A program made the position numbers and the translations under genes. Below, piece by piece: positions 1 to 64,000 of a DNA stretch of 64,000 nt. The stretch is from Nocardioides terrae (GTDB lineage Bacteria; Actinomycetota; Actinomycetes; Propionibacteriales; Nocardioidaceae), in the NCBI RefSeq assembly GCF_900112345.1, contig NZ_FOLB01000011.1, forward strand, positions 1 to 64,000. Reading direction: 5' to 3'. Numbering within the stretch: position 1 is the first letter of the stretch; each line of letters starts with the position of its first letter. The notes beneath the pieces are model-generated. The model saw only the letters and a list, made by a program, of their open reading frames with translations, did no database searches and was not told where the DNA came from.

Positions 1-1
1 C

Positions 2-295
2 CGGATCGAACGGTTGATGACCGACAACGCCTGGGCCTACCGCTGGTCGCTTCGAGCTGTCTGCGCCGAGCACGGCATCCAGCAGAAGTTCATCAAGCCC
101 CACTGCCCGTGGCAGAACGGGAAGGTAGAGCGCCTCAACCGCACCCTGGCTACCGAGTGGGCCTACCGCCAGGTCTTCACCAGCAACGCCGACCGGGCAG
201 CAGCCCTTGCACCCTGGCTCGAGCACTACAACACTGAACGTCGCCACAGCGCACTCGGAGGACGACCGCCGATCAGCCGCCTGTCACCAACCTGA
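2..295 (+). CDS. IS481/IS3-like transposase, C-terminal part (cut by window edge)
   Basis: The frame is open from the window edge and gives about 97 residues of a DDE integrase-core transposase, the enzyme that cuts and joins insertion-sequence ends. One catalytic Asp lies in TDNAWAY, and the catalytic Glu follows 35 positions later in NGKVERLN, the expected D-34/35-E spacing. The segment HYNTERRHSALGGRPP near the end is typical of the IS481/IS3 group. The first Asp and the N-terminal helix-turn-helix would lie outside the window. No inverted-repeat end could be placed downstream, so I cannot say whether the element is complete. Family call is secure; exact IS name unknown. Confidence 0.85.
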   Translation, partial: RIERLMTDNAWAYRWSLRAVCAEHGIQQKFIKPHCPWQNGKVERLNRTLATEWAYRQVFTSNADRAAALAPWLEHYNTERRHSALGGRPPISRLSPT

Positions 296-312
296 TGGCC
301 GGGTACACCTAG

Positions 313-387
313 GCGCTGCTCACCCGCTACCTGCGGGAGCTGCGCGGCCTGATGACGGAGGACTGGCGGGACGCCCGCTCCTCCTGA
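313..387 (+). pseudogene. Possible 3' remnant of a gene interrupted by the transposase element
   Basis: Just downstream of the transposase a plus-strand frame ends LTRYLRELRGLMTEDWRDAR then two Ser and a TGA at 385-387. It looks like a natural amphipathic protein C-terminus but has no start of its own. It overlaps the 3' end of the cytochrome b gene on the other strand. I could not recognise the family; the reading as a remnant is inference. Confidence 0.22.
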
Positions 388-1829
388 GCCGCGGCTCCGA
401 TCCGGCCCCGTGCCTCGGGGCGGAGCGGCACGTGCGGCTCCCAGTACCGACCCTCCGCCGACCGCATCATCCGGCCGGTCGGCACGCCGTGCTCGACGGC
501 CTCCCGGTCACGCGCCTGCAGCGCCCGGCATAGCCCGACGGTGACGATGTAGCCCAGCACCGGAGCCGCGACCAGCAGGACGCGGAGGACGAGCACCTGC
601 GTCTCGAAGCCGACGTGGAACGTCGTGGCGACGATGTCGGTGCTGCCCGAGAGCCAGAGCAGCCCGAAGAAGGTGAAGCCGGCGACCCCGAGTCCGGTGC
701 GGCGGGGCCGGTTGCGCGGCCGGTCGAGGACGTGGTGCTCGCCGCGGTCGCGGGTCACCCACTGCTCGAGCAGCGGGTAGAGGACGACGACGCCCAGGAA
801 GACGGCCGCGACCAGCTCGGGGACCAGCACGGCGAGCGGCAGGGTCCCGCCGAGCCAGGAGACGTCCCAGCTGGAGGGAGCCAGCCGCAGCGCGCCGTCG
901 AGCCACGACGTGTACCAGTCGGGCTGGCTGCCGGCCGAGGCGGACTCGGGCGAGAAGGGGCCGTAGAGCCAGATCGGCGCCACCGTCAGCGTCCCGCCCA
1001 TGACGACCAGGACGCCCGCGGTCACCAGGAACATCCCGGCACGCCGCGCCGCCGCGGCCGGCCAGGGCGGGCCGACGACATTGGACTCCCGGCGTCCCGG
1101 CCCGGGCAGCTGCGGCGGTCGCCGGCGCCGGGCGACGACGTACCGCGCCACCAGCACGGCCGCGAGCAGCACCGGGACGACCAGGACGTGCAGCCAGAAG
1201 AGCCGCGGCACGATGTCACCCGGGAACTCGCCACCGAAGACCAGCGCCGTGAGCCGGCTGCCGACGAACGGCGTGCCGACGAGGATGCCCTCGAAGATCC
1301 GCAGCCCGGTCCCGGACAGCATGTCGTCGGGCAGGTCGTAGCCGCTCCAGCCGCCGGCGAGCGCCAGCACGAACGTGGTGGCGAGCAGGACCCAAGCCAG
1401 CCGGTAGGGCCGGCGGAACGCCCCGGTGAAGAACCGGGTCGCCAGCTGCAGCATGAGCGAGGCCGGCAGGACCAGCGCCGCCCAGTGGTGCGTCTGCCGG
1501 AGCAGCATCCCGCCGCGGACCTCGAGGGAGAGGTGGACCGTCGAGGCGTAGGCCGCGCTCACCGGCACCCGGCGCAACGGCAGGTAGGTCCCGGAGTAGG
1601 TCACCACCTCCGACGACGGGTCGTAGTGCACGAGCAGGAGGACGCCGGTCACCACCAGGACGGCCAGGCAGCTCGCCGACACCGCGCCGAGCAGGCGGCT
1701 CCAGTGGTTCGGCTCCGCCCGCATCGCGAGGCCGCCGTACGTCGCCATCGACCGGAGGCGTCTGCGGTGGGTCCGCGCGGGTGGCGGACAGGTGACCTGC
1801 TGTTCGCGGAGCGACGTCGTCGAGGTCAT
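327..1829 (-). CDS. Orphan QcrB-like cytochrome b lacking one heme ligand pair
   Basis: About 500 residues, similar along its length to actinobacterial QcrB, the quinol-oxidising membrane subunit of the cytochrome bc1 complex. Visible family marks are the EVRGG segment, RQTHHWAAL in helix 2, SLPDD-like YDLPDDMLSGTGL, GGEFPGD, the PGPG linker and the quinol-site motif PDWY (about residue 303). Family ligands for the first heme are kept (His114, His214). The second-heme positions, 14 and 15 residues further on, are Gln128 and Arg229. No qcrA or qcrC lies beside it. I start it at ATG 1829, which has GAGAG upstream and begins 13 bases after the preceding stop; ATG 1748 is an alternative. The last 20-30 residues look non-homologous and may be an extension created by the nearby insertion. 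Confidence 0.85.
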   Translation of the reverse strand: MTSTTSLREQQVTCPPPARTHRRRLRSMATYGGLAMRAEPNHWSRLLGAVSASCLAVLVVTGVLLLVHYDPSSEVVTYSGTYLPLRRVPVSAAYASTVHLSLEVRGGMLLRQTHHWAALVLPASLMLQLATRFFTGAFRRPYRLAWVLLATTFVLALAGGWSGYDLPDDMLSGTGLRIFEGILVGTPFVGSRLTALVFGGEFPGDIVPRLFWLHVLVVPVLLAAVLVARYVVARRRRPPQLPGPGRRESNVVGPPWPAAAARRAGMFLVTAGVLVVMGGTLTVAPIWLYGPFSPESASAGSQPDWYTSWLDGALRLAPSSWDVSWLGGTLPLAVLVPELVAAVFLGVVVLYPLLEQWVTRDRGEHHVLDRPRNRPRRTGLGVAGFTFFGLLWLSGSTDIVATTFHVGFETQVLVLRVLLVAAPVLGYIVTVGLCRALQARDREAVEHGVPTGRMMRSAEGRYWEPHVPLRPEARGRIGAAAQEERASRQSSVIRPRSSRR

Positions 1830-1842
1830 GGCCGGTGCTCTC

Positions 1843-2016
1843 TCAGTGGTGGGTGCTGCGCACGGCCCGCTCGATGACGCGGACGGGGTTCGCGAACGGG
1901 ACGGTCCGGCAGCCGTCGTGCTGCAGACCGCGGACGACGCCGGCCCAGCTCGACCCGTCGGCCCAGGCGCCGTGCAGCATCCGTGTCCGGCTGGGGCGGA
2001 GGTGGCGTCGTTCCAT
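1843..2016 (-). CDS. 57-residue alpha/beta-hydrolase N-terminal fragment
   Basis: A 57-codon frame with a good ribosome site (AGGAG, 8 bases before ATG 2016). It contains LHGAWADGSSWAGVV and a following LQHDGC segment. This is the oxyanion-side strand and helix that open alpha/beta hydrolases of the 'VHGAWADGSSW' type. The nucleophile elbow, acid and His are absent, so it cannot be an active hydrolase. It ends 13 bases before the cytochrome b start, which suggests translational coupling. It may be a decayed gene whose 5' end was kept because it leads translation into the cytochrome gene, or a small protein in its own right. Confidence 0.5.
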   Translation of the reverse strand: MERRHLRPSRTRMLHGAWADGSSWAGVVRGLQHDGCRTVPFANPVRVIERAVRSTHH

Positions 2017-2066
2017 GTCTGGCTCCTGGTGATCGGGGGGCGGCGAGCGCCTCGGTCGAGAGGGAT

Positions 2067-2093
2067 GACCGCCGCCGCGGTTCGACTGTGACG
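2067..2093 (-). promoter_or_regulatory. ECF41-type promoter for the hydrolase-fragment/cytochrome b pair
   Basis: On the minus strand CGTCACA (2093-2087) is followed after exactly 16 bases by GGTC (2070-2067). This fits the ECF41 consensus as I recall it (TGTCACA-N16-CGTC) with one change in each box. The expected start of transcription is near 2060, 45 bases before the ATG at 2016. The same layout recurs six more times in the window. Confidence 0.6.
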
Positions 2094-2130
2094 GCGGGCC
2101 CGGGCAGCCGGCGGGCCCGCCGGGTCGTCG

Positions 2131-2712
2131 CTACTGCCTGACGGGCCGCGCGGCGTGCCCGTAGAAGAGCTCGCGGTCACCCGCGTCCCAGCGCTCGCGC
2201 AGCCCCGGCGCGGTCAGGTCCCAGTCGGGCCGGATCTCGCGGGTGACGGTCCGCAGGTCCTGCCACAGCTCGGTCGTCGTCGGCCGGCCCCAGAACCAGT
2301 AGCCGTTGTAGACCGAGTGGACGGCCAGCCCGGGCGCGAGCACGAGGGTGTGCGGGATCATCGGGTCGTCGCCGGGATCGGTGTACTCGAAGATGTCGAG
2401 ATCCCGCTGCACGGTCCGCTCCGGGTCGGAAAGGAACGGCCACTGGGCGCCGACGGCGTCGTGGAACTCCTGCCCGCCGCGCGGCTGGTCCGGGGTGATC
2501 GTGGCGACCCGGGTGTAGGCGACCGCGATCTTCGGGTAGAAGGCCGCGAGCTCGAGGTGCTGCTGGTGCTCCTTGGGGCAGTACGCCCCGCGCGCGAGCG
2601 TGAGGATCATCGGGTCCCCGCCCTGGATCTCGGAGAGGCGGCGCCTCGTCCCGGTGTGGTCCAGCAGGTCGTAGTCGGGGAACGTGCCCCCGGGGATCAG
2701 TGCAGGGTGCAT
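2131..2712 (-). CDS. Peroxiredoxin-like (AhpC/TSA fold) one-Cys protein
   Basis: A 193-residue protein of the thioredoxin/peroxiredoxin fold, which would reduce peroxides or act as a redox partner in the cytoplasm. The strand-loop LTLARGAYCPKEHQQ holds the only cysteine (Cys45) at the peroxidatic position. There is no resolving cysteine, so it would need an outside thiol. TITPDQPRGG and FLSDPERTVQRDLDI match the second half of the fold. ATG 2712 has GAGGAG eight bases upstream. It follows the 38-codon ORF by 10 bases and probably shares its promoter at 2907. It resembles the peroxiredoxin-like group with a degenerate PxxxT/SxxC motif more than true AhpC. Confidence 0.75.
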   Translation of the reverse strand: MHPALIPGGTFPDYDLLDHTGTRRRLSEIQGGDPMILTLARGAYCPKEHQQHLELAAFYPKIAVAYTRVATITPDQPRGGQEFHDAVGAQWPFLSDPERTVQRDLDIFEYTDPGDDPMIPHTLVLAPGLAVHSVYNGYWFWGRPTTTELWQDLRTVTREIRPDWDLTAPGLRERWDAGDRELFYGHAARPVRQ

Positions 2713-2722
2713 GGTGGGCTCC

Positions 2723-2839
2723 TCAGTCGGTGGTGGTGGTCCGGCGGCTCAGGTCGATGACGTCGACGACAGCCCGGGCACACGCCGCGAGGTAGCCCAC
2801 GTCCAGGGTTCGCGTGGTCACGCGTGCGAGCTGGCCCAT
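2723..2839 (-). CDS. 38-residue small protein of unknown function
   Basis: A short frame starting at ATG 2839 behind a strong ribosome site (GGGAGAGGAC) and ending 10 bases before the peroxiredoxin-like gene. The product opens MGQLARVTTRTLDVGYLAAC and has a hydrophobic middle, too short and too interrupted for a clear membrane helix. No family was recognised. The support for it is the ribosome site, the tight spacing to the next gene and a sigma-type promoter 42-68 bases upstream. Confidence 0.45.
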   Translation of the reverse strand: MGQLARVTTRTLDVGYLAACARAVVDVIDLSRRTTTTD

Positions 2840-2880
2840 CGGTCGTCCTCTCCCGCCGGGCGATCCGGCACACGGCCCAT

Positions 2881-2907
2881 GACCGGTCAGCGGGCGGATC
2901 GGTGACA
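2881..2907 (-). promoter_or_regulatory. ECF41-type promoter for the 38-codon ORF and peroxiredoxin gene
   Basis: Minus-strand TGTCACC (2907-2901), 16 bases, then GGTC (2884-2881). One mismatch in each box to the recalled ECF41 consensus. The predicted transcription start near 2874 leaves a 35-base leader holding the GGGAGAGG ribosome site of the ORF at 2839. Confidence 0.58.
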
Positions 2908-2982
2908 TCGGGCGGGCTCGCGACGAACCCGACGGGAGCTGCGCGGGCGCGGACGGCGCCCGCGCAGCCGGGTGTCGTCGGC

Positions 2983-3714
2983 TCAGGACTGCTCGGCGAC
3001 CCAGTCCTCCCAGCGCGGTCCACGGACGACCGCGTCCGGGCCGGGCAGCATCGAACCGCCGGCCATGCTGGCGGGGGCGGGCACCGCCTCGACCTCGAGG
3101 CCCTCGCCGCGCAGCTCGACGAGTCGGCGGACCAGGTCGACGAGGCTCTCCTGCTGCGGACCGGCGAGATCGGTGTCCGCGGCGGTGTCGGCCGTGGCCA
3201 GCTCGACGAGGAGACGGGCGATCTCGGCGCTGGCGACGGGCTGCAGGGGCACGTCGATGATGTGGGTGACGGCTCCGTCCTTGTTCCACTCCAGCATCTG
3301 TCCGGCGAACTCGTGGAACTGGGTGGCGCGCAGCACGACCGGGCCGGGCGCGGACCGGCGTACGGCCTGCTCCTGGGCGACCTTCGCGACGTAGTAGCCA
3401 TAGTCCGGGCTCTTGTCGGCGCCGACGATCGAGAGCACCACGGTGCGGAGTACGCCGGCCGCGACCGCGGCCGTACCGAGGTTCTCAGCGACCGTCTGGA
3501 AGAAGGCGGTCGCCTCGGCCTCGTCCAGCGAGGGGCTCTGGGTGACGTCGATGACGGCCTCGACGCCGGCGAGCGCCTCGGTGAGTCCATCGGGAACGGT
3601 CAGGTCGAAGCCGGTCTGGCGGGCGAGGCCGACGACCTCGTGCCCGGCCTGCTGGACGAACGTGACGACCTGGCTGCCGATCAGGCCGGTCGAACCGGCG
3701 ACGGCGATCTTCAT
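2983..3714 (-). CDS. NAD(P)-binding Rossmann protein, YwnB/NmrA-like
   Basis: A 243-residue atypical short-chain dehydrogenase-like protein. The N-terminus carries the dinucleotide-binding motif AGSTGLIGSQ. The central LSIVGADKSPDYGYYVAKVAQE holds the Tyr-x-x-x-Lys pair (YYVAK) of the SDR family. ATG 3714 has AAGGAG seven bases upstream. It is a paralogue of the gene at 12949. It lies opposite an Rrf2 regulator across a palindromic operator, the same pairing as ywnA/ywnB in Bacillus as I recall it, which points to redox- or stress-controlled expression. Substrate unknown. Such oxidoreductase/epimerase-type genes are the usual partners of ECF41 sigma factors. Confidence 0.82.
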   Translation of the reverse strand: MKIAVAGSTGLIGSQVVTFVQQAGHEVVGLARQTGFDLTVPDGLTEALAGVEAVIDVTQSPSLDEAEATAFFQTVAENLGTAAVAAGVLRTVVLSIVGADKSPDYGYYVAKVAQEQAVRRSAPGPVVLRATQFHEFAGQMLEWNKDGAVTHIIDVPLQPVASAEIARLLVELATADTAADTDLAGPQQESLVDLVRRLVELRGEGLEVEAVPAPASMAGGSMLPGPDAVVRGPRWEDWVAEQS

Positions 3715-3741
3715 GATGTGCTCCTTACGCGGATAGTTGAC

Positions 3742-3769
3742 ATCCGTGATTGAATCACGAAACACGGAT
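3742..3769. promoter_or_regulatory. Palindromic operator between the Rossmann gene and the Rrf2 gene
   Basis: A perfect palindrome CGTGATT-g-AATCACG (3745-3759) sits inside a second inverted repeat ATCCGTG-N14-CACGGAT (3742-3769). It lies in the 82-base space between divergent genes and is best explained as the binding site of the adjacent Rrf2 regulator. Overlapping half-sites would allow two binding registers. Confidence 0.65.
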
Positions 3770-3784
3770 AAGACGTAACCGGGT

Positions 3785-3790
3785 TATGCT
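3785..3790 (+). promoter_or_regulatory. -10 element of a leaderless promoter for the Rrf2 gene
   Basis: TATGCT ends 6 bases before the GTG at 3797, so transcription should begin at or next to the start codon. The absence of a ribosome site before 3797 agrees with a leaderless message. Confidence 0.5.
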
Positions 3791-3796
3791 GAGGTC

Positions 3797-4270
3797 GTGA
3801 AGATGAACGCTGGCGTCGAGTGGGCCATCCACTGCTGCGTGGTCCTGAGCTCGGCCGACGGTCCCGTCTCGGCCCAGCGGCTCGCCGAGTTCCACGGGGT
3901 CTCGCGGACCTACCTGGCCAAGAGCCTGCAGTCGCTGTCGCGGGCCGGCATCGTCGAGACCACCGAGGGCCGCGTCGGCGGGTACGTGCTGTCGCGGCCC
4001 GCCGACGAGGTGAGCGTCCTGGCGGTCGTCCAGGCCATCGAGGGCCGGGAAGCTGCCTTCCGGTGCACCGAGATCCGGCAGAACGGTCCCTTCGGGGCGT
4101 CGCCGGAGGAGTGTGTACGCCCCTGCGGCGTGGCCACGGTGATGGCCGCCGCCGAGCGCGCCTGGCGCGCCTCGTTGCGCGAGGTCACCATCGCCGACCT
4201 CGCCGGCCAGGTCGCGGCGGAGACCGACGAACCGACCCAGGTCGCCGTCGGCCGGTGGCTGCGGCCGTGA
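3797..4270 (+). CDS. Rrf2-family transcriptional regulator
   Basis: A 157-residue DNA-binding regulator with an N-terminal winged helix (QRLAEFHGVSRTYLAKSLQSL as recognition region, then the wing TTEGRVGGYVLSRP). Three cysteines (Cys90, Cys106, Cys110) lie in the C-terminal part, the arrangement that binds an Fe-S cluster in IscR/NsrR or senses thiol stress in other members. GTG 3797 is chosen because a -10 box ends 6 bases before it; ATG 3803 is possible. Likely represses itself and the divergent Rossmann gene through the palindrome at 3742-3769. Whether it holds a cluster is not shown by sequence alone. Confidence 0.88.
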   Translation: MKMNAGVEWAIHCCVVLSSADGPVSAQRLAEFHGVSRTYLAKSLQSLSRAGIVETTEGRVGGYVLSRPADEVSVLAVVQAIEGREAAFRCTEIRQNGPFGASPEECVRPCGVATVMAAAERAWRASLREVTIADLAGQVAAETDEPTQVAVGRWLRP

Positions 4271-4415
4271 CGAGGAACGAGCAGGGTCGGACGGACCGGT
4301 GAGCATCTCGGAGGAGGTCGCGGGTGCGGGGTGGTCACGCGGGGCGACCGAGCCGCTAGCGTTCCCCTTGAGCACATCCACCGACACAGTCCTTCGGAGC
4401 CGTCCGAGGAGTCCG

Positions 4416-7211
4416 ATGAGCGCCACGACACCGCCTCGCCTGGTCGGTCGGCGCGACGAGCGCGCGTCCCTCGACGACCTTCTCGTCGACCTGCACTCCG
4501 GCCGCTCGGCCGCATGCGTGATCCGTGGCGAGGCGGGCATCGGGAAGTCGGTGCTGCTGGACTACGTCGTCGCCCAGGGCCGCAGGGCGACCGTCAGTCG
4601 GGCCCAGGGCATCGAGGCCGACATCGAGCTGGCGTATGCGAGCCTCCACCAGCTCTGTGCGCCGTTCATGTCGGGGATCTACGACCTGCCCGACCCGCAG
4701 CGCGACGCGTTGCAGGTCGCGTTCGGCATGGCCGCCGGCGACCCGCCCGACCGGTTCCTGGTCGGCCTCGCCGTCCTCACCCTGCTCACCCGCGCCTCCG
4801 AGACACGGCCGGTGCTGCTCGTCGTGGACGACGCCCAGTGGCTGGACAGGGTCTCGCTGCTGACGCTCGAGTTCGTGGCGCGCCGCCTGCTCGCCGAAGC
4901 CGTCGCCATGGTGTTCGGGGTGCGCGAGCCGGAGGGCGCGTCCGTCCTCGTCGGCCTTCCCGAGATCCGGGTGCAGGGGCTGGACGCGGGCGCGGCCGCC
5001 GAGCTGCTCGACGCGGCCGTCGACGGTCTGCTCGAGGAGAAGGTCCGCGACCGGCTGGTCGCCGAGACGCACGGCAACCCGCTTGCCCTGCTCGAGCTCT
5101 GCCGCGGCCGCAGCGCCGCCGAGCTGGCCTACGGGCTGGACGCCGTGGAGACGGCCACCATGTCCAGCCGCATCGAGCAGGACTTCGTACGCCGGCTCAA
5201 CGCGCTGCCCGACCACACCCGCACGCTGCTCCTCATCGCCGCCGCCGAGCCGCTCGGTGACCCGCGGCTCATGCTGCGGGCGGCCGACCTCCTGCAGATC
5301 ACGCCCGACGCCGCGCCGGCGACGGCGGCCGGGCTGATCGAGCTCGGGGAGACGCTGCGCTTCCGGCACCCCCTGGCGCGGTCCGCCGTCTACCGCCAGG
5401 CCGCCCCCGAGGAGCGCCGCGCCGTCCACCGCAGCCTCGCCACGGCGACCGACCCCGTCACGGACCCGGACCGACGGGCCTGGCACGCCGCCCAGGCCTG
5501 CGACGGTCCGGACGAGGACGTCGCCACCGGTCTGGAGCGGGCCGCGGACCGGGCTCGGCAGCGAGGTGGCATGTCGGCCGAGGCGGTGCTCCTCGAACGC
5601 GCCGCCGAGCTCACCCCGGACCCCTGGCTGCGGGGCACGCGAGCCCTCGCCGCCGCCAGTGCGTACTTCTCGGCCGCATCGCCCGACCGGGCGACCGAGC
5701 TCGCCTCGCTCGCCGAGCTCAGCCCGCTCACCGCGCTCGACCGGGCGCGGCTGGACCGGCTGCGTGCCCGCATCCTCTTCGCCCGGAGCAGGAGCGACGA
5801 GGCGGCTCCGCTGCTGTTGCAGGCGGCCCAGGCCCTGGCGGCCGAGGGCTCGCCGCTCGCCCGCGAGACCTTCCTGGAGGCCATCAGCGCGACCGTCTTC
5901 GCCGGGCGGGTGCACGGCCCGGCCGGTGCGCGAGCCGCCGCCGTCGCCGCCCGGAGTGCTGGCACCAAGCCGTCGGCCTCGGCCGCCTCGGACCAGCTGC
6001 TCGACGGCGTCGCCACGCTTCTCGCCGACGGACACGAGGCGGGGGTGCCGGCCCTGCAACGGGCGTTCGAGCCGTTCGTCACCGAGGAGCTCACCAGCCG
6101 CGAGGAGACGATGCGGTGGCTGCTCCACGTGCCGGTCGCGATCGAGTCCTTCATCCACCACGCGTGGGACCTGCCTGCGTGGGACGCCCTGTCGAGCCGC
6201 GCCGTCCGGCTCGCCCGCGACACCGGCGCTCTCAGCGTCCTCCCGCCTGCGCTCATCTATGCCGGCGGCGTCGAGATCCACCACGGTGACTTCGCCGCGG
6301 CGGCCCGGATGATCGACGAGGCGAACGCGATCGCCGCCGCGACGGGCAACGCCCCGCACGCCTACGCCGCCCTGGTGCTCGCCGGCTGGCGCGGCGACGA
6401 GGAGGCGGCCATGGACGTCATCCGGCCGGCGCTGGCCAACGCCTCCGAGCGCGGCGAGGTCTCCCTGCTCGGTGTCACGGGCTACATCCGAGCCGTCCTC
6501 TACAACGGCCTCGCACAGTACGAGACGGCCCTGGAGGCGGCCCGTGCCGGCGTCGAGCACGACGGCTACAACTTCACCGGGCTCCCGCTGGTCGAGCACA
6601 TCGAGGCGGCCGTGCGGTGTGGCGAGCTGGACCAGGCCCAGCAGTCACTGCACCGGTTGATCGACCTCACCAGCGCGGCGACCAGCGGCTGGGCCGGAGG
6701 GGCCAGCGCGCGCAGCCGGGCCCTCCTCGCCTCCGACGACGACGCCGACCAGCTCTACCGCACCGCCCTGGCCGAGTTCGCCCGCGACCGTGTCATGGTC
6801 GAGGTCGCCCGCACCCATCTGCTCTACGGGGAGTGGCTGCGCCGATCACGACGCCGCTCGGATGCACGCGAGCAGCTGCGGACCGCGCACGACATGTTCG
6901 ACGCCATGGGTGCCACCGGATTCGCCGAGCGTGCCCGTCGGGAGCTGCACGCGACCGGCGAGCACGTCCGCGCGCGGACCATCGAGGTGGCCACGGCGCT
7001 GACCCCGCAGGAAGCCCAGATCGCCGCTCTCGCGGCCGGCGGCATGACCAACCCGAAGATCGGGGCCGAGCTCTTCCTCAGCCCGCACACCGTGGAGTGG
7101 CACCTGCGCAAGGTCTACTCCAAGCTCGGGATCAGCTCCAGACGCCAGCTGCCGTCCGCGCTCCGGAGCCAGGGCAGTCACGGCCGACTCGAGATCGCCG
7201 CCCAGCCCTGA
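4416..7211 (+). CDS. LuxR-family ATPase regulator (LAL type), first copy
   Basis: About 931 residues: an N-terminal AAA/NACHT-like ATPase module, a long helical repeat middle and a C-terminal LuxR helix-turn-helix. Walker A is GEAGIGKS (residues 38-45) and Walker B is VLLVVDDAQWLDR. The C-terminus reads LTPQEAQIAALAAGGMTNPK and continues through HTVEWHLRKVYSKLGISSRR, a standard LuxR DNA-binding domain. Large ATP-binding LuxR regulators sense small molecules or complexes and activate nearby pathways. ATG 4416 is preceded by CGAGGAG; an in-frame GTG at 4299 lacks this. Together with the copy at 8268 it brackets the ECF sigma gene. Confidence 0.9.
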   Translation: MSATTPPRLVGRRDERASLDDLLVDLHSGRSAACVIRGEAGIGKSVLLDYVVAQGRRATVSRAQGIEADIELAYASLHQLCAPFMSGIYDLPDPQRDALQVAFGMAAGDPPDRFLVGLAVLTLLTRASETRPVLLVVDDAQWLDRVSLLTLEFVARRLLAEAVAMVFGVREPEGASVLVGLPEIRVQGLDAGAAAELLDAAVDGLLEEKVRDRLVAETHGNPLALLELCRGRSAAELAYGLDAVETATMSSRIEQDFVRRLNALPDHTRTLLLIAAAEPLGDPRLMLRAADLLQITPDAAPATAAGLIELGETLRFRHPLARSAVYRQAAPEERRAVHRSLATATDPVTDPDRRAWHAAQACDGPDEDVATGLERAADRARQRGGMSAEAVLLERAAELTPDPWLRGTRALAAASAYFSAASPDRATELASLAELSPLTALDRARLDRLRARILFARSRSDEAAPLLLQAAQALAAEGSPLARETFLEAISATVFAGRVHGPAGARAAAVAARSAGTKPSASAASDQLLDGVATLLADGHEAGVPALQRAFEPFVTEELTSREETMRWLLHVPVAIESFIHHAWDLPAWDALSSRAVRLARDTGALSVLPPALIYAGGVEIHHGDFAAAARMIDEANAIAAATGNAPHAYAALVLAGWRGDEEAAMDVIRPALANASERGEVSLLGVTGYIRAVLYNGLAQYETALEAARAGVEHDGYNFTGLPLVEHIEAAVRCGELDQAQQSLHRLIDLTSAATSGWAGGASARSRALLASDDDADQLYRTALAEFARDRVMVEVARTHLLYGEWLRRSRRRSDAREQLRTAHDMFDAMGATGFAERARRELHATGEHVRARTIEVATALTPQEAQIAALAAGGMTNPKIGAELFLSPHTVEWHLRKVYSKLGISSRRQLPSALRSQGSHGRLEIAAQP

Positions 7212-7434
7212 ACGACCCTCCGCGAGCCGCGGCGACGCCGGCCGTCGGCACGGGTCACCGGCGCTGCCACGCATCGCGTAGCGGCCCCACGGTGTCCGCC
7301 CACGCTCCCGCCACGCACCTCACCACGGGCCGGCCACGCACCGCACCACGCAGGTCGGTGGCGCGGGCGGCCCGCCCCGAGCGGGAGCGTAGGGGGAGCG
7401 CCATTCCCGGCGCCCCGCTACCAGGAGGAACCCT

Positions 7435-8166
7435 ATGTCGACGCTCGCACGGGACATCGTCCCCCGTGAGGCTGCCCAGGCTCACGACGGAGTGGTCGAG
7501 ATGGAGCGTGCGCTGGAGGTCTTCCTCGCCCACCGCATCCGGCTGTTCCGCATCGCCCACCGGATCACCGGTGACGTGGCCAGCGCCGAGGACGTCGTCC
7601 AGGAGGCATGGGTGCGCTGGCAGCGCACCGACCGCACGGCCATCAAGAGCCCGGGAGCGTTCCTGACCACCGCGACGACGCACCTCGCGATCAACCTGAT
7701 CCAGACCGCGCGGCACCGCCACGAGACCACGGCCGAACCGCCCCCGGCCGACCTCGCCGACAGCGGGCAGGACCCCGCGGCCCGCGTCGAGCAGGTGGCG
7801 GCGGTCCAGGAGAGCCTTCGGCTGATGCTGGCCAGGCTGACCCGGCCCGAGCTGACCGCCTACCTGCTGCGCAAGGGCTTCGACCACCGGTACGCCGACA
7901 TCGCAAGCCTCCTCCGGACGAGCGTGGCCAACACCAGACAGCTCGTCCGCCGCGCCCGGCTCCGCCTCGACGGCGGCCAGGACCACGCGGTCGACCCGGC
8001 CGAGCTGCACCTGCTGACCACCGCATTCCTCCGCGCCGCCGGCACCGGCGACTTCCAGCCGCTCGAGCGGCTCCTGGTCGACGACGCCGCCCGCGCCCTT
8101 GCCTGCGCAGGCACTCACCGCTCCCCGATCGGGCGCGGACACCGCCCGATGGCCCGGTTCGCCTGA
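7435..8166 (+). CDS. ECF sigma factor, SnoaL-fused ECF41-like class, truncated C-terminus
   Basis: A 243-residue sigma-70 family protein. Region 2 lies at about residues 29-95 (RLFRIAHRITGDVASAEDVV) and region 4 at about 140-180 (TAYLLRKGFDHRYADIASLL, then TRQLVRRARLRL). After this, AELHLLTTAFLRAAGTGDFQ and LERLLVDD is the beginning of the SnoaL-like domain that ECF41 sigma factors use as a built-in regulator. The domain stops after about 50 residues, whereas family members run to roughly 290-330 residues. ATG 7435 has AGGAGG seven bases upstream. No anti-sigma gene adjoins it, as expected for this class. Its likely targets are the seven motif-bearing promoters in the window. Confidence 0.85.
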   Translation: MSTLARDIVPREAAQAHDGVVEMERALEVFLAHRIRLFRIAHRITGDVASAEDVVQEAWVRWQRTDRTAIKSPGAFLTTATTHLAINLIQTARHRHETTAEPPPADLADSGQDPAARVEQVAAVQESLRLMLARLTRPELTAYLLRKGFDHRYADIASLLRTSVANTRQLVRRARLRLDGGQDHAVDPAELHLLTTAFLRAAGTGDFQPLERLLVDDAARALACAGTHRSPIGRGHRPMARFA

Positions 8167-8227
8167 CCCAGTCCCGCGCCGGCGGGAAGCGCCACCAGGA
8201 CCGGTGTGCGCGGCGCTGAACAGCGGC

Positions 8228-8256
8228 TGACTCGGCGCGACCGGAGTCACTATGCT
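8228..8256 (+). promoter_or_regulatory. Housekeeping-type promoter for the second LuxR ATPase
   Basis: TGACTC (8228-8233), 17 bases, TATGCT (8251-8256), 11 bases before ATG 8268. The leader would be only a few bases long and no ribosome site is visible. Reasonable but unproven. Confidence 0.4.
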
Positions 8257-8267
8257 CACGGCCAGCG

Positions 8268-11015
8268 ATGAAACAACGTCCGAGACCGTCGGCGGCGTTG
8301 CTCGGACGACGGCGTGAGTGTGCAGCGCTCGACGAGCTGATCCAGTCCGTCGAGGGCGGACTGAGCGCGTCGCTCCTCCTCCACGGCGAGGCAGGGATCG
8401 GGAAGAGCGCCCTGCTCGAGTACGCCGCCCAGCGAGCCACCGGTTTCCGGGTGGCGCGGGTGGCGGGGATCGAGTCCGAGGCGGACCTGGCCTTCGGGGG
8501 AGTGCACCAGCTGTGCGGGTCGTTCCTCGACCACCTCACCGAGCTGCCCGCACCTCAGCGCGACGCGTTGGAGACGGCCTTCGCGCTGCGCAGCGGGAGC
8601 GCTCCCGACCGCTTCCTGGTCGGTCTGGCCACCCTCAGCCTCCTCGCCGACGTCGCGGCCGAGCGCCCTCTGCTCTGCCTCGTCGACGATGCGCAGTGGC
8701 TGGACCGGATCTCGGCGCAGACCCTCGCCTTCGTCGGCCGCCGGCTCTCCGCGGAAGGCGTGCTCCTGCTCACCGCCCTGCGCGACGACGCCCCCGAGCA
8801 CCCGCTCCGGGCGCTGCCGCAGCTGGAGGTCAGCGGCCTCGCCGACCATGACGCTCGCGCCCTGCTGACCCGCAGCGCCCCCGGCCGGGTCGACCCACGG
8901 ATCCGGGAGCGGGTGCTCGCCGAGGCTCGCGGCAATCCGCTGGCGCTGCTCGAGCTGCCTCGCACGACGGCGTTCATCGCCGGGAGCGCGCACGCAACGT
9001 CCGTCTCGGTCGGCAACCACCTGGAGGAGGAGTTCCGCCGGCGGGTGCAGGCCCTGTCGCCGGAGACCCAGCGACTCCTGCTGCTCGCCGCCGCCGAGCA
9101 GGCGGGCGATGTCTCGTTGCTGCGGCGGGCGGCGGAGGCGCTCCACCTCCACGTGGAGGTCGCCGCCGCCGAGGCGGAGGCGTCCGACCTGTTCACGATG
9201 CGGAGCATGGCGCGGTTCCGCCACCCGCTCGTCCGCTCGGCGGCGTACGGGTCGGCACCGCCCTCGGAGCAGCGCCAGGTGCACCGGGCGCTGGCGGAGG
9301 CGATCGACCCGCACATCGACCCGGACCGACGGGCGTGGCACCTGGCCAACGCGACGGCAGTGGCGAAGGAGCGGATCGCCGCCGACCTGGTGGATGTCTC
9401 CACGCGCGCCATGGCACGTGGTGGGCTCGCCGCTGCTGCGGCATTCCTCGACCGGGCCGCCGAGCTGACCCCAGACCCGGCCCGTCGGGGCGCCCGCACC
9501 CTGCGGGCGGCGACCCTCGAGGCGCAGGCGGGGGAGTTCTCCCGGGCGATCGAGCTCCTCGACTCCGCCCGGCTGCACCCGCTCACGGAGCGCGACGAGG
9601 CGCAGGCCGACCTCGTCCGTGGCCAGGTCCTGGCCGCGTCCCGCAGCGCCAGCGCCGGACTGCCGCTGCTGCTGTCGGCGGCGAAGCGGTTGGAGGCGCT
9701 CGACCCGTGGTCGGCCAAGCAGACCTACCGCGATGCGTTGTATGCCGCGATGACCGCAGGCAGCGTCCCCCAGGAGGCAGGCACTGCCGAGCACGTCGCC
9801 GCAGCCATCCTGTCGGTGCGTCCGCAGCAGGACCCGACGCGTGACGACCTGCTCCTCGAGGGCGCGGCCCGATTGGTCGCGGGCGACGCCGGCGGGCTGC
9901 ACCCGCTCCAGCAGGCGCTCGCGGGCTACCAGGGCGACGAGCTGCCGCCGGACGAGGCGCTCGGCTGGCTTCCGCTCGCCTGCCGGATGGCACACGACGC
10001 GTGGGAGTTCGACACCTGGTCGGCACTCTCCGCCCGGCTCGTCGAGCTCGCCCGTGTGTCGGGGGCGCTCGCCGTGCTGCCGTCGGCGTTCCTGCTCCGG
10101 CTCTCCAACCGCGTCTTCGCCGGCGATCTCGCCACCGGCGAGGCTCTGCTCGCCCAGGCCGCGGCGCTGGCCGACGTGGCAGGAGGCAGCGTCGCGGCGA
10201 ACTACGGAGCGCTGGTGCTGGCGCCGTGGCAGGGCCGGGAGGAGCGGACGGCGGCGATCATCCAGCGCATCAACGCGGACAGCCTGTTGGAGGACGAGGG
10301 CAAGGTCGTGACGGCGACCCAGTGGGCGGCAGCGGTCCTGGCGAACGGGTCCGGCCGTCACGAGGAGGCTTTGACGGCGGGACGGGCCGGTGCGGCACAC
10401 CCGGCCGAGATGGGGCTCGCCACCTGGTCGATGGTCGAGGTCGCCGAGGCGGCCGCCCGGCTCGGCCGGCCCGACGAGGCCGGCGACGCCGTACGCCACC
10501 TGCGCTCCAGGGCGCTGGCCAGCGGCAGCGATTGGGCGCGGGGGACCGCGGCGTACGTGTCCGCCCTGGTGACGTCCGGCCAGGACGCCGAGGCGGACTA
10601 CCTGGAGGCGATGGAGCGGCTCGACCGCGCGGGGGTGGGCGCCCTCGCGGCGCGCGCGCACCTCGTGTACGGCGAGTGGCTGCTGGATTCGGGGCGCATC
10701 GGGGAGGGACGCGAGCGCCTGACGCACGCCCACGAGCTGCTCGACCGGATGGGCGTGGCCGCCTTCGCGGAGCGGGCGCTCACCGCGCTGGGCACGAGCG
10801 GCGTCCCGGTCGAGCGGCGTCCGTCGGCCGCGTCGTCCCCGCTCACTCCCCAGGAGCTCCACATCGCCGAGCTCGCCGCCGCCGGGATGACCAACCCGGA
10901 GATCGGGGCCGAGCTCTTCCTCAGCGCACACACCGTGGAGTGGCACCTGCGCAAGGTCTTCACCAAGCTCGGGATCCGGTCGCGGCGGGAGATCGGACCC
11001 CAGCTCAGCAGCTGA
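8268..11015 (+). CDS. LuxR-family ATPase regulator (LAL type), second copy
   Basis: A 915-residue paralogue of the regulator at 4416 with the same order: Walker A GEAGIGKS at residues 40-47, Walker B LLCLVDDAQWLDR, a long alpha-helical middle, and a C-terminal LuxR domain with LTPQELHIAELAAAGMTNPE and HTVEWHLRKVFTKLGIRSRR. The two DNA-binding helices are almost identical, so the two proteins may share sites. It starts at ATG 8268 close behind a -10 box. It converges on the SdhA-like gene, leaving only 36 bases between stops. The effector it senses is unknown. Confidence 0.9.
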   Translation: MKQRPRPSAALLGRRRECAALDELIQSVEGGLSASLLLHGEAGIGKSALLEYAAQRATGFRVARVAGIESEADLAFGGVHQLCGSFLDHLTELPAPQRDALETAFALRSGSAPDRFLVGLATLSLLADVAAERPLLCLVDDAQWLDRISAQTLAFVGRRLSAEGVLLLTALRDDAPEHPLRALPQLEVSGLADHDARALLTRSAPGRVDPRIRERVLAEARGNPLALLELPRTTAFIAGSAHATSVSVGNHLEEEFRRRVQALSPETQRLLLLAAAEQAGDVSLLRRAAEALHLHVEVAAAEAEASDLFTMRSMARFRHPLVRSAAYGSAPPSEQRQVHRALAEAIDPHIDPDRRAWHLANATAVAKERIAADLVDVSTRAMARGGLAAAAAFLDRAAELTPDPARRGARTLRAATLEAQAGEFSRAIELLDSARLHPLTERDEAQADLVRGQVLAASRSASAGLPLLLSAAKRLEALDPWSAKQTYRDALYAAMTAGSVPQEAGTAEHVAAAILSVRPQQDPTRDDLLLEGAARLVAGDAGGLHPLQQALAGYQGDELPPDEALGWLPLACRMAHDAWEFDTWSALSARLVELARVSGALAVLPSAFLLRLSNRVFAGDLATGEALLAQAAALADVAGGSVAANYGALVLAPWQGREERTAAIIQRINADSLLEDEGKVVTATQWAAAVLANGSGRHEEALTAGRAGAAHPAEMGLATWSMVEVAEAAARLGRPDEAGDAVRHLRSRALASGSDWARGTAAYVSALVTSGQDAEADYLEAMERLDRAGVGALAARAHLVYGEWLLDSGRIGEGRERLTHAHELLDRMGVAAFAERALTALGTSGVPVERRPSAASSPLTPQELHIAELAAAGMTNPEIGAELFLSAHTVEWHLRKVFTKLGIRSRREIGPQLSS

Positions 11016-11051
11016 GCGCTGTCACGGACGCGGCGCCGGCCCGGTCGTCCC

Positions 11052-12785
11052 TCACTCGACGAGCTTGCCCTCGGTCGACACCTCGTCACGGATCAGCCGG
11101 GCCAGCTCGGCCGGGACCGGTGCGATCTCCTCACGCACCACCCCGATCGCGGGCGACCAGACCAGGTTCACCTGGAGATCGGGGTCGAGGTCGGGGTGGT
11201 CGCCGCGGTTGTGGCAGCCACGTGTCTCGCGACGCTCCAGCGCGCACTCCAGCGTGGCTCGCGCGGCCAGCAGCGACGCCTTCAGGTCGAAGGCGTGTGC
11301 CAGGTCCTGGAAGCCGGCGATGTCGGGATGGATGCCGACGGACTCGGCCCGGCCCTCGATCTCCTCGACGTCGAGCAGGCCCGCCAGCAGTCCCGCCTCG
11401 TCGCGTACGACGCCCGCGTGCTCGGTCATCGTGTCCCGGACCGCGCGCTGCAGGGCGCGCACGTTCTCCCGACCGTCCGAGACCACCAGCGCCCGCACCT
11501 CCTCCCGCGCCTCGTCCTCCGCCTCGCGCGACCGCCGGTGCGTCTGCAGGCAGGCGGAGTGCTCCGCGGCGGCCCGAGCCGTGATGCGGCCGTACACGAG
11601 CAGCTCGATCAGTGAGTTGCCGCCGAGCCGGTTGGCGCCGTGCAGCCCGCTGGCCGCCTCGCCGATCGCGTACAGGCCGTCGACGTCGGTGCCATGGTCC
11701 TCCGGACGCACCCAGACGCCGCCCATCGAGTAGTGCGCCGTGGGGGCGACCTCGATCGGGTCGGTGGTGATGTCGAGCATCTGCAGCTCGAGCAGGGTCT
11801 GGTAGACGCGGGGCAGCCGGGTCATGATCGTCTCCCGCGGCAGGTGGGAGACGTCCAGCCAGACCCCGCCGTGCGGAGTGCCGCGGCCGGCCTTGATCTC
11901 GGAATAGGACGCCAGCGCCACGCGGTCGCGGGTCGAGAGCTCCATCCGCTCCGGGTCGTAGCGCTCCATGAAGCGCTCGCCCAGCGCGTTGCGCAGGATC
12001 CCGCCCTCCCCGCGCGCGGCCTCGGAGACCAGCGTGCCGGCGGCGTTCTCCGGCTCGAGCAGGCCCGACGGGTGGAACTGCACGAGCTCGGCGTCCCGCA
12101 GCCTCGCCCCGGCGTCCACCGCGAGGCGGAACGAGTCGCCGTTGTTCTCGTCGCGCCGCGACGACGTACGCCGCCAGATGCGGGTGTGACCGCCGGCCGC
12201 CAGGATCACGGCGTCGGCGTGCAGCAGGTAGCGGGTGCCGTCGGTCAGGTCGAAGGCGTAGGCGCCGAAGGCGGCACCGTCCTTGACCAGGATCCGCGTG
12301 ACGTAGAGGCCGTCGAGGATCCGCACGTCCAGCTGTTCGGCACGGGTGACCAGTGCGCGCTGGATCGCGAGACCGGTGTAGTCGCCGGCGAAGGCCGTGC
12401 GCCGGTAGGTGTGGGCGCCGAAGAAGCGCTGAGAGATCCGGCCGTCGTCCTCCCGGGCGAAGTCCATCCCGAACCGGACGAGGTCCGCGATCCCGCGCTC
12501 GGCCTCCTTCGCCACGATCTCGACCGTGCGGGGATCGGCGAGGAAGTAGCTCTCCTTGATGGTGTCAGCGGCGTGCTGCTGCCAGCTGTCGGCGGGGTCC
12601 ATCGTGCCGAGCGCGGCGTTGATGCCGCCCGCGGCCAGGGACGTGTGGGCGTCCAGCCGCGGTCGCTTCCCGATCACCAGGACGTCGGTCCCGACCTCGG
12701 CGAGCTCGATGGCTGCCCGCAGGCCCGCCCCGCCCGTGCCGATGACGAGCACGCTCGTCGTGATCCGCCGCTCGTTCGCGCTCAT
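11052..12785 (-). CDS. Orphan SdhA/FrdA-like flavoprotein
   Basis: A 577-residue FAD protein of the succinate dehydrogenase/fumarate reductase family. The FAD-binding N-terminus is VLVIGTGGAGLRAAIELA. The AHTSLAAGGINAALG segment holds His47, the position of covalent FAD attachment in SdhA; L-aspartate oxidase lacks this His. Substrate-site marks are LSTRDRVALA, VQFHPSGLLEPE and the HYSMGGVWV loop, and HGANRLGGNSL is near the C-terminus. No iron-sulfur or membrane-anchor subunit gene adjoins it, so its electron partner is unclear. ATG 12785 has GGGAGAGG upstream. It is transcribed away from the gene at 12949, and both have ECF41-type promoters. Confidence 0.87.
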   Translation of the reverse strand: MSANERRITTSVLVIGTGGAGLRAAIELAEVGTDVLVIGKRPRLDAHTSLAAGGINAALGTMDPADSWQQHAADTIKESYFLADPRTVEIVAKEAERGIADLVRFGMDFAREDDGRISQRFFGAHTYRRTAFAGDYTGLAIQRALVTRAEQLDVRILDGLYVTRILVKDGAAFGAYAFDLTDGTRYLLHADAVILAAGGHTRIWRRTSSRRDENNGDSFRLAVDAGARLRDAELVQFHPSGLLEPENAAGTLVSEAARGEGGILRNALGERFMERYDPERMELSTRDRVALASYSEIKAGRGTPHGGVWLDVSHLPRETIMTRLPRVYQTLLELQMLDITTDPIEVAPTAHYSMGGVWVRPEDHGTDVDGLYAIGEAASGLHGANRLGGNSLIELLVYGRITARAAAEHSACLQTHRRSREAEDEAREEVRALVVSDGRENVRALQRAVRDTMTEHAGVVRDEAGLLAGLLDVEEIEGRAESVGIHPDIAGFQDLAHAFDLKASLLAARATLECALERRETRGCHNRGDHPDLDPDLQVNLVWSPAIGVVREEIAPVPAELARLIRDEVSTEGKLVE

Positions 12786-12828
12786 GCGTACACCTCTCCC
12801 GGCCACGCGGTGTGGCGCCTGCACGCAT

Positions 12829-12855
12829 GACCGGACCGCCGACCGGCCTGTGACA
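12829..12855 (-). promoter_or_regulatory. ECF41-type promoter for the SdhA-like gene
   Basis: Minus-strand TGTCACA (12855-12849), 16 bases, GGTC (12832-12829). The -35 box is a perfect match to the recalled ECF41 consensus. It is back-to-back with the promoter at 12869, and the two -35 boxes form an inverted repeat, CCTGTGAC-N15-GTCACAGG. Confidence 0.66.
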
Positions 12856-12868
12856 GGTCCGGCCGTCC

Positions 12869-12895
12869 CGTCACAGGAGGCGGCCCTGTCCGGTC
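12869..12895 (+). promoter_or_regulatory. ECF41-type promoter for the second Rossmann gene
   Basis: Plus-strand CGTCACA (12869-12875), 16 bases, GGTC (12892-12895), giving a start near 12902 and a leader of about 47 bases with AGAGAGG before ATG 12949. It mirrors the leftward promoter at 12829-12855. Confidence 0.62.
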
Positions 12896-12948
12896 AACCG
12901 GGTGTTGCAGGACCATCCGGGATCGAACGAGGAAGAGAGAGGTGCCTG

Positions 12949-13704
12949 ATGAAGGTCGTAGTCATCGGAGGAAGTGGGCTGATCGGATCGAAGGTGGTCA
13001 AGCTCCTCGGCGAGCACGGCCACGAGGCCGTTCCGGCGTCCCCCCAGACGGGGGTGAACACGCTGACGGGTGAGGGCCTCGACGAGGTGCTCGCCGGAGC
13101 CGATGTCGTCGTGGACGTCTCGAACTCGCCGTCGTTCGCCGACGACGACGTCATGCAGTTCTTCACCACCTCGACGACGAACCTGCTCGAGGCGGAGCGG
13201 AAGGCCGGCGTCGACCACCACGTCGCGCTCTCGATCGTCGGCTGTGACCGGGCGCCCGACAGCGGCTACCTCCGCGCCAAGGTCGCTCAGGAGCGGCTGA
13301 TCGAGGAGTCCGGCGTGCCGTACTGCATCGTCCGCGCCACCCAGTTCTTCGAGTTCGGCAAGGCCATCGCCGACTCCGCCACCGTCGGCGACGAGGTCCA
13401 CCTGCCGCCGGTCGCGTTCCAGCCCATCGCCTCGGACGACGTCGCGAGCGCGGTGGGGAGGATGGCCGCCGGCGAGCCGATCAACGGGCACGTCGAGGTC
13501 GCCGGCCCGGCCCGGTACCGGTTCGACGAGTTCATCGCCGGCGTCCTGGACCACCTCGGCGACCCGCGCCGCGTCGTCGCCGACCCCCAGGCGCCGTACT
13601 TCGGTCAGGTGCTGGTCGAGGAGTCGATCGTCCCGACGGACGACGGTGCGGCGCTGGGCGCCACCAGCTACGAGGAGTGGCTGGCGCGCTCCGAGCAGCG
13701 CTGA
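12949..13704 (+). CDS. NAD(P)-binding Rossmann protein, NmrA/YwnB-like, second copy
   Basis: A 251-residue paralogue of the protein at 2983-3714. It begins with the dinucleotide motif VIGGSGLIGSKVV and has the parallel central segment LSIVGCDRAPDSGYLRAKVA, with a Tyr-x-x-x-Lys pair (YLRAK). ATQFFEFGKAIAD follows, as in its paralogue. Reaction and substrate are unknown; the family includes NADPH-binding sensors and reductases. ATG 12949 follows GAAGAGAGAGG. Genes of oxidoreductase/epimerase type next to ECF41 sigma factors are a known association, and this gene has an ECF41-type promoter. Confidence 0.83.
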   Translation: MKVVVIGGSGLIGSKVVKLLGEHGHEAVPASPQTGVNTLTGEGLDEVLAGADVVVDVSNSPSFADDDVMQFFTTSTTNLLEAERKAGVDHHVALSIVGCDRAPDSGYLRAKVAQERLIEESGVPYCIVRATQFFEFGKAIADSATVGDEVHLPPVAFQPIASDDVASAVGRMAAGEPINGHVEVAGPARYRFDEFIAGVLDHLGDPRRVVADPQAPYFGQVLVEESIVPTDDGAALGATSYEEWLARSEQR

Positions 13705-13765
13705 CCATCGCACGTTGCGCCGGTCGCCGGGTCCCCCCGGCGGCCGGCGCTTCGCTGTGCCTCGA

Positions 13766-13792
13766 TGTCACACCCGCGTGGGCTGCGTGGTC
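13766..13792 (+). promoter_or_regulatory. ECF41-type promoter for the NDH-2 gene
   Basis: TGTCACA (13766-13772), 16 bases, GGTC (13789-13792). The start of transcription would be about 13798-13800, which is past ATG 13796 and next to GTG 13802. If the promoter is used, translation of the following gene must begin at GTG 13802 or later and the message would be leaderless. Confidence 0.62.
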
Positions 13793-13795
13793 TGC

Positions 13796-15199
13796 ATGTA
13801 CGTGAAGAACTCCATCCGCACACACCGAGGCGCCGCGCCCCGACGGATCGTCATCGTCGGGGGCGGGTACGCCGGCTTCTACACCGCCTGGCAGCTCGAG
13901 AAGCGGCTGCACCGCGGCGAGGCCACCGTCACGGTCGTCGACCCGCTGCCCTACATGACCTACCAGCCGTTCCTGCCCGAGGTGCTCGCCGGTTCCATCG
14001 AGGCGCGGCACGCCGTGATCTCGCTACGTCGCCATCTCCGGCGCACCCAGGTGATCAACGGTGCAGCGATCTCGATCGACCACGGTCACCGGACGGTTCT
14101 CGTGCACCTGACCGGCGGCGGCGAGATGGAGCTGGGGTACGACGAGGTCGTCGTCACCGCCGGCTCGGTCACGCGGACCTTCCCGATCCCCGGGATCCCG
14201 GACGAGGCGATCGGGCTCAAGCGGATCGAGGAGGCCGTCGCGATCCGCGACACGCTGCTCACCTCGCTGGACATCGCCGCGGACCTCCCTGCGGGGCCCG
14301 ACCGTGACCGGTTGTTGACGGTGACGTTCGTCGGAGGCGGCTTCGCCGGCGTCGAAGGGTTCGCCGAGCTGCTCAGCCTCGCCCGCGCGGTCGCGCGCAA
14401 GCGCTACCGCATCGACCCCGACGACCTGCGTTTCCACCTGGTCGAGGCGGCCGGCCGGATCCTGCCCGAGGTCAGCCTGCCGGTGAGCGGGTGGGTCGCG
14501 CGGCGGCTCGCCCGCAAGGGGGCCACCGTCCACCTCGACACCACCGTCAACTCCGTCTGCGACGGCGTCGTCGAGCTCTCCTCGGGCGAGCGGTTCGAGT
14601 CCGGCCTGATCGTGTGGACGGCCGGGATCGCCGCGAACCCGGTGATCGCCAAGCGCACCGACCTGCCCACGAACCGGAAGGGCCTGATCGTCGTACGCCC
14701 CGACCTGCGGGTGGGGACCGACGACGATCCGGTGGCCGGCGCCTGGGCCGCCGGCGACGCCGCCGCCGTCCCGGACCTCGCGGTCGGCGGATCGGCCTAC
14801 ACCGTTCCCAACGCACAGCACGCCGTGCGGCAGGGCAAGCGGCTGGCCCGGAACCTGCGAGCGGTCGTCCGCGGCCGGCGTACGCACCCCTACCGGCACC
14901 GCAGCCTCGGCATCATCGCGACGCTCGGGCTCGGGGACGGCGTCTTCGAGAGCGGCCCCGTCGTGCTCAAGGGGTTCCCCGCCTGGCTCGTGCACCGCGG
15001 CTACCACGTGCTCGCGATCCCGAGCTGGGAGCGCAAGCTGCGGGTGCTGGCGGTGTGGTTGCTGGCCGTCCCGCTCGGCCGGGACATCGTCTCGCTGCGC
15101 TCGGTGCAGCAACCGGGCTACGGCTTCCGGCACGAGGGCCAGGTCTGGTACCCCGACACCCGTCGACGCGAGGTCGAGGAGGCCCGCGCCGCCAGGTGA
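13796..15199 (+). CDS. ndh: Type II NADH dehydrogenase (NDH-2), FAD/NAD(P) oxidoreductase
   Basis: About 467 residues. Two Rossmann motifs are visible: IVIVGGGYAGFYTAWQLEK for FAD near residue 18 and VTFVGGGFAGVEGFAEL for NAD near residue 178. AWAAGDAAAVPD followed by NAQHAVRQGKRLA is the usual C-terminal FAD/quinone segment. NDH-2 passes electrons from NADH to membrane quinone without pumping protons, at the inner face of the membrane. There is no good ribosome site; ATG 13796 is used here, but the promoter geometry favours GTG 13802. Its neighbours are the SdhA-like flavoprotein and the orphan cytochrome b, so it could feed the same quinone pool. Confidence 0.85.
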   Translation: MYVKNSIRTHRGAAPRRIVIVGGGYAGFYTAWQLEKRLHRGEATVTVVDPLPYMTYQPFLPEVLAGSIEARHAVISLRRHLRRTQVINGAAISIDHGHRTVLVHLTGGGEMELGYDEVVVTAGSVTRTFPIPGIPDEAIGLKRIEEAVAIRDTLLTSLDIAADLPAGPDRDRLLTVTFVGGGFAGVEGFAELLSLARAVARKRYRIDPDDLRFHLVEAAGRILPEVSLPVSGWVARRLARKGATVHLDTTVNSVCDGVVELSSGERFESGLIVWTAGIAANPVIAKRTDLPTNRKGLIVVRPDLRVGTDDDPVAGAWAAGDAAAVPDLAVGGSAYTVPNAQHAVRQGKRLARNLRAVVRGRRTHPYRHRSLGIIATLGLGDGVFESGPVVLKGFPAWLVHRGYHVLAIPSWERKLRVLAVWLLAVPLGRDIVSLRSVQQPGYGFRHEGQVWYPDTRRREVEEARAAR

Positions 15200-15240
15200 G
15201 GAGACCGTGCGGAAGCGCTGAGGCGACGGGGTCGGCGCGG

Positions 15241-15567
15241 TCACTCCCAGGGAGCGACCGTGTCGACCGCGTCGAGCTGCTCGTGCCAGCTCAGCATGTC
15301 CTCGATGGTGAACGGTGCTCCGGCCGGCGCGAGGTCGTCCCTGTCCAGACGCGGCTCGGCAAGCGCCACCGGGCGTACGCCGACCAGCAGCAGCTGCGCG
15401 AGCAGGTCGCCGCCGATAGGGCTCACGCTCGGGTGCCCGCAGGCGGGGCAGCGGTACAACAGCTCGCCCCGGGCGCGCGGCTCGACGTCCACGCGCAGGA
15501 CGGCGCGGTCCATGAGGACCGTGATCTCGCCGTCGCAGCGCGGGCAGATCATGAGGATGTCGATCAT
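15241..15567 (-). CDS. Small zinc-ribbon-like protein of unknown function
   Basis: A 108-residue protein with two cysteine pairs, ICPRCDGEITV near residue 8 and YRCPACGHPSV near residue 40. These form a four-Cys zinc-ribbon pattern. The rest (LLAQLLLVGVRPVALAEP and a C-terminal IEDMLSWHEQL) gives no family. Proteins of this shape bind nucleic acid or another protein. ATG 15567 has a G-rich ribosome site (GGGAAGGGGG). It is transcribed alone, toward the NDH-2 gene, from an ECF41-type promoter. Confidence 0.7.
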   Translation of the reverse strand: MIDILMICPRCDGEITVLMDRAVLRVDVEPRARGELLYRCPACGHPSVSPIGGDLLAQLLLVGVRPVALAEPRLDRDDLAPAGAPFTIEDMLSWHEQLDAVDTVAPWE

Positions 15568-15602
15568 GTCCGGCCCCCTTCCCTCGGCTGTCCTGAAAGA
15601 CC

Positions 15603-15629
15603 GACCGGACGCGGGGCACCGCCGTGACG
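15603..15629 (-). promoter_or_regulatory. ECF41-type promoter for the zinc-ribbon gene
   Basis: Minus-strand CGTCACG (15629-15623), 16 bases, GGTC (15606-15603). The -35 box has two changes from TGTCACA but keeps the GTCAC core and exact spacing. The predicted start near 15597 leaves a 30-base leader. Confidence 0.48.
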
Positions 15630-15659
15630 ACTCGACGCCGTGACCTGCCTCGAGGTGGG

Positions 15660-16280
15660 TCAGCGGCGCCCGTCGGCCGGCGGGGGAGCGAGGCCGGCAT
15701 CCGCTAGGTCCAGCAGCGCCAGCCGCCGGACGATCTCAGGATCACGCGCGCGCCACCGCCCGGCCGGGTCGTCGCTGATCCGCGCGAGCACGTGGAGCGG
15801 CTGGTGGGTCAGGGCACGCAGCGCGAACAGGTCCAGGTCGGCCGCGGAATCGATGAGCCGCTGCCCGGCCGTCGCCCGACGTACGAACCGCACCCGCCTC
15901 GGCACGTAGAACGCGAGCACGAGCAGGATCGGCACGAGGGCGGTGGTGATCGCGAGCCAGAAGGCGAGCGTGTCGACCGCCTCGACCTGGGCGCGGCCGG
16001 CGCGCGCCAGCTGCTCGGCGGCGTCGCCGGCGCCGTTCAGCGGCTTGCTGGCGTCGTCCCCGACGATCGGCAGGTCCCCGACGGATCCGGCCGCGTCGTG
16101 CAGCTGCGCTCCGAGGTCGCCGGCCGAGGCGTCGATGCGCCGTCCGGGGATCGCCAGCTCCTCGGTCGCCTCATGGACCCGCGTCGCGAGCCAGATCCAG
16201 AGCACGATCCAGAGGGCCAGGAGCAGATCACCGACGAACTGCGTCGTACGGCGGGAGGGAAGGTCGGCGTAGAGCTTCAC
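15660..16280 (-). CDS. Two-helix membrane protein of unknown function
   Basis: About 206 residues from GTG 16280. One hydrophobic helix (GDLLLALWIVLWIWLATRVH) lies near residue 20 and a second (AFWLAITTALVPILLVLAFY) near residue 110. Between them is an outside loop of about 70 residues, polar and rich in Ala, Asp and Gly. A cytoplasmic C-terminal tail of about 70 residues begins VPRRVRFVRRA. The topology resembles small actinobacterial membrane proteins with no known role. A longer frame reaches ATG 16403, but its extra residues look random. Confidence 0.7.
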   Translation of the reverse strand: MKLYADLPSRRTTQFVGDLLLALWIVLWIWLATRVHEATEELAIPGRRIDASAGDLGAQLHDAAGSVGDLPIVGDDASKPLNGAGDAAEQLARAGRAQVEAVDTLAFWLAITTALVPILLVLAFYVPRRVRFVRRATAGQRLIDSAADLDLFALRALTHQPLHVLARISDDPAGRWRARDPEIVRRLALLDLADAGLAPPPADGRR

Positions 16281-16423
16281 GCTCGCCCTTATCCGCGATC
16301 GCGCCACCGCAAACGTGTTCGCTTGTGCGGCAGTCGTGTGATGTGGGCCGGAGCCGTCCAGCGCGAGTAATGGCTCCGAATGGGTACCGAGAACAACATT
16401 CACTTCTGTACCAAGGAGACACC

Positions 16424-16903
16424 ATGGCGAACGAACGAACCACCAGGTCGATGACCGATACGCCGATCCAGACGGCGGCCACCGTCGTGGCAGCCGTCTT
16501 CCTGCTGGTCGGGGTGCTGGGCTTCATCCCCGGCATCACGTCGCACTACGGCGACATGACCTTCGCCGGTCACGACTCTGACGCCAAGCTGCTCGGCATC
16601 TTCCAGGTCTCGATCCTGCACAACATCGTGCACCTGCTGTTCGGCATCGCCGGACTGGCGATGGCGCGGACCTGGAGCGGTGCCCGCGGCTACCTCATCG
16701 GCGGCGGCGTCATCTACCTCGTCCTGTTCCTCTACGGCGTGATCATCGACCGCGGGACCGGCGCGAACTTCGTGCCGGTGAACAGCGCCGACAACTGGCT
16801 GCACCTGCTGCTCGGCGTCGGCATGATCGCGCTCGGGTTCGTGCTCGGCCGCGACACGGTCGCTCGCAGTCGCACCGCAGACGGTGGCGCCACCCACCTC
16901 TGA
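16424..16903 (+). CDS. DUF4383-like four-helix membrane protein
   Basis: A 159-residue protein with four hydrophobic segments at about residues 17-38, 60-80, 88-108 and 125-145. The segments IFQVSILHNIVHLLFGIAGL and SADNWLHLLLGVGMIALGFV, with their paired His residues, are what I associate with the DUF4383 family. ATG 16424 has AAGGAG seven bases upstream. Function unknown; members are often stress-induced in actinobacteria. A strong terminator-like hairpin follows at 16933. Confidence 0.78.
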   Translation: MANERTTRSMTDTPIQTAATVVAAVFLLVGVLGFIPGITSHYGDMTFAGHDSDAKLLGIFQVSILHNIVHLLFGIAGLAMARTWSGARGYLIGGGVIYLVLFLYGVIIDRGTGANFVPVNSADNWLHLLLGVGMIALGFVLGRDTVARSRTADGGATHL

Positions 16904-16932
16904 CGCACCTCTGACTCACAGGCAGCGCACGC

Positions 16933-16970
16933 GGCGCACAGCAGCCGGCCCAGGCCGGCTGCTGTGCGCC
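16933..16970 (+). terminator. 17-bp perfect hairpin after the DUF4383 gene
   Basis: The arm at 16933-16949 pairs perfectly with 16954-16970 around a four-base loop, starting 29 bases after the stop. The following bases are only mildly T-rich, as is common for GC-rich actinobacterial terminators. Confidence 0.75.
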
Positions 16971-17022
16971 GTTCCGTTTCGGGGCACCGGGCTCCCACAC
17001 CCGCCCCCGAGAGGAGATCACC

Positions 17023-17589
17023 ATGACCTACCAGGTCGGCTACTTCATCGGCAGCCTGTCCTCGACGTCGATCAACCGCACGCTCAGCCGCGCCCTGATC
17101 CGGCTGGCCCCCGATGACCTCGAGTTCACCGAGCTCCCGATCGGCAACCTGCCGCTCTACAGCCCCGACTTCGACGCGGACTACCCGCCCGAGGCGACCG
17201 CGCTCAAGGAGGCGATCGCCGCCTCCGACGCGATCCTGTTCATCAGTCCGGAGTACAACCGCTCCATCCCCGGCGCCCTGAAGAACGCCATCGACTGGGC
17301 GTCCCGCCCGTGGGGACAGAACTCCTTCGACCACATGCCGGCCGCCGTCATCGGTGCCTCCATCGGGCAGATCGGCACCGCTGTCGGCCAGCAGAGCCTG
17401 CGCGCCGTGCTCAGCTTCTGCAATGCGCGCCAGATGACCGCGCCCGAGGCCTACATCCACCTCACGCCCGGCCTGATCGACGACGACGGCACGGTGAACG
17501 ACGAGTCCACCGCCGCGTTCCTCACCGACTTCATGAGCGAGTTCCGCACCCACGTCGCGCGGGTGCTCACGGTGATCCCGCGGGCCTGA
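17023..17589 (+). CDS. NADPH-dependent FMN reductase family protein
   Basis: A 188-residue flavodoxin-fold protein that would reduce FMN or quinones with NAD(P)H in the cytoplasm. The FMN phosphate loop is near GSLSSTSINRTL. SPEYNRSIPGALKNAIDWAS is the signature of this family. ATG 17023 has GAGAGGAG seven bases before it. It stands alone on the strand behind the terminator at 16970. Close relatives include ChrR-like and azoreductase-like enzymes, which cannot be told apart from sequence here. Confidence 0.88.
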   Translation: MTYQVGYFIGSLSSTSINRTLSRALIRLAPDDLEFTELPIGNLPLYSPDFDADYPPEATALKEAIAASDAILFISPEYNRSIPGALKNAIDWASRPWGQNSFDHMPAAVIGASIGQIGTAVGQQSLRAVLSFCNARQMTAPEAYIHLTPGLIDDDGTVNDESTAAFLTDFMSEFRTHVARVLTVIPRA

Positions 17590-17622
17590 CCGCCGCAGCG
17601 CGGCCTCTGGCACGATAGCCGG

Positions 17623-18054
17623 GTGCTGCTCGAGATCCGTGGGCACAACCTCCCCGGCCGGACCTGGCACCTCGATGACGGTCCGTGCCACAACGTCCAC
17701 GTCGGCCTCCAGGTGGGCCGCGACGCGGTCGACCTGGTTCCGGGCGACAGCGACGCGGCGCACTGGCGCGCCGAGATCGAGGTCCTCGAGCGTGACGGCG
17801 GCACCGACTTCTGCGGTCCCGCCGTCCACGGCCGCCCGGGAGCACGTTTCGTCTACCTGACTTGGGGCGCCGTCGAAGCGACCGGCGCCTTCACGATGTT
17901 CCGCCGCGCCAAGCTGATGCTCGAGGACGTCGCTCCGCTGGTGACCGGCCGGTCGACGGAGCACGTGGTCGCCACCGTCGACCTGACCGACGAGCGCGGC
18001 GGCCCGAGGTGCGCCCGGCTCCGCCCGCCGGCGTTGACCCTTCGCAGCGCCTGA
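17623..18054 (+). CDS. DUF5990-like protein
   Basis: A 143-residue protein beginning LLEIRGHNLPGRTW and carrying VHVGLQVGRDAVDLVPGD. This resembles the DUF5990 family of small actinobacterial proteins of unknown role. No signal peptide or membrane helix is seen. The GTG start at 17623 has no ribosome site; a CACGAT box ends six bases before it, which fits a leaderless message. It converges on a damaged nitroreductase gene across a 217-base gap that holds a bidirectional terminator-like structure. Confidence 0.62.
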   Translation: MLLEIRGHNLPGRTWHLDDGPCHNVHVGLQVGRDAVDLVPGDSDAAHWRAEIEVLERDGGTDFCGPAVHGRPGARFVYLTWGAVEATGAFTMFRRAKLMLEDVAPLVTGRSTEHVVATVDLTDERGGPRCARLRPPALTLRSA

Positions 18055-18093
18055 ACACGAGTGGAGCCCTTGACCACCTGCGGGCGCCGGGAG

Positions 18094-18168
18094 TGAGAAA
18101 ACTGATGACTTGGTCGGTCTGGGAGGTGCCCGGAAGCCTCCCAACCCAGCAGTTTTTTCAGACCGACC
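18094..18168. terminator. Bidirectional terminator with interleaved inverted repeats
   Basis: Three pairings share this space between convergent genes: 18094-18104 with 18150-18160 (11 bp, one G-U), 18112-18121 with 18159-18168 (10 bp), and a central hairpin TGGGAGG/CCTCCCA (18120-18126 / 18137-18143) followed by a six-T run at 18153-18158. The outer two pairings interleave, so they cannot form one simple nested stem. Confidence 0.65.
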
Positions 18169-18271
18169 CCCGCGGGCAGTCGGCGGGGTCAAAGCTCCAT
18201 CCGCTGGTTGCGCGTCACGATCTTCCTCAGTCGGTCGCCCGGTGTTGCGGCTCGAGCGCGCCTGACGTTCC

Positions 18272-18812
18272 TCAGGCCGGGTTCTCGCGGGGCGCGGTCG
18301 TCAGGTCGGTGAGGCTGCGTCGCTCCCGCTCGGGGCGTACGCCGTCCGCGCCGATGCCCACCGCGGTCATAGTCACCACCTCCCAACCCGGCGCGACCCG
18401 CAGGTCCGCGCTCAGCCCGGCCGCGTCGAACGCGGAACTGCCGGCAGGACAGCCCCATGGCGCTCGCCTGCAGGGTGAGGTGCGCGACCGCCTGGCCGAG
18501 GTCGTAGTCGGCGAACTCGGAGTAGGGGAGCCTGCTGTCGTCGACGGTGCGGTGGGCGAGGTTGACCAGCAGCGCGCTCGCGTCGGGCGCCCAGCGGCGC
18601 GAGCTCGGTGCGAGTCGTCGTACGAACGTGTCGTGGTCGGGCTCCCCGCGCCGGGCGACGAGGAACGCCCACGGCTGCGAGTTCCCCGCCGACGGAGCCC
18701 AGCGCGCGGCCTCGAGGAGCAGCTCGACGTCGGCGCCCGCCAGCACGTGCGCGGAGTCGAACCGCAGGGGGCTGAACCGGCCGCGGAGCAGCGGATGCAG
18801 GTCGACGCTCAC
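18272..18812 (-). pseudogene. Nitroreductase-family gene with a frameshift
   Basis: The N-terminal two thirds match nitroreductases: LLEAARWAPSAGNSQPWAFL is the FMN-binding opening, and the frame runs to GLSCRQFR. From there the matching sequence (FDAAGLSADLRVAPGWEVVT and onward) continues in another frame to a TGA at 18272. The observed CAGTTCCGCGTTCGAC is explained by loss of two bases from a CGCGCG run. Unshifted, the frame reads on to 18189 as unrelated Arg-rich sequence. The start is likely GTG 18812, with GTG 18857 as an alternative. Real mutation and sequencing error cannot be separated here. Confidence 0.72.
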
Positions 18813-18878
18813 GCCGGACCCAAGCAACACCTGGTGCGCCGCATTCCCACAGGACACGAGACGACGCGGCGGAGCAGG

Positions 18879-19949
18879 TCAGGACGCCGGGCTGCCGAGC
18901 GTGATCTTCGCGGAGTGCTCCGACCCGTCGCGCCGGAACGAGACGGCCACCGTGTCGCCCGCCTCGTGCCGCAGGCTGACCAGCACGAGCTGCTCGCTGC
19001 TCGTCGCTGCGCCGCCGTCGAGCTCGGTGACGAGGTCGCCCGCTGCCAGCCCGGCCTGAGCCGCCGGCCCGTCGGGCAGCACGGCGGTCACCGCGAGGCC
19101 GTCCGGGCGGCCGGTCTCGGCGTTCGCGACGGGGTGTGCCGCGAAGCCGATGACGGGGTGGTCGGCCCGTCCGCTCTTGACGAGCTGGTCGGCGATCCTC
19201 GTCGCGATCGTCGTCGGGATGGCGAACCCTAGCCCGACGCTGCCGCCGCCGGCCGTGCCCTCGGCGTTCGGGACGGTGGAGATCGCGGTGTTCACGCCCA
19301 CCTGCCGCCCCGAGCAGTCGACGAGCGGGCCGCCGCTGTTGCCCGGGTTGATCGACGCGTCGGTCTGGATCGCGTCGAGCAGGTGGGCGACCCGCCCGGA
19401 GTCGGACGGCACCGGCACGTAGCGCCCGAGCGCGCTGACGATCCCCTTCGTCACGGTGTTCGAGAGGCCCAGCGGCGCCCCGAGCGCGATCACGGCCTGG
19501 CCGACCCTGACCGCGCCGGAGTCGCCGATGCCCAGGAGCGGTCGGCCGTCGGCCCGGTCGTCGGCGCGTACGACGGCCAGGTCGGTGGCGAAGTCCTCGC
19601 CGACGATCGTCGCGGCGGACGTCGTACCGTCGCTGTAGCGGACGCTGACCGACGCGCCACCGCCGACCGCCGCGGAGATCACGTGCTCGTTGGTGAGGAT
19701 GTAGCCGCCCGAGCGGTAGACCGCGCCCGTGCCGTTGCTCCCGGCCCCGCCGGGGCTCGTGACCTCGACCGTGACCACGGAGGGCAGCACGTCGCTCGCC
19801 ACCGAGGTGGCCGAGCAGGACGCCGGATCGTCGCGGACCGCGACCACGGTGAGCGCGCCGACGAACCCGCCGAGGAGGGCCGCCACGAGCAGGGCGACGA
19901 GCCACGGCCACGCGCCGAGCAGCGATCGGGCCTGCGTCACAGGTCCCAT
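18879..19949 (-). CDS. HtrA/DegP-like membrane-anchored serine protease with PDZ domain
   Basis: About 356 residues: one N-terminal membrane helix (WPWLVALLVAALLGGFVGAL, about residues 14-33), a trypsin-like domain and a C-terminal PDZ domain. The catalytic triad is visible as His in LTNEHVIS, Asp in FATDLAVV and Ser in INPGNSGGPL. The PDZ begins near GRPDGLAVTAVLPDGPAAQA. It would degrade or sense misfolded proteins outside the membrane. ATG 19949 has GGAG close upstream; ATG 19976 lacks a site. It is transcribed alone, between the damaged nitroreductase and the PPOX gene. Confidence 0.88.
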   Translation of the reverse strand: MGPVTQARSLLGAWPWLVALLVAALLGGFVGALTVVAVRDDPASCSATSVASDVLPSVVTVEVTSPGGAGSNGTGAVYRSGGYILTNEHVISAAVGGGASVSVRYSDGTTSAATIVGEDFATDLAVVRADDRADGRPLLGIGDSGAVRVGQAVIALGAPLGLSNTVTKGIVSALGRYVPVPSDSGRVAHLLDAIQTDASINPGNSGGPLVDCSGRQVGVNTAISTVPNAEGTAGGGSVGLGFAIPTTIATRIADQLVKSGRADHPVIGFAAHPVANAETGRPDGLAVTAVLPDGPAAQAGLAAGDLVTELDGGAATSSEQLVLVSLRHEAGDTVAVSFRRDGSEHSAKITLGSPAS

Positions 19950-20043
19950 CGTGCTCCGTCGCAGCCGTTCGCGCATCCGCGCCCGAGGGGCGGTCGGCCG
20001 AGTCCTCTACCGTGGAGCCCGCCAACCACCGGGACGGAGCTCG

Positions 20044-20532
20044 ATGAACGCGCAGGGACGCCAGGCCGTCAGGCTGACCGACGAGGAGGTCGAGCGCTTC
20101 CTCGCCGACCGGATGAAGGTCCAGGTCGCCACCGTCGGCCCCGACGGAGCGCCACACCTGACGACGCTGTTCTACGTCCTCGACGCGGGGCGGATCGCCT
20201 TCTGGACCTACGGCGCCTCGCAGAAGATCCTCAACCTGCGCCGCGACCCGCGGATCACCTGCCTGGTCGAGGACGGCGAGGACTACCTCGAGCTGCGCGG
20301 CGTCAGCATCCGCGGCCGCGCGACGCTCGTCGAGGAGTACGACGACGTGCGCGCGCTCGGCGTGAAGGTGGTCGACCGGATGGCCGGCGGCGTCGACACC
20401 GGCGAGCTCGGCGAGCAGATCGTGGCGAACCAGGCCCGCAAGCGGGTCGGCGTCATCGTCGAGCCGGAGCACGTGGCGAGCTGGGACCACCGCAAGATGG
20501 CCGGCCCACCACCAGGAACAGCGACGCGTTGA
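20044..20532 (+). CDS. PPOX-class flavin/F420-binding protein
   Basis: A 162-residue split-barrel protein of the pyridoxamine-phosphate-oxidase-like class. The first half reads FLADRMKVQVATVGPDGAPH then TLFYVLDAGRIAFWTYGASQ, and RDPRITCLVEDGEDYLELRG follows, the standard core of these F420- or FMN-binding reductases. It would act on a small molecule in the cytoplasm; the cofactor cannot be fixed from sequence. ATG 20044 has GGAG 7-10 bases before it. The stop at 20532 lies only a few bases before the -35 box of the next gene. Confidence 0.82.
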   Translation: MNAQGRQAVRLTDEEVERFLADRMKVQVATVGPDGAPHLTTLFYVLDAGRIAFWTYGASQKILNLRRDPRITCLVEDGEDYLELRGVSIRGRATLVEEYDDVRALGVKVVDRMAGGVDTGELGEQIVANQARKRVGVIVEPEHVASWDHRKMAGPPPGTATR

Positions 20533-20535
20533 TGC

Positions 20536-20562
20536 AACCTCAGCACCGCCCGGTCACGTTGT
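20536..20562 (+). promoter_or_regulatory. ECF-type promoter for the SigE-family sigma gene
   Basis: AACCT (20536-20540), 16 bases, CGTTGT (20557-20562). The -10 box ends six bases before GTG 20569, so the message would be leaderless. An AAC-type -35 and CGTT -10 are the usual form for self-regulating ECF sigma genes. Confidence 0.48.
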
Positions 20563-20568
20563 AGGGGT

Positions 20569-21066
20569 GTGAGCCACCAATCCGAGTTCGAGGTCTTCGT
20601 CCGCGGCCATCGCGGCGAGATGGTCGCCACGGCCGCCGCCCTGACGGCCGGTGACCGCCACCTCGCCGAGGACCTGACCCAGAGCGCTCTCGTGCGCCTC
20701 TACCTGGCCTGGGGCCGGGCGCGAGGACCGCACGCCCCGGCGTACGCCCGGCGGGTCCTCGTCAACTGCTTCCTCGACCACCGCCGCCGGGCCTGGGTCA
20801 GCCGCGAGCGCAGCATGCACAGCGTGCCCGACGCGCCCGCCGTGGAGCTCGCCGACGACCCGGAGCTGTTCGCCGCCCTGCGCGAGCTGCCGCCGCGCAT
20901 GCGCGCCGCGGTCGTGCTGCGCCACGTCGAGGACCGCTCCGTCGAAGACGTCGCCGACGCACTCGGGTGCTCCGTCGGGACCGTGAAGAGCCAGACCGCG
21001 CGGGGGCTCGCCAAGCTCCGCGCACAGCTGAAGGACGCCGCACTCCAAGGAGGAAATCATGACTGA
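20569..21066 (+). CDS. SigE-family ECF RNA polymerase sigma factor
   Basis: A 165-residue sigma factor with region 2 (VATAAALTAGDRHLAEDLTQ, followed by ALVRLYLAWGRAR) and region 4 (RELPPRMRAAVVLRHVEDRS, then ALGCSVGTVKSQTARGLAKL). This is the SigE-family group that is expanded in Streptomyces and Nocardioides. The start is GTG 20569, placed by the -10 box just upstream. Its last codons overlap the next gene by 8 bases, so the two are translationally coupled. Regulation by its own product is likely. Confidence 0.88.
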   Translation: MSHQSEFEVFVRGHRGEMVATAAALTAGDRHLAEDLTQSALVRLYLAWGRARGPHAPAYARRVLVNCFLDHRRRAWVSRERSMHSVPDAPAVELADDPELFAALRELPPRMRAAVVLRHVEDRSVEDVADALGCSVGTVKSQTARGLAKLRAQLKDAALQGGNHD

Positions 21067-21697
21067 TCTCGAGACCCGCCTGCGCGCACTGCGCGTGCCC
21101 GCATCCGCCCCAGGGGAGGACGTCGTCCTCGCCGACGTACGCCGGGCTCGCACCGCGGCCGGACGCCGCCGTGCCGTCCGGCTCGCGACCGGCGGGGCCG
21201 GCCTGCTGGCCGTCGGCGCGGTCGCGACGACCGTCGTGCTGAGCAACCAGCCGCAGGGGCCGACGCAAGCCGACATCGCCTCGACCGCTCCCTCCCAGTC
21301 GGGCCGGATCGACCTGGTCGACTACACCGGGGCCCAGCGGGAGGGCTTCCAGGTCGCCAAGGTGCCCGACGGCTACGTCCTGCAGGGCGCGACGCCGTTC
21401 TCGCTCGACGTGGCGCCCGCCGGCGACACGAGCAGCCTCGACAGCTTCGTGGGCAAGCTCGTCGTGATGCTGCAGTCGCAGGACGCGTCGTTCGACAAGA
21501 CCGGCAAGGCGGTCACCGTGCACGGATCGGCCGGCTACCTGCGCACGCAGGACGCCGCGCGCATCCTCGAGTACAGCGACGGCACGCACGTGGTCGTCGT
21601 CCAGGCGTGGAACAACATCGGCCTCACCGACGACCAGCTCGTCGAGTTCGCCAACGGCGTCACGGTCACCAGCGCCGCCCAGGCGAGCGTCGGCTAA
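21059..21697 (+). CDS. Single-pass membrane protein coupled to the SigE-family sigma factor
   Basis: A 212-residue protein. The first 45 residues are cytoplasmic and Arg-rich, one helix follows (ATGGAGLLAVGAVATTVVLS, about residues 44-63), and the outside domain is about 145 residues with no recognised fold. AAGGAGG lies seven bases before ATG 21059, inside the sigma gene. Position and topology suggest a sigma-binding membrane partner, but there is no zinc-binding HxxxCxxC anti-sigma motif in the cytoplasmic part. The anti-sigma role is therefore inference from context only. Confidence 0.6.
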   Translation: MTDLETRLRALRVPASAPGEDVVLADVRRARTAAGRRRAVRLATGGAGLLAVGAVATTVVLSNQPQGPTQADIASTAPSQSGRIDLVDYTGAQREGFQVAKVPDGYVLQGATPFSLDVAPAGDTSSLDSFVGKLVVMLQSQDASFDKTGKAVTVHGSAGYLRTQDAARILEYSDGTHVVVVQAWNNIGLTDDQLVEFANGVTVTSAAQASVG

Positions 21698-21980
21698 CCC
21701 AGGGCGGGCAGCCGCGAGCGCAGCTCGGCATGCTCGTCGGGCACCGGCTCACGACCGGTCCCGACGAGCACAGCCGTCTCCGCGCTCCAGTCGCGAGGCA
21801 GTGCGTCGTCGCTCAGCGCCCGGACGGTGCGCACCGCCACGTCGAGGGCGGAGTCCACCCGTGGCAGCGGGAGGCGCCCAGCAACTCGTGCTCGGTGAAG
21901 CCGCCGGCCGCTCGGCAGAACGCCTCGACCGACTCAGCGAACGCGGTGCGCGCCTCGTCGAGGCCCAGGGTGAGAGCCAC
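21694..21980 (-). pseudogene. Decayed mycothiol-dependent maleylpyruvate isomerase-like gene
   Basis: From GTG 21980 the minus strand reads ALTLGLDEARTAFAESVEAF, then FTEHELLGASRCHGWTP, the opening of the maleylpyruvate isomerase N-terminal (DinB-like) family. The match then stops. About 60 codons later, in a different frame, SALDVAVRTVRALSDDAL and VLVGTGREPVPDEHAELRSR to the TAG at 21694 match the family's usual C-terminus. The middle of the protein, including the third metal ligand region, is missing. An internal deletion with frameshift explains this. The 3' end overlaps the end of the plus-strand gene by four bases. Confidence 0.65.
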
Positions 21981-22017
21981 CCGGCCACCCTAGGGTCGGG
22001 GGCCTACCCTCGGTCAC

Positions 22018-22764
22018 ATGAGTTGGTTGCACGCCGTCGTCGACGTGCCGGCCGAGCAGCACCGCACGGCCGGGGAGTTCTGGGCGGCGGCGCTCGGCTG
22101 GCCGCTGGGCGAGCCGTGGCCGGGCCACCCCGAGCTGGCGAGCTTCGAGCCGCCCGAGGGTGGGCCCTACCTGCACCTGCAACAGGTCCAGGGGCCGCCG
22201 CGGGTGCACATCGACCTCGAGTCGCCGCATCCCGAGCAGACGATCGGCGCCGCGCGGGACCTGGGCGCGGACCTGGTCGCCGAGCACGATCGCTGGACGA
22301 CGGTGAGGTCCCCGGGCGGCCTGCCGTTCTGCGTCGTCCGCGCCGACACCCACGAGACGCCGCCGCCGACGACCTGGCCCGACGGGCACCGCTCCCGGAT
22401 GGTCCAGGTCTGCATCGACTCGCCCGTGGAGGCGCACGACCGCGAGGTGGCGTTCTGGCGCGACCTCCTCGGTGAGCGCTGGCACGAGACGGGCGGGGAG
22501 GAGTTCGCCGGCAAGTGGCACGACGGCGCCGGCTCCCCGCTGCAGCTGCTCTTCCAGCGCCTCGAGGAGCCGTCGGGGCCGGTCCGCGCGCACTTCGACC
22601 TCGGCGCGGACGACGTACCCGCCGAGGTGGCCCGTCTGCTGGACCTCGGCGCGACCGACGTCGGACCGGGCGACGGCTGGCACGTGCTGCGCGACCCGGC
22701 CGGCCAGCTCCTCTGCGTGACCGCCAACTCGCCGGAGTCGACCGAGCGCCGCAGGCTCAGCTGA
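22018..22764 (+). CDS. VOC-family (glyoxalase-like) two-domain protein
   Basis: A 248-residue protein made of two glyoxalase/bleomycin-resistance-like halves, each with the beta-alpha-beta-beta-beta pattern. The first half holds FWAAALGWPLGEPWPGHPEL and HIDLESPHPEQ, the second FWRDLLGERWHE and HFDLGADDVPAEVARLLDLG. The single-residue metal ligands of true glyoxalase I are not all obvious, so an enzyme role is uncertain. ATG 22018 lacks a ribosome site, but TACCCT ends seven bases before it, which fits a leaderless message. It converges on the hydrolase gene with three bases between stops. Confidence 0.78.
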   Translation: MSWLHAVVDVPAEQHRTAGEFWAAALGWPLGEPWPGHPELASFEPPEGGPYLHLQQVQGPPRVHIDLESPHPEQTIGAARDLGADLVAEHDRWTTVRSPGGLPFCVVRADTHETPPPTTWPDGHRSRMVQVCIDSPVEAHDREVAFWRDLLGERWHETGGEEFAGKWHDGAGSPLQLLFQRLEEPSGPVRAHFDLGADDVPAEVARLLDLGATDVGPGDGWHVLRDPAGQLLCVTANSPESTERRRLS

Positions 22765-22767
22765 CCG

Positions 22768-23499
22768 TCACCTCAGGTGCCGGGTGAAGAACCGGCCCAC
22801 CGCCTCGCCCTCGAACTGTGGGATGCCGGTGTGGCCGCCCATGTTGGCGTGCAGCGTCTTCTCCGGCGAGCCGAAGGCGTCGAACAGGTCCAGCGCCTGC
22901 TGGCGGTCGTTGCCCTCGTCGTCCCACTGCAGCATGACGTGCAGCGGGACGGTGACCCGCCGGGCCTCCTCGAACATCGCGGCCGGGACGTAGCTCCCGG
23001 CGAACAGGGCGGCCGCCGCGATGCGCGGGTCGAGCGCCGCCATCCGGATTCCGATCGCGAAGACCCCGCCCGACAGCCCGACCGGGCCGCCGAGCTCGGG
23101 CAGTGCGAGGAGCGCGTCGAGGGTGGCCTGCCACTCCGGGACGGCCCGGTCGACCAGCGGCAGGATGAGCCGTTCGACGATCTCGTCGTCGACCGGCTCG
23201 CCGGCCGCGACGGCCCGGCGCAGGTCGGCACGCGCCCGCTCCAGGTCGGGAAGCCGGGGCCGGTCCCCGCTGCCGGGCAGCTCGACGGCGGCCGAGGCGA
23301 TGCCGAGCTCCGCCGAGCTCCGGGCACGCCCGACGAGCCGGGGATACATGCGCTGCAGCCCGCCCTGCTGGCCGAGGAGGATCAGCGGCGCGGGCTCGGC
23401 GGCGGCGGAGGGCGTCCACAGGATGCCGGGGACCTCGCCGAGGGTGAACTCACGCTCGAGGACGGCGTTGTCGAGGTGTCGCTCGGACGTGAACAACAT
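22768..23499 (-). CDS. Alpha/beta-hydrolase, dienelactone-hydrolase-like
   Basis: A 243-residue alpha/beta hydrolase. PLILLGQQGGLQRMYPRLVG is the oxyanion-side strand. PVGLSGGVFAIGIRMAALDP carries the nucleophile elbow G-L-S-G-G. Asp in QWDDEGN and His in NMGGHTGIPQ are placed as the acid and base of the triad. It would hydrolyse an ester or thioester in the cytoplasm; the substrate is unknown. The start at ATG 23499 falls three bases after the MaoC stop, so the two genes are coupled and may act in one pathway. Confidence 0.8.
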   Translation of the reverse strand: MLFTSERHLDNAVLEREFTLGEVPGILWTPSAAAEPAPLILLGQQGGLQRMYPRLVGRARSSAELGIASAAVELPGSGDRPRLPDLERARADLRRAVAAGEPVDDEIVERLILPLVDRAVPEWQATLDALLALPELGGPVGLSGGVFAIGIRMAALDPRIAAAALFAGSYVPAAMFEEARRVTVPLHVMLQWDDEGNDRQQALDLFDAFGSPEKTLHANMGGHTGIPQFEGEAVGRFFTRHLR

Positions 23500-23501
23500 G
23501 G

Positions 23502-24380
23502 TCACGCCTTGGTCACCACGCAGTCCGAGAGCACGGGCGATCCGTCGCGCTCACCGCCCGCGATGCTCGCCCGCACCACGATCGACTCCTCGCCGTCCCA
23601 GGCCTCGACCCTGATCGACTCGCCGGGGAAGACGATGCCGGAGAACCTGGCGGAGAAGCCGCCGACGCGGGACGGGTCGCGGTCGAGCAGCAGGTCGGTC
23701 ACCTCGCGGAGCACGATCCCGTAGGAGCACAGCCCGTGCAGGATCGGCCGCGGGAAGCCGGCGCGCGCCGCGAAGGCCGGGTCGGCGTGCAGCGGGTTGC
23801 GGTCGCCGCACAGGCGGTAGAGCAGCGCCTGCTGCGGCGAGACGGCGTACGTCGTCTCCGCGTCCGCCGCGCGTTCGGGCACCACGACGGCGGTCGACGG
23901 GCCGCGGTCACCGCCCCAGCCGCCCTCGCCGCGCACGAAGATCGTCGAGGTGACCGTCCACAGGTCCTCGCCGTCGTCGGAGACGGCGGTCCCGGACTGG
24001 ACGATGACGGCCGCCTTGCCCTTGTCCCAGATGTCGCTGACCTCGGTGCGCAGCGTGCCGGAGCCGGCGGTGGGGATCGGCCGGTGCACCTGCACGGACT
24101 GCGCCCCGTGCAGCACCTGGGTCAGGTCGATGTCGATGCCCGGGATGGCGAGGTTCGGCGGCATGGTGCGGTGGAACCCGGGGGCGACGACCCCGAAGGA
24201 GGGCAGCACCTGCAGGTGGTCGTCGTCGAAGGTCAGCCGCAGCGCGGCCGGGTCGACCGGGTCGTCGGCGCGCTGCCCGGCGCCGATCGCCAGGTGGTAG
24301 AGCAGCACGTCGGAGGACGTCCAAGAGAAGGGCAGGTCGGGCAGCGAAGCGCCGATCGCCTGGTCGGGGTCGATGGGCAT
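23502..24380 (-). CDS. MaoC-type (R)-enoyl-CoA hydratase 2
   Basis: A 292-residue double-hotdog protein. The hydratase-2 motif is clear in the second half: LYRLCGDRNPLHADPAFAAR followed by FPRPILHGLCSYG, with the catalytic Asp and His. The first half is the degenerate hotdog, as in eukaryotic-type hydratase 2. It adds water to trans-2-enoyl-CoA to give (R)-3-hydroxyacyl-CoA. ATG 24380 has GGAGGTGA upstream. It forms an operon with the hydrolase at 22768 and is divergent from an acyl-CoA ligase, so a fatty-acid or side-chain degradation role is likely. Confidence 0.86.
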   Translation of the reverse strand: MPIDPDQAIGASLPDLPFSWTSSDVLLYHLAIGAGQRADDPVDPAALRLTFDDDHLQVLPSFGVVAPGFHRTMPPNLAIPGIDIDLTQVLHGAQSVQVHRPIPTAGSGTLRTEVSDIWDKGKAAVIVQSGTAVSDDGEDLWTVTSTIFVRGEGGWGGDRGPSTAVVVPERAADAETTYAVSPQQALLYRLCGDRNPLHADPAFAARAGFPRPILHGLCSYGIVLREVTDLLLDRDPSRVGGFSARFSGIVFPGESIRVEAWDGEESIVVRASIAGGERDGSPVLSDCVVTKA

Positions 24381-24517
24381 CAGGTCACCTCCGGGGTGTC
24401 GGCCGGGATCGAGGAGCCGGTGGCTCGGTCGCAACGTAGCCCACGAGCATCGCCGGCCCTGTCCACGTTCTCGATCAGGTGGTGGACGTGACCGGGGTCA
24501 CAGGCGAGGATCGGCCC

Positions 24518-26167
24518 ATGCACAGCACCATGCAGGACGTTCCGCTGACCATCGGCTCCCTCCTCCTCCACGGCACGACCGTGCACGGCGACTCGGAGGT
24601 CGTCACCGCCACCCCGGACGGGTTGCGCTCGACGTCGTACGCCGAGGTCGGGCGCGAGGCCGCCAGGCTCGCCAGCGGCCTGCGGTCCCTGGGCGTCACG
24701 GGGGACCAGCGCGTCGCCACCTTCCAGTGGAACAACACCGAGCACCTGGTCGCCTACCTTGCGATCCCGTCGATGGGCGCGGTCCTGCACACGCTCAACA
24801 TCCGGCTCTTCCCCGAGCAGCTGGTCTACGTCGCCAACCACGCCGAGGACCGCGTCGTCATCGTCGACGACTCGCTCGTCGGCCTGCTCGCCCCGCACCT
24901 GCCCGCGATGGAGACGGTCACGCACGTGCTTGTCGCGGGCCCCGACGCCGCGTCGGCCGACCTCGACTCGCTGCGCGCCTCCGGCAAGCAGGTCCAGCTG
25001 TACGCCGACCTGCTGGCCGCCCAGCCCGACGAGTTCGACTGGCCGCAGGTGGACGAGCGCGCCGCCGCGGCGATGTGCTACACCAGCGGCACGACCGGGA
25101 ACCCGAAGGGCGTCATCTACAGCCACCGCTCGGCGTGGCTGCACTCGCAGATGATCTGCACCGGCAACGTCGCCGGACTGGACTGGCACGACCGGGTGCT
25201 GCCGATCGTGCCGATGTTCCACGCCAACGCGTGGGGCCTGGCCTACGCGGCGCTGATGAGCGGGGCCTCGCTGTGCATGCCCGACCGGTGGCTGCAGGCC
25301 GAGCCGCTGGTGCGGTTCATGCGGGAGAGCCGGCCCACGATCAGCGGCGCCGTGCCGACGATCTGGAACGACGTCCTGATGTACCTCGACGCCCATCCGG
25401 ACCTCTCCGTCGACTCGATCCGCCGCATCCTCTGCGGCGGCTCCGCCGTCCCGGTGTCGCTGCAGAAGGCGCTCAAGGAGCGGCACGGGCTGGAGGTCCG
25501 GCAGGCCTGGGGGATGACCGAGACCTCGCCGGTGGCCAGCGCGGCCGGCGTACCGCTCGGGGTGTCGGGGGAGGAGGAGTGGCGCTACCGGGGCGGCCAG
25601 GGCCGGCTGGTGTGCGGCGTCGAGGCCAGGATCACCGCCGACGACGGCACCGTGCTGCCCAGCGACGGCGAGGCGGTCGGCGAGCTCGAGGTGCGCGGGC
25701 CGTGGGTCACCGGCGCCTACTACAGCTCCGACGACCCCGAGGTCACCGCGAAGTTCCACGAGGGCTGGCTGCGCACGGGCGACGTGGGGATGGTCGACCC
25801 TCTCGGCTACATCACCCTCACCGACCGCGCCAAGGACGTGATCAAGTCCGGCGGCGAGTGGATCTCCTCGGTCGAGCTCGAGAACGCCCTGATGGCGCAC
25901 CCGGACGTGGTCGAGGCCGCCGTCGTCGGCATCCCCGACGAGAAGTGGCAGGAGCGCCCGCTCGCCTCGGTCGTGCTCAGGCCCGGGTCGACGGTCGGCG
26001 CCGCGGACCTGCGCGACTACCTCGGGGCGGAGTTCGCGAAGTGGCAGCTGCCCGACGCCTGGTGCTTCATCGAGCAGATCCCGCGCACGTCGGTGGGGAA
26101 GTTCGACAAGAAGGTCCTGCGCCGCGAGTACGCCGATGGGCGGCTCGAGGTGACCAGCCCGGAGTGA
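24518..26167 (+). CDS. Fatty acyl-CoA ligase (AMP-binding), complete
   Basis: A 549-residue adenylate-forming enzyme that would activate a fatty acid to its CoA thioester with ATP. Motif A3 is [21 protein letters not shown]5 is [12 protein letters not shown]7 is [12 protein letters not shown] and the hinge is [19 protein letters not shown]. The C-terminal catalytic Lys is in [16 protein letters not shown]. The length is normal for medium/long-chain ligases. ATG 24518 has GAGGA upstream; an in-frame GTG at 24479 does not. It is divergent from the MaoC gene and converges on a truncated relative. Confidence 0.9.
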
Positions 26168-26170
26168 TCC

Positions 26171-26194
26171 GGCCCGGACTACCTCGCCCGGGCC
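26171..26194. terminator. Terminator-like hairpin between convergent ligase genes
   Basis: GGCCCGG (26171-26177) pairs with CCGGGCC (26188-26194) around a 10-base loop that holds the stop codon of the leftward ligase. It lies within 30 bases of both stops. Confidence 0.5.
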
Positions 26195-27405
26195 CCGAGC
26201 CGGTCGGTGATCCGCAGGTTGCCGTCCTCGTCGAGGACGCCGACGTCGCCGGTGTGCAGCCAGCCGTCCGCGTCGATCGCCTCGGCGGTGCCGACCGGGT
26301 CGTCGAAGTAGCCGCGCATCACGAAGTCACCGCGCAGCAGGAGCTCACCGGCGCCGTCGTCGCCGGGGGAGTCCACGCGGGCCTCCATCCCGGGCACCGG
26401 GCGGCCGCGGGTGGCCGCGACCGTCTCGGCGCTGTCGCCCTGGCGGCCCATCGTCGCGACGGCGGCCTCAGGCGTCGCGAGGGCGGTGACCACGGTCTTG
26501 ATGCCGAGACCCTCGGGCTTGGGCGCACGCATCTGCTCGACGAGCTCGACCGGCACGACCGCCGCGCTGGTCACCGCCAGGCGCACGCTCGACAGGTCGC
26601 GCTGGGCGCGGCCGGGCGCGGCCAGGAGGGACTCGTAGATCGCCGGCGCTCCGGGCAGGACGGTGATCCGCTGCCGCTCGATCAGGTCCATCGCCGACTC
26701 GACGTCGAAGCTCGCGAAGGGGTGGAGGGTCGAGCCGCTGAGCAGGCCGGCGACGATGCCGGCCTTGTAGCCCAGGGCCGAGGAGAACGGGTTGACCGCG
26801 AGGTAGCGGTCGTGGCTGTTGAGGCCGCCCAGCTGCGACCACGTCCTGGCCACGCCGACGGTCTGCCGGTGCGCGCTCATGGCGCCCTTGGGGTGGCCGG
26901 TCGCCCCCGAGGTGAAGAGGACGTCGGCGATGTCGTCGGGGCCGACGGAACGGGCCACCTCGTCGGTGGACTCGTCGGCATCGACTCCGAGGTCGGCGAG
27001 GTCGGTGATGTCGACGACCCGGGTGCCCGGCAGGTCGGCGGCCTCGGTCAGCTCGTCGACCCGGCGCCGGTCGAGGTCGGCGTCGCCCACCACGACCAGG
27101 GTCGGGCCGGTTCGCTCGACGAGGTCGGCGGCCTCGCGGCCGGTGCATCCGGTGTCGACCGGCACCAGCGTCCCGCCCGCATAGCTGACGGCGAGCGCCG
27201 CGATCACCCAGTCGATGCTGTTGGGCGCCCACACGCACACCCGGTCGCCGGGCGCCATCCCACGGGCCGCGTAGCCGGCGGCGGTACTGCGCACCTCACG
27301 CAGGAGGCCGGCGAAGGTGAGGACGCGGCTCCCCTCGGCGTACGCCGGCTTGGACCCGAACCTCTCGGCTGCTGCGACCAGCGCCGCGGGGATGGTGTCG
27401 ACCAC
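26179..27405 (-). CDS. Acyl-CoA ligase (AMP-binding) lacking the C-terminal domain
   Basis: A 408-residue AMP-binding protein, about 90-110 residues short. It keeps the ATP motif VLFTSGATGHPKGAMSAHRQ, GELLLRGDFVMRGYFDDP and GWLHTGDVGVLDEDGNLRIT. It ends DRLGARAR at the hinge, just where the C-terminal domain with the catalytic Lys should start. It could still bind ATP and substrate, but adenylation and CoA transfer should be badly affected. The A5 region TALATPEAAVAT is unlike the usual YGxTE. GTG 27405 has AAGGAGG six bases upstream. It resembles FadD3-type ligases. No missing domain lies downstream in another frame, because the complete ligase starts there. Confidence 0.75.
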   Translation of the reverse strand: MVDTIPAALVAAAERFGSKPAYAEGSRVLTFAGLLREVRSTAAGYAARGMAPGDRVCVWAPNSIDWVIAALAVSYAGGTLVPVDTGCTGREAADLVERTGPTLVVVGDADLDRRRVDELTEAADLPGTRVVDITDLADLGVDADESTDEVARSVGPDDIADVLFTSGATGHPKGAMSAHRQTVGVARTWSQLGGLNSHDRYLAVNPFSSALGYKAGIVAGLLSGSTLHPFASFDVESAMDLIERQRITVLPGAPAIYESLLAAPGRAQRDLSSVRLAVTSAAVVPVELVEQMRAPKPEGLGIKTVVTALATPEAAVATMGRQGDSAETVAATRGRPVPGMEARVDSPGDDGAGELLLRGDFVMRGYFDDPVGTAEAIDADGWLHTGDVGVLDEDGNLRITDRLGARAR

Positions 27406-27428
27406 ACTCAACCTCCTTGTCCGGCCGA

Positions 27429-27444
27429 CCAAACACGTGCTTGG
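27429..27444. promoter_or_regulatory. Palindromic TetR-type operator upstream of the truncated ligase
   Basis: CCAAACACGTGCTTGG is a 16-base palindrome with one mismatched pair, 24 bases upstream of GTG 27405. CAAGCA/TGCTTG half-sites of this type are common TetR operators in front of actinobacterial fatty-acid and steroid degradation genes. The cognate regulator is not in the window. Confidence 0.5.
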
Positions 27445-27483
27445 CGGCTACCGTTCCCGTATCCGAGCGGGAGAGGAACAGTG

Positions 27484-27603
27484 ATGACAGCACGGTACTC
27501 GCGGGCTGCCGTCGATCTGCGATCGGAGAAGACCGAGGCCATGGTGCGCCTCTCCTGCGCCACCATCGACCGGCGCCGCCCGGACGTGACGGATTTCGGC
27601 TAG
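27484..27603 (+). CDS. 39-residue ORF of unknown function
   Basis: A short frame from ATG 27484 with GGGAGAGGAAC upstream, beginning MTARYSRAAVDLRSEKTEAM. No family was recognised. Its TAG overlaps the stop of the leftward reductase in a shared CTAG. It could be a small protein divergent from the ligase under the palindrome at 27429, or chance. Confidence 0.28.
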   Translation: MTARYSRAAVDLRSEKTEAMVRLSCATIDRRRPDVTDFG

Positions 27604-28781
27604 GAGGTCAGGCCGCCGACCCGCGAGCGGATCTCGTCGATCGCGTCCCAGTCGTTGACGTGCATGCCGGCGACGACGCGCTCCCCGTCGGCCTCGCTGC
27701 GCAGCCACCAGGCACGGAAGTTCAGCCCGGGCACGTCGCCCTCGACGACGACGCGGTCGAACCCGTCCGGACCGGCGTTGCCGACGTACTCCATGCCGAG
27801 GTCGTACTGGTCGGTGAAGAAGTAGGGGAGCGCGTCGGCGACCTCCGCGCCGCCGGCCAGGTTGGCGCCGGCGACCTTGCCGTGCTTGATGGCGGTGTCC
27901 CAGTGCTCCACCCGCAACGGGTGGCCCAGCACGGGGTGGTCGGCGTTGGCGACGTCGCCGGCGGCGAAGACGTCGGGCGCCGACGCGCGCAGCGCGCTGT
28001 CGGTCCGGACGCCGTTGTCCACGGTCAGGCCGGCCGCCTCGGCGAGCTCTGTGGCCGGGACGGCGCCGACCCCGACGACGAGGTGGTCGACCTCGAATCG
28101 CCCTCCGTCGGCCAGCTCGACGACCGCGCCGGCGCCCGCCGACGTGATCCGCTCGACCCGCACGCCGGTGCGCAGGTCGACGCCGTGGCGCCGGTGCAGG
28201 TCGGCGAAGATCTCCGCGACCGTGCCGCCGAGCACGTTGAGGAGCGGCTGCTCGAGCGCCTCGAGGACCGTCACCGAGGCGCCCGCCTCACGCGCGGCGG
28301 CGGCGACCTCGAGACCGATCCAGCCGCCGCCGATGATGCCGATGCGCCGGTCGGGCCGCAGCTGCTCGCGCAGGGCGGTGGAGTCCTCGAACGTGCGCAG
28401 GTAGGTCACCGGTGCGCCGCTGTCGTCGGCCAGGGCGAGTCGTCGAGGCCGCGCGCCGGTGGCCAGCAGCAGGCTGCGGTAGCCGAGCTCGCCATCGCGG
28501 GTGAGGACGGTGCGGTTCGCCGGGTCGATCGCCTCGACGCGGGTCCCGGTGCGTACGTCGACGTCGTGCTCGTCGTACCAGGCGCGGTCGTGGACGAGGG
28601 AGCCGTCGGGAGCGTCCTTGCCCATCAGGTAGCCCTTGGAGAGCGGCGGGCGCTCGTAGGGCAGTCGCGGCTCGTCGGTGAGCGCGACCAGCGGCCCGGT
28701 GTAGCCCCGCTCGCGCAGCTCGGTGATGGCGGTGCCGGCGGCCAGGCCGCCGCCCACCACGACGATCGGAGCGGTGCTCAT
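27600..28781 (-). CDS. FAD-dependent NAD(P)H:ferredoxin/rubredoxin-type reductase
   Basis: A 393-residue oxidoreductase of the ferredoxin reductase (oxygenase reductase) family. FAD site: IVVVGGGLAAGTAITELRER. NAD(P) site: IGIIGGGWIGLEVAAAAREA. Second FAD segment: DVFAAGDVANADHPVLG. The C-terminal reductase domain (YDLGMEYVGNAGP to the end) closes the fold. It passes electrons from NAD(P)H to a ferredoxin or a similar carrier. No ferredoxin gene adjoins it. Its start overlaps the folE stop (ATGA), so it is translated together with folE, which is an uncommon pairing. Confidence 0.85.
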   Translation of the reverse strand: MSTAPIVVVGGGLAAGTAITELRERGYTGPLVALTDEPRLPYERPPLSKGYLMGKDAPDGSLVHDRAWYDEHDVDVRTGTRVEAIDPANRTVLTRDGELGYRSLLLATGARPRRLALADDSGAPVTYLRTFEDSTALREQLRPDRRIGIIGGGWIGLEVAAAAREAGASVTVLEALEQPLLNVLGGTVAEIFADLHRRHGVDLRTGVRVERITSAGAGAVVELADGGRFEVDHLVVGVGAVPATELAEAAGLTVDNGVRTDSALRASAPDVFAAGDVANADHPVLGHPLRVEHWDTAIKHGKVAGANLAGGAEVADALPYFFTDQYDLGMEYVGNAGPDGFDRVVVEGDVPGLNFRAWWLRSEADGERVVAGMHVNDWDAIDEIRSRVGGLTS

Positions 28782-29413
28782 CGTCCCGACCTCCCGTCGC
28801 GGGCGAGGGCGAGGAACTCGGCGCGGGCCGCGGCGTCCTCGCGCAGCCGGCCGCGGAGCGTGGACGTCGTGGTCCGCGCACCCGTCGCCCGGGCGCCGCG
28901 CAGGCTCATGCAGCTGTGCTCGGCCTCGATGACCACGCCGACGCCGAGCGGTGCGAGCCGATCGTGCAGGTGGTCGGCGATCTGGGCGGTCAGCCGCTCC
29001 TGGGTCTGGGCGCGGCGGGCGAAGAAGTCGACGGTGCGGGCGAACTTCGACAGGCCGAGGATGCGCTCACCCGGCAGGTAGCCGACATGGGCGACACCGG
29101 TGAACGGAAGCAGGTGGTGCTCGCACAGCGAGCGCACCGGGATGTCGGAGACGAGCACGAGCTCGTCGTACGACGCGGCGTTGTCGAAGGTGGTGAGGTC
29201 GAACTCCGGGACGGTGAGGAGCTCGGCGTAGGCATGCACGAGGCGCCGCGGCGTCTCGAACATGTCCTCGCCGTCGATCGGCAGCCCGAGCGCCGCGAGC
29301 ATGTCGGCGGCGGCACGCTCGGCGGCGACCAGGTCGACCGCGGCGGGCTCGTGGGTGATGCGCAGCCGCGAGTGGCTGGGCTCGACGCTCGGGTCGATGG
29401 TTGCGTGGGACAC
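28778..29413 (-). CDS. folE: GTP cyclohydrolase I (FolE, type IA)
   Basis: A 211-residue enzyme that opens the folate/pterin pathway by converting GTP to dihydroneopterin triphosphate in the cytoplasm. Zinc ligands are visible in SLCEHHLLPF (Cys97, His100) and AEHSCMSLRG (Cys168). GERILGLSKFARTVDFFARR and the QTQERLTAQIA segment are standard. GTG 29413 has GGCGAGGAGG upstream. It is coupled to an FAD reductase downstream and lies opposite an Fe-S-type regulator, not in a folate operon. It may be a second, conditionally used copy; that is inference, since the rest of the genome is not seen. Confidence 0.9.
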   Translation of the reverse strand: MSHATIDPSVEPSHSRLRITHEPAAVDLVAAERAAADMLAALGLPIDGEDMFETPRRLVHAYAELLTVPEFDLTTFDNAASYDELVLVSDIPVRSLCEHHLLPFTGVAHVGYLPGERILGLSKFARTVDFFARRAQTQERLTAQIADHLHDRLAPLGVGVVIEAEHSCMSLRGARATGARTTTSTLRGRLREDAAARAEFLALARDGRSGR

Positions 29414-29433
29414 GGTCCCCTCCTCGCCATGAG

Positions 29434-29463
29434 TTCTAAATGCTAGTAGCGTGACCGTTAGAA
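29434..29463. promoter_or_regulatory. Inverted repeat between folE and the SufR-like gene
   Basis: TTCTAA (29434-29439) and TTAGAA (29458-29463) form an inverted repeat with an 18-base spacer in the 73-base space between divergent starts. This AT-rich spot is unusual for the region and is a candidate binding site for the adjacent regulator. Confidence 0.42.
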
Positions 29464-29486
29464 ACGTCGTCGTCAAGGGAGGTGCC

Positions 29487-30149
29487 ATGTCCGAGGCCTA
29501 CGCGGCGCTGGGCGCTCTCGCCGACCCGGTGCGCCGCCGCCTCTACGACTTCGTCGCCGGCCGGTCCGACGCCGTCAGTCGGGAGCAGGCCGCAGCCGGG
29601 TCCGACGTGCCCCTGCACTCGGCGCGCTTCCACCTGGACCGTCTCGTCGAGGCCGGCCTGCTCGACGTCGAGCACCGCCGGATGTCCGGTCGCAGCGGGC
29701 CCGGCGCCGGACGGCCGGCGAAGCTCTACCGGCGCTCAGCGGCCGAGGTGGAGGTGTCGCTGCCGCCCCGCCGCTACGACGTGGTGGGGTCGGTGCTCGC
29801 GGCCGCTGTGGAACGGTCGCTGGGAGGCGGCGACCTGCCGGCGGCCCTCACCCAGGAGGCGCACGCGGCCGGGCGCGCGGACGGCGCCGGCTGCCGCGTC
29901 GAGGGCGCGGAGACCGAGCGGTGCGCCGCCGTGCTCGCCGGCCGGGGGTTCGAGCCGAGCGCCGACGACGACGGGCTGGTGCTGCGCAACTGTCCCTTCG
30001 ACGCACTCGCGCGCCAGCACACCGCGCTCGTGTGCGGGCTCAACCACGACTACGTCGACGGGGTGCTCGAGGGCCTCGATGCCCGCTCCCTGCACGCGCG
30101 GCTGGACCCCGCCGACGACCGGTGCTGCGTGCGGCTCGACGCCCGCTGA
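29487..30149 (+). CDS. SufR-like winged-helix regulator with four-Cys cluster site
   Basis: A 220-residue regulator. Residues 1-65 form an ArsR/SufR-like winged helix (LADPVRRRLYDFVAGRSDAV, then DVPLHSARFHLDRLVEAGLL). The C-terminal domain has NCPFDALARQHTALVCGLNH with Cys169 and Cys183 and ends DRCCVRLD with Cys213 and Cys214, the arrangement seen in SufR-type Fe-S-sensing repressors. ATG 29487 has AAGGGAGG upstream. It is divergent from folE and its reductase. I infer that it controls them and itself in response to iron-sulfur or redox state. No suf genes are in the window. Confidence 0.8.
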   Translation: MSEAYAALGALADPVRRRLYDFVAGRSDAVSREQAAAGSDVPLHSARFHLDRLVEAGLLDVEHRRMSGRSGPGAGRPAKLYRRSAAEVEVSLPPRRYDVVGSVLAAAVERSLGGGDLPAALTQEAHAAGRADGAGCRVEGAETERCAAVLAGRGFEPSADDDGLVLRNCPFDALARQHTALVCGLNHDYVDGVLEGLDARSLHARLDPADDRCCVRLDAR

Positions 30150-30182
30150 CCGCTCCCGGCAGATGGCGGCAGGATGGAGCCC

Positions 30183-30734
30183 ATGGCGCTGCCCACCCCC
30201 ACGCTGTCCACCGGCCGTCTGCGGCTGCGTCCCGTCACCGAGGCGGATGCCGACGACCTCTTCGCGCTCCACAGCGACGCCCACGTGCTGCGCTACTGGG
30301 ACTCGCCGCCGTGGACCGATCGGGCCCGTGCCGAGCGGTTCCTGGCGGTCTCCCGGCAGATCGCCGAGGACGGCACCGGGTCCCGCGTGGTCATCGAGCG
30401 AGCGTCCGACGGCGCCTTCGTCGGCTGGATCACCGTCTGGGGGTGGAACCCGGACCACCGCAGCGCGTCGCTCGGCTACTGCCTCGCCGAGGCGGCCTGG
30501 GGGCAGGGCTACGCCACCGAGGCGGCGCGTGCCGTGCTGCAGTGGGCTTTCGACACCCTCGACCTCAACCGGGTCCAGGCCGAGACCGACACCCGCAACC
30601 TGGCCTCCGCCCGCGTCCTGGAGAAGCTCGGCTTCGTTCGGGAAGGGACGCTGCGGGAGAACTGCATCGTCAACGGCGACGTGTCGGACTCGTGGGTCTT
30701 CGGGCTGCTCGCGCGCGACTGGCGCCCCGAGTGA
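30183..30734 (+). CDS. GNAT N-acetyltransferase, RimJ/RimL-like
   Basis: A 183-residue acetyltransferase that moves acetyl from acetyl-CoA to an amine, possibly a protein N-terminus. The opening STGRLRLRPVTEADADDLFA, the acetyl-CoA loop YCLAEAAWGQGYATEAARAV and the C-terminal TDTRNLASARVLEKLGFVRE are the usual RimJ/RimL marks. The start is ATG 30183, with GGAG upstream inside an alternative start at 30174. Substrate unknown. Confidence 0.86.
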   Translation: MALPTPTLSTGRLRLRPVTEADADDLFALHSDAHVLRYWDSPPWTDRARAERFLAVSRQIAEDGTGSRVVIERASDGAFVGWITVWGWNPDHRSASLGYCLAEAAWGQGYATEAARAVLQWAFDTLDLNRVQAETDTRNLASARVLEKLGFVREGTLRENCIVNGDVSDSWVFGLLARDWRPE

Positions 30735-30753
30735 CCCGGTGCTGACAGGTCGC

Positions 30754-30918
30754 TCACCCCTCGGAGAGCCCCATCTCCTCGCCCCGGCCCGCCTCCGCGG
30801 CCAGTCCGTCGCCCTCGGCCCGGGCGTCGAGCTCCTCGTCGACGTCGGCGATCTCCTGCCGCTCGGTGTCGGGGTCGTGCTCGGGCGTCGAGCGCTTCTC
30901 GTCGCTGGTCTCACTCAC
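30754..30918 (-). CDS. 54-residue acidic small protein
   Basis: A very acidic, low-complexity product from GTG 30918 (GAGGAG upstream), with segments such as EHDPDTERQEIADVDEELDA. No cysteines, no membrane helix, likely disordered. It converges on the acetyltransferase and is divergent from the DUF2243 gene. No family recognised. Confidence 0.5.
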   Translation of the reverse strand: MSETSDEKRSTPEHDPDTERQEIADVDEELDARAEGDGLAAEAGRGEEMGLSEG

Positions 30919-31013
30919 GGCGTCTCCTCGGTCGGCGGTGGCTGCAACTGGTGGGCCGCACGCCAGGCTGGTACCCCGTCGTTCCGAATGTCCGTCATGG
31001 GGCACCGTGCGGG

Positions 31014-31508
31014 ATGGGCCGCTACGTCGTCACCGCAGAGCCGCCGTCGCGTGCCGCCGGACTGATGTACGGCATCGGGTTGGGCGGCTTCGTGGACGGG
31101 ATCGTGCTGCACCAGCTGCTGCAGTGGCACCACATGCTGAGCGACGTGGCGAAGTACCCGCCCGACACCGTCGCCGGCCTCGAGGTCAACACGATCGCCG
31201 ACGGCTACTTCCACGTGGTGAGCTGGATGTTCGTGCTCGGCGCCTCGATCGTGACCCTCGCCCAGTGGCGGCAGGGTCGGCTCCCGCCGAGCTGGAGCTT
31301 CCACTTCGGTGGCGTCCTGGCCGGGTGGGGGCTGTTCAACGTGGTCGAGGGACTGGTCGACCACCAGATCCTCGGCATCCACCACGTGCGCGACGACCTG
31401 GGCGGTCCGCTGTCCTGGGACCTCGGCTTCCTGGCGTTCGGGGCGCTGCTCGCCGTCGTGGGCTGGTTGCTGCAGCGCGGGGGCGGGAGCGCGATCCGAC
31501 AGTCCTAG
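31014..31508 (+). CDS. DUF2243-like four-helix membrane protein
   Basis: A 164-residue membrane protein with four hydrophobic segments. Its histidine-rich patches, DGIVLHQLLQWHHMLSD, ADGYFHVVSW and VDHQILGIHHVRDD, are conserved features of the DUF2243 family and could bind metal or heme; no function is established. The start is ATG 31014 with a weak GGGA just before it. It stands alone on the strand, followed by an ECF41-type promoter for the next gene. Confidence 0.78.
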   Translation: MGRYVVTAEPPSRAAGLMYGIGLGGFVDGIVLHQLLQWHHMLSDVAKYPPDTVAGLEVNTIADGYFHVVSWMFVLGASIVTLAQWRQGRLPPSWSFHFGGVLAGWGLFNVVEGLVDHQILGIHHVRDDLGGPLSWDLGFLAFGALLAVVGWLLQRGGGSAIRQS

Positions 31509-31550
31509 GCTGCTGGCCGAGGAGCCGAGCGGTCGGCTCTCACGGTCGGC

Positions 31551-31577
31551 TGTCACATTCCGTGCGCCACGGCCGTC
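31551..31577 (+). promoter_or_regulatory. ECF41-type promoter, perfect consensus match
   Basis: TGTCACA (31551-31557), exactly 16 bases, CGTC (31574-31577). Both boxes agree fully with the ECF41 consensus as I recall it. The start would be near 31584, leaving a 35-base leader with AAGGAGAG before ATG 31619. This is the best of seven copies in the window. Confidence 0.72.
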
Positions 31578-31618
31578 GACCGGTCGAAGCATCACGATCC
31601 CGACCAAGGAGAGCAGCC

Positions 31619-32110
31619 ATGTCCTACACCGTCGACTTCAAGAACGTCTCCGCCACCGGCCTGGAGTCCTCGCCGCACGTCGAGGCGCTCGCCGGCCTGC
31701 GCGCCAACGAGGCCAGGTACTTCAAGAACAAGTACGACCACGACTTCACCGTCCTCCCCGCGGCGGAGGCCGCCGAGGTCGTGGACTGGGTGCACGCCAT
31801 CCTGCTGAAGGAGCGCGACCTCGTGATCGGCTCCCGGCCGCTCGAGGCGACGGCCCTCGAGGTCGACGGCATCCGCTGGGCCTACGTCTTCTACGAGTCG
31901 GGCCTGTCGATCAACGTGCTCTACACGCTGGAGGACGGCGGCCAGCGGGCCGTCGGCTTCAAGCTGTCCGACGGGATGGACGTCCCCGAGGAGCTCGCGA
32001 CGGCCGGCTTCAAGTTCGCCCGCCAGAAGTCCAAGCTCGCCGGCACGATCCGCGGCAGCTACTTCGTGATCAAGGGCGAGTACGACGTCGTGGCGACCAC
32101 GGCCGCCTGA
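31619..32110 (+). CDS. Conserved-looking 163-residue protein of unknown function
   Basis: A 163-residue soluble protein. It opens MSYTVDFKNVSATGLESSPH, has a helical middle (VLPAAEAAEVVDWVHAILLK) and ends in a beta-rich half with EDGGQRAVGFKLSDGMDVPE and SYFVIKGEYDVVATT. No cysteines, no signal peptide. I do not recognise the family. AAGGAG precedes the ATG by eight bases. The perfect ECF41-type promoter upstream makes it a probable member of the sigma regulon centred on 7435, although it lies 23 kb away. Confidence 0.7.
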   Translation: MSYTVDFKNVSATGLESSPHVEALAGLRANEARYFKNKYDHDFTVLPAAEAAEVVDWVHAILLKERDLVIGSRPLEATALEVDGIRWAYVFYESGLSINVLYTLEDGGQRAVGFKLSDGMDVPEELATAGFKFARQKSKLAGTIRGSYFVIKGEYDVVATTAA

Positions 32111-32129
32111 TCGTGTCCTGAGCCGGAGC

Positions 32130-33011
32130 TCAGTGCCGGCTGGCCACCGCGACCCGGCCGTTCTGCAGCGACGTGCGCGACCTGATGTCGAGACCGAGCC
32201 GGCCGGCGACCGCGAGGAGGTCCTCGTCGGAGTTGACGCCGAAGCCGGCGTCGACGAGCAGCCTCGCCATCCTCGCCGGCGTGAGGAGCGTGTGCCAGGG
32301 CTCGCCGGCGGTGACGGGCTCCTGGCGCCCGAGCCTCGCCAGGAGGCCGACCAGCCGGCGTCCGAGGCGGGCGCGAAGTGACGGCGTCTGGTAGTTGACG
32401 ACCAGCGTGCTTCCGCGCGCCGATCGCGCCGCGAGGGCTTGCAGCGTGCGCACGACCTCCTCGCGGGAGAGGTAGGGCACGACGCCCTCCCACAGCCACG
32501 CGGTGGGCACCTCGACGTCGTGGCCGGCCGCGTCGAGCGCCTCGCCCAGGTCGTCGACCTCGAGGTCGACGGCGGCGAAGCGCAGCGTGCGGGCCACCGA
32601 GAGCCGGGCGCCGACCCGGTCCCGCTTGTCGCGCTGCGACGCGGGGTGGTCGACCTCGGTCACGTCGACGTCGGCGAGCTCGCCGAGCCGCCAGGCGCGG
32701 GTGTCGAGGCCAGCGCCGAGGATGACCAGCTGCTGGTGCGGATGGGTGCGGATGGCGTCGTCGATGGCGACGGTCCGGGCCGCGACGATCTCGGCGCAGG
32801 CCCGCACCGCCTCGTACGCCGTCCGCGCCGGCCAGCCCGTCGGCGGCGTCTCGGCGCGCACCTGCTCCACGACCTCTCGCTCGTCCTCGTGGAGCAGGTC
32901 CTCGGCGACCGGGTCGGCGAACCGCCCCGGCGCCAGGCGCCCGTGGGCCGCCGCCCGGCCCTGGCAGACGAGGACGGCGGTGCGGCTGGCGGCGCGTTCG
33001 TGCGGGGGCAC
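32130..33011 (-). CDS. Class I SAM-dependent methyltransferase, leucine carboxyl methyltransferase-like
   Basis: About 293 residues of the LCM/YktD-type methyltransferase family, which is expanded in actinobacteria. The SAM site is VILGAGLDTRAWRLGELADV, followed by VTEVDHPASQRDKRD and later WLWEGVVPYLSREEVVRTLQ. It would methylate a carboxyl or hydroxyl group of an unknown small molecule. The start is uncertain; GTG 33011 gives normal length. The frame continues far upstream without biological meaning. It is divergent from the secreted protease. Confidence 0.8.
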   Translation of the reverse strand: MPPHERAASRTAVLVCQGRAAAHGRLAPGRFADPVAEDLLHEDEREVVEQVRAETPPTGWPARTAYEAVRACAEIVAARTVAIDDAIRTHPHQQLVILGAGLDTRAWRLGELADVDVTEVDHPASQRDKRDRVGARLSVARTLRFAAVDLEVDDLGEALDAAGHDVEVPTAWLWEGVVPYLSREEVVRTLQALAARSARGSTLVVNYQTPSLRARLGRRLVGLLARLGRQEPVTAGEPWHTLLTPARMARLLVDAGFGVNSDEDLLAVAGRLGLDIRSRTSLQNGRVAVASRH

Positions 33012-33131
33012 GGCGTCAGTGAAGCACCAACGCGGGTCGCTCCGCCGATCTCGGGGCTGGCGCAGTCCGCCCGCGGGCGTGAGAATGACGGCTCCGGCCG
33101 CCTCGGAGCCGGCGAGCGGAAGGCACGTGAC

Positions 33132-34205
33132 ATGGCGCGACTGCGGATCTGGACCACCGGCCTGGCGGCGGGAGCCCTCGCCTGCGCGGCGATCACGGCC
33201 GGGGCCACCGCGCCGGCCGGCGCGACGAAGCCCGGCAGCGGGTCCGCCACGGGCACGGCGCGGATCTTCATGGTCAACCCGGTCCAGTCCAGCGGCGACC
33301 AGTCCCTGGCCGACGCCAAGGACTCCGCGACCTCCGTCCCGCAGAGCCAGTACGTCGACGTACCGCTCACGCACCTGGACGGCTCCGGCTACCTGCGCGG
33401 CGACTACGCCGTCGTCGAGTCGAGCACGGGCACGCCCGCCTTCTCCACGACCAACACGTTCCTCTACGACCGCCACGACGACCAGTTCGAGCAGACGATG
33501 GCCTACTTCTGGGTGACCCAGGCGCAGACCTACCTGCACCAGCTGGGCTTCGGCGAGTCGCTCCCGGGCGTCGTCGACCAGCCGTTCCCCGTCAAGATCG
33601 ACCAGTACGGCGGCGACAACTCCTACCAGACCGACAAGCCCTACCGGATCCGGCTCGGCAAGGGCGGCGTGGACGACGCCGAGGACGCCGAGGTGATCGT
33701 GCACGAGTACGGCCACGCCGTTCAGGCCAGCCAGATCCCCGGCTTCGGAGGGAAGGGGAACCTCGACGCCGGCTCCATCGGCGAGGCGTTCGGCGACTAC
33801 CTCGGCGTGAGCGTGGGCCTCGACACCGCCGGGCAGTACGGCTGGCCGGTGCGGACCGACCCGGCGTGCGTCGCCGACTGGGACTCGACCTCCTACACCG
33901 ACGCGCCGCACTGCCTGCGCACGCTGCACGAGGACCTCACCGTCGCCGACCGCATCGGCGAGGTCCACTTCGACGGCCAGATCTGGAGCCAGGCGCTCTG
34001 GGAGGCCCGGCTCGGCTACCAGTCGCTCGGCCTGACCGCCCGGGACTGGGACACCACGCTGATCGACTCGCAGTTCGGCTACGCCCCGGACACGTCCTTC
34101 TCCGCCGCGGCCGCGACGACCTACGCGACGGCGCTGAGGCGGAACGGCCAGGCCGCCGCCGACGTGGTCCGGGCCGCGTTCGCGGCGCGCGGCATCACGT
34201 TCTGA
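33132..34205 (+). CDS. Secreted zinc metalloprotease-like protein (HEYGH)
   Basis: A 357-residue protein with an N-terminal signal peptide (Arg-rich start, WTTGLAAGALACAAITAGAT, likely cut after ATAPAGA). Zinc motif HEYGHAVQ lies near residue 194, and EAFGDYLGV about 25 residues later supplies the third ligand, an HExxH...E gluzincin arrangement as in fungalysin/thermolysin relatives. It would cleave proteins outside the cell. ATG 33132 is used; the ribosome site is weak. It precedes thrS but is separated from it by a small repeat and a promoter. Confidence 0.75.
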   Translation: MARLRIWTTGLAAGALACAAITAGATAPAGATKPGSGSATGTARIFMVNPVQSSGDQSLADAKDSATSVPQSQYVDVPLTHLDGSGYLRGDYAVVESSTGTPAFSTTNTFLYDRHDDQFEQTMAYFWVTQAQTYLHQLGFGESLPGVVDQPFPVKIDQYGGDNSYQTDKPYRIRLGKGGVDDAEDAEVIVHEYGHAVQASQIPGFGGKGNLDAGSIGEAFGDYLGVSVGLDTAGQYGWPVRTDPACVADWDSTSYTDAPHCLRTLHEDLTVADRIGEVHFDGQIWSQALWEARLGYQSLGLTARDWDTTLIDSQFGYAPDTSFSAAAATTYATALRRNGQAAADVVRAAFAARGITF

Positions 34206-34250
34206 TCCGGGGCCGATCCGGGGCCGATCCCCGGGCCGATCCCTGGGGCC
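34204..34250 (+). repeat. Four imperfect tandem units of GATCCGGGGCC
   Basis: Units at 34204-34214, 34215-34225, 34226-34237 and 34238-34250 (11, 11, 12 and 13 bases) start inside the stop codon of the protease gene and end 49 bases before thrS. They can form several GC-rich hairpins and may act as a terminator. Confidence 0.7.
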
Positions 34251-34298
34251 GGCGACGCGCCGGAAAATCCCGCGACGGCCACCGATAGGCTCGGGGAC

Positions 34299-36218
34299 GT
34301 GAGCAAGGCATGGGAGCTGTACGCCGACGACCCGACGATCATCGCTGCGCGGGTCGACGGGACGTTGAAGGACCTGTCCTACGAGGTCGCCGAGGGTGAG
34401 CAGGTCGAAGGCGTCGCCATCGACAGCCCCGACGGGCGCAACATCCTGCGGCACTCCACCGCCCACGTGCTGGCGCAGGCCGTCCAGCAGCTGTTCCCGG
34501 AGGCCAAGCTCGGGATCGGCCCGCCGATCCAGGACGGCTTCTACTACGACTTCGACGTGCCGACGCCGTTCGTGCCGGAGGACCTGGTCAAGATCGAGTC
34601 CTTGATGAAGAAGATCATCAAGGCCAACCAGAAGTTCTCACGTCGCGTCACCACCGACGCCGACGCCCTGGAGGAGCTCGCCGACGAGCCCTACAAGGTC
34701 GAGCTGATCGGCCTCAAGGGCAACGCCGCCGACGCCGCCGAGGGTGCCGGCGCGGAGGTCGGGGCCGGCGAGCTGACGATCTACGACAACCTCGACCGCA
34801 ACGGCGAGGTCGCCTGGAAGGACCTCTGCCGCGGCCCGCACCTGCCGACCACCCGGCGCATCCCGGCCTTCAAGCTGATGAGGAGCGCGGCGGCGTACTG
34901 GCGGGGGAACGAGAAGAACAAGCAGCTCCAGCGCATCTACGGCACCGCCTGGGAGTCGCAGGAGGCGCTCGAGGCGCACCTGCACCGCATCGAGGAGGCC
35001 GAGCGGCGCGACCACCGCAAGCTCGGCCGAGAGCTCGACCTGTTCTCGTTCCCCGACGAGATCGGGTCGGGCCTGGCGGTCTTCCACCCCAAGGGCGGCG
35101 TGATCAAGCGGGAGATGGAGGACTACGTCCGCCGTCGCCACATCGAGGAGGGCTTCGACTACGTCGGCACCCCGCACATCACCAAGGACGGCCTCTTCTA
35201 CACCTCGGGGCACCTTCCCTACTACGCGGACACGATGTTCCCGCCCATGGAGTTCGAGGGCTCGAACTACCTGATCAAGCCGATGAACTGCCCGATGCAC
35301 AACCTGATCTACCGTTCGCGCGGCCGGTCCTACCGCGAGCTGCCGCTGCGGCTCTTCGAGTTCGGGTCGGTCTACCGCTACGAGAAGTCTGGCGTCGTGC
35401 ACGGGCTCACCCGCGTGCGCGGCCTGACCCAGGACGACAGCCACTCCTACGTCACCCCCGAGCAGGCGCCGGCCGAGGTGCAGCACCTGCTCGACTTCGT
35501 CCTCGGGCTCCTGCGTGACTTCGGGATCGAGGACTTCTACCTGGAGCTGTCTACCCGCGACGACTCCAAGCCCGACAAGTTCGTCGGCTCCGACGAGGAC
35601 TGGGCGATCGCGACGAAGGTCCTCGAGGACGTCGCCGTCGCGTCGGGGCTCGAGCTGGTCCCCGACCCGGGCGGCGCGGCGTTCTACGGCCCGAAGATCT
35701 CGGTCCAGGCCAAGGACGCGATCGGCCGCACCTGGCAGATGTCGACGATCCAGTACGACTTCAACCAGCCCAAGGGCTTCGGCCTGGAGTACGTCGCCGC
35801 CGACGGCTCCCGTCAGCAGCCGGTGATGATCCACTCGGCCAAGTTCGGCTCCCTCGAGCGGTTCTTCGGCGTGCTCGTGGAGCACTACGCCGGCGCGTTC
35901 CCTCCGTGGCTCGCCCCCGTGCAGGTCCAGGGGATCCCGGTCGCCGAGGCCTTCACCGACTACCTCTACGACATCGCCGGCCAGCTGAAGAAGGCCGGGA
36001 TCCGCGTCGAGGTCGACGAGTCCGACGACCGGATGCAGAAGAAGATCCGCAACGCGCAGCTGCAGAAGGTGCCGTTCATGCTGATCGCCGGTGCCGAGGA
36101 CGTCGCCAACGGCGCGGTGAGCTTCCGTTACCGCGACGGGCACCAGGAGAACGGCGTCCCGGTCGCCGACGCGATCGCCCGGATCGTCGCAGCGGTGGAG
36201 TCGCACGAGCAGGTCTGA
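34299..36218 (+). CDS. thrS: Threonyl-tRNA synthetase
   Basis: A 639-residue class II synthetase that charges tRNA-Thr. Order: N-terminal TGS domain ([20 protein letters not shown]), editing domain with [11 protein letters not shown] and the later [10 protein letters not shown], catalytic core with the MNCPMHN zinc site and [12 protein letters not shown], and C-terminal anticodon domain ([20 protein letters not shown]). GTG 34299 follows TAGGCT by seven bases, so the message may be leaderless. No T-box leader is present in the short upstream space. In Streptomyces and Mycobacterium it is followed directly by the HIT gene; here an oxygenase operon intervenes. Confidence 0.97.
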
Positions 36219-36227
36219 GAATTAAAT

Positions 36228-36274
36228 GCGACGCCATGTCGCGCTAACCCTTGTATGTGCGACGGGTGTCGCAC
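36228..36274. promoter_or_regulatory. Two TetR-type operators in front of the AurF operon
   Basis: GCGAC-N5-GTCGC (36228-36242) and GTGCGAC-gggt-GTCGCAC (36257-36274) are repeated in parallel, each followed by CTAAC. The second lies exactly between a TTGTAT -35 (36251-36256) and a TAACGT -10 (36275-36280), where a repressor would block polymerase. The TetR gene ending the operon is the natural candidate. Confidence 0.65.
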
Positions 36275-36319
36275 TAACGTCGTGGTCGTCCCCGCGTTCC
36301 ACGACGAGAGGTGAGCGAC

Positions 36320-37330
36320 ATGACGGCGGTGCGATCCCAACCTGAGACCGGGCACCACGACGGCGAGCACGTCCCCCAGGGCAAGCAGCAGTACTACGAC
36401 GCGCTGCGCACCCTGTCCCAGGCCTCCGTGGACCAGCACTTCGAGGCGTTCCGCGACATCGCGTGGGACGACCCGCAGCTGCAGCCCCGCGACGACGACG
36501 AGCGCTTCGTCCTCACCGACGCCGACGAGATCGGCCGGCACCCCTGGTACAAGTCGCTCCCCAGGGAGCGGCAGATCCAGGTCGGCGCCTACCGCTACGC
36601 CCAGGTGGCGAAGGTCGGCGGGCAGTTCGAGCAGATCCTCATCGCCGGGGTGATGCACCACCTCATCGGTATGGAGAACGGCAACCCCGAGTTCCGTTAC
36701 GCCATGCACGAGGTGACCGAGGAGACCCACCACATCCAGATGTTCCAGGAGGCGGTCAACCGCCTCGGCGAGGACGTCGCCGGCGCCCCGCGCTGGTTCG
36801 TACGCTTCGCGCCGCTCATCACCTCGATCGGCGGCTGGTTCCCCGAGCTCTTCTTCGTCGGCATCCTCGCCGGGGAGGAGCCGATCGACCACCTGCAGAA
36901 GAGCATCATGCGAGCCGGCGGCAGCCACCCCCTCATCGACCGGATCATGCAGATCCACATCGCCGAGGAGGCCCGCCACATCGGCTTCGCCCACCAGTAC
37001 CTCGAGCACCACTGGCCGGACATGGGCCCGGTCAAGCGGCGGGTCATGAACGTGATGTTCCCGATCGCGATGCGCGTGCTCTGCGACGTCATCATGGTCC
37101 CGAGCAAGGCCGACCAGCGGGCCATGGGCATCCCGTCCGAGGTCGTCAAGGAGATCTGGTGGGACGCCGCCGACTCCAAGAAGCTGCTGCGCGACCTCTT
37201 CGGCGACGTCCGGATGCTCGCCGACAACCTGCGCATCCGGAAGGGCCCGGCCCGCCTGGTCTGGAAGGCGCTCGGCATCGACGGCGAGTCCTCGCGCTTC
37301 CGCAGCGCGCCGAGCAGCGCTCGCGGCTGA
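36320..37330 (+). CDS. AurF-type diiron oxygenase
   Basis: A 336-residue ferritin-like diiron protein of the AurF (p-aminobenzoate N-oxygenase) family. Metal ligands are spread as Glu/His in VGGQFEQILIAG, VTEETHHIQMFQEAV and IHIAEEARHIGFAHQY. AurF itself turns an aryl amine to a nitro group; the substrate here is unknown. ATG 36320 has GAGAGGTGA six bases upstream, better than GTG 36311. The next gene encodes a ferredoxin-fused reductase, the likely electron source. As I recall, the same pair occurs in Mycobacterium beside fprB. Probably repressed by the TetR protein of the operon. Confidence 0.83.
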   Translation: MTAVRSQPETGHHDGEHVPQGKQQYYDALRTLSQASVDQHFEAFRDIAWDDPQLQPRDDDERFVLTDADEIGRHPWYKSLPRERQIQVGAYRYAQVAKVGGQFEQILIAGVMHHLIGMENGNPEFRYAMHEVTEETHHIQMFQEAVNRLGEDVAGAPRWFVRFAPLITSIGGWFPELFFVGILAGEEPIDHLQKSIMRAGGSHPLIDRIMQIHIAEEARHIGFAHQYLEHHWPDMGPVKRRVMNVMFPIAMRVLCDVIMVPSKADQRAMGIPSEVVKEIWWDAADSKKLLRDLFGDVRMLADNLRIRKGPARLVWKALGIDGESSRFRSAPSSARG

Positions 37331-37339
37331 GGGACGTCC

Positions 37340-39022
37340 TTGCCGCACGTCATCATCCAGTCCTGCTGCTCCGACGGCTCCTGCGTCGTCGCCTGCCCGG
37401 TCAACTGCATCCACCCCGCGCCGGGCGAGCCGGGCTTCGCCGAGGCCGAGATGCTGTACGTCGACGCCGCCACCTGCGTCGACTGCGGTGCCTGTACGAC
37501 CGCGTGCCCGGCCGACGCGATCGTCCCGCACACCACGCTGACCCCGGCCCAGCAGCCGTTCCTGGACCTCAACGCCGAGTACTTCGCGACGTTCCCGCAC
37601 GCCGACCGCGCCCCGCTCGCGCTCATCCCCGAGCAGCGCCGACTGACGCGTGGGGGACCGTTCCGGGTGGCGATCGTGGGCGCCGGCCCGGCGGGCATGT
37701 ACGCCGCGGACGAGCTGCTCACCCACCCCGAGATCACGGTCGACGTCTACGACCGGCTGCCGACGCCGTACGGCCTGGTGCGCTTCGGGGTGGCGCCGGA
37801 CCACCCGCACACCAAGGAGGTGCACGGCCTCTTCCAGGAGATCGAGCGGCAGCCCGGCTTCCGCTACTTCCTCGGCGTGGACGTCGGCAAGGACATCTCC
37901 CACGCCGAGCTGGCGGCTCATTACTCCGCGGTCATCTACACGGTCGGCGCCGCGGCCGACAAGCCGCTCGGGGTGCCCGGCGACCAGCTGCCCGGGTCGC
38001 TGTCGGCCACCGACCTCGTGGCCTGGTACAACGGCCACCCCGACAAGCAGGACCTCGCCGTGCCGCTCGGCACCACGCGCGCGGTCGTCGTGGGCAACGG
38101 CAACGTCGCCCTCGACGTCGCCCGCATCCTCGCCGAGGACCCGGAGCTCCTCGCCGGCACCGACATCGCGACCCTCCCGCTCGAGCAGCTGCGGCGCAGC
38201 AGCATCCGGGAGGTCGTGGTGCTCGGCCGCCGCGGCCCGGCGCAGGCCGCCTTCACCGTGCCGGAGCTCGTCGGGCTCGCGGGACACCACGGCATCAACG
38301 TGGTCGTCGACAGCGGTGGCCTGCCGATCGACGGCGACGACACGAAGTCGCGGCTGCTGCGCGAGCTGGCCGCACGCGAGGTCGACGCGGCCCGGCGCAC
38401 GATCGTGCTGCGCTTCCTCGCCTCCCCGCTGCGCCTGGTCGGCGAGGACCGCGTCACCGGGGCGGAGATCGCGCGCAACCGGCTGGAGGTCGACGCGTCC
38501 GGCACCGCGCGGGCGGTGCCGACGGGGGAGACCGAGGTCGTCGAGGCCGGCCTCGTGCTGCGTGCCGTGGGCTACCACGGGCTGCCCGTCGCCGACCTGC
38601 CGTACGACGCCCGCCTCGGTGTCGTCCCCAACGACGAGGGCCGGGTGCAGCCGGGCGTCTACGTCTCCGGCTGGGTCAAGCGCGGCCCGAACGGCTTCAT
38701 CGGCACCAACAAGACCGACTCCCAGGAGACTGTCGGCCGGCTGCTCGACGACCTCGACGCCGGGGTGTGCCCCGAGCCGGCCGGCGACGCGACCACGGTC
38801 GCGGCGCTGGTCCGCCGGCGGCAGCCCGCGGTCGTCGACCTCGCGGGCTGGCAGGCCATCGACCGGGAGGAGCGGCGTCGCGGTGCCGAGCACGGACGGC
38901 CTAGGCTGAAGATCGTGGACGTCGACGAGATGCTGCGGATCGCGCACGAGCAGGTGGGACGACCGGTCTACTCGCCCACGCGGGTGGTCCGTCGAGCAAG
39001 GTCGCTCAAGGCGCGCCCGTGA
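37340..39022 (+). CDS. fprB: Ferredoxin-fused ferredoxin-NADP reductase, FprB-like
   Basis: A 560-residue fusion. Residues 1-65 are a bacterial ferredoxin with CVVACPVNC and CVDCGACTTACP, enough for two Fe-S clusters. Residues 105-530 are an adrenodoxin-reductase-like FAD/NADPH enzyme: VAIVGAGPAGMYAADELLTH, YGLVRFGVAPDHPHTKEV, VVVGNGNVALDVARILAED and GWVKRGPNGFIGTNKTDSQE. It would pass electrons from NADPH through FAD to its own ferredoxin and on to the diiron oxygenase encoded 9 bases upstream. TTG 37340 is used because the ferredoxin reading begins there; GAGGGAC precedes it. Its stop overlaps the TetR start. Confidence 0.9.
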   Translation: MPHVIIQSCCSDGSCVVACPVNCIHPAPGEPGFAEAEMLYVDAATCVDCGACTTACPADAIVPHTTLTPAQQPFLDLNAEYFATFPHADRAPLALIPEQRRLTRGGPFRVAIVGAGPAGMYAADELLTHPEITVDVYDRLPTPYGLVRFGVAPDHPHTKEVHGLFQEIERQPGFRYFLGVDVGKDISHAELAAHYSAVIYTVGAAADKPLGVPGDQLPGSLSATDLVAWYNGHPDKQDLAVPLGTTRAVVVGNGNVALDVARILAEDPELLAGTDIATLPLEQLRRSSIREVVVLGRRGPAQAAFTVPELVGLAGHHGINVVVDSGGLPIDGDDTKSRLLRELAAREVDAARRTIVLRFLASPLRLVGEDRVTGAEIARNRLEVDASGTARAVPTGETEVVEAGLVLRAVGYHGLPVADLPYDARLGVVPNDEGRVQPGVYVSGWVKRGPNGFIGTNKTDSQETVGRLLDDLDAGVCPEPAGDATTVAALVRRRQPAVVDLAGWQAIDREERRRGAEHGRPRLKIVDVDEMLRIAHEQVGRPVYSPTRVVRRARSLKARP

Positions 39023-39765
39023 CCACGACGCCGGCTGCCCGGGATGGGCGGCAGGCCCGCTGGGACCAGCACAAGGAGGAGCGCCGGCGGCAGATCATCG
39101 ACGCGGCGATCGCCGTCGTCGAGGAGAGCGGGCCGGACGCCGAGGTGCGCGTCCAGCAGATCGCCGAGCGCGCTGGTCTGAGCCGCACCGTCGTCTACCG
39201 GCACTTCGAGGACCGGGCCGACCTGGACCGCGCGGTGCAGGCCACCATCCTGGACGCCTTCTGGGCGCAGCTGCTGCCTGAGATCACCCTCGACGGCACC
39301 GTGCCCCAGATCATCGAGCGCGGCGTCGGCACCTACGTGCGCTGGGCCGTCGCGCACCCGGCGCTGCACCGGCTGGCCGACCACGACGTGACCTCCGGCG
39401 GTCGCACCGACCACAGCGGCGGCCCGCTCGAGCAGGGCCTGGAGCGGGTGGCCGGACAGATCGCCGGCATCGTCCAGCTCGGTGTCGTGGCCCTCGGCGG
39501 GACGCTCAGCGAGGAGGGGCGCGCCTCGATCGACCCGCTGGCCTACGGCATGGTCGGCGCAGCCTTCTCCTCGGTGCGCCGCTGGCTGGTCCACCCCGAC
39601 CCCACGTTGACCCCTGACGCCGTCATCACCCTGGTCAGCCAGACCCTGTGGTTCGCGGTCGACGGCCACGCTCGGCGCTTCGGGGTGCGGATCGACCCGG
39701 ACCGCCCGGTGCAGGACATCGCCGGCGAGGTCCTGGCCGGGCTTGTCGAGGGTGGCGGCCGGTGA
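39019..39765 (+). CDS. TetR-family transcriptional regulator
   Basis: A 248-residue TetR protein. The DNA-binding helices are at residues 20-65 (RRRQIIDAAIAVVEESGPDA, then IAERAGLSRTVVYRHFEDRA). The ligand-binding half has no recognised effector. It overlaps the fprB-like gene by four bases (GTGA) and the HIT gene by four bases, so all are co-translated. The palindromes at 36228-36274 are its probable operators, giving control of the AurF-FprB-TetR operon and possibly of the downstream HIT-IMPase genes. Confidence 0.88.
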   Translation: MTTTPAARDGRQARWDQHKEERRRQIIDAAIAVVEESGPDAEVRVQQIAERAGLSRTVVYRHFEDRADLDRAVQATILDAFWAQLLPEITLDGTVPQIIERGVGTYVRWAVAHPALHRLADHDVTSGGRTDHSGGPLEQGLERVAGQIAGIVQLGVVALGGTLSEEGRASIDPLAYGMVGAAFSSVRRWLVHPDPTLTPDAVITLVSQTLWFAVDGHARRFGVRIDPDRPVQDIAGEVLAGLVEGGGR

Positions 39766-40307
39766 GCGACGTACCGCCGCTGCGGCAGGACGGCATCGGT
39801 GAGCCGGACGCGCTCCAGCGGCTCTGGACGCCCTACCGGATGGCCTACCTCCGCGGTGAGAGCAAGCCGGCCGACGGCTCCGAGGACGAGTGCCCCTTCT
39901 GCCGGATCCCGCGGCTCGACGACGCCGACGGACTCGTCGTCCACCGCGGCGAGCTCGCCTACGTCGTGCTCAACCTCTACCCCTACGCGTCGGGCCACCT
40001 CATGGTGTGCCCGTTCCGGCACGTCGCGGAGTACGTCGAGACCACCGACGAGGAGGCGGCCGAGATGGCGGCCCTCACGAAGACGGCGGTCCGGGTGATC
40101 CGGGCGGTCTCCGGTGCGCCCGGCTTCAACATCGGGATGAACCAGGGCGCGGCCGGCGGCGCCGGGATCGCCGCCCACCTGCACCAGCACGTCGTCCCGC
40201 GCTGGGTCGGCGACCAGAACTTCATGCCGATCATCGGCCGGACCAAGACCCTCCCCGAGCTGCTCGGCGACACCCGCGAGCTGCTCGCCAAGAAGTGGCC
40301 GTCGTGA
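39762..40307 (+). CDS. HIT-domain protein, AP4A-phosphorylase-like
   Basis: A 181-residue nucleotide phosphorylase/hydrolase of the histidine-triad family. CPFCRIPRLDD supplies two cysteines, VLNLYPYASGHLMVCPFRHV is the core strand and AHLHQHVVPRWVGDQNFMP contains the H-x-H-x-H triad. The close actinobacterial relative, between thrS and pgsA, is a diadenosine tetraphosphate phosphorylase. GTG 39762 overlaps the TetR stop. Its normal upstream partner thrS is 3.5 kb away because the oxygenase operon lies between them. Confidence 0.88.
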   Translation: MSDVPPLRQDGIGEPDALQRLWTPYRMAYLRGESKPADGSEDECPFCRIPRLDDADGLVVHRGELAYVVLNLYPYASGHLMVCPFRHVAEYVETTDEEAAEMAALTKTAVRVIRAVSGAPGFNIGMNQGAAGGAGIAAHLHQHVVPRWVGDQNFMPIIGRTKTLPELLGDTRELLAKKWPS

Positions 40308-41083
40308 CGACCGCACCCGAGGCGCTGGCCGACGATGCGCGGCTGGCCGCGGACCTCGTCCGCGAGGCGGGCCGGCTGGCGCTGCGGATGCGGGCCGACG
40401 GCGTCGAGACCCGGACGAAGTCGTCGATCTCCGACGTCGTGACCGAGGCCGACCTCGCCGCGGAGGCGCTCGTCCTCGAGCGGCTGGTCCGGGAGCGGCC
40501 CGACGACGCGGTGCTCGGCGAGGAGGGGTCGTCCCGGGACGGCGCCAGCGGCCGGACCTGGGTGATCGACCCGGTCGACGGCACCTACAACTTCGCGCAC
40601 GGGCTGACCTGGTGGTGCTCGGCGATCGCCCTGACCGACGGCGACGCCTTGCTGCTCGGCGCCGTCTACCACCCCCACGACGACGTCCTCCTCGTCGGCG
40701 GCCCGGGTCTGCCGACGACCCGCAACGGCGAGCCGCTGGCCCGGCTCGAGGACCGGCCGCTGGGGGAGTCGTGCCTCACGACCTACCTGCACCCGCCGTT
40801 CTACGGCGACGCCGTCGGCGACGCGTTCGGGCGGGTGGCGTCGCGGGTGGCGACGCTGCGGATGCTCGGGTCCGGCTCGATGGACCTCACCGCCATCGCC
40901 CAGGGGCAGCTGGAGGTCTCCTGCCAGCACTCGGTGCCGCCGTGGGACCGGCTGCCCGGCGCCGCGCTCGTGCTCGGGGTCGGCGGCTCCCACCGGCGTA
41001 CGTCGGCTGCGGGCGTGGAGTGGTCGGTGACCGGTGTGCCGAGCGCCGTCGACGCGGTCTGCGCCGCCCTGGCTGCCGACTGA
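40304..41083 (+). CDS. Inositol monophosphatase-family protein
   Basis: A 259-residue Mg-dependent phosphatase. Metal-site motifs are DAVLGEEGSSRDG, VIDPVDGTYNFAHGLTWWCS and, near the end, PPWDRLPGAALVLGVGG. It would release inositol from inositol phosphate or act on a related sugar phosphate. GTG 40304 overlaps the HIT stop by four bases. Because the gene after it is a phosphatidylinositol-type synthase, a role in inositol supply is plausible but unproven. Confidence 0.87.
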   Translation: MTTAPEALADDARLAADLVREAGRLALRMRADGVETRTKSSISDVVTEADLAAEALVLERLVRERPDDAVLGEEGSSRDGASGRTWVIDPVDGTYNFAHGLTWWCSAIALTDGDALLLGAVYHPHDDVLLVGGPGLPTTRNGEPLARLEDRPLGESCLTTYLHPPFYGDAVGDAFGRVASRVATLRMLGSGSMDLTAIAQGQLEVSCQHSVPPWDRLPGAALVLGVGGSHRRTSAAGVEWSVTGVPSAVDAVCAALAAD

Positions 41084-41155
41084 GCACTGGCCGAGGAGGT
41101 CGCGCAGCGACCGTCGGGAGACCACCCGACCCCCGACCGATAGCCTGACGCCACC

Positions 41156-41767
41156 ATGTTGGACAGATTCAAGGCGTTCTGGCAGGGCGTCATCCTCGCG
41201 CCGATCGTCAACCTCTTCATCCGGCTCGGGGTCAGCCCCGACGCGGTGACCCTCGTCGGCACCGTCGGCGTCTCCGTCGGCGCCCTGGCGTTCTTCCCGC
41301 GCGGACACCTCCTGGCCGGCGTCATCTTCATCACCTGCTTCGTCTTCAGCGACCTCGTCGACGGTGCGATGGCGCGCAAGACGGGCCGCAGCTCCTCCTT
41401 CGGCGCCTTCCTTGACTCGACGCTGGACCGGATCGGCGACGGCGCGATCTTCGGCGGCCTGGCGCTCTACTTCGCCGGCCCCGGCGACAGCCGGCTCTAC
41501 CTCTGGCTGTCGCTGATCTGCCTCGTGATGGGGTCGGTGACGTCCTACGCCCGTGCCCGTGCCGAGGGCCTCGGCTACACCGCGCAGGTGGGCATCGCCG
41601 AGCGCTCGGACCGACTCGTCGCCATCCTCGTGATGACCGGTCTGGGTGCCATCTTCGACGTCCCGGAGCTCATGTTCGTCACGCTCTGGGCGCTCGCCGC
41701 GGCGAGCACGGTCACGGTCGGCCAGCGCATCTGGACGGTGCGGCAGCAGGCCCTGGCGGCCGAGTAG
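41156..41767 (+). CDS. pgsA: CDP-alcohol phosphatidyltransferase (phosphatidylinositol-phosphate synthase type)
   Basis: A 203-residue membrane enzyme with about six helices. The active-site motif runs [20 protein letters not shown] then LDSTLDR, fitting D-x2-D-G-x2-A-R-x8-G-x3-D-x3-D. In actinobacteria the copy in this neighbourhood joins CDP-diacylglycerol with inositol phosphate at the membrane. TAGCCT lies nine bases before ATG 41156. Downstream, pdxS begins after only 34 bases: the acyltransferase and PimA mannosyltransferase genes that usually come next are absent. Confidence 0.9.
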
Positions 41768-41801
41768 GGACCTGGCGGCAAAGGGAACTAGCATCCGCCC
41801 T

Positions 41802-42710
41802 ATGGAGCTTCAGGACACCGCAGCAGCCCCCTCGACCGGCACCACCCGCGTGAAGCGCGGCATGGCCGAGATGCTCAAGGGCGGCGTGATCATGGACGTC
41901 GTCACGGCCGACCAGGCCAAGATCGCCGAGGACGCGGGCGCCGTGGCCGTGATGGCGCTGGAGCGCGTGCCCGCCGACATCCGCGCCCAGGGCGGCGTCT
42001 CCCGGATGAGCGATCCGGACATGATCGACGGGATCATCGAGGCGGTCTCGATCCCGGTCATGGCGAAGGCCCGGATCGGCCACTTCGCCGAGGCGCAGGT
42101 CCTGCAGGCGCTGGGCGTCGACTACATCGACGAGTCCGAGGTGCTGACCCCGGCCGACTACGCCAACCACATCGACAAGTGGGCGTTCACCGTCCCCTTC
42201 GTCTGCGGTGCCACGAACCTCGGTGAGGCCCTGCGCCGCATCACCGAGGGCGCGGCGATGATCCGCTCCAAGGGCGAGGCCGGCACGGGCGACGTGTCCA
42301 ACGCGGTGACCCACATGCGCACGATCCGTCGCGAGATCCGCCGGCTCGGCTCCCTGTCGGAGGACGAGCTGTACGTCGCCGCGAAGGAGCTGCAGGCGCC
42401 GTACGAGCTGGTCCGCGAGGTGGCCGCCAACGGCAAGCTGCCCGTCGTGCTCTTCACCGCCGGCGGCATCGCCACCCCCGCCGACGCCGCGATGATGATG
42501 CAGCTCGGTGCCGAGGGCGTCTTCGTCGGCTCCGGCATCTTCAAGTCCGGCAACCCGGCCCAGCGCGCTGAGGCGATCGTCAAGGCGACCACGTTCTTCG
42601 ACGACCCCGACGTCGTGGCGAAGGTGTCGCGCGGCCTCGGCGAGGCGATGGTCGGCATCAACGTCGACGAGATCCCCCAGCCGCACCGGCTCGCCGAGCG
42701 CGGTTGGTGA
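41802..42710 (+). CDS. pdxS: Pyridoxal 5'-phosphate synthase subunit PdxS
   Basis: A 302-residue barrel enzyme that builds vitamin B6 from ribose 5-phosphate, glyceraldehyde 3-phosphate and ammonia. Marks include [19 protein letters not shown], the lysine segment [26 protein letters not shown] and [20 protein letters not shown]. It works as a dodecamer with PdxT, encoded 10 bases downstream. TAGCAT ends seven bases before ATG 41802, so the message may be leaderless. Confidence 0.97.
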
Positions 42711-42720
42711 GACGACCCGC

Positions 42721-43290
42721 GTGCGGATCGGAGTCCTCGCCCTCCAAGGCGACGTGCGCGAGCACCTGGCCGCGTTGACCGCTCTCGGCGCGGAGGCGGT
42801 CGCCGTACGCCGGCCGGAGGAGCTCGACGCTGTCGACGGCCTCGTGCTGCCCGGCGGTGAGTCGACGACGATGGTCAAGCTCGCGCGGCTCTTCGACCTG
42901 CTCGAGCCGCTGCGGGCGCGGGTCAAGGACGGCATGCCGGCCTTCGGGACCTGCGCGGGGATGATCCTGCTCGCCGAGCGCGTCGTCGACGGCGCCGTGG
43001 GGCAGGAGACGATCGGCGGCCTGGACATCACCGTGCGGCGCAACGCGTTCGGCCGCCAGGTCGACTCCTTCGAGGAGGACCTCGCCGTGGACGGCCTCGA
43101 CGACACCGTGCACGCCGTCTTCATCCGCGCGCCGTGGGTGGAGGAGACCGGCCGGGGCGTCGACGTGCTCGCAAGCGCGGCGGGCCACCCGGTCGCCGTA
43201 CGCCAGGGCCACCTGCTCGCGACGAGCTTCCATCCCGAGGTCGGCGGGGACGGCCGACTGCACCGACTGTTCCTGGACCTGATCGGCTGA
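42721..43290 (+). CDS. pdxT: Pyridoxal 5'-phosphate synthase glutaminase subunit PdxT
   Basis: A 189-residue class I-type glutaminase that releases ammonia from glutamine for Pdx[14 protein letters not shown], the loop LPGGESTTM, the nucleophile Cys in [12 protein letters not shown] and the His-Glu pair in [10 protein letters not shown] complete the expected site. GTG 42721 opens the reading at [10 protein letters not shown]. It follows pdxS by 10 bases as one operon. Confidence 0.96.
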
Positions 43291-43340
43291 GCCGACGACG
43301 CTAGGATCGACGAGTTCGACCGACGTAGAAGAGGGTATGC

Positions 43341-44120
43341 ATGTCTGGCCACTCCAAATGGGCGACCACCAAGCACAAGAAGGCTGCGATCGACGCCAAG
43401 CGCGGCAAGCTGTTCGCCAAGCTGATCAAGGGCATCGAGATCGCGGCGAAGATGGGTGGGCCTGACCCTGCTGGCAACCCGACGCTCTACGACGCCATCC
43501 AGAAGGCGAAGAAGCAGTCGGTCCCCAACGACAACATCGACCGCGCGGTCAAGCGCGGCGGTGGTCTCGACGGCGGCGGCGTCGCCTACGACACGATCAT
43601 GTACGAGGTCTACGGGCCGCAGGGCGTCGCGCTCCTCGTGGAGTGCCTCACCGACAACAAGAACCGCGCCGCCATGGAGGTCCGCACCGCCGTGACCCGC
43701 AACGGCGGCACGATGGCCGACCCGGGCTCGGTCTCGCGGCTGTTCAACCGCAAGGGCGTCGTCGTGGTGCCGAAGTCCCAGGAACGGCCCGACGGCAGCA
43801 CCGAGGTCGACGAGGACGCCGTCCTCGAGGCCACCCTCGACGCCGGCGCCGAGGACGTCACCGACCTGGGCGACTCCTTCCAGGTCCAGTCCGAGCCGAC
43901 CGACGTCGTCGCGGTCCGCACCGCGCTCCAGGACGCCGGCATCGACTACGACTCCGCCGAGGTCGAGTTCGTCGCCTCGATGGACATCCCGGTCGCCGAC
44001 GCCACGGCCGCGGCCAAGGTGATGAAGCTCGTCGACGCGATCGACGACCTCGACGACGTGCAGAACGTCTTCAGCAACGCCGACATCTCCGACGACGTGC
44101 TCGAGGAGATCGACGCCTGA
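43341..44120 (+). CDS. yebC: YebC/PmpR-family protein (TACO1-like)
   Basis: A 259-residue protein starting [20 protein letters not shown], the invariant opening of the YebC family, followed by [13 protein letters not shown] and [17 protein letters not shown]. Members were described as DNA-binding regulators and more recently as helpers of translation through proline-rich stretches. TAGGAT (43302-43307) and a leader of about 30 bases precede ATG 43341. It lies between pdxT and ruvC, its usual actinobacterial place. Confidence 0.95.
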
Positions 44121-44187
44121 GCCGGTCCGCGTCCTCGATGAACCGGCAGAGGCGTGTCGCTCCGGCCCGATCCGGGGAACCGCGGGG

Positions 44188-44208
44188 TAGCCTGCGAACA
44201 TGTGTTCG
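44188..44208 (+). promoter_or_regulatory. LexA (SOS) box over the ruvCAB promoter
   Basis: CGAACATGTGTTCG (44195-44208) is a perfect CGAAC-N4-GTTCG site, the Gram-positive/actinobacterial LexA box. It directly follows a TAGCCT -10 box (44188-44193), so bound LexA would cover the transcription start. This places the Holliday-junction genes under SOS control. Confidence 0.85.
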
Positions 44209-44226
44209 ACGCAGGAGCCGGCCTGA
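44200..44226 (+). CDS. Eight-residue leaderless upstream ORF before ruvC
   Basis: ATG 44200 lies six bases after TAGCCT, the leaderless spacing. The frame reads MCSTQEPA and its TGA overlaps the ruvC ATG (TGATG). It contains the ruvC ribosome site (CAGGAG). If translated it would deliver ribosomes to ruvC by stop-start coupling. Confidence 0.4.
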   Translation: MCSTQEPA

Positions 44227-44759
44227 TGCGCGTCCTCGGGATCGATCCCGGCCTGACCCGCTGCGGCATGGGCGTGGTCGAGGGTGAGGTCGGCCGGCCG
44301 CTGACCCTCAAGGACGTCGGCGTCATCCGTACGACGAGCACGCTGGCCGTCCCTGACCGGTTGGTGACGATCGAGAAGGGCATCGACGCCTGGATCGATG
44401 AGCACCGTCCGGACGCGGTCGCCGTCGAGCGGATCTTCGCGCGCTCCGATGTCAGCACGATCATGGGGACCGCGCAGGCCAGCGGACTGGCGATGGTCTG
44501 TGCCGCCCGGCGCGGCATCCCCGTCGCGCTGCACACCCCGTCGGAGGTGAAGGCGGCGGTGTCGGGCAACGGCCGTGCCGACAAGGCGCAGGTCGGGGCG
44601 ATGGTCACCCGGATCCTGCGGCTCGACGCGATGCCGAAGCCCGCCGACGCCGCCGACGCACTGGCGCTGGCCATCACGCACATCTGGCGGGGCGGTGCCC
44701 AGGCCAGGATCGAGGCAGCACAAGCCGCCGCGCTGGCCGCGGCCGGGAGGAACCGATGA
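44226..44759 (+). CDS. ruvC: Holliday junction endonuclease RuvC
   Basis: A 177-residue resolvase that cuts Holliday junctions symmetrically. Catalytic acids are placed in RVLGIDPGLTRCGMGVVEG, VAVERIFARSD and the C-terminal KPADAADALALAITH. ATG 44226 has CAGGAG nine bases upstream and overlaps the stop of a short upstream ORF. First gene of ruvCAB under a LexA box. Confidence 0.97.
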   Translation: MRVLGIDPGLTRCGMGVVEGEVGRPLTLKDVGVIRTTSTLAVPDRLVTIEKGIDAWIDEHRPDAVAVERIFARSDVSTIMGTAQASGLAMVCAARRGIPVALHTPSEVKAAVSGNGRADKAQVGAMVTRILRLDAMPKPADAADALALAITHIWRGGAQARIEAAQAAALAAAGRNR

Positions 44760-45352
44760 TCGCCCACGTCCGCGGCACGGTCGCCGCGCTGACCCTGTCG
44801 AGCGCCGTCGTCGAGGTCGGCGGGGTCGGCCTCGAGCTGTTCTGCACCCCCTCGACCCTCGCGGCGCTGCGCACGGGCATGGAGGCGACGCTCCCCACTG
44901 CGCTGATCGTCCGCGAGGACTCGCTCACCCTGTTCGGGTTCGCGAGCGAGGAGGAGAAGTCGATCTTCGAGATCGTGCAGACGGTGCAGGGCGTGGGGCC
45001 CAAGCTGGCCCAGGCCATCGTCGCGGTCCTCGAGCCCGACACGCTGCGGGCGGCCGTCGCCAACGACGACGCCAAGACGCTCACCAGGGTGCCCGGCGTC
45101 GGGCTCAAGGGCGCCCAGCGGATGATCCTCGAGCTGAAGGACCGCCTCGGCGCGCCCGTCGGCACGGCCCGCGCCACCGGCGCACCGGTCATGTCGGCCT
45201 CGTGGCGCGACCAGGTCCAGGAGGCGCTGCAGGGTCTGGGCTACAACGCCAAGGACGCCGAGCGTGCCGTGGCCGGCGTACCCGACCCCGACGGGACCCC
45301 GAACGTCAGCGCGTTGCTGCGTGCCGCGCTCCAGGGTCTGAGCAAGGCTTAA
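44756..45352 (+). CDS. ruvA: Holliday junction helicase subunit RuvA
   Basis: A 198-residue junction-binding protein that loads the RuvB motor. Its three domains are seen as an N-terminal OB fold (MIAHVRGTVAALTLSSAVVE), helix-hairpin-helix motifs (VQGVGPKLAQAIV and VPGVGLKGAQRMILELKDR) and a C-terminal RuvB-binding segment (VQEALQGLGYNAKDAERAV). ATG 44756 overlaps the ruvC stop by four bases. Confidence 0.97.
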   Translation: MIAHVRGTVAALTLSSAVVEVGGVGLELFCTPSTLAALRTGMEATLPTALIVREDSLTLFGFASEEEKSIFEIVQTVQGVGPKLAQAIVAVLEPDTLRAAVANDDAKTLTRVPGVGLKGAQRMILELKDRLGAPVGTARATGAPVMSASWRDQVQEALQGLGYNAKDAERAVAGVPDPDGTPNVSALLRAALQGLSKA

Positions 45353-45355
45353 GGC

Positions 45356-46447
45356 ATGGCGTTCCACGAGGAGGAGCTGGCCGAGCAGGAGTCGGCCTAC
45401 CTGCAGCGGCTCACCGCCGCCGAGACCCTGGCGGGCGCGGGGGAGGACGAGCGCGCCGTCGAGGCGGCGCTGCGACCGCGCACGCTCGACGAGGTGGTCG
45501 GCCAGACCCGGGTGCGCGAGCAGCTCGGCCTCGTCCTGGAGGCGGCCCGGCAGCGGGGGAGGACCCCCGACCACGTGCTGCTCAGCGGGCCCCCGGGCCT
45601 GGGCAAGACCACGCTGGCGATGATCATCGCCGCGGAGATGGGCGCGCCCCTGCGGCTCACCTCCGGCCCGGCCATCACCCATGCCGGCGACCTGGCCAGC
45701 ATCCTCTCGGGGATGAACGAGGGCGACGTCCTCTTCGTCGACGAGATCCACCGGATGTCGCGGCCGGCCGAGGAGATGCTCTACATGGCGATGGAGGACT
45801 TCCGGGTCGACGTCGTGATCGGCAAGGGCCCGGGCGCGACGGCGATCCCGCTCGAGATCCCACCGTTCACGCTGGTCGGCGCGACCACGCGCGCCGGCCT
45901 GCTGCCCGGCCCGCTGCGCGACCGGTTCGGCTTCACCGGTCACCTGGAGTTCTACGAGGCCGACGAGCTCGACCTGATCGTGCACCGCTCGGCCGGCCTG
46001 CTGGGCGTCGAGCTGACCGACGACGGCTCGGCCGAGATCGCCCTGCGCTCCCGCGGCACGCCGCGCATCGCCAACCGGCTGCTGCGACGGGTGCGCGACT
46101 TCGCCCAGGTGCGCGCCGACGGCGTGGTCACGATCGACGTCGCGCGCCGGGCGCTCGAGCTCTACGAGGTCGACGAGCTCGGGCTCGACCGGCTCGACCG
46201 CTCCGTCATCGGCGCGCTCTGCCGCCGCTTCGGCGGCGGCCCGGTCGGCCTCTCCACGCTCGCGGTCGCCGTCGGCGAGGAGCGGGAGACGGTCGAGGAG
46301 GTCGCCGAGCCGTTCCTGGTCCGCAACGGCTTCCTGGCGCGTACGCCGCGCGGGCGGGTCGCCACCCCGGCGGCCTGGGCCCACCTGGGACTCGCCGCGC
46401 CACCGGTCGCGCCGGGCCAGGAGAGCCTCTTCGACGGCGACGCGTAA
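45356..46447 (+). CDS. ruvB: Holliday junction branch-migration ATPase RuvB
   Basis: A 363-residue AAA+ motor. [20 protein letters not shown] opens the domain, Walker A is [13 protein letters not shown], Walker B is [10 protein letters not shown], sensor 1 is [20 protein letters not shown] and the C-terminal winged helix ends near [16 protein letters not shown]. The N-terminus is about 40 residues longer than in E. coli, normal for actinobacteria. It begins three bases after the ruvA stop. Confidence 0.97.
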
Positions 46448-46500
46448 CGATCTGTGCCGATTCGTGGCGTGGACCACGCCCGTGGCTAGACTTGCGCGTC

Positions 46501-46519
46501 GGCCGACCCCGCGTCGGCC
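46501..46519 (+). terminator. 7-bp hairpin between ruvB and yajC
   Basis: GGCCGAC-cccgc-GTCGGCC, 31 bases before the yajC start and about 55 after the ruvB stop. A TAGACT -10-like box (46485-46490) lies just before it, so it may be part of the yajC leader instead of a terminator. Confidence 0.35.
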
Positions 46520-46549
46520 CATCCTGTCCTCAGCTGGAGAGAATCACCT

Positions 46550-46852
46550 GTGTCCTCACTCGGCGCCGTCCTGCCGTTCGTTCTCATCCTGGCCGTCTTC
46601 TGGCTGCTGATCCTGCGACCTCAGCAGCGCCGGCAGCGGGAACTCCGGGCCCTGCAGTCGTCGTTGAGTGCTGGGAGCGAGGTGATGCTCACCTCGGGCA
46701 TCTACGGGACCGTCAGCGCCACGGCGGATGACCACGTCCTGGTCGAGATCGCTCCGGGCGTGACGATCAAGATCGCCCGGGGTGCAGTCGCCCAGGTCAT
46801 GACGAACATCGAGCCGGCGGCCGACGAGCCCGTCGACTCCGAGGAGAACTGA
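46550..46852 (+). CDS. yajC: Preprotein translocase accessory subunit YajC
   Basis: A 100-residue single-pass membrane protein that associates with SecDF. The membrane helix is LPFVLILAVFWLLILRPQQ, followed by the family's RRQRELRALQSSLSAGSEVM and MLTSGIYGTVSATADDHVLV. The start is GTG 46550 with GGAGAGAA upstream. It precedes secD by five bases in the usual order. Confidence 0.93.
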   Translation: MSSLGAVLPFVLILAVFWLLILRPQQRRQRELRALQSSLSAGSEVMLTSGIYGTVSATADDHVLVEIAPGVTIKIARGAVAQVMTNIEPAADEPVDSEEN

Positions 46853-46857
46853 GAACC

Positions 46858-48525
46858 ATGGCACGCAAGACGCGCAAGCCGGGGCGCACCCTCGGGGTGT
46901 TCTTCCTGGCCTTGGCGATCGCCTACGGCCTGGTGGCCGTGGGCGCGAGCTGGAAGCCCGAGCTCGGCCTGGACCTCCAGGGCGGCACCCGGATCACCCT
47001 CGTGGCCGAGGGCAGCCCGTCGCGGGACGCCCTCAACGAGGCGAAGAGCATCATCGACCAGCGCGTCAACGGCTCCGGTGTCACCGAGGCCGAGGTCACC
47101 ACGCAGGGCAACAACCTGATCGTCGTCGAGATCCCGGGCAAGAACCGCGCGGACCTGGTCGAGACCGTGCAGCGCACCGCGCAGCTGCGGTTCCGCCTCG
47201 TCGCCTGCACCGAGTCCGCCGCCTGTGGCGCCGCCGCGGCCAGCACGACCACGCCGACCGCGCCGACCGCACCGGGTGTCGCCCCGCGCGCACCCGTCGG
47301 CTTCGGCAAGGCCGACACCACGCCGTCGCCCACCGCCACGCCGACCGGCGCCGGCACGCCGACCGACACCGCAACGGACGGCACCACGCCGAGCACGTCG
47401 CCGACCGCCACCGGCACGGCGAAGCCGGACACGAAGAGCTCGTCGTTCGACGCCGCCGTGGACTTCATGAACAACCCGCCGGCCGACTGGGCGCAGAAGT
47501 TCAACGACTACACCTGCCCCACCAACGCTGCGCCGATCGATGACGACCCCGCGCAGCCACTGGTCAGCTGCAGCCCCGAGGGCGAGAAGTACCTCATGTC
47601 GCCGGCCATCATCGAAGGCCGCGACATCACCGACGCGAGCTACGGCATCCCGCAGAACGACGTGCAGTACGCCGTCATGCTCGACTTCAACGGGCACGGC
47701 CGCAGCATCTTCGCCGACGCCACCGGCACCATCGCCGGGACCGGCCAGCTCTTCGCGATCGTCATGGACGGCCAGGTCATCTCCGCGGCGACGGCGTCGA
47801 GCCGGATCGCCACCGGCGCCCAGATCACCGGCAACTTCACCCAGGAGCAGGCCAAGAGCCTCTCGACGAGCCTCAAGTTCGGCTCGCTGCCGGTGAAGTT
47901 CAAGAAGGACACCTCGAGCGAGGTCGTCGGCCCGACCCTGGCCGGTGACCAGCTCAGCGCCGGTCTGTGGGCAGGCGCGTTCGGCCTCATCCTCGTGATG
48001 ATCTACTGCCTGCTCTACTACCGAGGCCTCGGCATCGTCGTGCTCTCGTCGCTGAGCTTCGCGGCGGCGTGGACCTATGCGCTGGTGCTACTGCTGAGCA
48101 AGACGGCGGGCTTCACGCTCACGCTGCCCGGCATCGCGGGCCTGATCATCGCGGTCGGCATCACGGCCGACTCCTTCATCATCTTCTTCGAGCGCATCCG
48201 TGACGAGATGCGTGAGGGCAAGTCGATGCGGGTGGCCGTCGAGACCGGCTGGGTGCGCGCGAAGCGCACCCGGATCGCGGCGAGCTTCGTCTCGCTGCTC
48301 TCGGCCGCGATCCTCTACATCTTCGCCACCGGCGTCGTGAAGGGCTTCGGCTTCGCGCTCGGCCTCTCCACGCTCATCGACCTCGCGGTCCTCTTCTGGT
48401 TCACCAAGCCGCTCGTGTCCTGGTTCGCGCGCTTCCGCTTCTTCAACGGCGGCGGCAAGCTCTCCGGGCTCAGCCCCGAAACGCTCGGCACGGACATGCC
48501 CGTCGCCGTGGGAGGTAAGGCCTGA
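46858..48525 (+). CDS. secD: Protein translocase subunit SecD
   Basis: A 555-residue membrane protein that helps pull exported proteins across using the proton gradient. One N-terminal helix is followed by WKPELGLDLQGGTRITLVAE, a large outside domain, then five C-terminal helices starting at GLWAGAFGLILVMIYCLLYY. The outside domain contains a Pro/Thr/Ala-rich, low-complexity insert of about 70 residues (around residues 125-195), probably disordered, as in many actinobacterial SecD proteins. AGAACC precedes ATG 46858; no strong ribosome site. Its stop overlaps the secF ATG by one base. Confidence 0.96.
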   Translation: MARKTRKPGRTLGVFFLALAIAYGLVAVGASWKPELGLDLQGGTRITLVAEGSPSRDALNEAKSIIDQRVNGSGVTEAEVTTQGNNLIVVEIPGKNRADLVETVQRTAQLRFRLVACTESAACGAAAASTTTPTAPTAPGVAPRAPVGFGKADTTPSPTATPTGAGTPTDTATDGTTPSTSPTATGTAKPDTKSSSFDAAVDFMNNPPADWAQKFNDYTCPTNAAPIDDDPAQPLVSCSPEGEKYLMSPAIIEGRDITDASYGIPQNDVQYAVMLDFNGHGRSIFADATGTIAGTGQLFAIVMDGQVISAATASSRIATGAQITGNFTQEQAKSLSTSLKFGSLPVKFKKDTSSEVVGPTLAGDQLSAGLWAGAFGLILVMIYCLLYYRGLGIVVLSSLSFAAAWTYALVLLLSKTAGFTLTLPGIAGLIIAVGITADSFIIFFERIRDEMREGKSMRVAVETGWVRAKRTRIAASFVSLLSAAILYIFATGVVKGFGFALGLSTLIDLAVLFWFTKPLVSWFARFRFFNGGGKLSGLSPETLGTDMPVAVGGKA

Positions 48526-49793
48526 TGGGCAAGTTCTCCAGGCTCGGCAACGAGCTCTACAACGGCCGCCGGTCGATCGACTTCGTCCACAAGCGCCCGC
48601 TCTGGTACTCCATCTCCGGTGGCATCGTCCTCGCGGCGCTCCTCGTCGTGATCTTCAACGGCTTCAACTTCGGCGTGGAGTTCACCGGCGGCACCGAGGT
48701 CCGTGTCAGCGGCCTCACGTCCTCGCAGGCCACCCAGTCGACCGCCGACGACCTGCGCCAGGCGATCGTCGACGCCGGGATCCCCGGCGCCGAGGAGCCC
48801 ACCGTGAACACCTCGGGCGACAGCGGCATGTCGATCCAGACCGAGGACCTGACGCAGGCCAACGACCAGCGCCTCGTCGACGTCATCACGTCCGTCGTGG
48901 ACGTCGCCGACCCGGCCAAGCAGATCTCGCCCTCCGACATCGGCGCCAGCTGGGGCCGGCAGGTCGCCCAGCGCGCCATCGTCGGCGTCTGCGTCTTCCT
49001 CGTCCTCGTGATGTTCTTCATCGGGCTCTACTTCCGCGAGTGGAAGATGTCGGTGGCGGCGTTCGCCGCGCTCTTCCACGACATCGTGATCACGATGGGT
49101 GTCTACTCGCTCTCCGGCTTCTCGGTCACGCCGTCCGCGGTGACCGGTCTGCTGGCGATCCTCGGCTTCTCGCTCTACGACACCGTGGTGGTCTTCGACA
49201 AGGTCCGGGAGAACACCCACAACCTGCGCGAGTCGCGGACGACGTACGCCGCCGCGGCGAACCTGGCCGTCAACCAGACGCTCGCCCGGTCGATCAACAC
49301 CGGCATCGTGGCGCTGATCCCGATCGGCGCGATCCTCTACGTCAGCGCCGTCCAGCTGGGTGCCAGCTCGCTGAAGGACCTCGCGCTGTCGCAGTTCGTC
49401 GGCATGGCGGCGGGTGTCTTCTCGTCGGTGTGGGTGGCCCCGCGCATCCTGGTCCACCTCAAGTCCAACGAGTCCGACGTCAAGATGGCCGAGAAGCGGG
49501 AGAAGGCGAGGGCCCGCGCCGAGGCCGACCGCTACGCGTCGGTGCCGACGTTCCGCGAGGACATGCCCGTCGTGGAGACCCCGCGCGAGCTGGACCTCGA
49601 CGACCTCGACGACGACCAGGTCGAGCTCGAGGTCGAGCACGCCGAGCGCCGGCGGGCGAGCGACACCACCGCCACCCGGCTCGGCCAGGGGCGCGTCGCT
49701 CCGCCGGCCCGCGGGCCGGTCCGCGAGAGCGGCGCCTCGGGTCGTCAGCAGCCCACCCGGCAGCCGCGTTCCCAGCGGGGCAAGAAGCCGTGA
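48525..49793 (+). CDS. secF: Protein translocase subunit SecF
   Basis: A 422-residue partner of SecD with six membrane helices. GFNFGVEFTGGTEVRVSGLT is the first outside segment. GFSLYDTVVVFDKVRENTHN and SINTGIVALIPIGAILYVSA are conserved core segments. The last 110 residues form a charged, Arg-rich cytoplasmic tail longer than in proteobacteria, ending in a basic Gln/Arg/Pro stretch. The ATG overlaps the secD stop (TGATG) and the stop overlaps apt, so secD, secF and apt are translated as a coupled set. Confidence 0.96.
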   Translation: MGKFSRLGNELYNGRRSIDFVHKRPLWYSISGGIVLAALLVVIFNGFNFGVEFTGGTEVRVSGLTSSQATQSTADDLRQAIVDAGIPGAEEPTVNTSGDSGMSIQTEDLTQANDQRLVDVITSVVDVADPAKQISPSDIGASWGRQVAQRAIVGVCVFLVLVMFFIGLYFREWKMSVAAFAALFHDIVITMGVYSLSGFSVTPSAVTGLLAILGFSLYDTVVVFDKVRENTHNLRESRTTYAAAANLAVNQTLARSINTGIVALIPIGAILYVSAVQLGASSLKDLALSQFVGMAAGVFSSVWVAPRILVHLKSNESDVKMAEKREKARARAEADRYASVPTFREDMPVVETPRELDLDDLDDDQVELEVEHAERRRASDTTATRLGQGRVAPPARGPVRESGASGRQQPTRQPRSQRGKKP

Positions 49794-50344
49794 CCGACGT
49801 CGAGGGACGTCCCCTGCTCACCGCTCTCGAGTCGCTGATCTGGGACGTCCCCGACTACCCCTCCCCGGGGATCCTCTTCAAGGACATCACGCCGCTGCTC
49901 GCCGACCACGACACGTTCACCGCGACGGTGCAGGCGCTGGCCGACGCCGGCCGGGACGGGTCGGGCGCGACGGTGGTCGACAAGGTCCTCGGCATGGAGG
50001 CGCGCGGCTTCATCCTGGCGGCACCGGTCGCCCTGGCGCTCGGTGCCGGGTTCGTGCCGGTCCGCAAGGCCGGCAAGCTGCCCCGCGAGACGCACGCAGT
50101 GTCCTATGCGCTGGAGTACGGCGAGGCGACCCTCGAGATCCACACCGATGCGGTGGCGCCGGGGGAGCGGGTCCTGCTCGTCGACGACGTGCTCGCGACC
50201 GGCGGCACGATCGACGCCACCCGTCAGCTCGTCGAGGCGTGCGGCGGCACCGTCGCAGGCGTCGCCGTACTCATGGAGCTCTCGGCGCTGCCGGGCCGGG
50301 CCGCCGTCGGCGCCCTGCCGCTCACCGCGCTGATGACGGTCTGA
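49790..50344 (+). CDS. apt: Adenine phosphoribosyltransferase
   Basis: A 184-residue purine salvage enzyme that makes AMP from adenine and PRPP. VPDYPSPGILFKDITPLLAD is the family opening, GMEARGFILAAPVALALGAG the hood region and VLLVDDVLATGGTIDATRQL the PRPP-binding loop. GTG 49790 overlaps the secF stop by four bases. Its place between secF and rel is conserved in actinobacteria. Confidence 0.95.
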   Translation: MTDVEGRPLLTALESLIWDVPDYPSPGILFKDITPLLADHDTFTATVQALADAGRDGSGATVVDKVLGMEARGFILAAPVALALGAGFVPVRKAGKLPRETHAVSYALEYGEATLEIHTDAVAPGERVLLVDDVLATGGTIDATRQLVEACGGTVAGVAVLMELSALPGRAAVGALPLTALMTV

Positions 50345-50366
50345 GGCGCACGCAGCCGGCACCGAC

Positions 50367-50388
50367 GGCCGGCCACTGGCCGGCCACT
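50367..50388. repeat. Tandem palindromic repeat GGCCGGCCACT between apt and rel
   Basis: Two exact copies (50367-50377, 50378-50388) run into the rel -10 box. GGCCGGCC-act-GGCCGGCC is also a perfect inverted repeat, so the spot can be an apt terminator or an operator over the rel promoter. Confidence 0.6.
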
Positions 50389-50393
50389 AGACT
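50388..50393 (+). promoter_or_regulatory. -10 element of a leaderless promoter for rel
   Basis: TAGACT ends six bases before ATG 50400, fitting transcription start at the A of the ATG. No ribosome site is present. Confidence 0.5.
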
Positions 50394-50399
50394 GTGCCA

Positions 50400-52733
50400 A
50401 TGACCGACAAGCCGGCGGTGGCGGCGCCCCGAGCGAATGCCAACCAGGGGCGCGAGGGCGGTCAGCAACCCACCTCGACCCCGCCGTCGGGACGCAGCAT
50501 GCGCGCCAGGCTCGCCCGGATGGGCAACAAGAGCGGGACGGTCAACCCCGTCCTCGAGCCGCTCTTCCGCGCCGTGCGCGCGAACCACCCGAAGGCCGAC
50601 CTGGCCCTGCTCGAGCGCGCCTACGCCCGCGCCGAGGGCTGGCACGAGGGCCAGCTCCGCAAGAGCGGCGACCCCTACATCACCCACCCGCTCGCGGTGA
50701 CCACCATCCTCGCCGAGCTCGGCATGACCGAGCCGACCCTTGTCGCGGCGCTGCTGCACGACACCGTCGAGGACACGCCCTACACGCTCGAGCTCCTGAC
50801 CAAGGAGTTCGGCGCCGAGGTCGCCCGGCTCGTCGACGGGGTCACCAAGCTCGACAAGGTGCAGTACGGCGACTCGGCGCAGTCCGAGACGATCCGGAAG
50901 ATGATCGTGGCGATGTCGAAGGACATCCGGGTCCTCGTCATCAAGCTCGCCGACCGGCTGCACAACATGCGCACGCTGCGCTACGTGCCGGTGAAGTCGC
51001 AGGAGCGCAGCGCCCGCGAGACCCTCGACATCTACGCCCCGCTGGCCCACCGACTGGGCATGAACACGATCAAGTGGGAGCTCGAGGACCTCGCCTTCGC
51101 GACGCTGCACCCCAAGATCTACGACGAGATCGTGCGGCTCGTCGCCGAGCGGGCGCCCTCGCGCGACCAGTTCCTGGCCCAGGTGATCAGCCAGGTCGAG
51201 AACGACCTGCGCGAGGCGAAGATCAAGGCGACGGTCACCGGCCGCCCGAAGCACTACTACTCGATCTACCAGAAGATGATCGTCGGCGGTAAGGACTTCT
51301 CCGACATCTACGACCTCGTCGGCATCCGCATCCTCGTCCAGGAGGACCGCGACTGCTACTCGGTCCTGGGCGTCCTGCACTCGCGCTGGAACCCGGTGCT
51401 CGGCCGGTTCAAGGACTACATCTCGCTGCCCAAGTTCAACATGTACCAGTCCCTGCACACGACGGTGATCGGCCCGCAGGGCAAGCCCGTCGAGATGCAG
51501 ATCCGCACCTTTCCCATGCACCGGCGCGCGGAGTACGGCGTCGCGGCGCACTGGAAGTACAAGGAGGACGGCCGGGCCGGGGTCGACACCGACCAGCAGG
51601 GCGACCTGGACGACATGGGCTGGGTGCGCCAGCTGATGGACTGGCAGTCCGAGGTCGAGGACCCGGGCGAGTTCCTGGAGTCGCTGCGCTTCGAGATGAA
51701 CCGGACCGAGGTCTACGTCTTCACCCCGCGCGGCGACGTCATCGCGCTCCCGTCCGGTGCCACCCCCGTCGACTTCGCGTACGCCGTGCACACCGAGGTC
51801 GGCCACCACACGATCGGCGCGCGGGTCAACGGCCGCCTCGTCCCGCTGGAGTCGACGCTGGACAACGGCGACGTCATCGAGGTCTTCACCTCCAAGTCGC
51901 CCACCGCCGGACCGTCGCAGGACTGGCTCGGCTTCGTGAAGTCCAACCGGGCGCGGTCGAAGATCCGGGCCTGGTTCACCAAGGAGCGCCGCGAGGAGGC
52001 GATCGAGAAGGGCCAGGAGCAGATCGCCAAGCTCATGCGCAAGGAGGGCCTGCCGCTCAAGCGGCTGATGTCGCACGAGTCGCTGACCCTCGCCGCACGG
52101 CACTTCAACATCGCCGACGTGGACGCCCTCTACGCCGCCGTCGGCGAGGGCAACCTCTCAGCGCAGGCCGTCGTCCGGCGTGTCATCACCGAGCACGGCG
52201 GCAACGAGGGCGCCCAGGAGGACCTCGCCGAGGCGGTCACCATCACCGGCCGGCGCAACCGGCCGACCACCGCGCGCGGCGGCACCGACGCCGGCGTACT
52301 CGTCAAGGGCCAGCCGGACGTCTGGACCAAGCTCGCCAAGTGCTGCACCCCTGTCCCCGGCGACGCGATCATCGGGTTCGTCACCAAGGGCGGCGGCGTC
52401 TCGGTCCACCGTGCCGACTGCACCAACGCGTCCTCGCTGCAGAGCCAGCCGGAGCGGCTCCTCGACGTCGAGTGGGGCTCGGGCAGCGGCTCGACCTACC
52501 TCGTCAACATCCAGGTGGAGGCGCTCGACCGCTCCCGGCTGCTCTCCGACATCACCATGGCGATCTCGGACTCGCACGTGAACATCCTGTCCGCCCAGCT
52601 GCAGACCACCCGCGACCGGGTGGCCAAGAGCCGCTTCACCTTCGAGATGGCCGACACGAAGCACCTCGACCAGGTGCTCAAGTCGGTGCGCTCGGTCCCC
52701 GGCGTCTTCGACGCCTACCGCGTGACGTCGTGA
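50400..52733 (+). CDS. rel: Bifunctional (p)ppGpp synthetase/hydrolase, RelA/SpoT family
   Basis: A 777-residue stringent-response enzyme that makes and breaks (p)ppGpp. Order: HD hydrolase domain with LHDTVED near residue 120 and [12 protein letters not shown], synthetase domain ([20 protein letters not shown] through [20 protein letters not shown]), TGS domain ([20 protein letters not shown]) and C-terminal ACT domain ([14 protein letters not shown]-type segment). Both active sites look intact, so it can do both reactions. ATG 50400 is preferred over GTG 50394 because of the -10 box spacing. The first 35 residues are low-complexity. Confidence 0.96.
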
Positions 52734-52808
52734 CGACGCGCGCGGCTTTGCACATGCGGGGGTCCGCGCTCCCCGAGGGTCTGACTACGATGGGCGCCTG
52801 CCGGGCTG

Positions 52809-52828
52809 CGGACGTCGTGTGACGTCCG
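52809..52828 (+). promoter_or_regulatory. 8-bp inverted repeat in the leader of the DUF349 gene
   Basis: CGGACGTC-gtgt-GACGTCCG lies 47-66 bases before GTG 52875 and just after a TACGAT -10-like box (52786-52791). It could be an operator or a leader hairpin; nothing in the sequence decides. Confidence 0.35.
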
Positions 52829-52874
52829 GCGGCGCCGGGGCAGTGTGACGACGATGATCGGACAGGGATCACCA

Positions 52875-54101
52875 GTGACCAGCAACGAGTGGGGCCGGGT
52901 CGACGCCGAGGGCAACGTCTATGTGACGACGCCGGAGGGGGAGCGGTGGGTCGGCCAGTACCCCGACGGTTCGCCGGAGGAGGCGCTGAAGCTCTTCACC
53001 GACCGCTTCGACCAGCTCGCCTTCGAGGTCGAGCAGCTGGAGCGGCGCGTGCACACCGCGAAGGCGAGCCCGGAGGAGGCCACCGAGGCGGTGAAGCTGG
53101 TGCGCGGCAAGGTCGCCGACGCCCACGCGGTCGGAGACCTGGCTTCACTGGCCGCCCGGCTCGACGCGCTGAGCCCGGTCATCGCGACGCAGCGCGAGGC
53201 CCGCAAGGCCGAGCGTGCCGCGCGGGCCGAGGAGGCGCGCGCCGAGAAGGAGCGCATCGTCGCCGAGGCCGAGACCCTCGCCCAGGGCAACGACTGGCGC
53301 AACGGCGCCAACCGGCTGCGCGACCTGCTCGAGCAGTGGAAGGTGCTGCCGCGCATCGACCGCGCCGGCGACGAGGCGCTGTGGAAGCGGTTCTCGACCG
53401 CCCGGACCGCCTACACGCGCCGCCGCAAGGCCCACTTCGCCGAGCTCAACGAGAAGCGCGAGGGTGCTCGCGCGATCAAGGAGAAGCTGGTCGTGGAGGC
53501 CGAGGCGCTCAGCGACTCGACCGACTGGGGCCCGACCGCGGGGCGCTACCGCGACCTCATGCAGCGGTGGAAGGCCGCCGGCCCCGCGCCGAAGGACGTC
53601 GACGACGCGCTCTGGAAGCGGTTCCGTGGCGCGCAGGACTCCTTCTTCGGAGCCCGTGACGCCGCGAACGCGGCGATCGACGCCGAGTTCGGCGCAAACG
53701 CGGAGGTCAAGGAGCAGCTCCTGGTCGAGGCCGAGGCGCTCCTGCCGGTCCAGGATCTCGCCGCCACCAAGGCCGCCTTCCGCGACCTCGCCGACCGGTG
53801 GGACGCCGCGGGCAAGGTGCCGCGCGACCGGATCCGCGACCTCGAGGGCCGCATGCGCAAGGTCGAGCAGGCGATCAAGGCCGTCGAGGACGAGCAGTGG
53901 AGCAGGTCGGACCCGGAGAAGTCCGCCCGCGCCGACGACATGATCTCCAAGCTCGAGGCCGCGATCGCCCAGGTCGAGGGCGACCTGGAGAAGGCCCGGG
54001 CCGCCGGCGACCCCAAGCGGATCTCGTCGCTGGAGGAGAACCTCGAGTCGCGCAAGCAGTTCCTGGACATGGCTCGTCGGGCGAGCGCCGACTTCAGCTA
54101 G
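52875..54101 (+). CDS. DUF349-domain coiled-coil protein
   Basis: A 408-residue, highly charged, mostly helical protein. After an N-terminal segment (NEWGRVDAEGNVYVTTPEGE) it carries at least three DUF349 repeats, each with a Trp pair and spacing like DWRNGANRLRDLLEQWKVLP, DWGPTAGRYRDLMQRWKAAG and AFRDLADRWDAAGKVPRDR. The role of the family is not settled; members are found across actinobacteria downstream of rel. GTG 52875 is chosen since homologues begin TSNEWGRVD; GTG 52845 and ATG 52854 are in frame. Confidence 0.85.
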   Translation: MTSNEWGRVDAEGNVYVTTPEGERWVGQYPDGSPEEALKLFTDRFDQLAFEVEQLERRVHTAKASPEEATEAVKLVRGKVADAHAVGDLASLAARLDALSPVIATQREARKAERAARAEEARAEKERIVAEAETLAQGNDWRNGANRLRDLLEQWKVLPRIDRAGDEALWKRFSTARTAYTRRRKAHFAELNEKREGARAIKEKLVVEAEALSDSTDWGPTAGRYRDLMQRWKAAGPAPKDVDDALWKRFRGAQDSFFGARDAANAAIDAEFGANAEVKEQLLVEAEALLPVQDLAATKAAFRDLADRWDAAGKVPRDRIRDLEGRMRKVEQAIKAVEDEQWSRSDPEKSARADDMISKLEAAIAQVEGDLEKARAAGDPKRISSLEENLESRKQFLDMARRASADFS

Positions 54102-54168
54102 GCGTGACCCGTTCGGCCCTCCGACCACCGATGCGACGGACGTCTTCGGCCCTGGATAGGGTTGCCCG

Positions 54169-54861
54169 GTGTCGAGCATAGGGCTGATCGCCGGCTTCCC
54201 CGCCGGTCCGTGGGGCACCAACTGCTACGTGGTCGCGACCGGGCCGGGCAGTGAGTGCGTGGTCATCGACCCGGGCAAGGACTCCGCCGCCGGCATCGCC
54301 GACGTGGTCCGCGAGCACCGGCTGAAGCCCGTCTCGGTGCTCGTCACGCACGGCCACGTGGACCACATGTGGTGCGTGGCCCCGGTCGCCGGGACCTACG
54401 ACGCCACCGCCTGGATCCACCCGACCGACCGGCACCTGCTCGCAGACCCGATGGCCGGCATGAGCCCCGAGACCGTCCAGATGGTGCTCGGCGGCGGCTA
54501 CAGCTGGGCCGAGCCGGACGACGTCCAGGAGCTGGCCGACGGTCAGGCGCTGGAGCTCGCCGGCCTGCGCTTCCTGGTCGACCACACGCCAGGCCACACC
54601 GAGGGGTCGGTCACCTTCCGGACGCCGTACGGCCGCGACGACGTCTCCGAGGTGATGTTCTCCGGCGACGTCCTCTTCGCGGGCTCGATCGGGCGGACCG
54701 ACCTCCCCGGCGGAAACCATGCCGCCATGCTGCGCAGCCTGACCACCAAGGTGCTGCCGCTGGCCGACGACACCGTCGTGCTCCCCGGGCACGGCGACCA
54801 GACCTCGATCGGCCGCGAGCGCGCCACCAACCCGTTCCTCCAGGACCTGATCACCTCATGA
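54169..54861 (+). CDS. Metallo-beta-lactamase-fold hydrolase, glyoxalase II-like
   Basis: A 230-residue two-metal hydrolase. The metal site is THGHVDHMW near residue 60, [10 protein letters not shown] near 140, an Asp in [20 protein letters not shown] and VLPGHGDQT. It would hydrolyse a thioester such as an acyl-mycothiol or another small ester. TAGGGT ends six bases before GTG 54169, so the message may be leaderless. It sits directly before hisS and overlaps it by four bases. Its place between rel and hisS is usual in actinobacteria. Confidence 0.87.
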
Positions 54862-56156
54862 GCGCCCACGACAGGATCGCCGCCCCCAAGGGCGTCCCCG
54901 AGTACCTCCCGCCCGTCTCCTCCTCCTGGCTCGCGATCCGCGAGACGCTCGCCCGGCAGGCGACCCTCGCCGGCTACGGCTACATCGAGCTGCCGGTGTT
55001 CGAGGAGACGGCCCTCTACGTCCGCGGCGTGGGGGAGTCGACCGACGTCGTCTCCAAGGAGATGTACACCTTCACCGACCGCGGCGGCCGGTCGCTGACG
55101 CTGCGCCCCGAGGGCACCGCGGGCGTCATGCGCTCGGTCATCGAGCACAGCCTCGACCGCGGCCAGCTGCCGGTGAAGCTCTGGTACGCCGGCCCGTTCT
55201 TCCGCGCCGAGCGCCCGCAGCACGGCCGCTACCGCCAGCTGCAGCAGTTCGGCGTCGAGGCGATCGGCTCCGAGGATCCCGCGCTCGACGCCGAGGTGAT
55301 CGCGATCGCCGACAACGGCTACCGCGCGCTCGGCCTGACCGGCTACCGGCTCGAGATCACCAGCCTCGGCTGCGCCGACTGCCGGCCGGCCTACCGCGAG
55401 AAGCTGGTCGCGTTCCTCGAGGGCCTCGACCTCGACGACGCCACCCGGGAGCGCGCCCGGATCAACCCGCTGCGCGTCCTCGACGACAAGCGGCCCGAGG
55501 TCATCGCCCAGCTCACCGACGCGCCGCTGATGATCGACCACCTCGATGAGGCCTGCGCCGAGCACTTCGCGGCGGTCCGGGCGCTGCTGGACGCCGGAGG
55601 GACGGCGTCGCAGGTCACGTACACCGTCAATCCGCGGATGGTGCGCGGCCTCGACTACTACACCCGGACCACGTTCGAGTTCGTCCACGACGGCCTCGGA
55701 GCGCAGTCCGGCATCGGCGGCGGCGGTCGCTACGACGGCCTGATGAGCGAGCTCGGCGGTCAGGAGCTCTCCGGCATCGGCTTCGGGCTGGGTCTGGACC
55801 GCATCCTGCTCGCCTGCCAGGCGGAGGGGCTCACGCCCGGTCCGGCCACCGCCCTCGACGTGTACGTCGTCCCGCTCGGTGCGGCCCGCCAGCGAGCGGC
55901 CCTGCTCGTGGCCGAGCTGCGCCGCGCGGGCCTGCGCACCGACCAGGGCTTCGGCGAACGCGGGCTCAAGGGCGCCATGAAGGCCGCCGACCGCTCGGGC
56001 GCACCCCTCGTCGTCGTGGTCGGCGAGCGCGACCTCGAGGCGGGCGTCGCCCAGGTGAAGTCGATGGACACCGGCGACCAGGTCCCGGTCCCCTGGGACG
56101 ACCTCGCCACCTACTTGACCAACGTCATCGCAGCAACGAAGGAGCAGAACCAGTGA
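54858..56156 (+). CDS. hisS: Histidyl-tRNA synthetase
   Basis: A 432-residue class II synthetase that charges tRNA-His. Motif 2 lies at [20 protein letters not shown], the histidine-specific segment at [15 protein letters not shown], motif 3 at [15 protein letters not shown], and the C-terminal anticodon domain begins near [23 protein letters not shown] 54858 overlaps the preceding stop, and its own stop overlaps the aspS GTG, so the three genes are co-translated. Confidence 0.97.
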
Positions 56157-57952
56157 TCCGGACACACGAGGCCGGCGCCCTGCGCGCCGAGCAGGTCGGG
56201 CAGACCGTCACCCTCGCAGGGTGGGTGGCCCGGCGACGTGATCACGGCGGGGTGACCTTCATCGACCTGCGTGATGCCAGCGGCATCGTGCAGATCGTCT
56301 TCCGCGAGGAGGAGACGGCGCACGCCCTGCGCAACGAGTTCTGCATCAAGGTCGTCGGCGAGGTCGTCGCCCGCACCGAGGGCAACGTCAACCCCAACAT
56401 CGCCACCGGCGAGGTCGAGGTCGTCGTCAGCGAGCTGGAGATCCTCAACACGGCCGCACCGCTGCCTTTCCAGATCGACGACGCGGCGTCGCACGGGGGC
56501 GAGGTCGGCGAGGAGGCGCGGCTCAAGTACCGCTACCTCGACCTGCGCCGCTCCGGCCCCGCCTCGGCGATCCGGCTCCGGTCGAAGGTCTACCAGGCCA
56601 TCCGCGAGGTGCTCGGCCGCCGCGACTTCGTCGAGGTCGAGACCCCGACGCTGACCCGGTCCACGCCCGAGGGCGCCCGCGACTTCGTCGTGCCGGCGCG
56701 CCTGCACCCCGGCAGCTGGTACGCGCTGCCGCAGAGCCCGCAGCTGTTCAAGCAGCTGCTCATGGTCGGCGGGCTGGAGCGCTACTACCAGATCGCCCGC
56801 TGCTACCGCGACGAGGACTTCCGCGCCGACCGGCAGCCGGAGTTCACCCAGCTCGACATCGAGATGAGCTTCGTCGACCAGGACGACGTCATCGAGATGA
56901 TGGAGGACGTCATCAAGGCGATGTGGGCCACGATCGACGTCGAGGTCGCGACCCCGATCCGGCGCATCACCTACGCCGAGGCGATGAGCAAGTACGGCTC
57001 CGACAAGCCCGACCTGCGCCTCGGCCTCGAGCTGGTCGAGTGCACCGACTACTTCAAGGAGACGCCCTTCCGCGTCTTCCAGCAGTATCCGGAGGGTTAC
57101 GTCGGCGCCGTGGTCATGCCGGGTGGCGGCAGCCAGCCGCGCAAGCAGCTCGACGCCTGGCAGGAGTGGGCCAAGCAGCGCGGCGCGCGCGGCCTGGCCT
57201 ACGTGCTGGTCGGCGAGGACGGCACCCTCGGCGGCCCCGTCGCCAAGAACCTGACCGAGACCGAGCAGGCCGGCCTGGCCGCGCACGTCGGGGCCCAGCC
57301 CGGCGACTGCATCTTCTTCGCCGCCGGCGCCACCAAGTCCAGTCGCGCGCTGCTCGGCGCGGCCCGGCTGGAGATCGGCAGCCGGCTCGGCATGCTCGAC
57401 CCCGACCGGTTCGAGTTCGTGTGGGTGGTCGACGCCCCGATGTTCGAGCCGGCCGGCGACGCGGTCGCCTCCGGTGACGTGGCCGTCGGCGCGGGGGAGT
57501 GGACCGCCGTCCACCACGCCTTCACCGGACCGAAGCCGGAGTTCCTCGACACCTTCGACACCGACCCGGGTTCGGCGCTCGCCTACGCCTACGACATCGT
57601 CTGCAACGGGTCCGAGCTCGGCGGCGGATCGATCCGTATCCACCGCGAGGACGTCCAGAAGCGCGTCTTCAACGTGATGGGCATCAGCGACGAGCAGGCG
57701 CAGGAGAAGTTCGGCTTCCTGCTCGATGCGTTCAAGTTCGGCGCCCCGCCGCACGGCGGCATCGCCCTGGGCATGGACCGCGTGGTCCAGCACCTCGCGA
57801 AGGCCGAATCGATCCGTGAGGTGATCGCGTTCCCGAAGTCGGGCGGCGGGTTCGACCCGCTGACCTCCGCCCCGGCGCCGATCACTGCCCAGCAACGGGC
57901 CGAAGCCGGTGTCGACGCGGTCCCGACGGAAGATCTGTCCTCCGAGGGCTGA
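56153..57952 (+). CDS. aspS: Aspartyl-tRNA synthetase (bacterial type)
   Basis: A 599-residue class II synthetase. N-terminal OB-fold anticodon domain ([20 protein letters not shown]), motif 1 and 2 region ([20 protein letters not shown], then [20 protein letters not shown]), the bacterial GAD insert around residues 300-400, and motif 3 in [20 protein letters not shown]. It charges tRNA-Asp; if the genome lacks an AsnRS it would also misacylate tRNA-Asn, which cannot be judged here. GTG 56153 overlaps the hisS stop by four bases. Confidence 0.97.
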
Positions 57953-58059
57953 TCGCCCGCGAATGCTCCCTGTCCAGGGGCGATCCGCCGTACGCGCCTG
58001 TCCACCCGTTGAGACCAGATCGTTACGTACGCGCGACGTTCGCGTCGTAGACCGTCCCA

Positions 58060-58065
58060 TATAGT
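58060..58065 (+). promoter_or_regulatory. Probable -10 element for the peptide-transport operon
   Basis: TATAGT lies 59 bases before GTG 58125 in the 172-base space after aspS. CGACG-ttcg-CGTCG (58034-58047) just upstream would overlap the -35 region and could be an operator. Moderate support only. Confidence 0.4.
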
Positions 58066-58124
58066 GCAACGAGCCCTGGGGAGCACAGCCCTCCTCGGCC
58101 ACCTGCTGTGAAAGGAACAACCAC

Positions 58125-59156
58125 GTGACGCTGAACGTCTCGGAACTCGAGTCGCACGGCACTGACGATCTCGTCGAGGTCGAGGGTCTGGAGCAGTCGA
58201 GCGTCGCCGGTCGCTCTCCGATGCAGCTGGCTGTCGCCCGGTTCCGCAAGGACCGGCTCTCGATGGTGTCGCTGTTCTTCTCGATCATCATCGTGCTCTG
58301 CGCCATCGCGGCGCCGATCCTCGTGGCGGCCGGCGTGCTGCACCCGAACGCGGTCCACCAGGAGCTCCTTGGCAACGACGGCGTCACGCCGAAGGGTGGC
58401 TGGAGCGGTGTCAGCGGCAGCCACTGGCTGGGTGTCGAGCCGGGCCTCGGGCGCGACCTGGGTGCCCGACTCATGCTCGCGCTGACCTACTCGCTGGCGA
58501 TCGCGCTCACCGCCACGGCGCTCACCGTGTTCATCGGGACCGTGCTGGGCATCGTCGCCGGGTTCTCCCGCGGCATCGTCGACGGCGTGGTCGGCCGGTT
58601 CATCGACCTGACGCTCTCCTTCCCCCAGACGATGATGCTGCTGGCCCTCTCGTCGCCCGCCGTGCTGTTCCTGCGGACGACGATGGCGGACGTGCCCGGC
58701 TTCGGCGTGCTGGAGGACCGCGACCGCGCGACCGGCCTCTACGTGATCATCATCCTGGCGGCCTTCGGCTGGCCGCCCGTCGCGCGCGTGGTCCGCGGTC
58801 AGGTGCTGTCGCTGCGCGAGCGTGAGTACATCGACGCGGCGCGCCTGCTCGGCGCCTCCCGCTTCCGCCTCTACTTCAAGGAAGTGCTGCCCAACGTGTG
58901 GGCGCCGGTGCTCGTCTACGTGACGCTGCTCGTGCCGGCCTACATCTCCGCGGAGGCGGCCTTCGCCTACCTGGGTGTCGCGATCAAGCCGCCGACCCCG
59001 ACGCTGGGCAACATCCTGGCCGACTCGGTCAACTACACCAGTGCCGATCCCTGGTTCTTCTTCGTACCCGGCATCGTCCTCGCACTCACCGTCGTCGTGT
59101 TCAACCTCGTCGGCGACGGTGCGCGCGACGCCCTCGATCCGAAGACGGATCGCTAA
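58125..59156 (+). CDS. Dipeptide/oligopeptide ABC transporter permease, DppC/OppC-like
   Basis: A 343-residue inner-membrane permease with six helices. The N-terminal OppC-type segment (SPMQLAVARFRKDRLSMVSL) precedes helix 1, and the EAA loop that contacts the ATPases is REYIDAARLLGASRFRLYFK. HWLGVEPGLGRDLGARLMLA is the family's conserved loop after helix 1. GTG 58125 has AAAGGAA upstream. Here it is first in the operon, ahead of the lipoprotein gene, whereas the DppB-like permease comes after it. Confidence 0.9.
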   Translation: MTLNVSELESHGTDDLVEVEGLEQSSVAGRSPMQLAVARFRKDRLSMVSLFFSIIIVLCAIAAPILVAAGVLHPNAVHQELLGNDGVTPKGGWSGVSGSHWLGVEPGLGRDLGARLMLALTYSLAIALTATALTVFIGTVLGIVAGFSRGIVDGVVGRFIDLTLSFPQTMMLLALSSPAVLFLRTTMADVPGFGVLEDRDRATGLYVIIILAAFGWPPVARVVRGQVLSLREREYIDAARLLGASRFRLYFKEVLPNVWAPVLVYVTLLVPAYISAEAAFAYLGVAIKPPTPTLGNILADSVNYTSADPWFFFVPGIVLALTVVVFNLVGDGARDALDPKTDR

Positions 59157-59241
59157 AGACCCAGTCCGTCGCCCTCTGGGGCGAAAGGCTGTTGCGCCGA
59201 CGCACTGCGCGGGGCGCGTTCACTCAGAAAAAGGAGACAGA

Positions 59242-60993
59242 ATGGCCATCAGCAAGAAGCCGTTCGCTGCGTTGGCGGCAAGTGCGCTTGCGCTCTCGGT
59301 CGCTGCCTGCGGCGGAAGTGATGACAACGGCGGAGGCGGCGGCAACAGCGACAACAAGAGCGCCGCGGGTTCCAAGGGTGGCACCGCCATCTTCTTCAAC
59401 GGTGTGCGCAACACCGAGCACTGGGACCCCCAGCGCATGTACATCGGCCGCGACCTGAACAACTCCGGCCGGCTGTTCTACCGCAGCCTGGTGGCCTACC
59501 CCGCCTCCAACGACGCCAAGGAAGGCACCACCCCGGTCGCCGACCTCGCCACCGACACCGGCAAGACCGACGACGGCGGCAAGACCTGGCAGTTCACCGT
59601 GCGCGACGACGTGAAGTGGCAGGACGGCAAGCCGATCACCTGCGAGGACTTCAAGTACGGCGCCTCGCGCAACTTCGCGACCGACGTCATCATCGGTGGC
59701 CCGGCGAACTACCTGTTCACCTACCTGGACATCCCCCAGGGCAAGGACGGCCTCCCGGTCTACGACGGTCCTTACAAGAAGGACAACCAGGACCTCTTCG
59801 ACAAGGCCGTGACCTGCGACGGGCAGACGATCACGTACCACATGAAGAAGGTGTGGCCGGACTTCCCGCAGTCCATCGCCTCGCTGCGTTACCTCGACCC
59901 GTACCGTCAGGACCTGGACAAGGGCGACGCCAGCAACTTCCAGATCATCTCGAACGGCCCCTACAAGCTCGACGGCAACTGGACCGAGGGCACCGGCGGC
60001 ACGTTCGTCCGCAACGAGAACTGGGACGAGAGCACCGATCCGATCCGCAAGGCGCTCCCGGACAAGTGGGAGTTCCGCGAGGGCGACCAGGACGAGGCGA
60101 TCTACGACCAGCTGCTCGCCGACTCCGGTGACGCGCAGTTCGGCGTGACCGAGCGTCGTCTGCCCCCGACCGACTACGGCCGCATCGACGAGGTGAAGGA
60201 CCGCTACACGCAGGTCGAGTCGCCGTTCGTCGACTACCTGCTGCCGAACTTCAACTCGCCGGTCTTCAAGGACAAGGCGTGCCGTGAGGCGCTCGCCATG
60301 GCGACCAGCCGCGCCTCGTGGATCCAGGCCGGTGGCGGTGACCGTGCGTTCAAGCCGGCCTACTCCGTCATCAACCCGTCGGTCCCCGGTTACACCGAGA
60401 ACCCGAAGTTCAAGTCGATCCCCGACGAGGGTGACCCTGCCGGTGCCAAGGCCAAGCTGGCCGAGTGCTCGGCCCCGAAGCCGGTGAAGATCAAGTTCAC
60501 CTACTCGGGCGGCACGCCCACCTCGGACAAGCAGGCCTCCGCGCTGAAGGACGCCTGGGACAAGGCCGGGTTCGTCACCGAGCTCGACCCGCTGCAGGAC
60601 ACGTACTACTCGGTGATCCAGAAGCCCGACGCGGACTTCGACGTCACCTGGGCCGGTTGGGGCGCTGACTGGCCGTCGGTCGGCACCGTGATCCCGCCGC
60701 TGTTCGACAGCCGCATCAACATCACCAAGTCGTCCAACGGCAACGACTACGGCAACTACAAGGGCGGTCCTGAGGTCGACTCGGCCATCGACGCCGCCTA
60801 CGCCGAGGCCGACCTCGACAAGGCCGCGCAGGACTGGGCCGGCGTCGACGCCAAGCTGAGCGACGATGTTGCCTACATCCCGCTCGAGATCACGATCTTC
60901 AACTTCCTCCACGGATCGAAGATCACCGGTTACTCCAACAACGTCTCGACCAACGGCTACGCCGACCTGGCCGTGATCGGGGTCTCCAAGTAA
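59242..60993 (+). CDS. Peptide ABC transporter substrate-binding lipoprotein
   Basis: A 583-residue extracellular binding protein of the family 5 (DppA/OppA) type. The signal sequence ends in the lipobox SVAAC (Cys about residue 23), so it is lipid-anchored, followed by a Gly/Asn/Ser-rich linker. Core segments such as FTVRDDVKWQDGKPITCEDF and VTWAGWGADWPSVGTVIPPL match the family. It binds peptides or related ligands and hands them to the permeases. AAAAAGGAG precedes ATG 59242, a strong ribosome site. A long stable hairpin follows the gene. Confidence 0.92.
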   Translation: MAISKKPFAALAASALALSVAACGGSDDNGGGGGNSDNKSAAGSKGGTAIFFNGVRNTEHWDPQRMYIGRDLNNSGRLFYRSLVAYPASNDAKEGTTPVADLATDTGKTDDGGKTWQFTVRDDVKWQDGKPITCEDFKYGASRNFATDVIIGGPANYLFTYLDIPQGKDGLPVYDGPYKKDNQDLFDKAVTCDGQTITYHMKKVWPDFPQSIASLRYLDPYRQDLDKGDASNFQIISNGPYKLDGNWTEGTGGTFVRNENWDESTDPIRKALPDKWEFREGDQDEAIYDQLLADSGDAQFGVTERRLPPTDYGRIDEVKDRYTQVESPFVDYLLPNFNSPVFKDKACREALAMATSRASWIQAGGGDRAFKPAYSVINPSVPGYTENPKFKSIPDEGDPAGAKAKLAECSAPKPVKIKFTYSGGTPTSDKQASALKDAWDKAGFVTELDPLQDTYYSVIQKPDADFDVTWAGWGADWPSVGTVIPPLFDSRINITKSSNGNDYGNYKGGPEVDSAIDAAYAEADLDKAAQDWAGVDAKLSDDVAYIPLEITIFNFLHGSKITGYSNNVSTNGYADLAVIGVSK

Positions 60994-61005
60994 CATCCTC
61001 GGCCG

Positions 61006-61046
61006 CCGGTGGTCGGGAGCTGCGCTTCGTAGCTCCCGACCACCGG
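61006..61046 (+). terminator. 16-bp perfect hairpin after the binding-protein gene
   Basis: The arm at 61006-61021 pairs perfectly with 61031-61046 around a nine-base loop. Inside the operon, such a structure usually ends part of the transcripts or protects the 3' end, keeping binding protein in excess over the membrane parts. Confidence 0.7.
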
Positions 61047-61086
61047 TGCCTGCCCGGCCCTTCCGTCTGCTAGCAGGGACTCCGCT

Positions 61087-62103
61087 GTGTTTGCCTACCT
61101 TGTCCGCCGCATCATCGGCGGGATCGTCCTTCTCATCGTGATGAGCCTCGTCACGTTCGCCCTCTTCTTCGCTTCGCCGGTCAACCCGGCGGACTTCTCG
61201 TGCGGCAAGAACTGCTCGCCGGCGCAGAAGAAGCAGACCGCTGCGGCGCTCGGCTTCGACGACAACTTCTTCAACCAGTGGGCCGACTTCGGCAAGGGTG
61301 TCTTCGTCGGCCGCGACTTCCCCGACGACCCCAAGCTGCGCGAGACCGCCCCCGAGACGATCGCGCACTGCCCGGCCCCGTGCCTGGGCTACTCGCGTGA
61401 GCGCACGGCGAACGTGACGTCCCTGATCAAGGAGACGCTGCCCGTCTCCGTCTCGCTCGCCATCCTCGCCTTCATCATCTGGATCGTCGGCGGCGTCCTC
61501 TTCGGGGTGATCGCCGCGCTACGAAGAGGCACGATCATCGACCGAGGGCTCGTCGGCATCTCGCTGGTGCTCTATGCCTTCCCGACGTTCTTCGTCGGGC
61601 TCCTGCTCTACAAGTTCGTCGCGATCAAGTGGGGCTGGGTCGACATACCCCGCTACGAGACGATCGCCGACGGCGGCATCACCGGCTGGGCCTCGAGCCT
61701 GATCCTGCCGGCCATCACCCTCGCGGTGTTCTTCATGGCCGCCTACGTCCGGATGACGCGTGCCTACGTGATCGAGTCGCTCAGCGAGGACTACGTGCGC
61801 ACGGCGCGCGCCAAGGGTCTGCCCGCGCGTGCCGTCACGTTCAAGCACGCGCTGCGCGCGGCGCTCACCCCGATCGTGACGATGGCCGGCCTCGACTTCG
61901 CCGGCCTGCTCGGTGGCGCCATCATCACCGAGTCGGTCTTCAACTACCCTGGTCTCGGCAAGCTGGCGGTCCAGGCCAACCGGGACTACGACCTGCCGAC
62001 ATTGGTCGGGCTCGTCCTGCTCCTGGCGGCCTTCGTCATCATCGCCAACATCATTGTCGACGTGCTCTACGCGGTCATCGACCCGCGCGTACGGCTCAGC
62101 TAG
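61087..62103 (+). CDS. Dipeptide/oligopeptide ABC transporter permease, DppB/OppB-like
   Basis: A 338-residue permease with six helices. FAYLVRRIIGGIVLLIVMSL is the typical first helix, and the EAA loop is EDYVRTARAKGLPARAVTFK. LLGGAIITESVFNYPGLGKL and DVLYAVIDPRVRLS close the protein as in the family. The outside loop after helix 1 carries four cysteines (CGKNC and CPAPC), which could form disulfides. GTG 61087 has AGCAGGGA upstream. Confidence 0.92.
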   Translation: MFAYLVRRIIGGIVLLIVMSLVTFALFFASPVNPADFSCGKNCSPAQKKQTAAALGFDDNFFNQWADFGKGVFVGRDFPDDPKLRETAPETIAHCPAPCLGYSRERTANVTSLIKETLPVSVSLAILAFIIWIVGGVLFGVIAALRRGTIIDRGLVGISLVLYAFPTFFVGLLLYKFVAIKWGWVDIPRYETIADGGITGWASSLILPAITLAVFFMAAYVRMTRAYVIESLSEDYVRTARAKGLPARAVTFKHALRAALTPIVTMAGLDFAGLLGGAIITESVFNYPGLGKLAVQANRDYDLPTLVGLVLLLAAFVIIANIIVDVLYAVIDPRVRLS

Positions 62104-62114
62104 ATAGGACCATC

Positions 62115-63302
62115 GTGTCGGATACCTCCACGAAGCACGACGCCTTCCTGCGGGTCGAGGACCTCCGGGTCCACTTCCCGACCGCGGACGGCGTCGTCAA
62201 GGCCACCGACGGCCTCTCCTTCGAGCTGGCCCGCGGCAAGACGCTCGGCATCGTCGGCGAGTCGGGGTCGGGCAAGTCGGTCTCGAGCTCGGCGATCCTG
62301 GGCCTGCACCGCGGCACGCGTGCGCAGGTCAGCGGGCAGATCCTGCTCGAGGACGTCGACCTGCTGCAGCTCTCCGACGAGGAGATGCGGCGACGCCGCG
62401 GCCTCGACGTCGCCATGATCTTCCAGGACCCGCTCTCGGCGATGCACCCCTACTACACGGTCGGCAACCAGCTGGTCGAGGCCTACCGGGTGCACAACAA
62501 CGTCTCGAAGAAGGCGGCCCGCACCCGGGCGATCGAGATGCTGGAGCGCGTCGGGATCCCGCAGCCCGACCGTCGCGTCGACGACTACCCGCACCAGTTC
62601 TCCGGTGGCATGCGGCAGCGCGCGATGATCGCGATGGGGCTGATCAACAACCCCGGGCTGCTCATCGCCGACGAGCCGACCACCGCGCTCGACGTGACGG
62701 TGCAGGCCCAGATCCTGGACCTCCTGCAGGACCTGCAGCGCGAGTTCAACTCCGCGATCATCATCATCACCCACGACCTCGGCGTCGTGGCGGAGATGGC
62801 CGACCAGGTCCTCGTGATGTACGCCGGCAAGGCGGTCGAGTACGGCCCGACCAAGGAGCTCCTGGTCCGCCCGGAGATGCCCTACACGTGGGGCCTGCTC
62901 TCGAGCGTCCCGGACGTCACCGCCGACACCGACTCCAAGCTCATCCCGATCCCGGGCAACCCGCCCAGCCTGCTCAACCCCCCGAGCGGCTGCGCCTTCC
63001 ACCCGCGCTGCCCGCACAAGGACAAGGTGCCCGGGCGACTCTGTTGGACGGTCCAGCCCGAGCTGGTGCCCGGACGGCAGGGCATGGGTCACCTCAAGCG
63101 GTGCCACCTGCCCGACCCGGACCAGGTCTACGCGCTGGAAGTGCTGCCCGAGTTCGACCCGGAGCTGGCGAGCGAGCTGGCGCAGGCCCGGATCCCGGAC
63201 CCCGCGGCAGACGCTGCAGCAGGCCCTGCAGCAGGCCCTGCAGCAGGCACCGCAGCAGGCACCGCCACTCCCGACACCGCTGACGAGAGGGACGCGCAGT
63301 GA
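62115..63302 (+). CDS. Peptide ABC transporter ATPase, DppD/OppD-like
   Basis: A 395-residue ATPase. Walker [13 protein letters not shown]-loop [13 protein letters not shown], signature [15 protein letters not shown], Walker [14 protein letters not shown] and switch His in [11 protein letters not shown] are all present. The C-terminal oligopeptide-type extension has [19 protein letters not shown], the four-cysteine site seen in this family. The last 30 residues are an Ala/Gly/Pro/Thr tail made by a 12-base tandem repeat. GTG 62115 follows the permease by 11 bases; its stop overlaps the next ATPase. Confidence 0.93.
63216..63263 (+). repeat. Four 12-bp tandem units inside the DppD-like gene
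   Basis: GCAGCAGGCCCT at 63216-63227 and 63228-63239, then GCAGCAGGCACC at 63240-63251 and 63252-63263. They encode [16 protein letters not shown]. Because the unit is a multiple of three, copy-number change would keep the frame. Confidence 0.85.
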
Positions 63303-64000
63303 CCACCGAGCCCGTTGACGAGCTCAAGCCTCATCCCGAGACGAGTTCCCTCACCGGAACGCCGATCCTCGAGGTCGAGGACCTCAAGATGTACTTCCCG
63401 GTCAAGAGCTCCGGGTTCCTGCGCCGCACCATCGGCCACGTCCAGGCCGTGGACGGCGTCTCCTTCCAGGTGCGGTCCGGCAGCTCCCTCGGCCTGGTCG
63501 GGGAGTCCGGTTGCGGCAAGTCGACGACCGGTCGCCTGATCACGCGGCTCTACGAGCCGACCGCCGGGCGCATCGAGTTCGACGGTCGTGACATCGCGAA
63601 CCTGTCCGAGCGCGAGCTGCACCCGCTGCGGCGCGACATCCAGATGATCTTCCAGGACCCCTACACGTCGCTGAACCCGCGGCACACGGTCGGAGCGATC
63701 GTCGGGGCGCCGCTGGCGATCCACAAGGTCGTGCCGAAGGATAAGATCCTCGCGCGCGTCCAGGAGCTGCTGGAGATCGTCGGCCTCAACCCCGAGCACT
63801 ACAACCGCTACCCGCACGAGTTCTCCGGTGGTCAGCGGCAGCGCATCGGTATCGCCCGTGCGCTCACGCTGCAGCCCAAGCTGCTGGTGGCGGACGAGCC
63901 GGTCTCGGCGCTCGACGTCTCGATCCAGGCGCAGGTCGTCAACCTGCTCCAGGACCTCCAGCGCGAGTTCAACATCGCCTTCCTCTTCGTCGCCCACGAC
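63299..64000 (+). CDS. Peptide ABC transporter ATPase, DppF/OppF-like (cut by window edge)
   Basis: The first 234 residues of the second ATPase. Walker [13 protein letters not shown]-loop [13 protein letters not shown], signature [15 protein letters not shown], Walker [14 protein letters not shown] and the switch region VAHD at the edge are seen. It pairs with the ATPase at 62115 to power peptide import. GTG 63299 overlaps the preceding stop by four bases. The C-terminal part is outside the window. Confidence 0.92.

Follow-up and report, generated by a model that had tools for sequence, protein, structure and literature searches.

Cytochrome b of the bc1 and b6f complexes is held to need both of its hemes for electron bifurcation, and the locus described here raises the question of what is left for such a protein to do when the ligand columns of one heme no longer hold histidine. 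The window, by which we mean the whole stretch of 64 kb analysed, takes up the start of contig C22 in a Nocardioides genome of 3.92 Mb, window base 1 being the first base of the contig, and close to that end lies the gene of a QcrB-like protein that we call QcrBx, a putative one-heme paralogue of QcrB. A first-pass annotation had read it as a one-heme carrier of quinol electrons or as a sensor. The features on which our argument turns are collected in Table 1.

Table 1. Features of the window, with coordinates, strand and the observation behind each assignment
Feature	Coordinates	Strand	Basis or remark
Integrase/transposase-like ORF (IS481/IS3-like by eye)	2-295	+	contig starts inside the ORF; separated from the QcrBx end by 31 bases
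QcrBx (one-heme QcrB paralogue, putative)	327..1829	-	500 aa; profile, PDB and fold matches
PDWY, quinol-oxidation site motif, residues 303-306	912..923	-	kept 45/45
Arg229 codon (CGG), helix-D bH ligand column	1143..1145	-	Arg 43/45; His 0/45
His214 codon, bL ligand of helix D	1188..1190	-	kept 45/45; alignment
Leu149 codon replacing the helix-C glycine	1383..1385	-	Leu 45/45; Gly 109/110 in HHHH
Gln128 codon (CAG), helix-B bH ligand column	1446..1448	-	Gln 45/45; His 110/110 in HHHH
His114 codon, bL ligand of helix B	1488..1490	-	kept 45/45; alignment
Alpha/beta hydrolase remnant, 57 codons	1843..2016	-	just upstream of QcrBx; named by eye
ECF41-like site CGTCACA-N16-GGTC	2067..2093	-	before hydrolase remnant and QcrBx; variant of consensus
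Peroxiredoxin-like (AhpC/TSA) gene	2131..2712	-	upstream of QcrBx
ECF41-like site TGTCAC-N17-GGTC	2881..2907	-	before peroxiredoxin gene
ECF sigma factor, SigX4/SigJ-like	7435..8166	+	scores 154 bits (cut-off 323) and 138.5 bits (cut-off 271)
SdhA/FrdA-like flavoprotein	11052..12785	-	homologues near NDH-2 or QcrBx in some relatives
ECF41-like site TGTCACA-N16-GGTC	12829..12855	-	before flavoprotein gene
ECF41-like site CGTCACA-N16-GGTC	12869..12895	+	before epimerase/NmrA-like gene
NAD(P)-binding epimerase/NmrA-like gene	12943..13704	+	
ECF41-like site TGTCACA-N16-GGTC	13766..13792	+	before NDH-2 gene
NDH-2 (type II NADH dehydrogenase)	13796..15199	+	matches solved NDH-2 chains; type preceding QcrBx in 23/45

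QcrBx and its heme-ligand columns

The reading frame of QcrBx is intact in the ORF translation of the window, running on the minus strand from an ATG at 1829, and residues 28-472 of the product match NF050120, the NCBIfam profile of actinobacterial QcrB, with 506.3 bits against a cut-off of 500. QcrB chains in the PDB are matched with E-values of about 1e-105 to 1e-110, Pfam finds cytochrome b domains only, and the AlphaFold model (mean pLDDT 79.1) superposes on the solved QcrB 7q21_B with Z 45.9 and rmsd 2.6 over 451 aligned residues. Assignment to cytochrome b6 or to ExtP was rejected, as the curated families of these types score the protein far under their cut-offs (83.5 against 325 bits for NF002990 and 93.2 against 290 for NF040969), and a recent break by the mobile-element ORF at the contig edge was rejected on the intact frame; a relative, L003 (79-80%), aligns with QcrBx to near its end. 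Both ends of the hydrolase remnant resemble the L003 homologue (3080-4219), the middle being absent in frame. The same genome holds a second QcrB, on contig C15, which has histidine in all four ligand columns and lies behind apparent ctaE, qcrC and qcrA genes, that is, in a normal ctaE-qcrC-qcrA-qcrB stretch.

For comparison we assembled 157 distinct QcrB-like proteins, pooled from a scan of database contigs and from searches of the window's own genome and at genus, class, phylum, family and order level; proteins were admitted if they carried the anchor HHW and exceeded 400 in length, copies being removed and one split gene (L198) left out. Classified by the residues in their four ligand columns, these are 110 HHHH, 43 HQHR, 1 HQHW, 1 HQHL, 1 HHHY and 1 HHHG (the initial 80 database loci had held 18 HQHR, 61 HHHH and 1 HHHG, and an intermediate set of 122 had held 29 HQHR). 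Alignment with two-heme QcrB proteins puts H114, Q128, H214 and R229 of the window protein in these columns, and the spacings given by the first-pass annotation, +14 from His114 to Gln128 and +15 from His214 to Arg229, are right. The double substitution recurs in 45 of the 157 proteins, all with Gln128 and none with histidine at 229, which we refer to together as HQHx; in the HQHW (L201) and HQHL (L195) proteins an arginine stands one residue further on, and in L008 and L020 helix D is one residue shorter just after His214.

We take the first histidines of helices B and D to be the ligands of bL, on the outer, quinol-oxidation side, and the second ones to be those of bH, on the inner side. Because the second histidines hold bH on this assignment, the pair lost in QcrBx would be that of bH, which supports the earlier placement of both lost ligands on the quinone-reduction side, and the bL pair and the PDWY motif of the quinol site, said there to be kept, are indeed present in every HQHx protein. 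A search of the inner halves of helices B-D throughout the clade found no conserved alternative histidine, the only frequent inner-side one being H42 at the start of helix A (29 of 45). An alignment error or a shifted histidine was rejected on that ground, and random variation at the ligand columns was rejected by the column counts over the 157 proteins and by the tree, in which HQHx is a single clade (SH-aLRT 98).

The change reaches beyond the ligands themselves. In six columns all 45 HQHx proteins share a residue other than the commonest one in HHHH (P122, Q128, L149, W161, S162 and R262), among them that of Leu149, presumably equivalent to the helix-C glycine that packs against bH; Arg131, near the bH ligand, is mostly replaced, and R111, H114, H115, H214 and PDWY are kept throughout. 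Counting as invariant those columns that are at least 95% conserved in the 110 HHHH proteins, and as lost those kept in under half of the 45, we find that helices A-E have lost 17 of 33 invariant columns on the inner side versus 3 of 44 on the outer (Fisher p 1.2e-5), and that over residues 38-474, with the two sides divided according to the helix order of the model, the losses are 17 of 55 versus 6 of 61 (p 0.005).

These observations bear on the chance, slim in our judgement, that a second heme still sits at the inner site through unusual ligands such as Gln128 and Arg229. To our knowledge neither glutamine nor arginine is a usual ligand of heme b, and the leucine fixed in place of the helix-C glycine, the replacement of Arg131 and the extensive change of an otherwise conserved inner side all argue against it. 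Histidine 212 of Rhodobacter capsulatus cytochrome b is presumably the counterpart of column 229. The near-fixation of the pair (Gln128 in 45 of 45, Arg229 in 43 of 45) speaks for such a heme, as the two residues may have a role, and so does a precedent described in PMC4807273, the R. capsulatus mutant H212K, in which lysine replaces a bH ligand and the heme is still functional. Because H212K regains a functional heme, the heme content of QcrBx is not to be assumed. If the ligand reading does hold, a normal Q cycle would not be possible for QcrBx, a conclusion already drawn in the first-pass annotation and supported here by the fixation of the bH-side loss throughout the clade.

On the outer side two arginines that all 110 HHHH proteins share are mostly gone, R105 being kept in 11 and R209 in 9 of the 45, and both could be contacts to partners that are now missing. 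Their loss counts against the reading, improbable in our view, that QcrBx pairs with the cell's normal QcrB in heterodimers and so yields a bcc complex short of one bH, a natural equivalent of the engineered knock-out. The complete qcrC-qcrA-qcrB stretch in the genome and the modelled fold, which is that of QcrB, would permit this; the gene neighbours and the promoter type, which differ between HQHx and HHHH genes as set out below, would not lead one to expect it.

One clade with part-way relatives

In a tree of 92 rows, comprising all HQHx proteins, the intermediates and a sample of HHHH rows and built with ten trait columns omitted, the branch already cited separates the 45 HQHx proteins from all other rows, and a second branch (SH-aLRT 99) does so for the 45 HHHH rows; an earlier tree of 84 of the 122 rows, with all columns, gave support of 99 to the 29 HQHR rows. 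Since each class lies beyond its own branch, the HHHG protein L082 and the HHHY protein L193 fall between HQHx and HHHH, both being long or lone rows and the grouping of L193 with HQHx having a support of only 36. In both, the helix-D histidine is the ligand lost. L082 (5905-7329, from Kribbella kalugense) has PAWY instead of PDWY, and no qcrA, qcrC or NDH-2 was found in its stretch.

HQHx genes are thinly spread. Nine carriers were identified among 147 Nocardioides genomes, the column check there being limited to the higher-scoring genes plus a few others; in the family f37 HQHx occurs in 14 of 249 genomes, with one HHHY in addition, and in the order sample in 10 of 293, three of which (G000, G105 and G067) were already counted with the nine Nocardioides carriers. 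Further members come from genomes named Promicromonospora, Isoptericola, Antribacter, Myceligenerans, Actinotalea and Microlunatus. Outside the class, the best match in a phylum sample of 396 genomes reached 475.6 bits, versus at least 618 for the members listed, which does not support HQHx there, in a search that could miss a very diverged member; the window protein matched the Nocardioides carrier G070 with no more than 416 bits. One genome has two QcrBx copies, L198 (G1324:C37) and L199 (G1324:C47), the first of them split by an in-frame stop.

Patchiness of this kind, together with the L198 copy in two ORFs, is what one would see if QcrBx were a decaying paralogue heading for loss, an explanation that we consider very improbable. 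The ratio dN/dS by NG86 is 0.24 for the window gene versus L003 and 0.12-0.21 for three other pairs (0.04 and 0.03 by YN00 for two of the four), six columns are newly fixed in all 45 proteins, and the neighbouring gene and the promoter-like sites described below are conserved. Judged from sequence comparison, the loss of the presumed bH ligands is fixed in one clade, which is under purifying selection.

Gene neighbours and promoter-like sites

As the first-pass annotation had stated, QcrBx has no qcrA or qcrC neighbour: neither occurs within 30 kb of the window's start, where the other side of the gene is visible for 326 bases only, and neither was found in the fetched stretch of any of the 45 HQHx genes. 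Of the 110 HHHH genes, 83 have qcrA and 67 have qcrC in the stretch; 27 are without qcrA, but 12 of these have less than 1.5 kb of sequence upstream, so that they count as orphans only provisionally. The gene that does recur beside QcrBx is that of a type II NADH dehydrogenase, NDH-2. With at least 40% identity to the window's enzyme it lies in the stretch fetched around 30 of 45 HQHx genes versus 0 of 110 HHHH genes, a contrast favoured by the often shorter HHHH stretches (49 of the 110 extend 4 kb in each direction), and in 23 of 45 it is directly upstream of QcrBx on the same strand, as it is for the HHHY protein L193. Its absence from the fetched stretch of 15 of 45 HQHx genes counts against the explanation that we favour below.

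Across whole genomes this NDH-2 type is present in nine of nine Nocardioides carriers of QcrBx, in five of them within the QcrBx stretch and in G000, G090, G105 and G070 about 11 to 20 kb away, and it is present in two further Nocardioides carriers (G1324 and G1329). The host genome has one other NDH-2 gene, with 29% identity to that of the window. As controls we took 60 genomes without a QcrBx match: none of 30 in Nocardioides had this NDH-2 (E up to 1e-60), and in f37 all 30 did. Co-occurrence within f37 therefore says nothing, NDH-2 being a resident enzyme there, and in Nocardioides QcrBx and NDH-2 look like a pair that moved in together.

Other neighbours recur less often. The stretches of 10 of 45 HQHx genes and of 1 of 110 HHHH genes contain a homologue of the SdhA/FrdA-like flavoprotein, placed upstream of NDH-2 in L007 and L011 and downstream of QcrBx in L185 and L197. 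Homologues of the window's sigma factor, itself under the curated cut-offs, are in the stretch of 21 of 45 HQHx versus 3 of 110 HHHH genes, and a sigma-factor cluster, named by eye, lies within 4.5 kb of QcrBx in 10 of 24 loci. The window sigma factor stops soon after region 4, and its L187 homologue continues with a part containing DGGG; that the window factor looks shorter counts against the explanation favoured below. Rrf2 and, named by eye, LuxR-type ATPases are further regulators in the window stretch. No gene for an outer-face electron acceptor recurs beside QcrBx in the clustered loci, the clusters being mostly named by eye.

That last result favours the main rival to our preferred reading, namely that QcrBx is not a turnover carrier and serves as a menaquinol or redox sensor, or as a membrane docking subunit for NDH-2. 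We rate it as somewhat unlikely. It would also fit the position of NDH-2 directly upstream in 23 of 45 loci and the company of an ECF sigma factor, Rrf2 and LuxR-type ATPases in the same stretch; against it stand the PDWY motif and bL ligands, kept in all 45 proteins although a pure scaffold would have no use for them, and the fact that Pfam sees only cytochrome b domains on QcrBx.

The presence of a sigma factor nearby is of interest in view of sites that resemble ECF41 promoters. According to Wecke et al. 2012 (PMC3426412), the ECF41 promoter is TGTCACA-n16-CGTC, COE genes are the only known and detectable ECF41 targets, a shortened ECF41 factor is highly active, and M. tuberculosis without its ECF41 factor SigJ is, in work cited there, slightly sensitive to H2O2, the authors' own tests having given no oxidant phenotype in two other species. 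We scored the published consensus with its 16-base spacer, allowing C or T at the ends of the -10 element, within 300 bases upstream. Sites with 10 or 11 of 11 positions lie upstream of 17 of 45 QcrBx genes or NDH-2 operons, eight of them with all 11; 1.7% of random windows from the same loci hold such a site, and for 28 of 45 QcrBx genes none is present at 10 of 11. In the HHHH genes of qcr operons the count is 0 of 83, for a region that lies before qcrB and inside the operon. Among the 27 HHHH genes without qcrA three have such a site (L137, L073 and L052), and so does L082. Since L137, L073 and L052 keep four histidines, the move to such promoters may predate the loss of bH.

A widened pattern, applied to the 45 HQHx loci and L193 and widened after sites had been seen, finds sites (expected numbers in brackets) before 15 of 32 NDH-2 genes (0.60), 10 of 45 QcrBx genes (0.84), 17 of 20 epimerase/NmrA-type genes (0.37), 3 of 11 flavoprotein genes (0.21), 4 of 23 sigma-factor genes (0.43), 4 of 9 zinc-ribbon-like genes (0.17), 1 of 5 peroxiredoxin genes (0.09) and 0 of 4 genes of a second NmrA-type group (0.07); in HHHH loci it finds 0 of 67 for qcrC, 0 of 83 for qcrA and 4 of 111 for qcrB. 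The -10 element of the sites before NDH-2, QcrBx and flavoprotein genes is often GGTC or TGTC.

The window itself has eight sites of the widened pattern versus a mean of 1.05, and at most 5, in shuffled sequences. Five of them precede the QcrBx operon and the peroxiredoxin, flavoprotein, epimerase-like and NDH-2 genes, and the shuffles fill a mean of 0.01 of these five regions, at most 1, the regions having been picked after the sites had been seen. The other three (11020, 31551 and 52928) do not precede those genes; the one at 31551-31577 (+) is the sole match in the window to TGTCACA-N12..19-CGTC and stands shortly before the in-frame stretch MSYTVDFKNVSATG. Between the peroxiredoxin gene and its site lies a 38-codon ORF (2723-2839, -). 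Upstream of the window QcrBx gene there is only a variant of TGTCACA-N16-CGTC, ahead of the hydrolase remnant, and it may now serve QcrBx.

A candidate menaquinol branch and its place among known systems

The earlier interpretation of QcrBx stands in part: the bH-side loss, the kept bL pair and the want of a bc operon beside the gene agree with our results, and what it overlooked are the normal qcrCAB genes of the same genome, the NDH-2 partner and the ECF41-like sites. In bc1 chemistry, with bL and a quinol site and with neither bH nor a Rieske protein, menaquinol gives at most an electron to bL. Without bH, Rieske protein and cytochrome c, QcrBx would thus run no Q cycle, and electrons would have to leave at the outer face. 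NDH-2 would oxidise NADH at the inner face and reduce menaquinone; QcrBx would take the menaquinol at its outer-side site and place one electron onto a single heme bL; from there the electron would exit to an outer-face acceptor or go back, or alternatively the heme would report the state of the quinol. Because an electron on bL could leave only outward or return, we favour an uncoupled branch in which electrons pass from NADH through NDH-2, menaquinone and QcrBx to an acceptor at the outer face. The set would be switched on by a SigJ-like sigma factor of ECF41 type, under whatever stress this factor reports.

Our best explanation, to which we would give an even chance, is that QcrBx has left the bcc complex and works in a Rieske-free menaquinol branch with NDH-2, carrying one heme (bL), running no Q cycle and standing under the control of an ECF41-type sigma factor. 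A bolder version, offered tentatively, is that the clade abandoned the Q cycle altogether, with one heme, no Rieske protein and an NDH-2 of its own forming an inducible route, conserving no energy, by which electrons from NADH leave through menaquinol at the outer face, under ECF41-type control, and with the HHHY and HHHG proteins as preserved steps on the way. At the level of genes and motifs, the locus points to a side branch of respiration in bacteria that is as yet uncharacterised and is tied to a non-pumping NADH dehydrogenase. In the open-access literature we found no description of a cytochrome b that naturally has one heme or lacks bH, nor of a link between QcrB and ECF41, an absence that carries little weight.

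The nearest known system is the QcrB of actinobacterial cytochrome bcc (III2-IV2), with which QcrBx shares its fold, the outer heme ligands, PDWY and a score just over the NF050120 cut-off; unlike it, QcrBx is without the bH ligands, has leucine for the helix-C glycine and an altered inner side, adjoins NDH-2 instead of qcrA and qcrC, is associated with ECF41-like sites and coexists with a normal QcrB. As QcrBx passes NF050120, automatic annotation as 'cytochrome bc1 complex cytochrome b subunit' can conceal a protein of another kind. The orphan two-heme paralogues of actinobacteria (the 27 HHHH rows) resemble QcrBx in having no qcrA beside them and, in 3 of 27, an ECF41-like site; unlike QcrBx they keep four histidines, and no such NDH-2 was found in their stretch. 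The heme bH knock-out H212N, made in R. capsulatus cytochrome b and described in PMC4807273, likewise has a bH ligand replaced, but it is a laboratory mutant within bc1, whereas QcrBx occurs naturally, lacks both ligands and adjoins no Rieske or cytochrome c gene. A clade that keeps only the outer site, with relatives part-way towards it, would serve as a natural experiment on the capabilities of the outer half by itself. Finally, the loci of the clade resemble the ECF41 regulons described in PMC3426412 in their TGTCACA-N16-CGTC-like promoter sites, SigJ-like sigma factor and epimerase/NmrA-type neighbour, and differ from them in that the targets there are COE genes, whereas similar sites here precede NDH-2, QcrBx and flavoprotein genes, which suggests that ECF41-type sigma factors may have targets beyond the COE genes.
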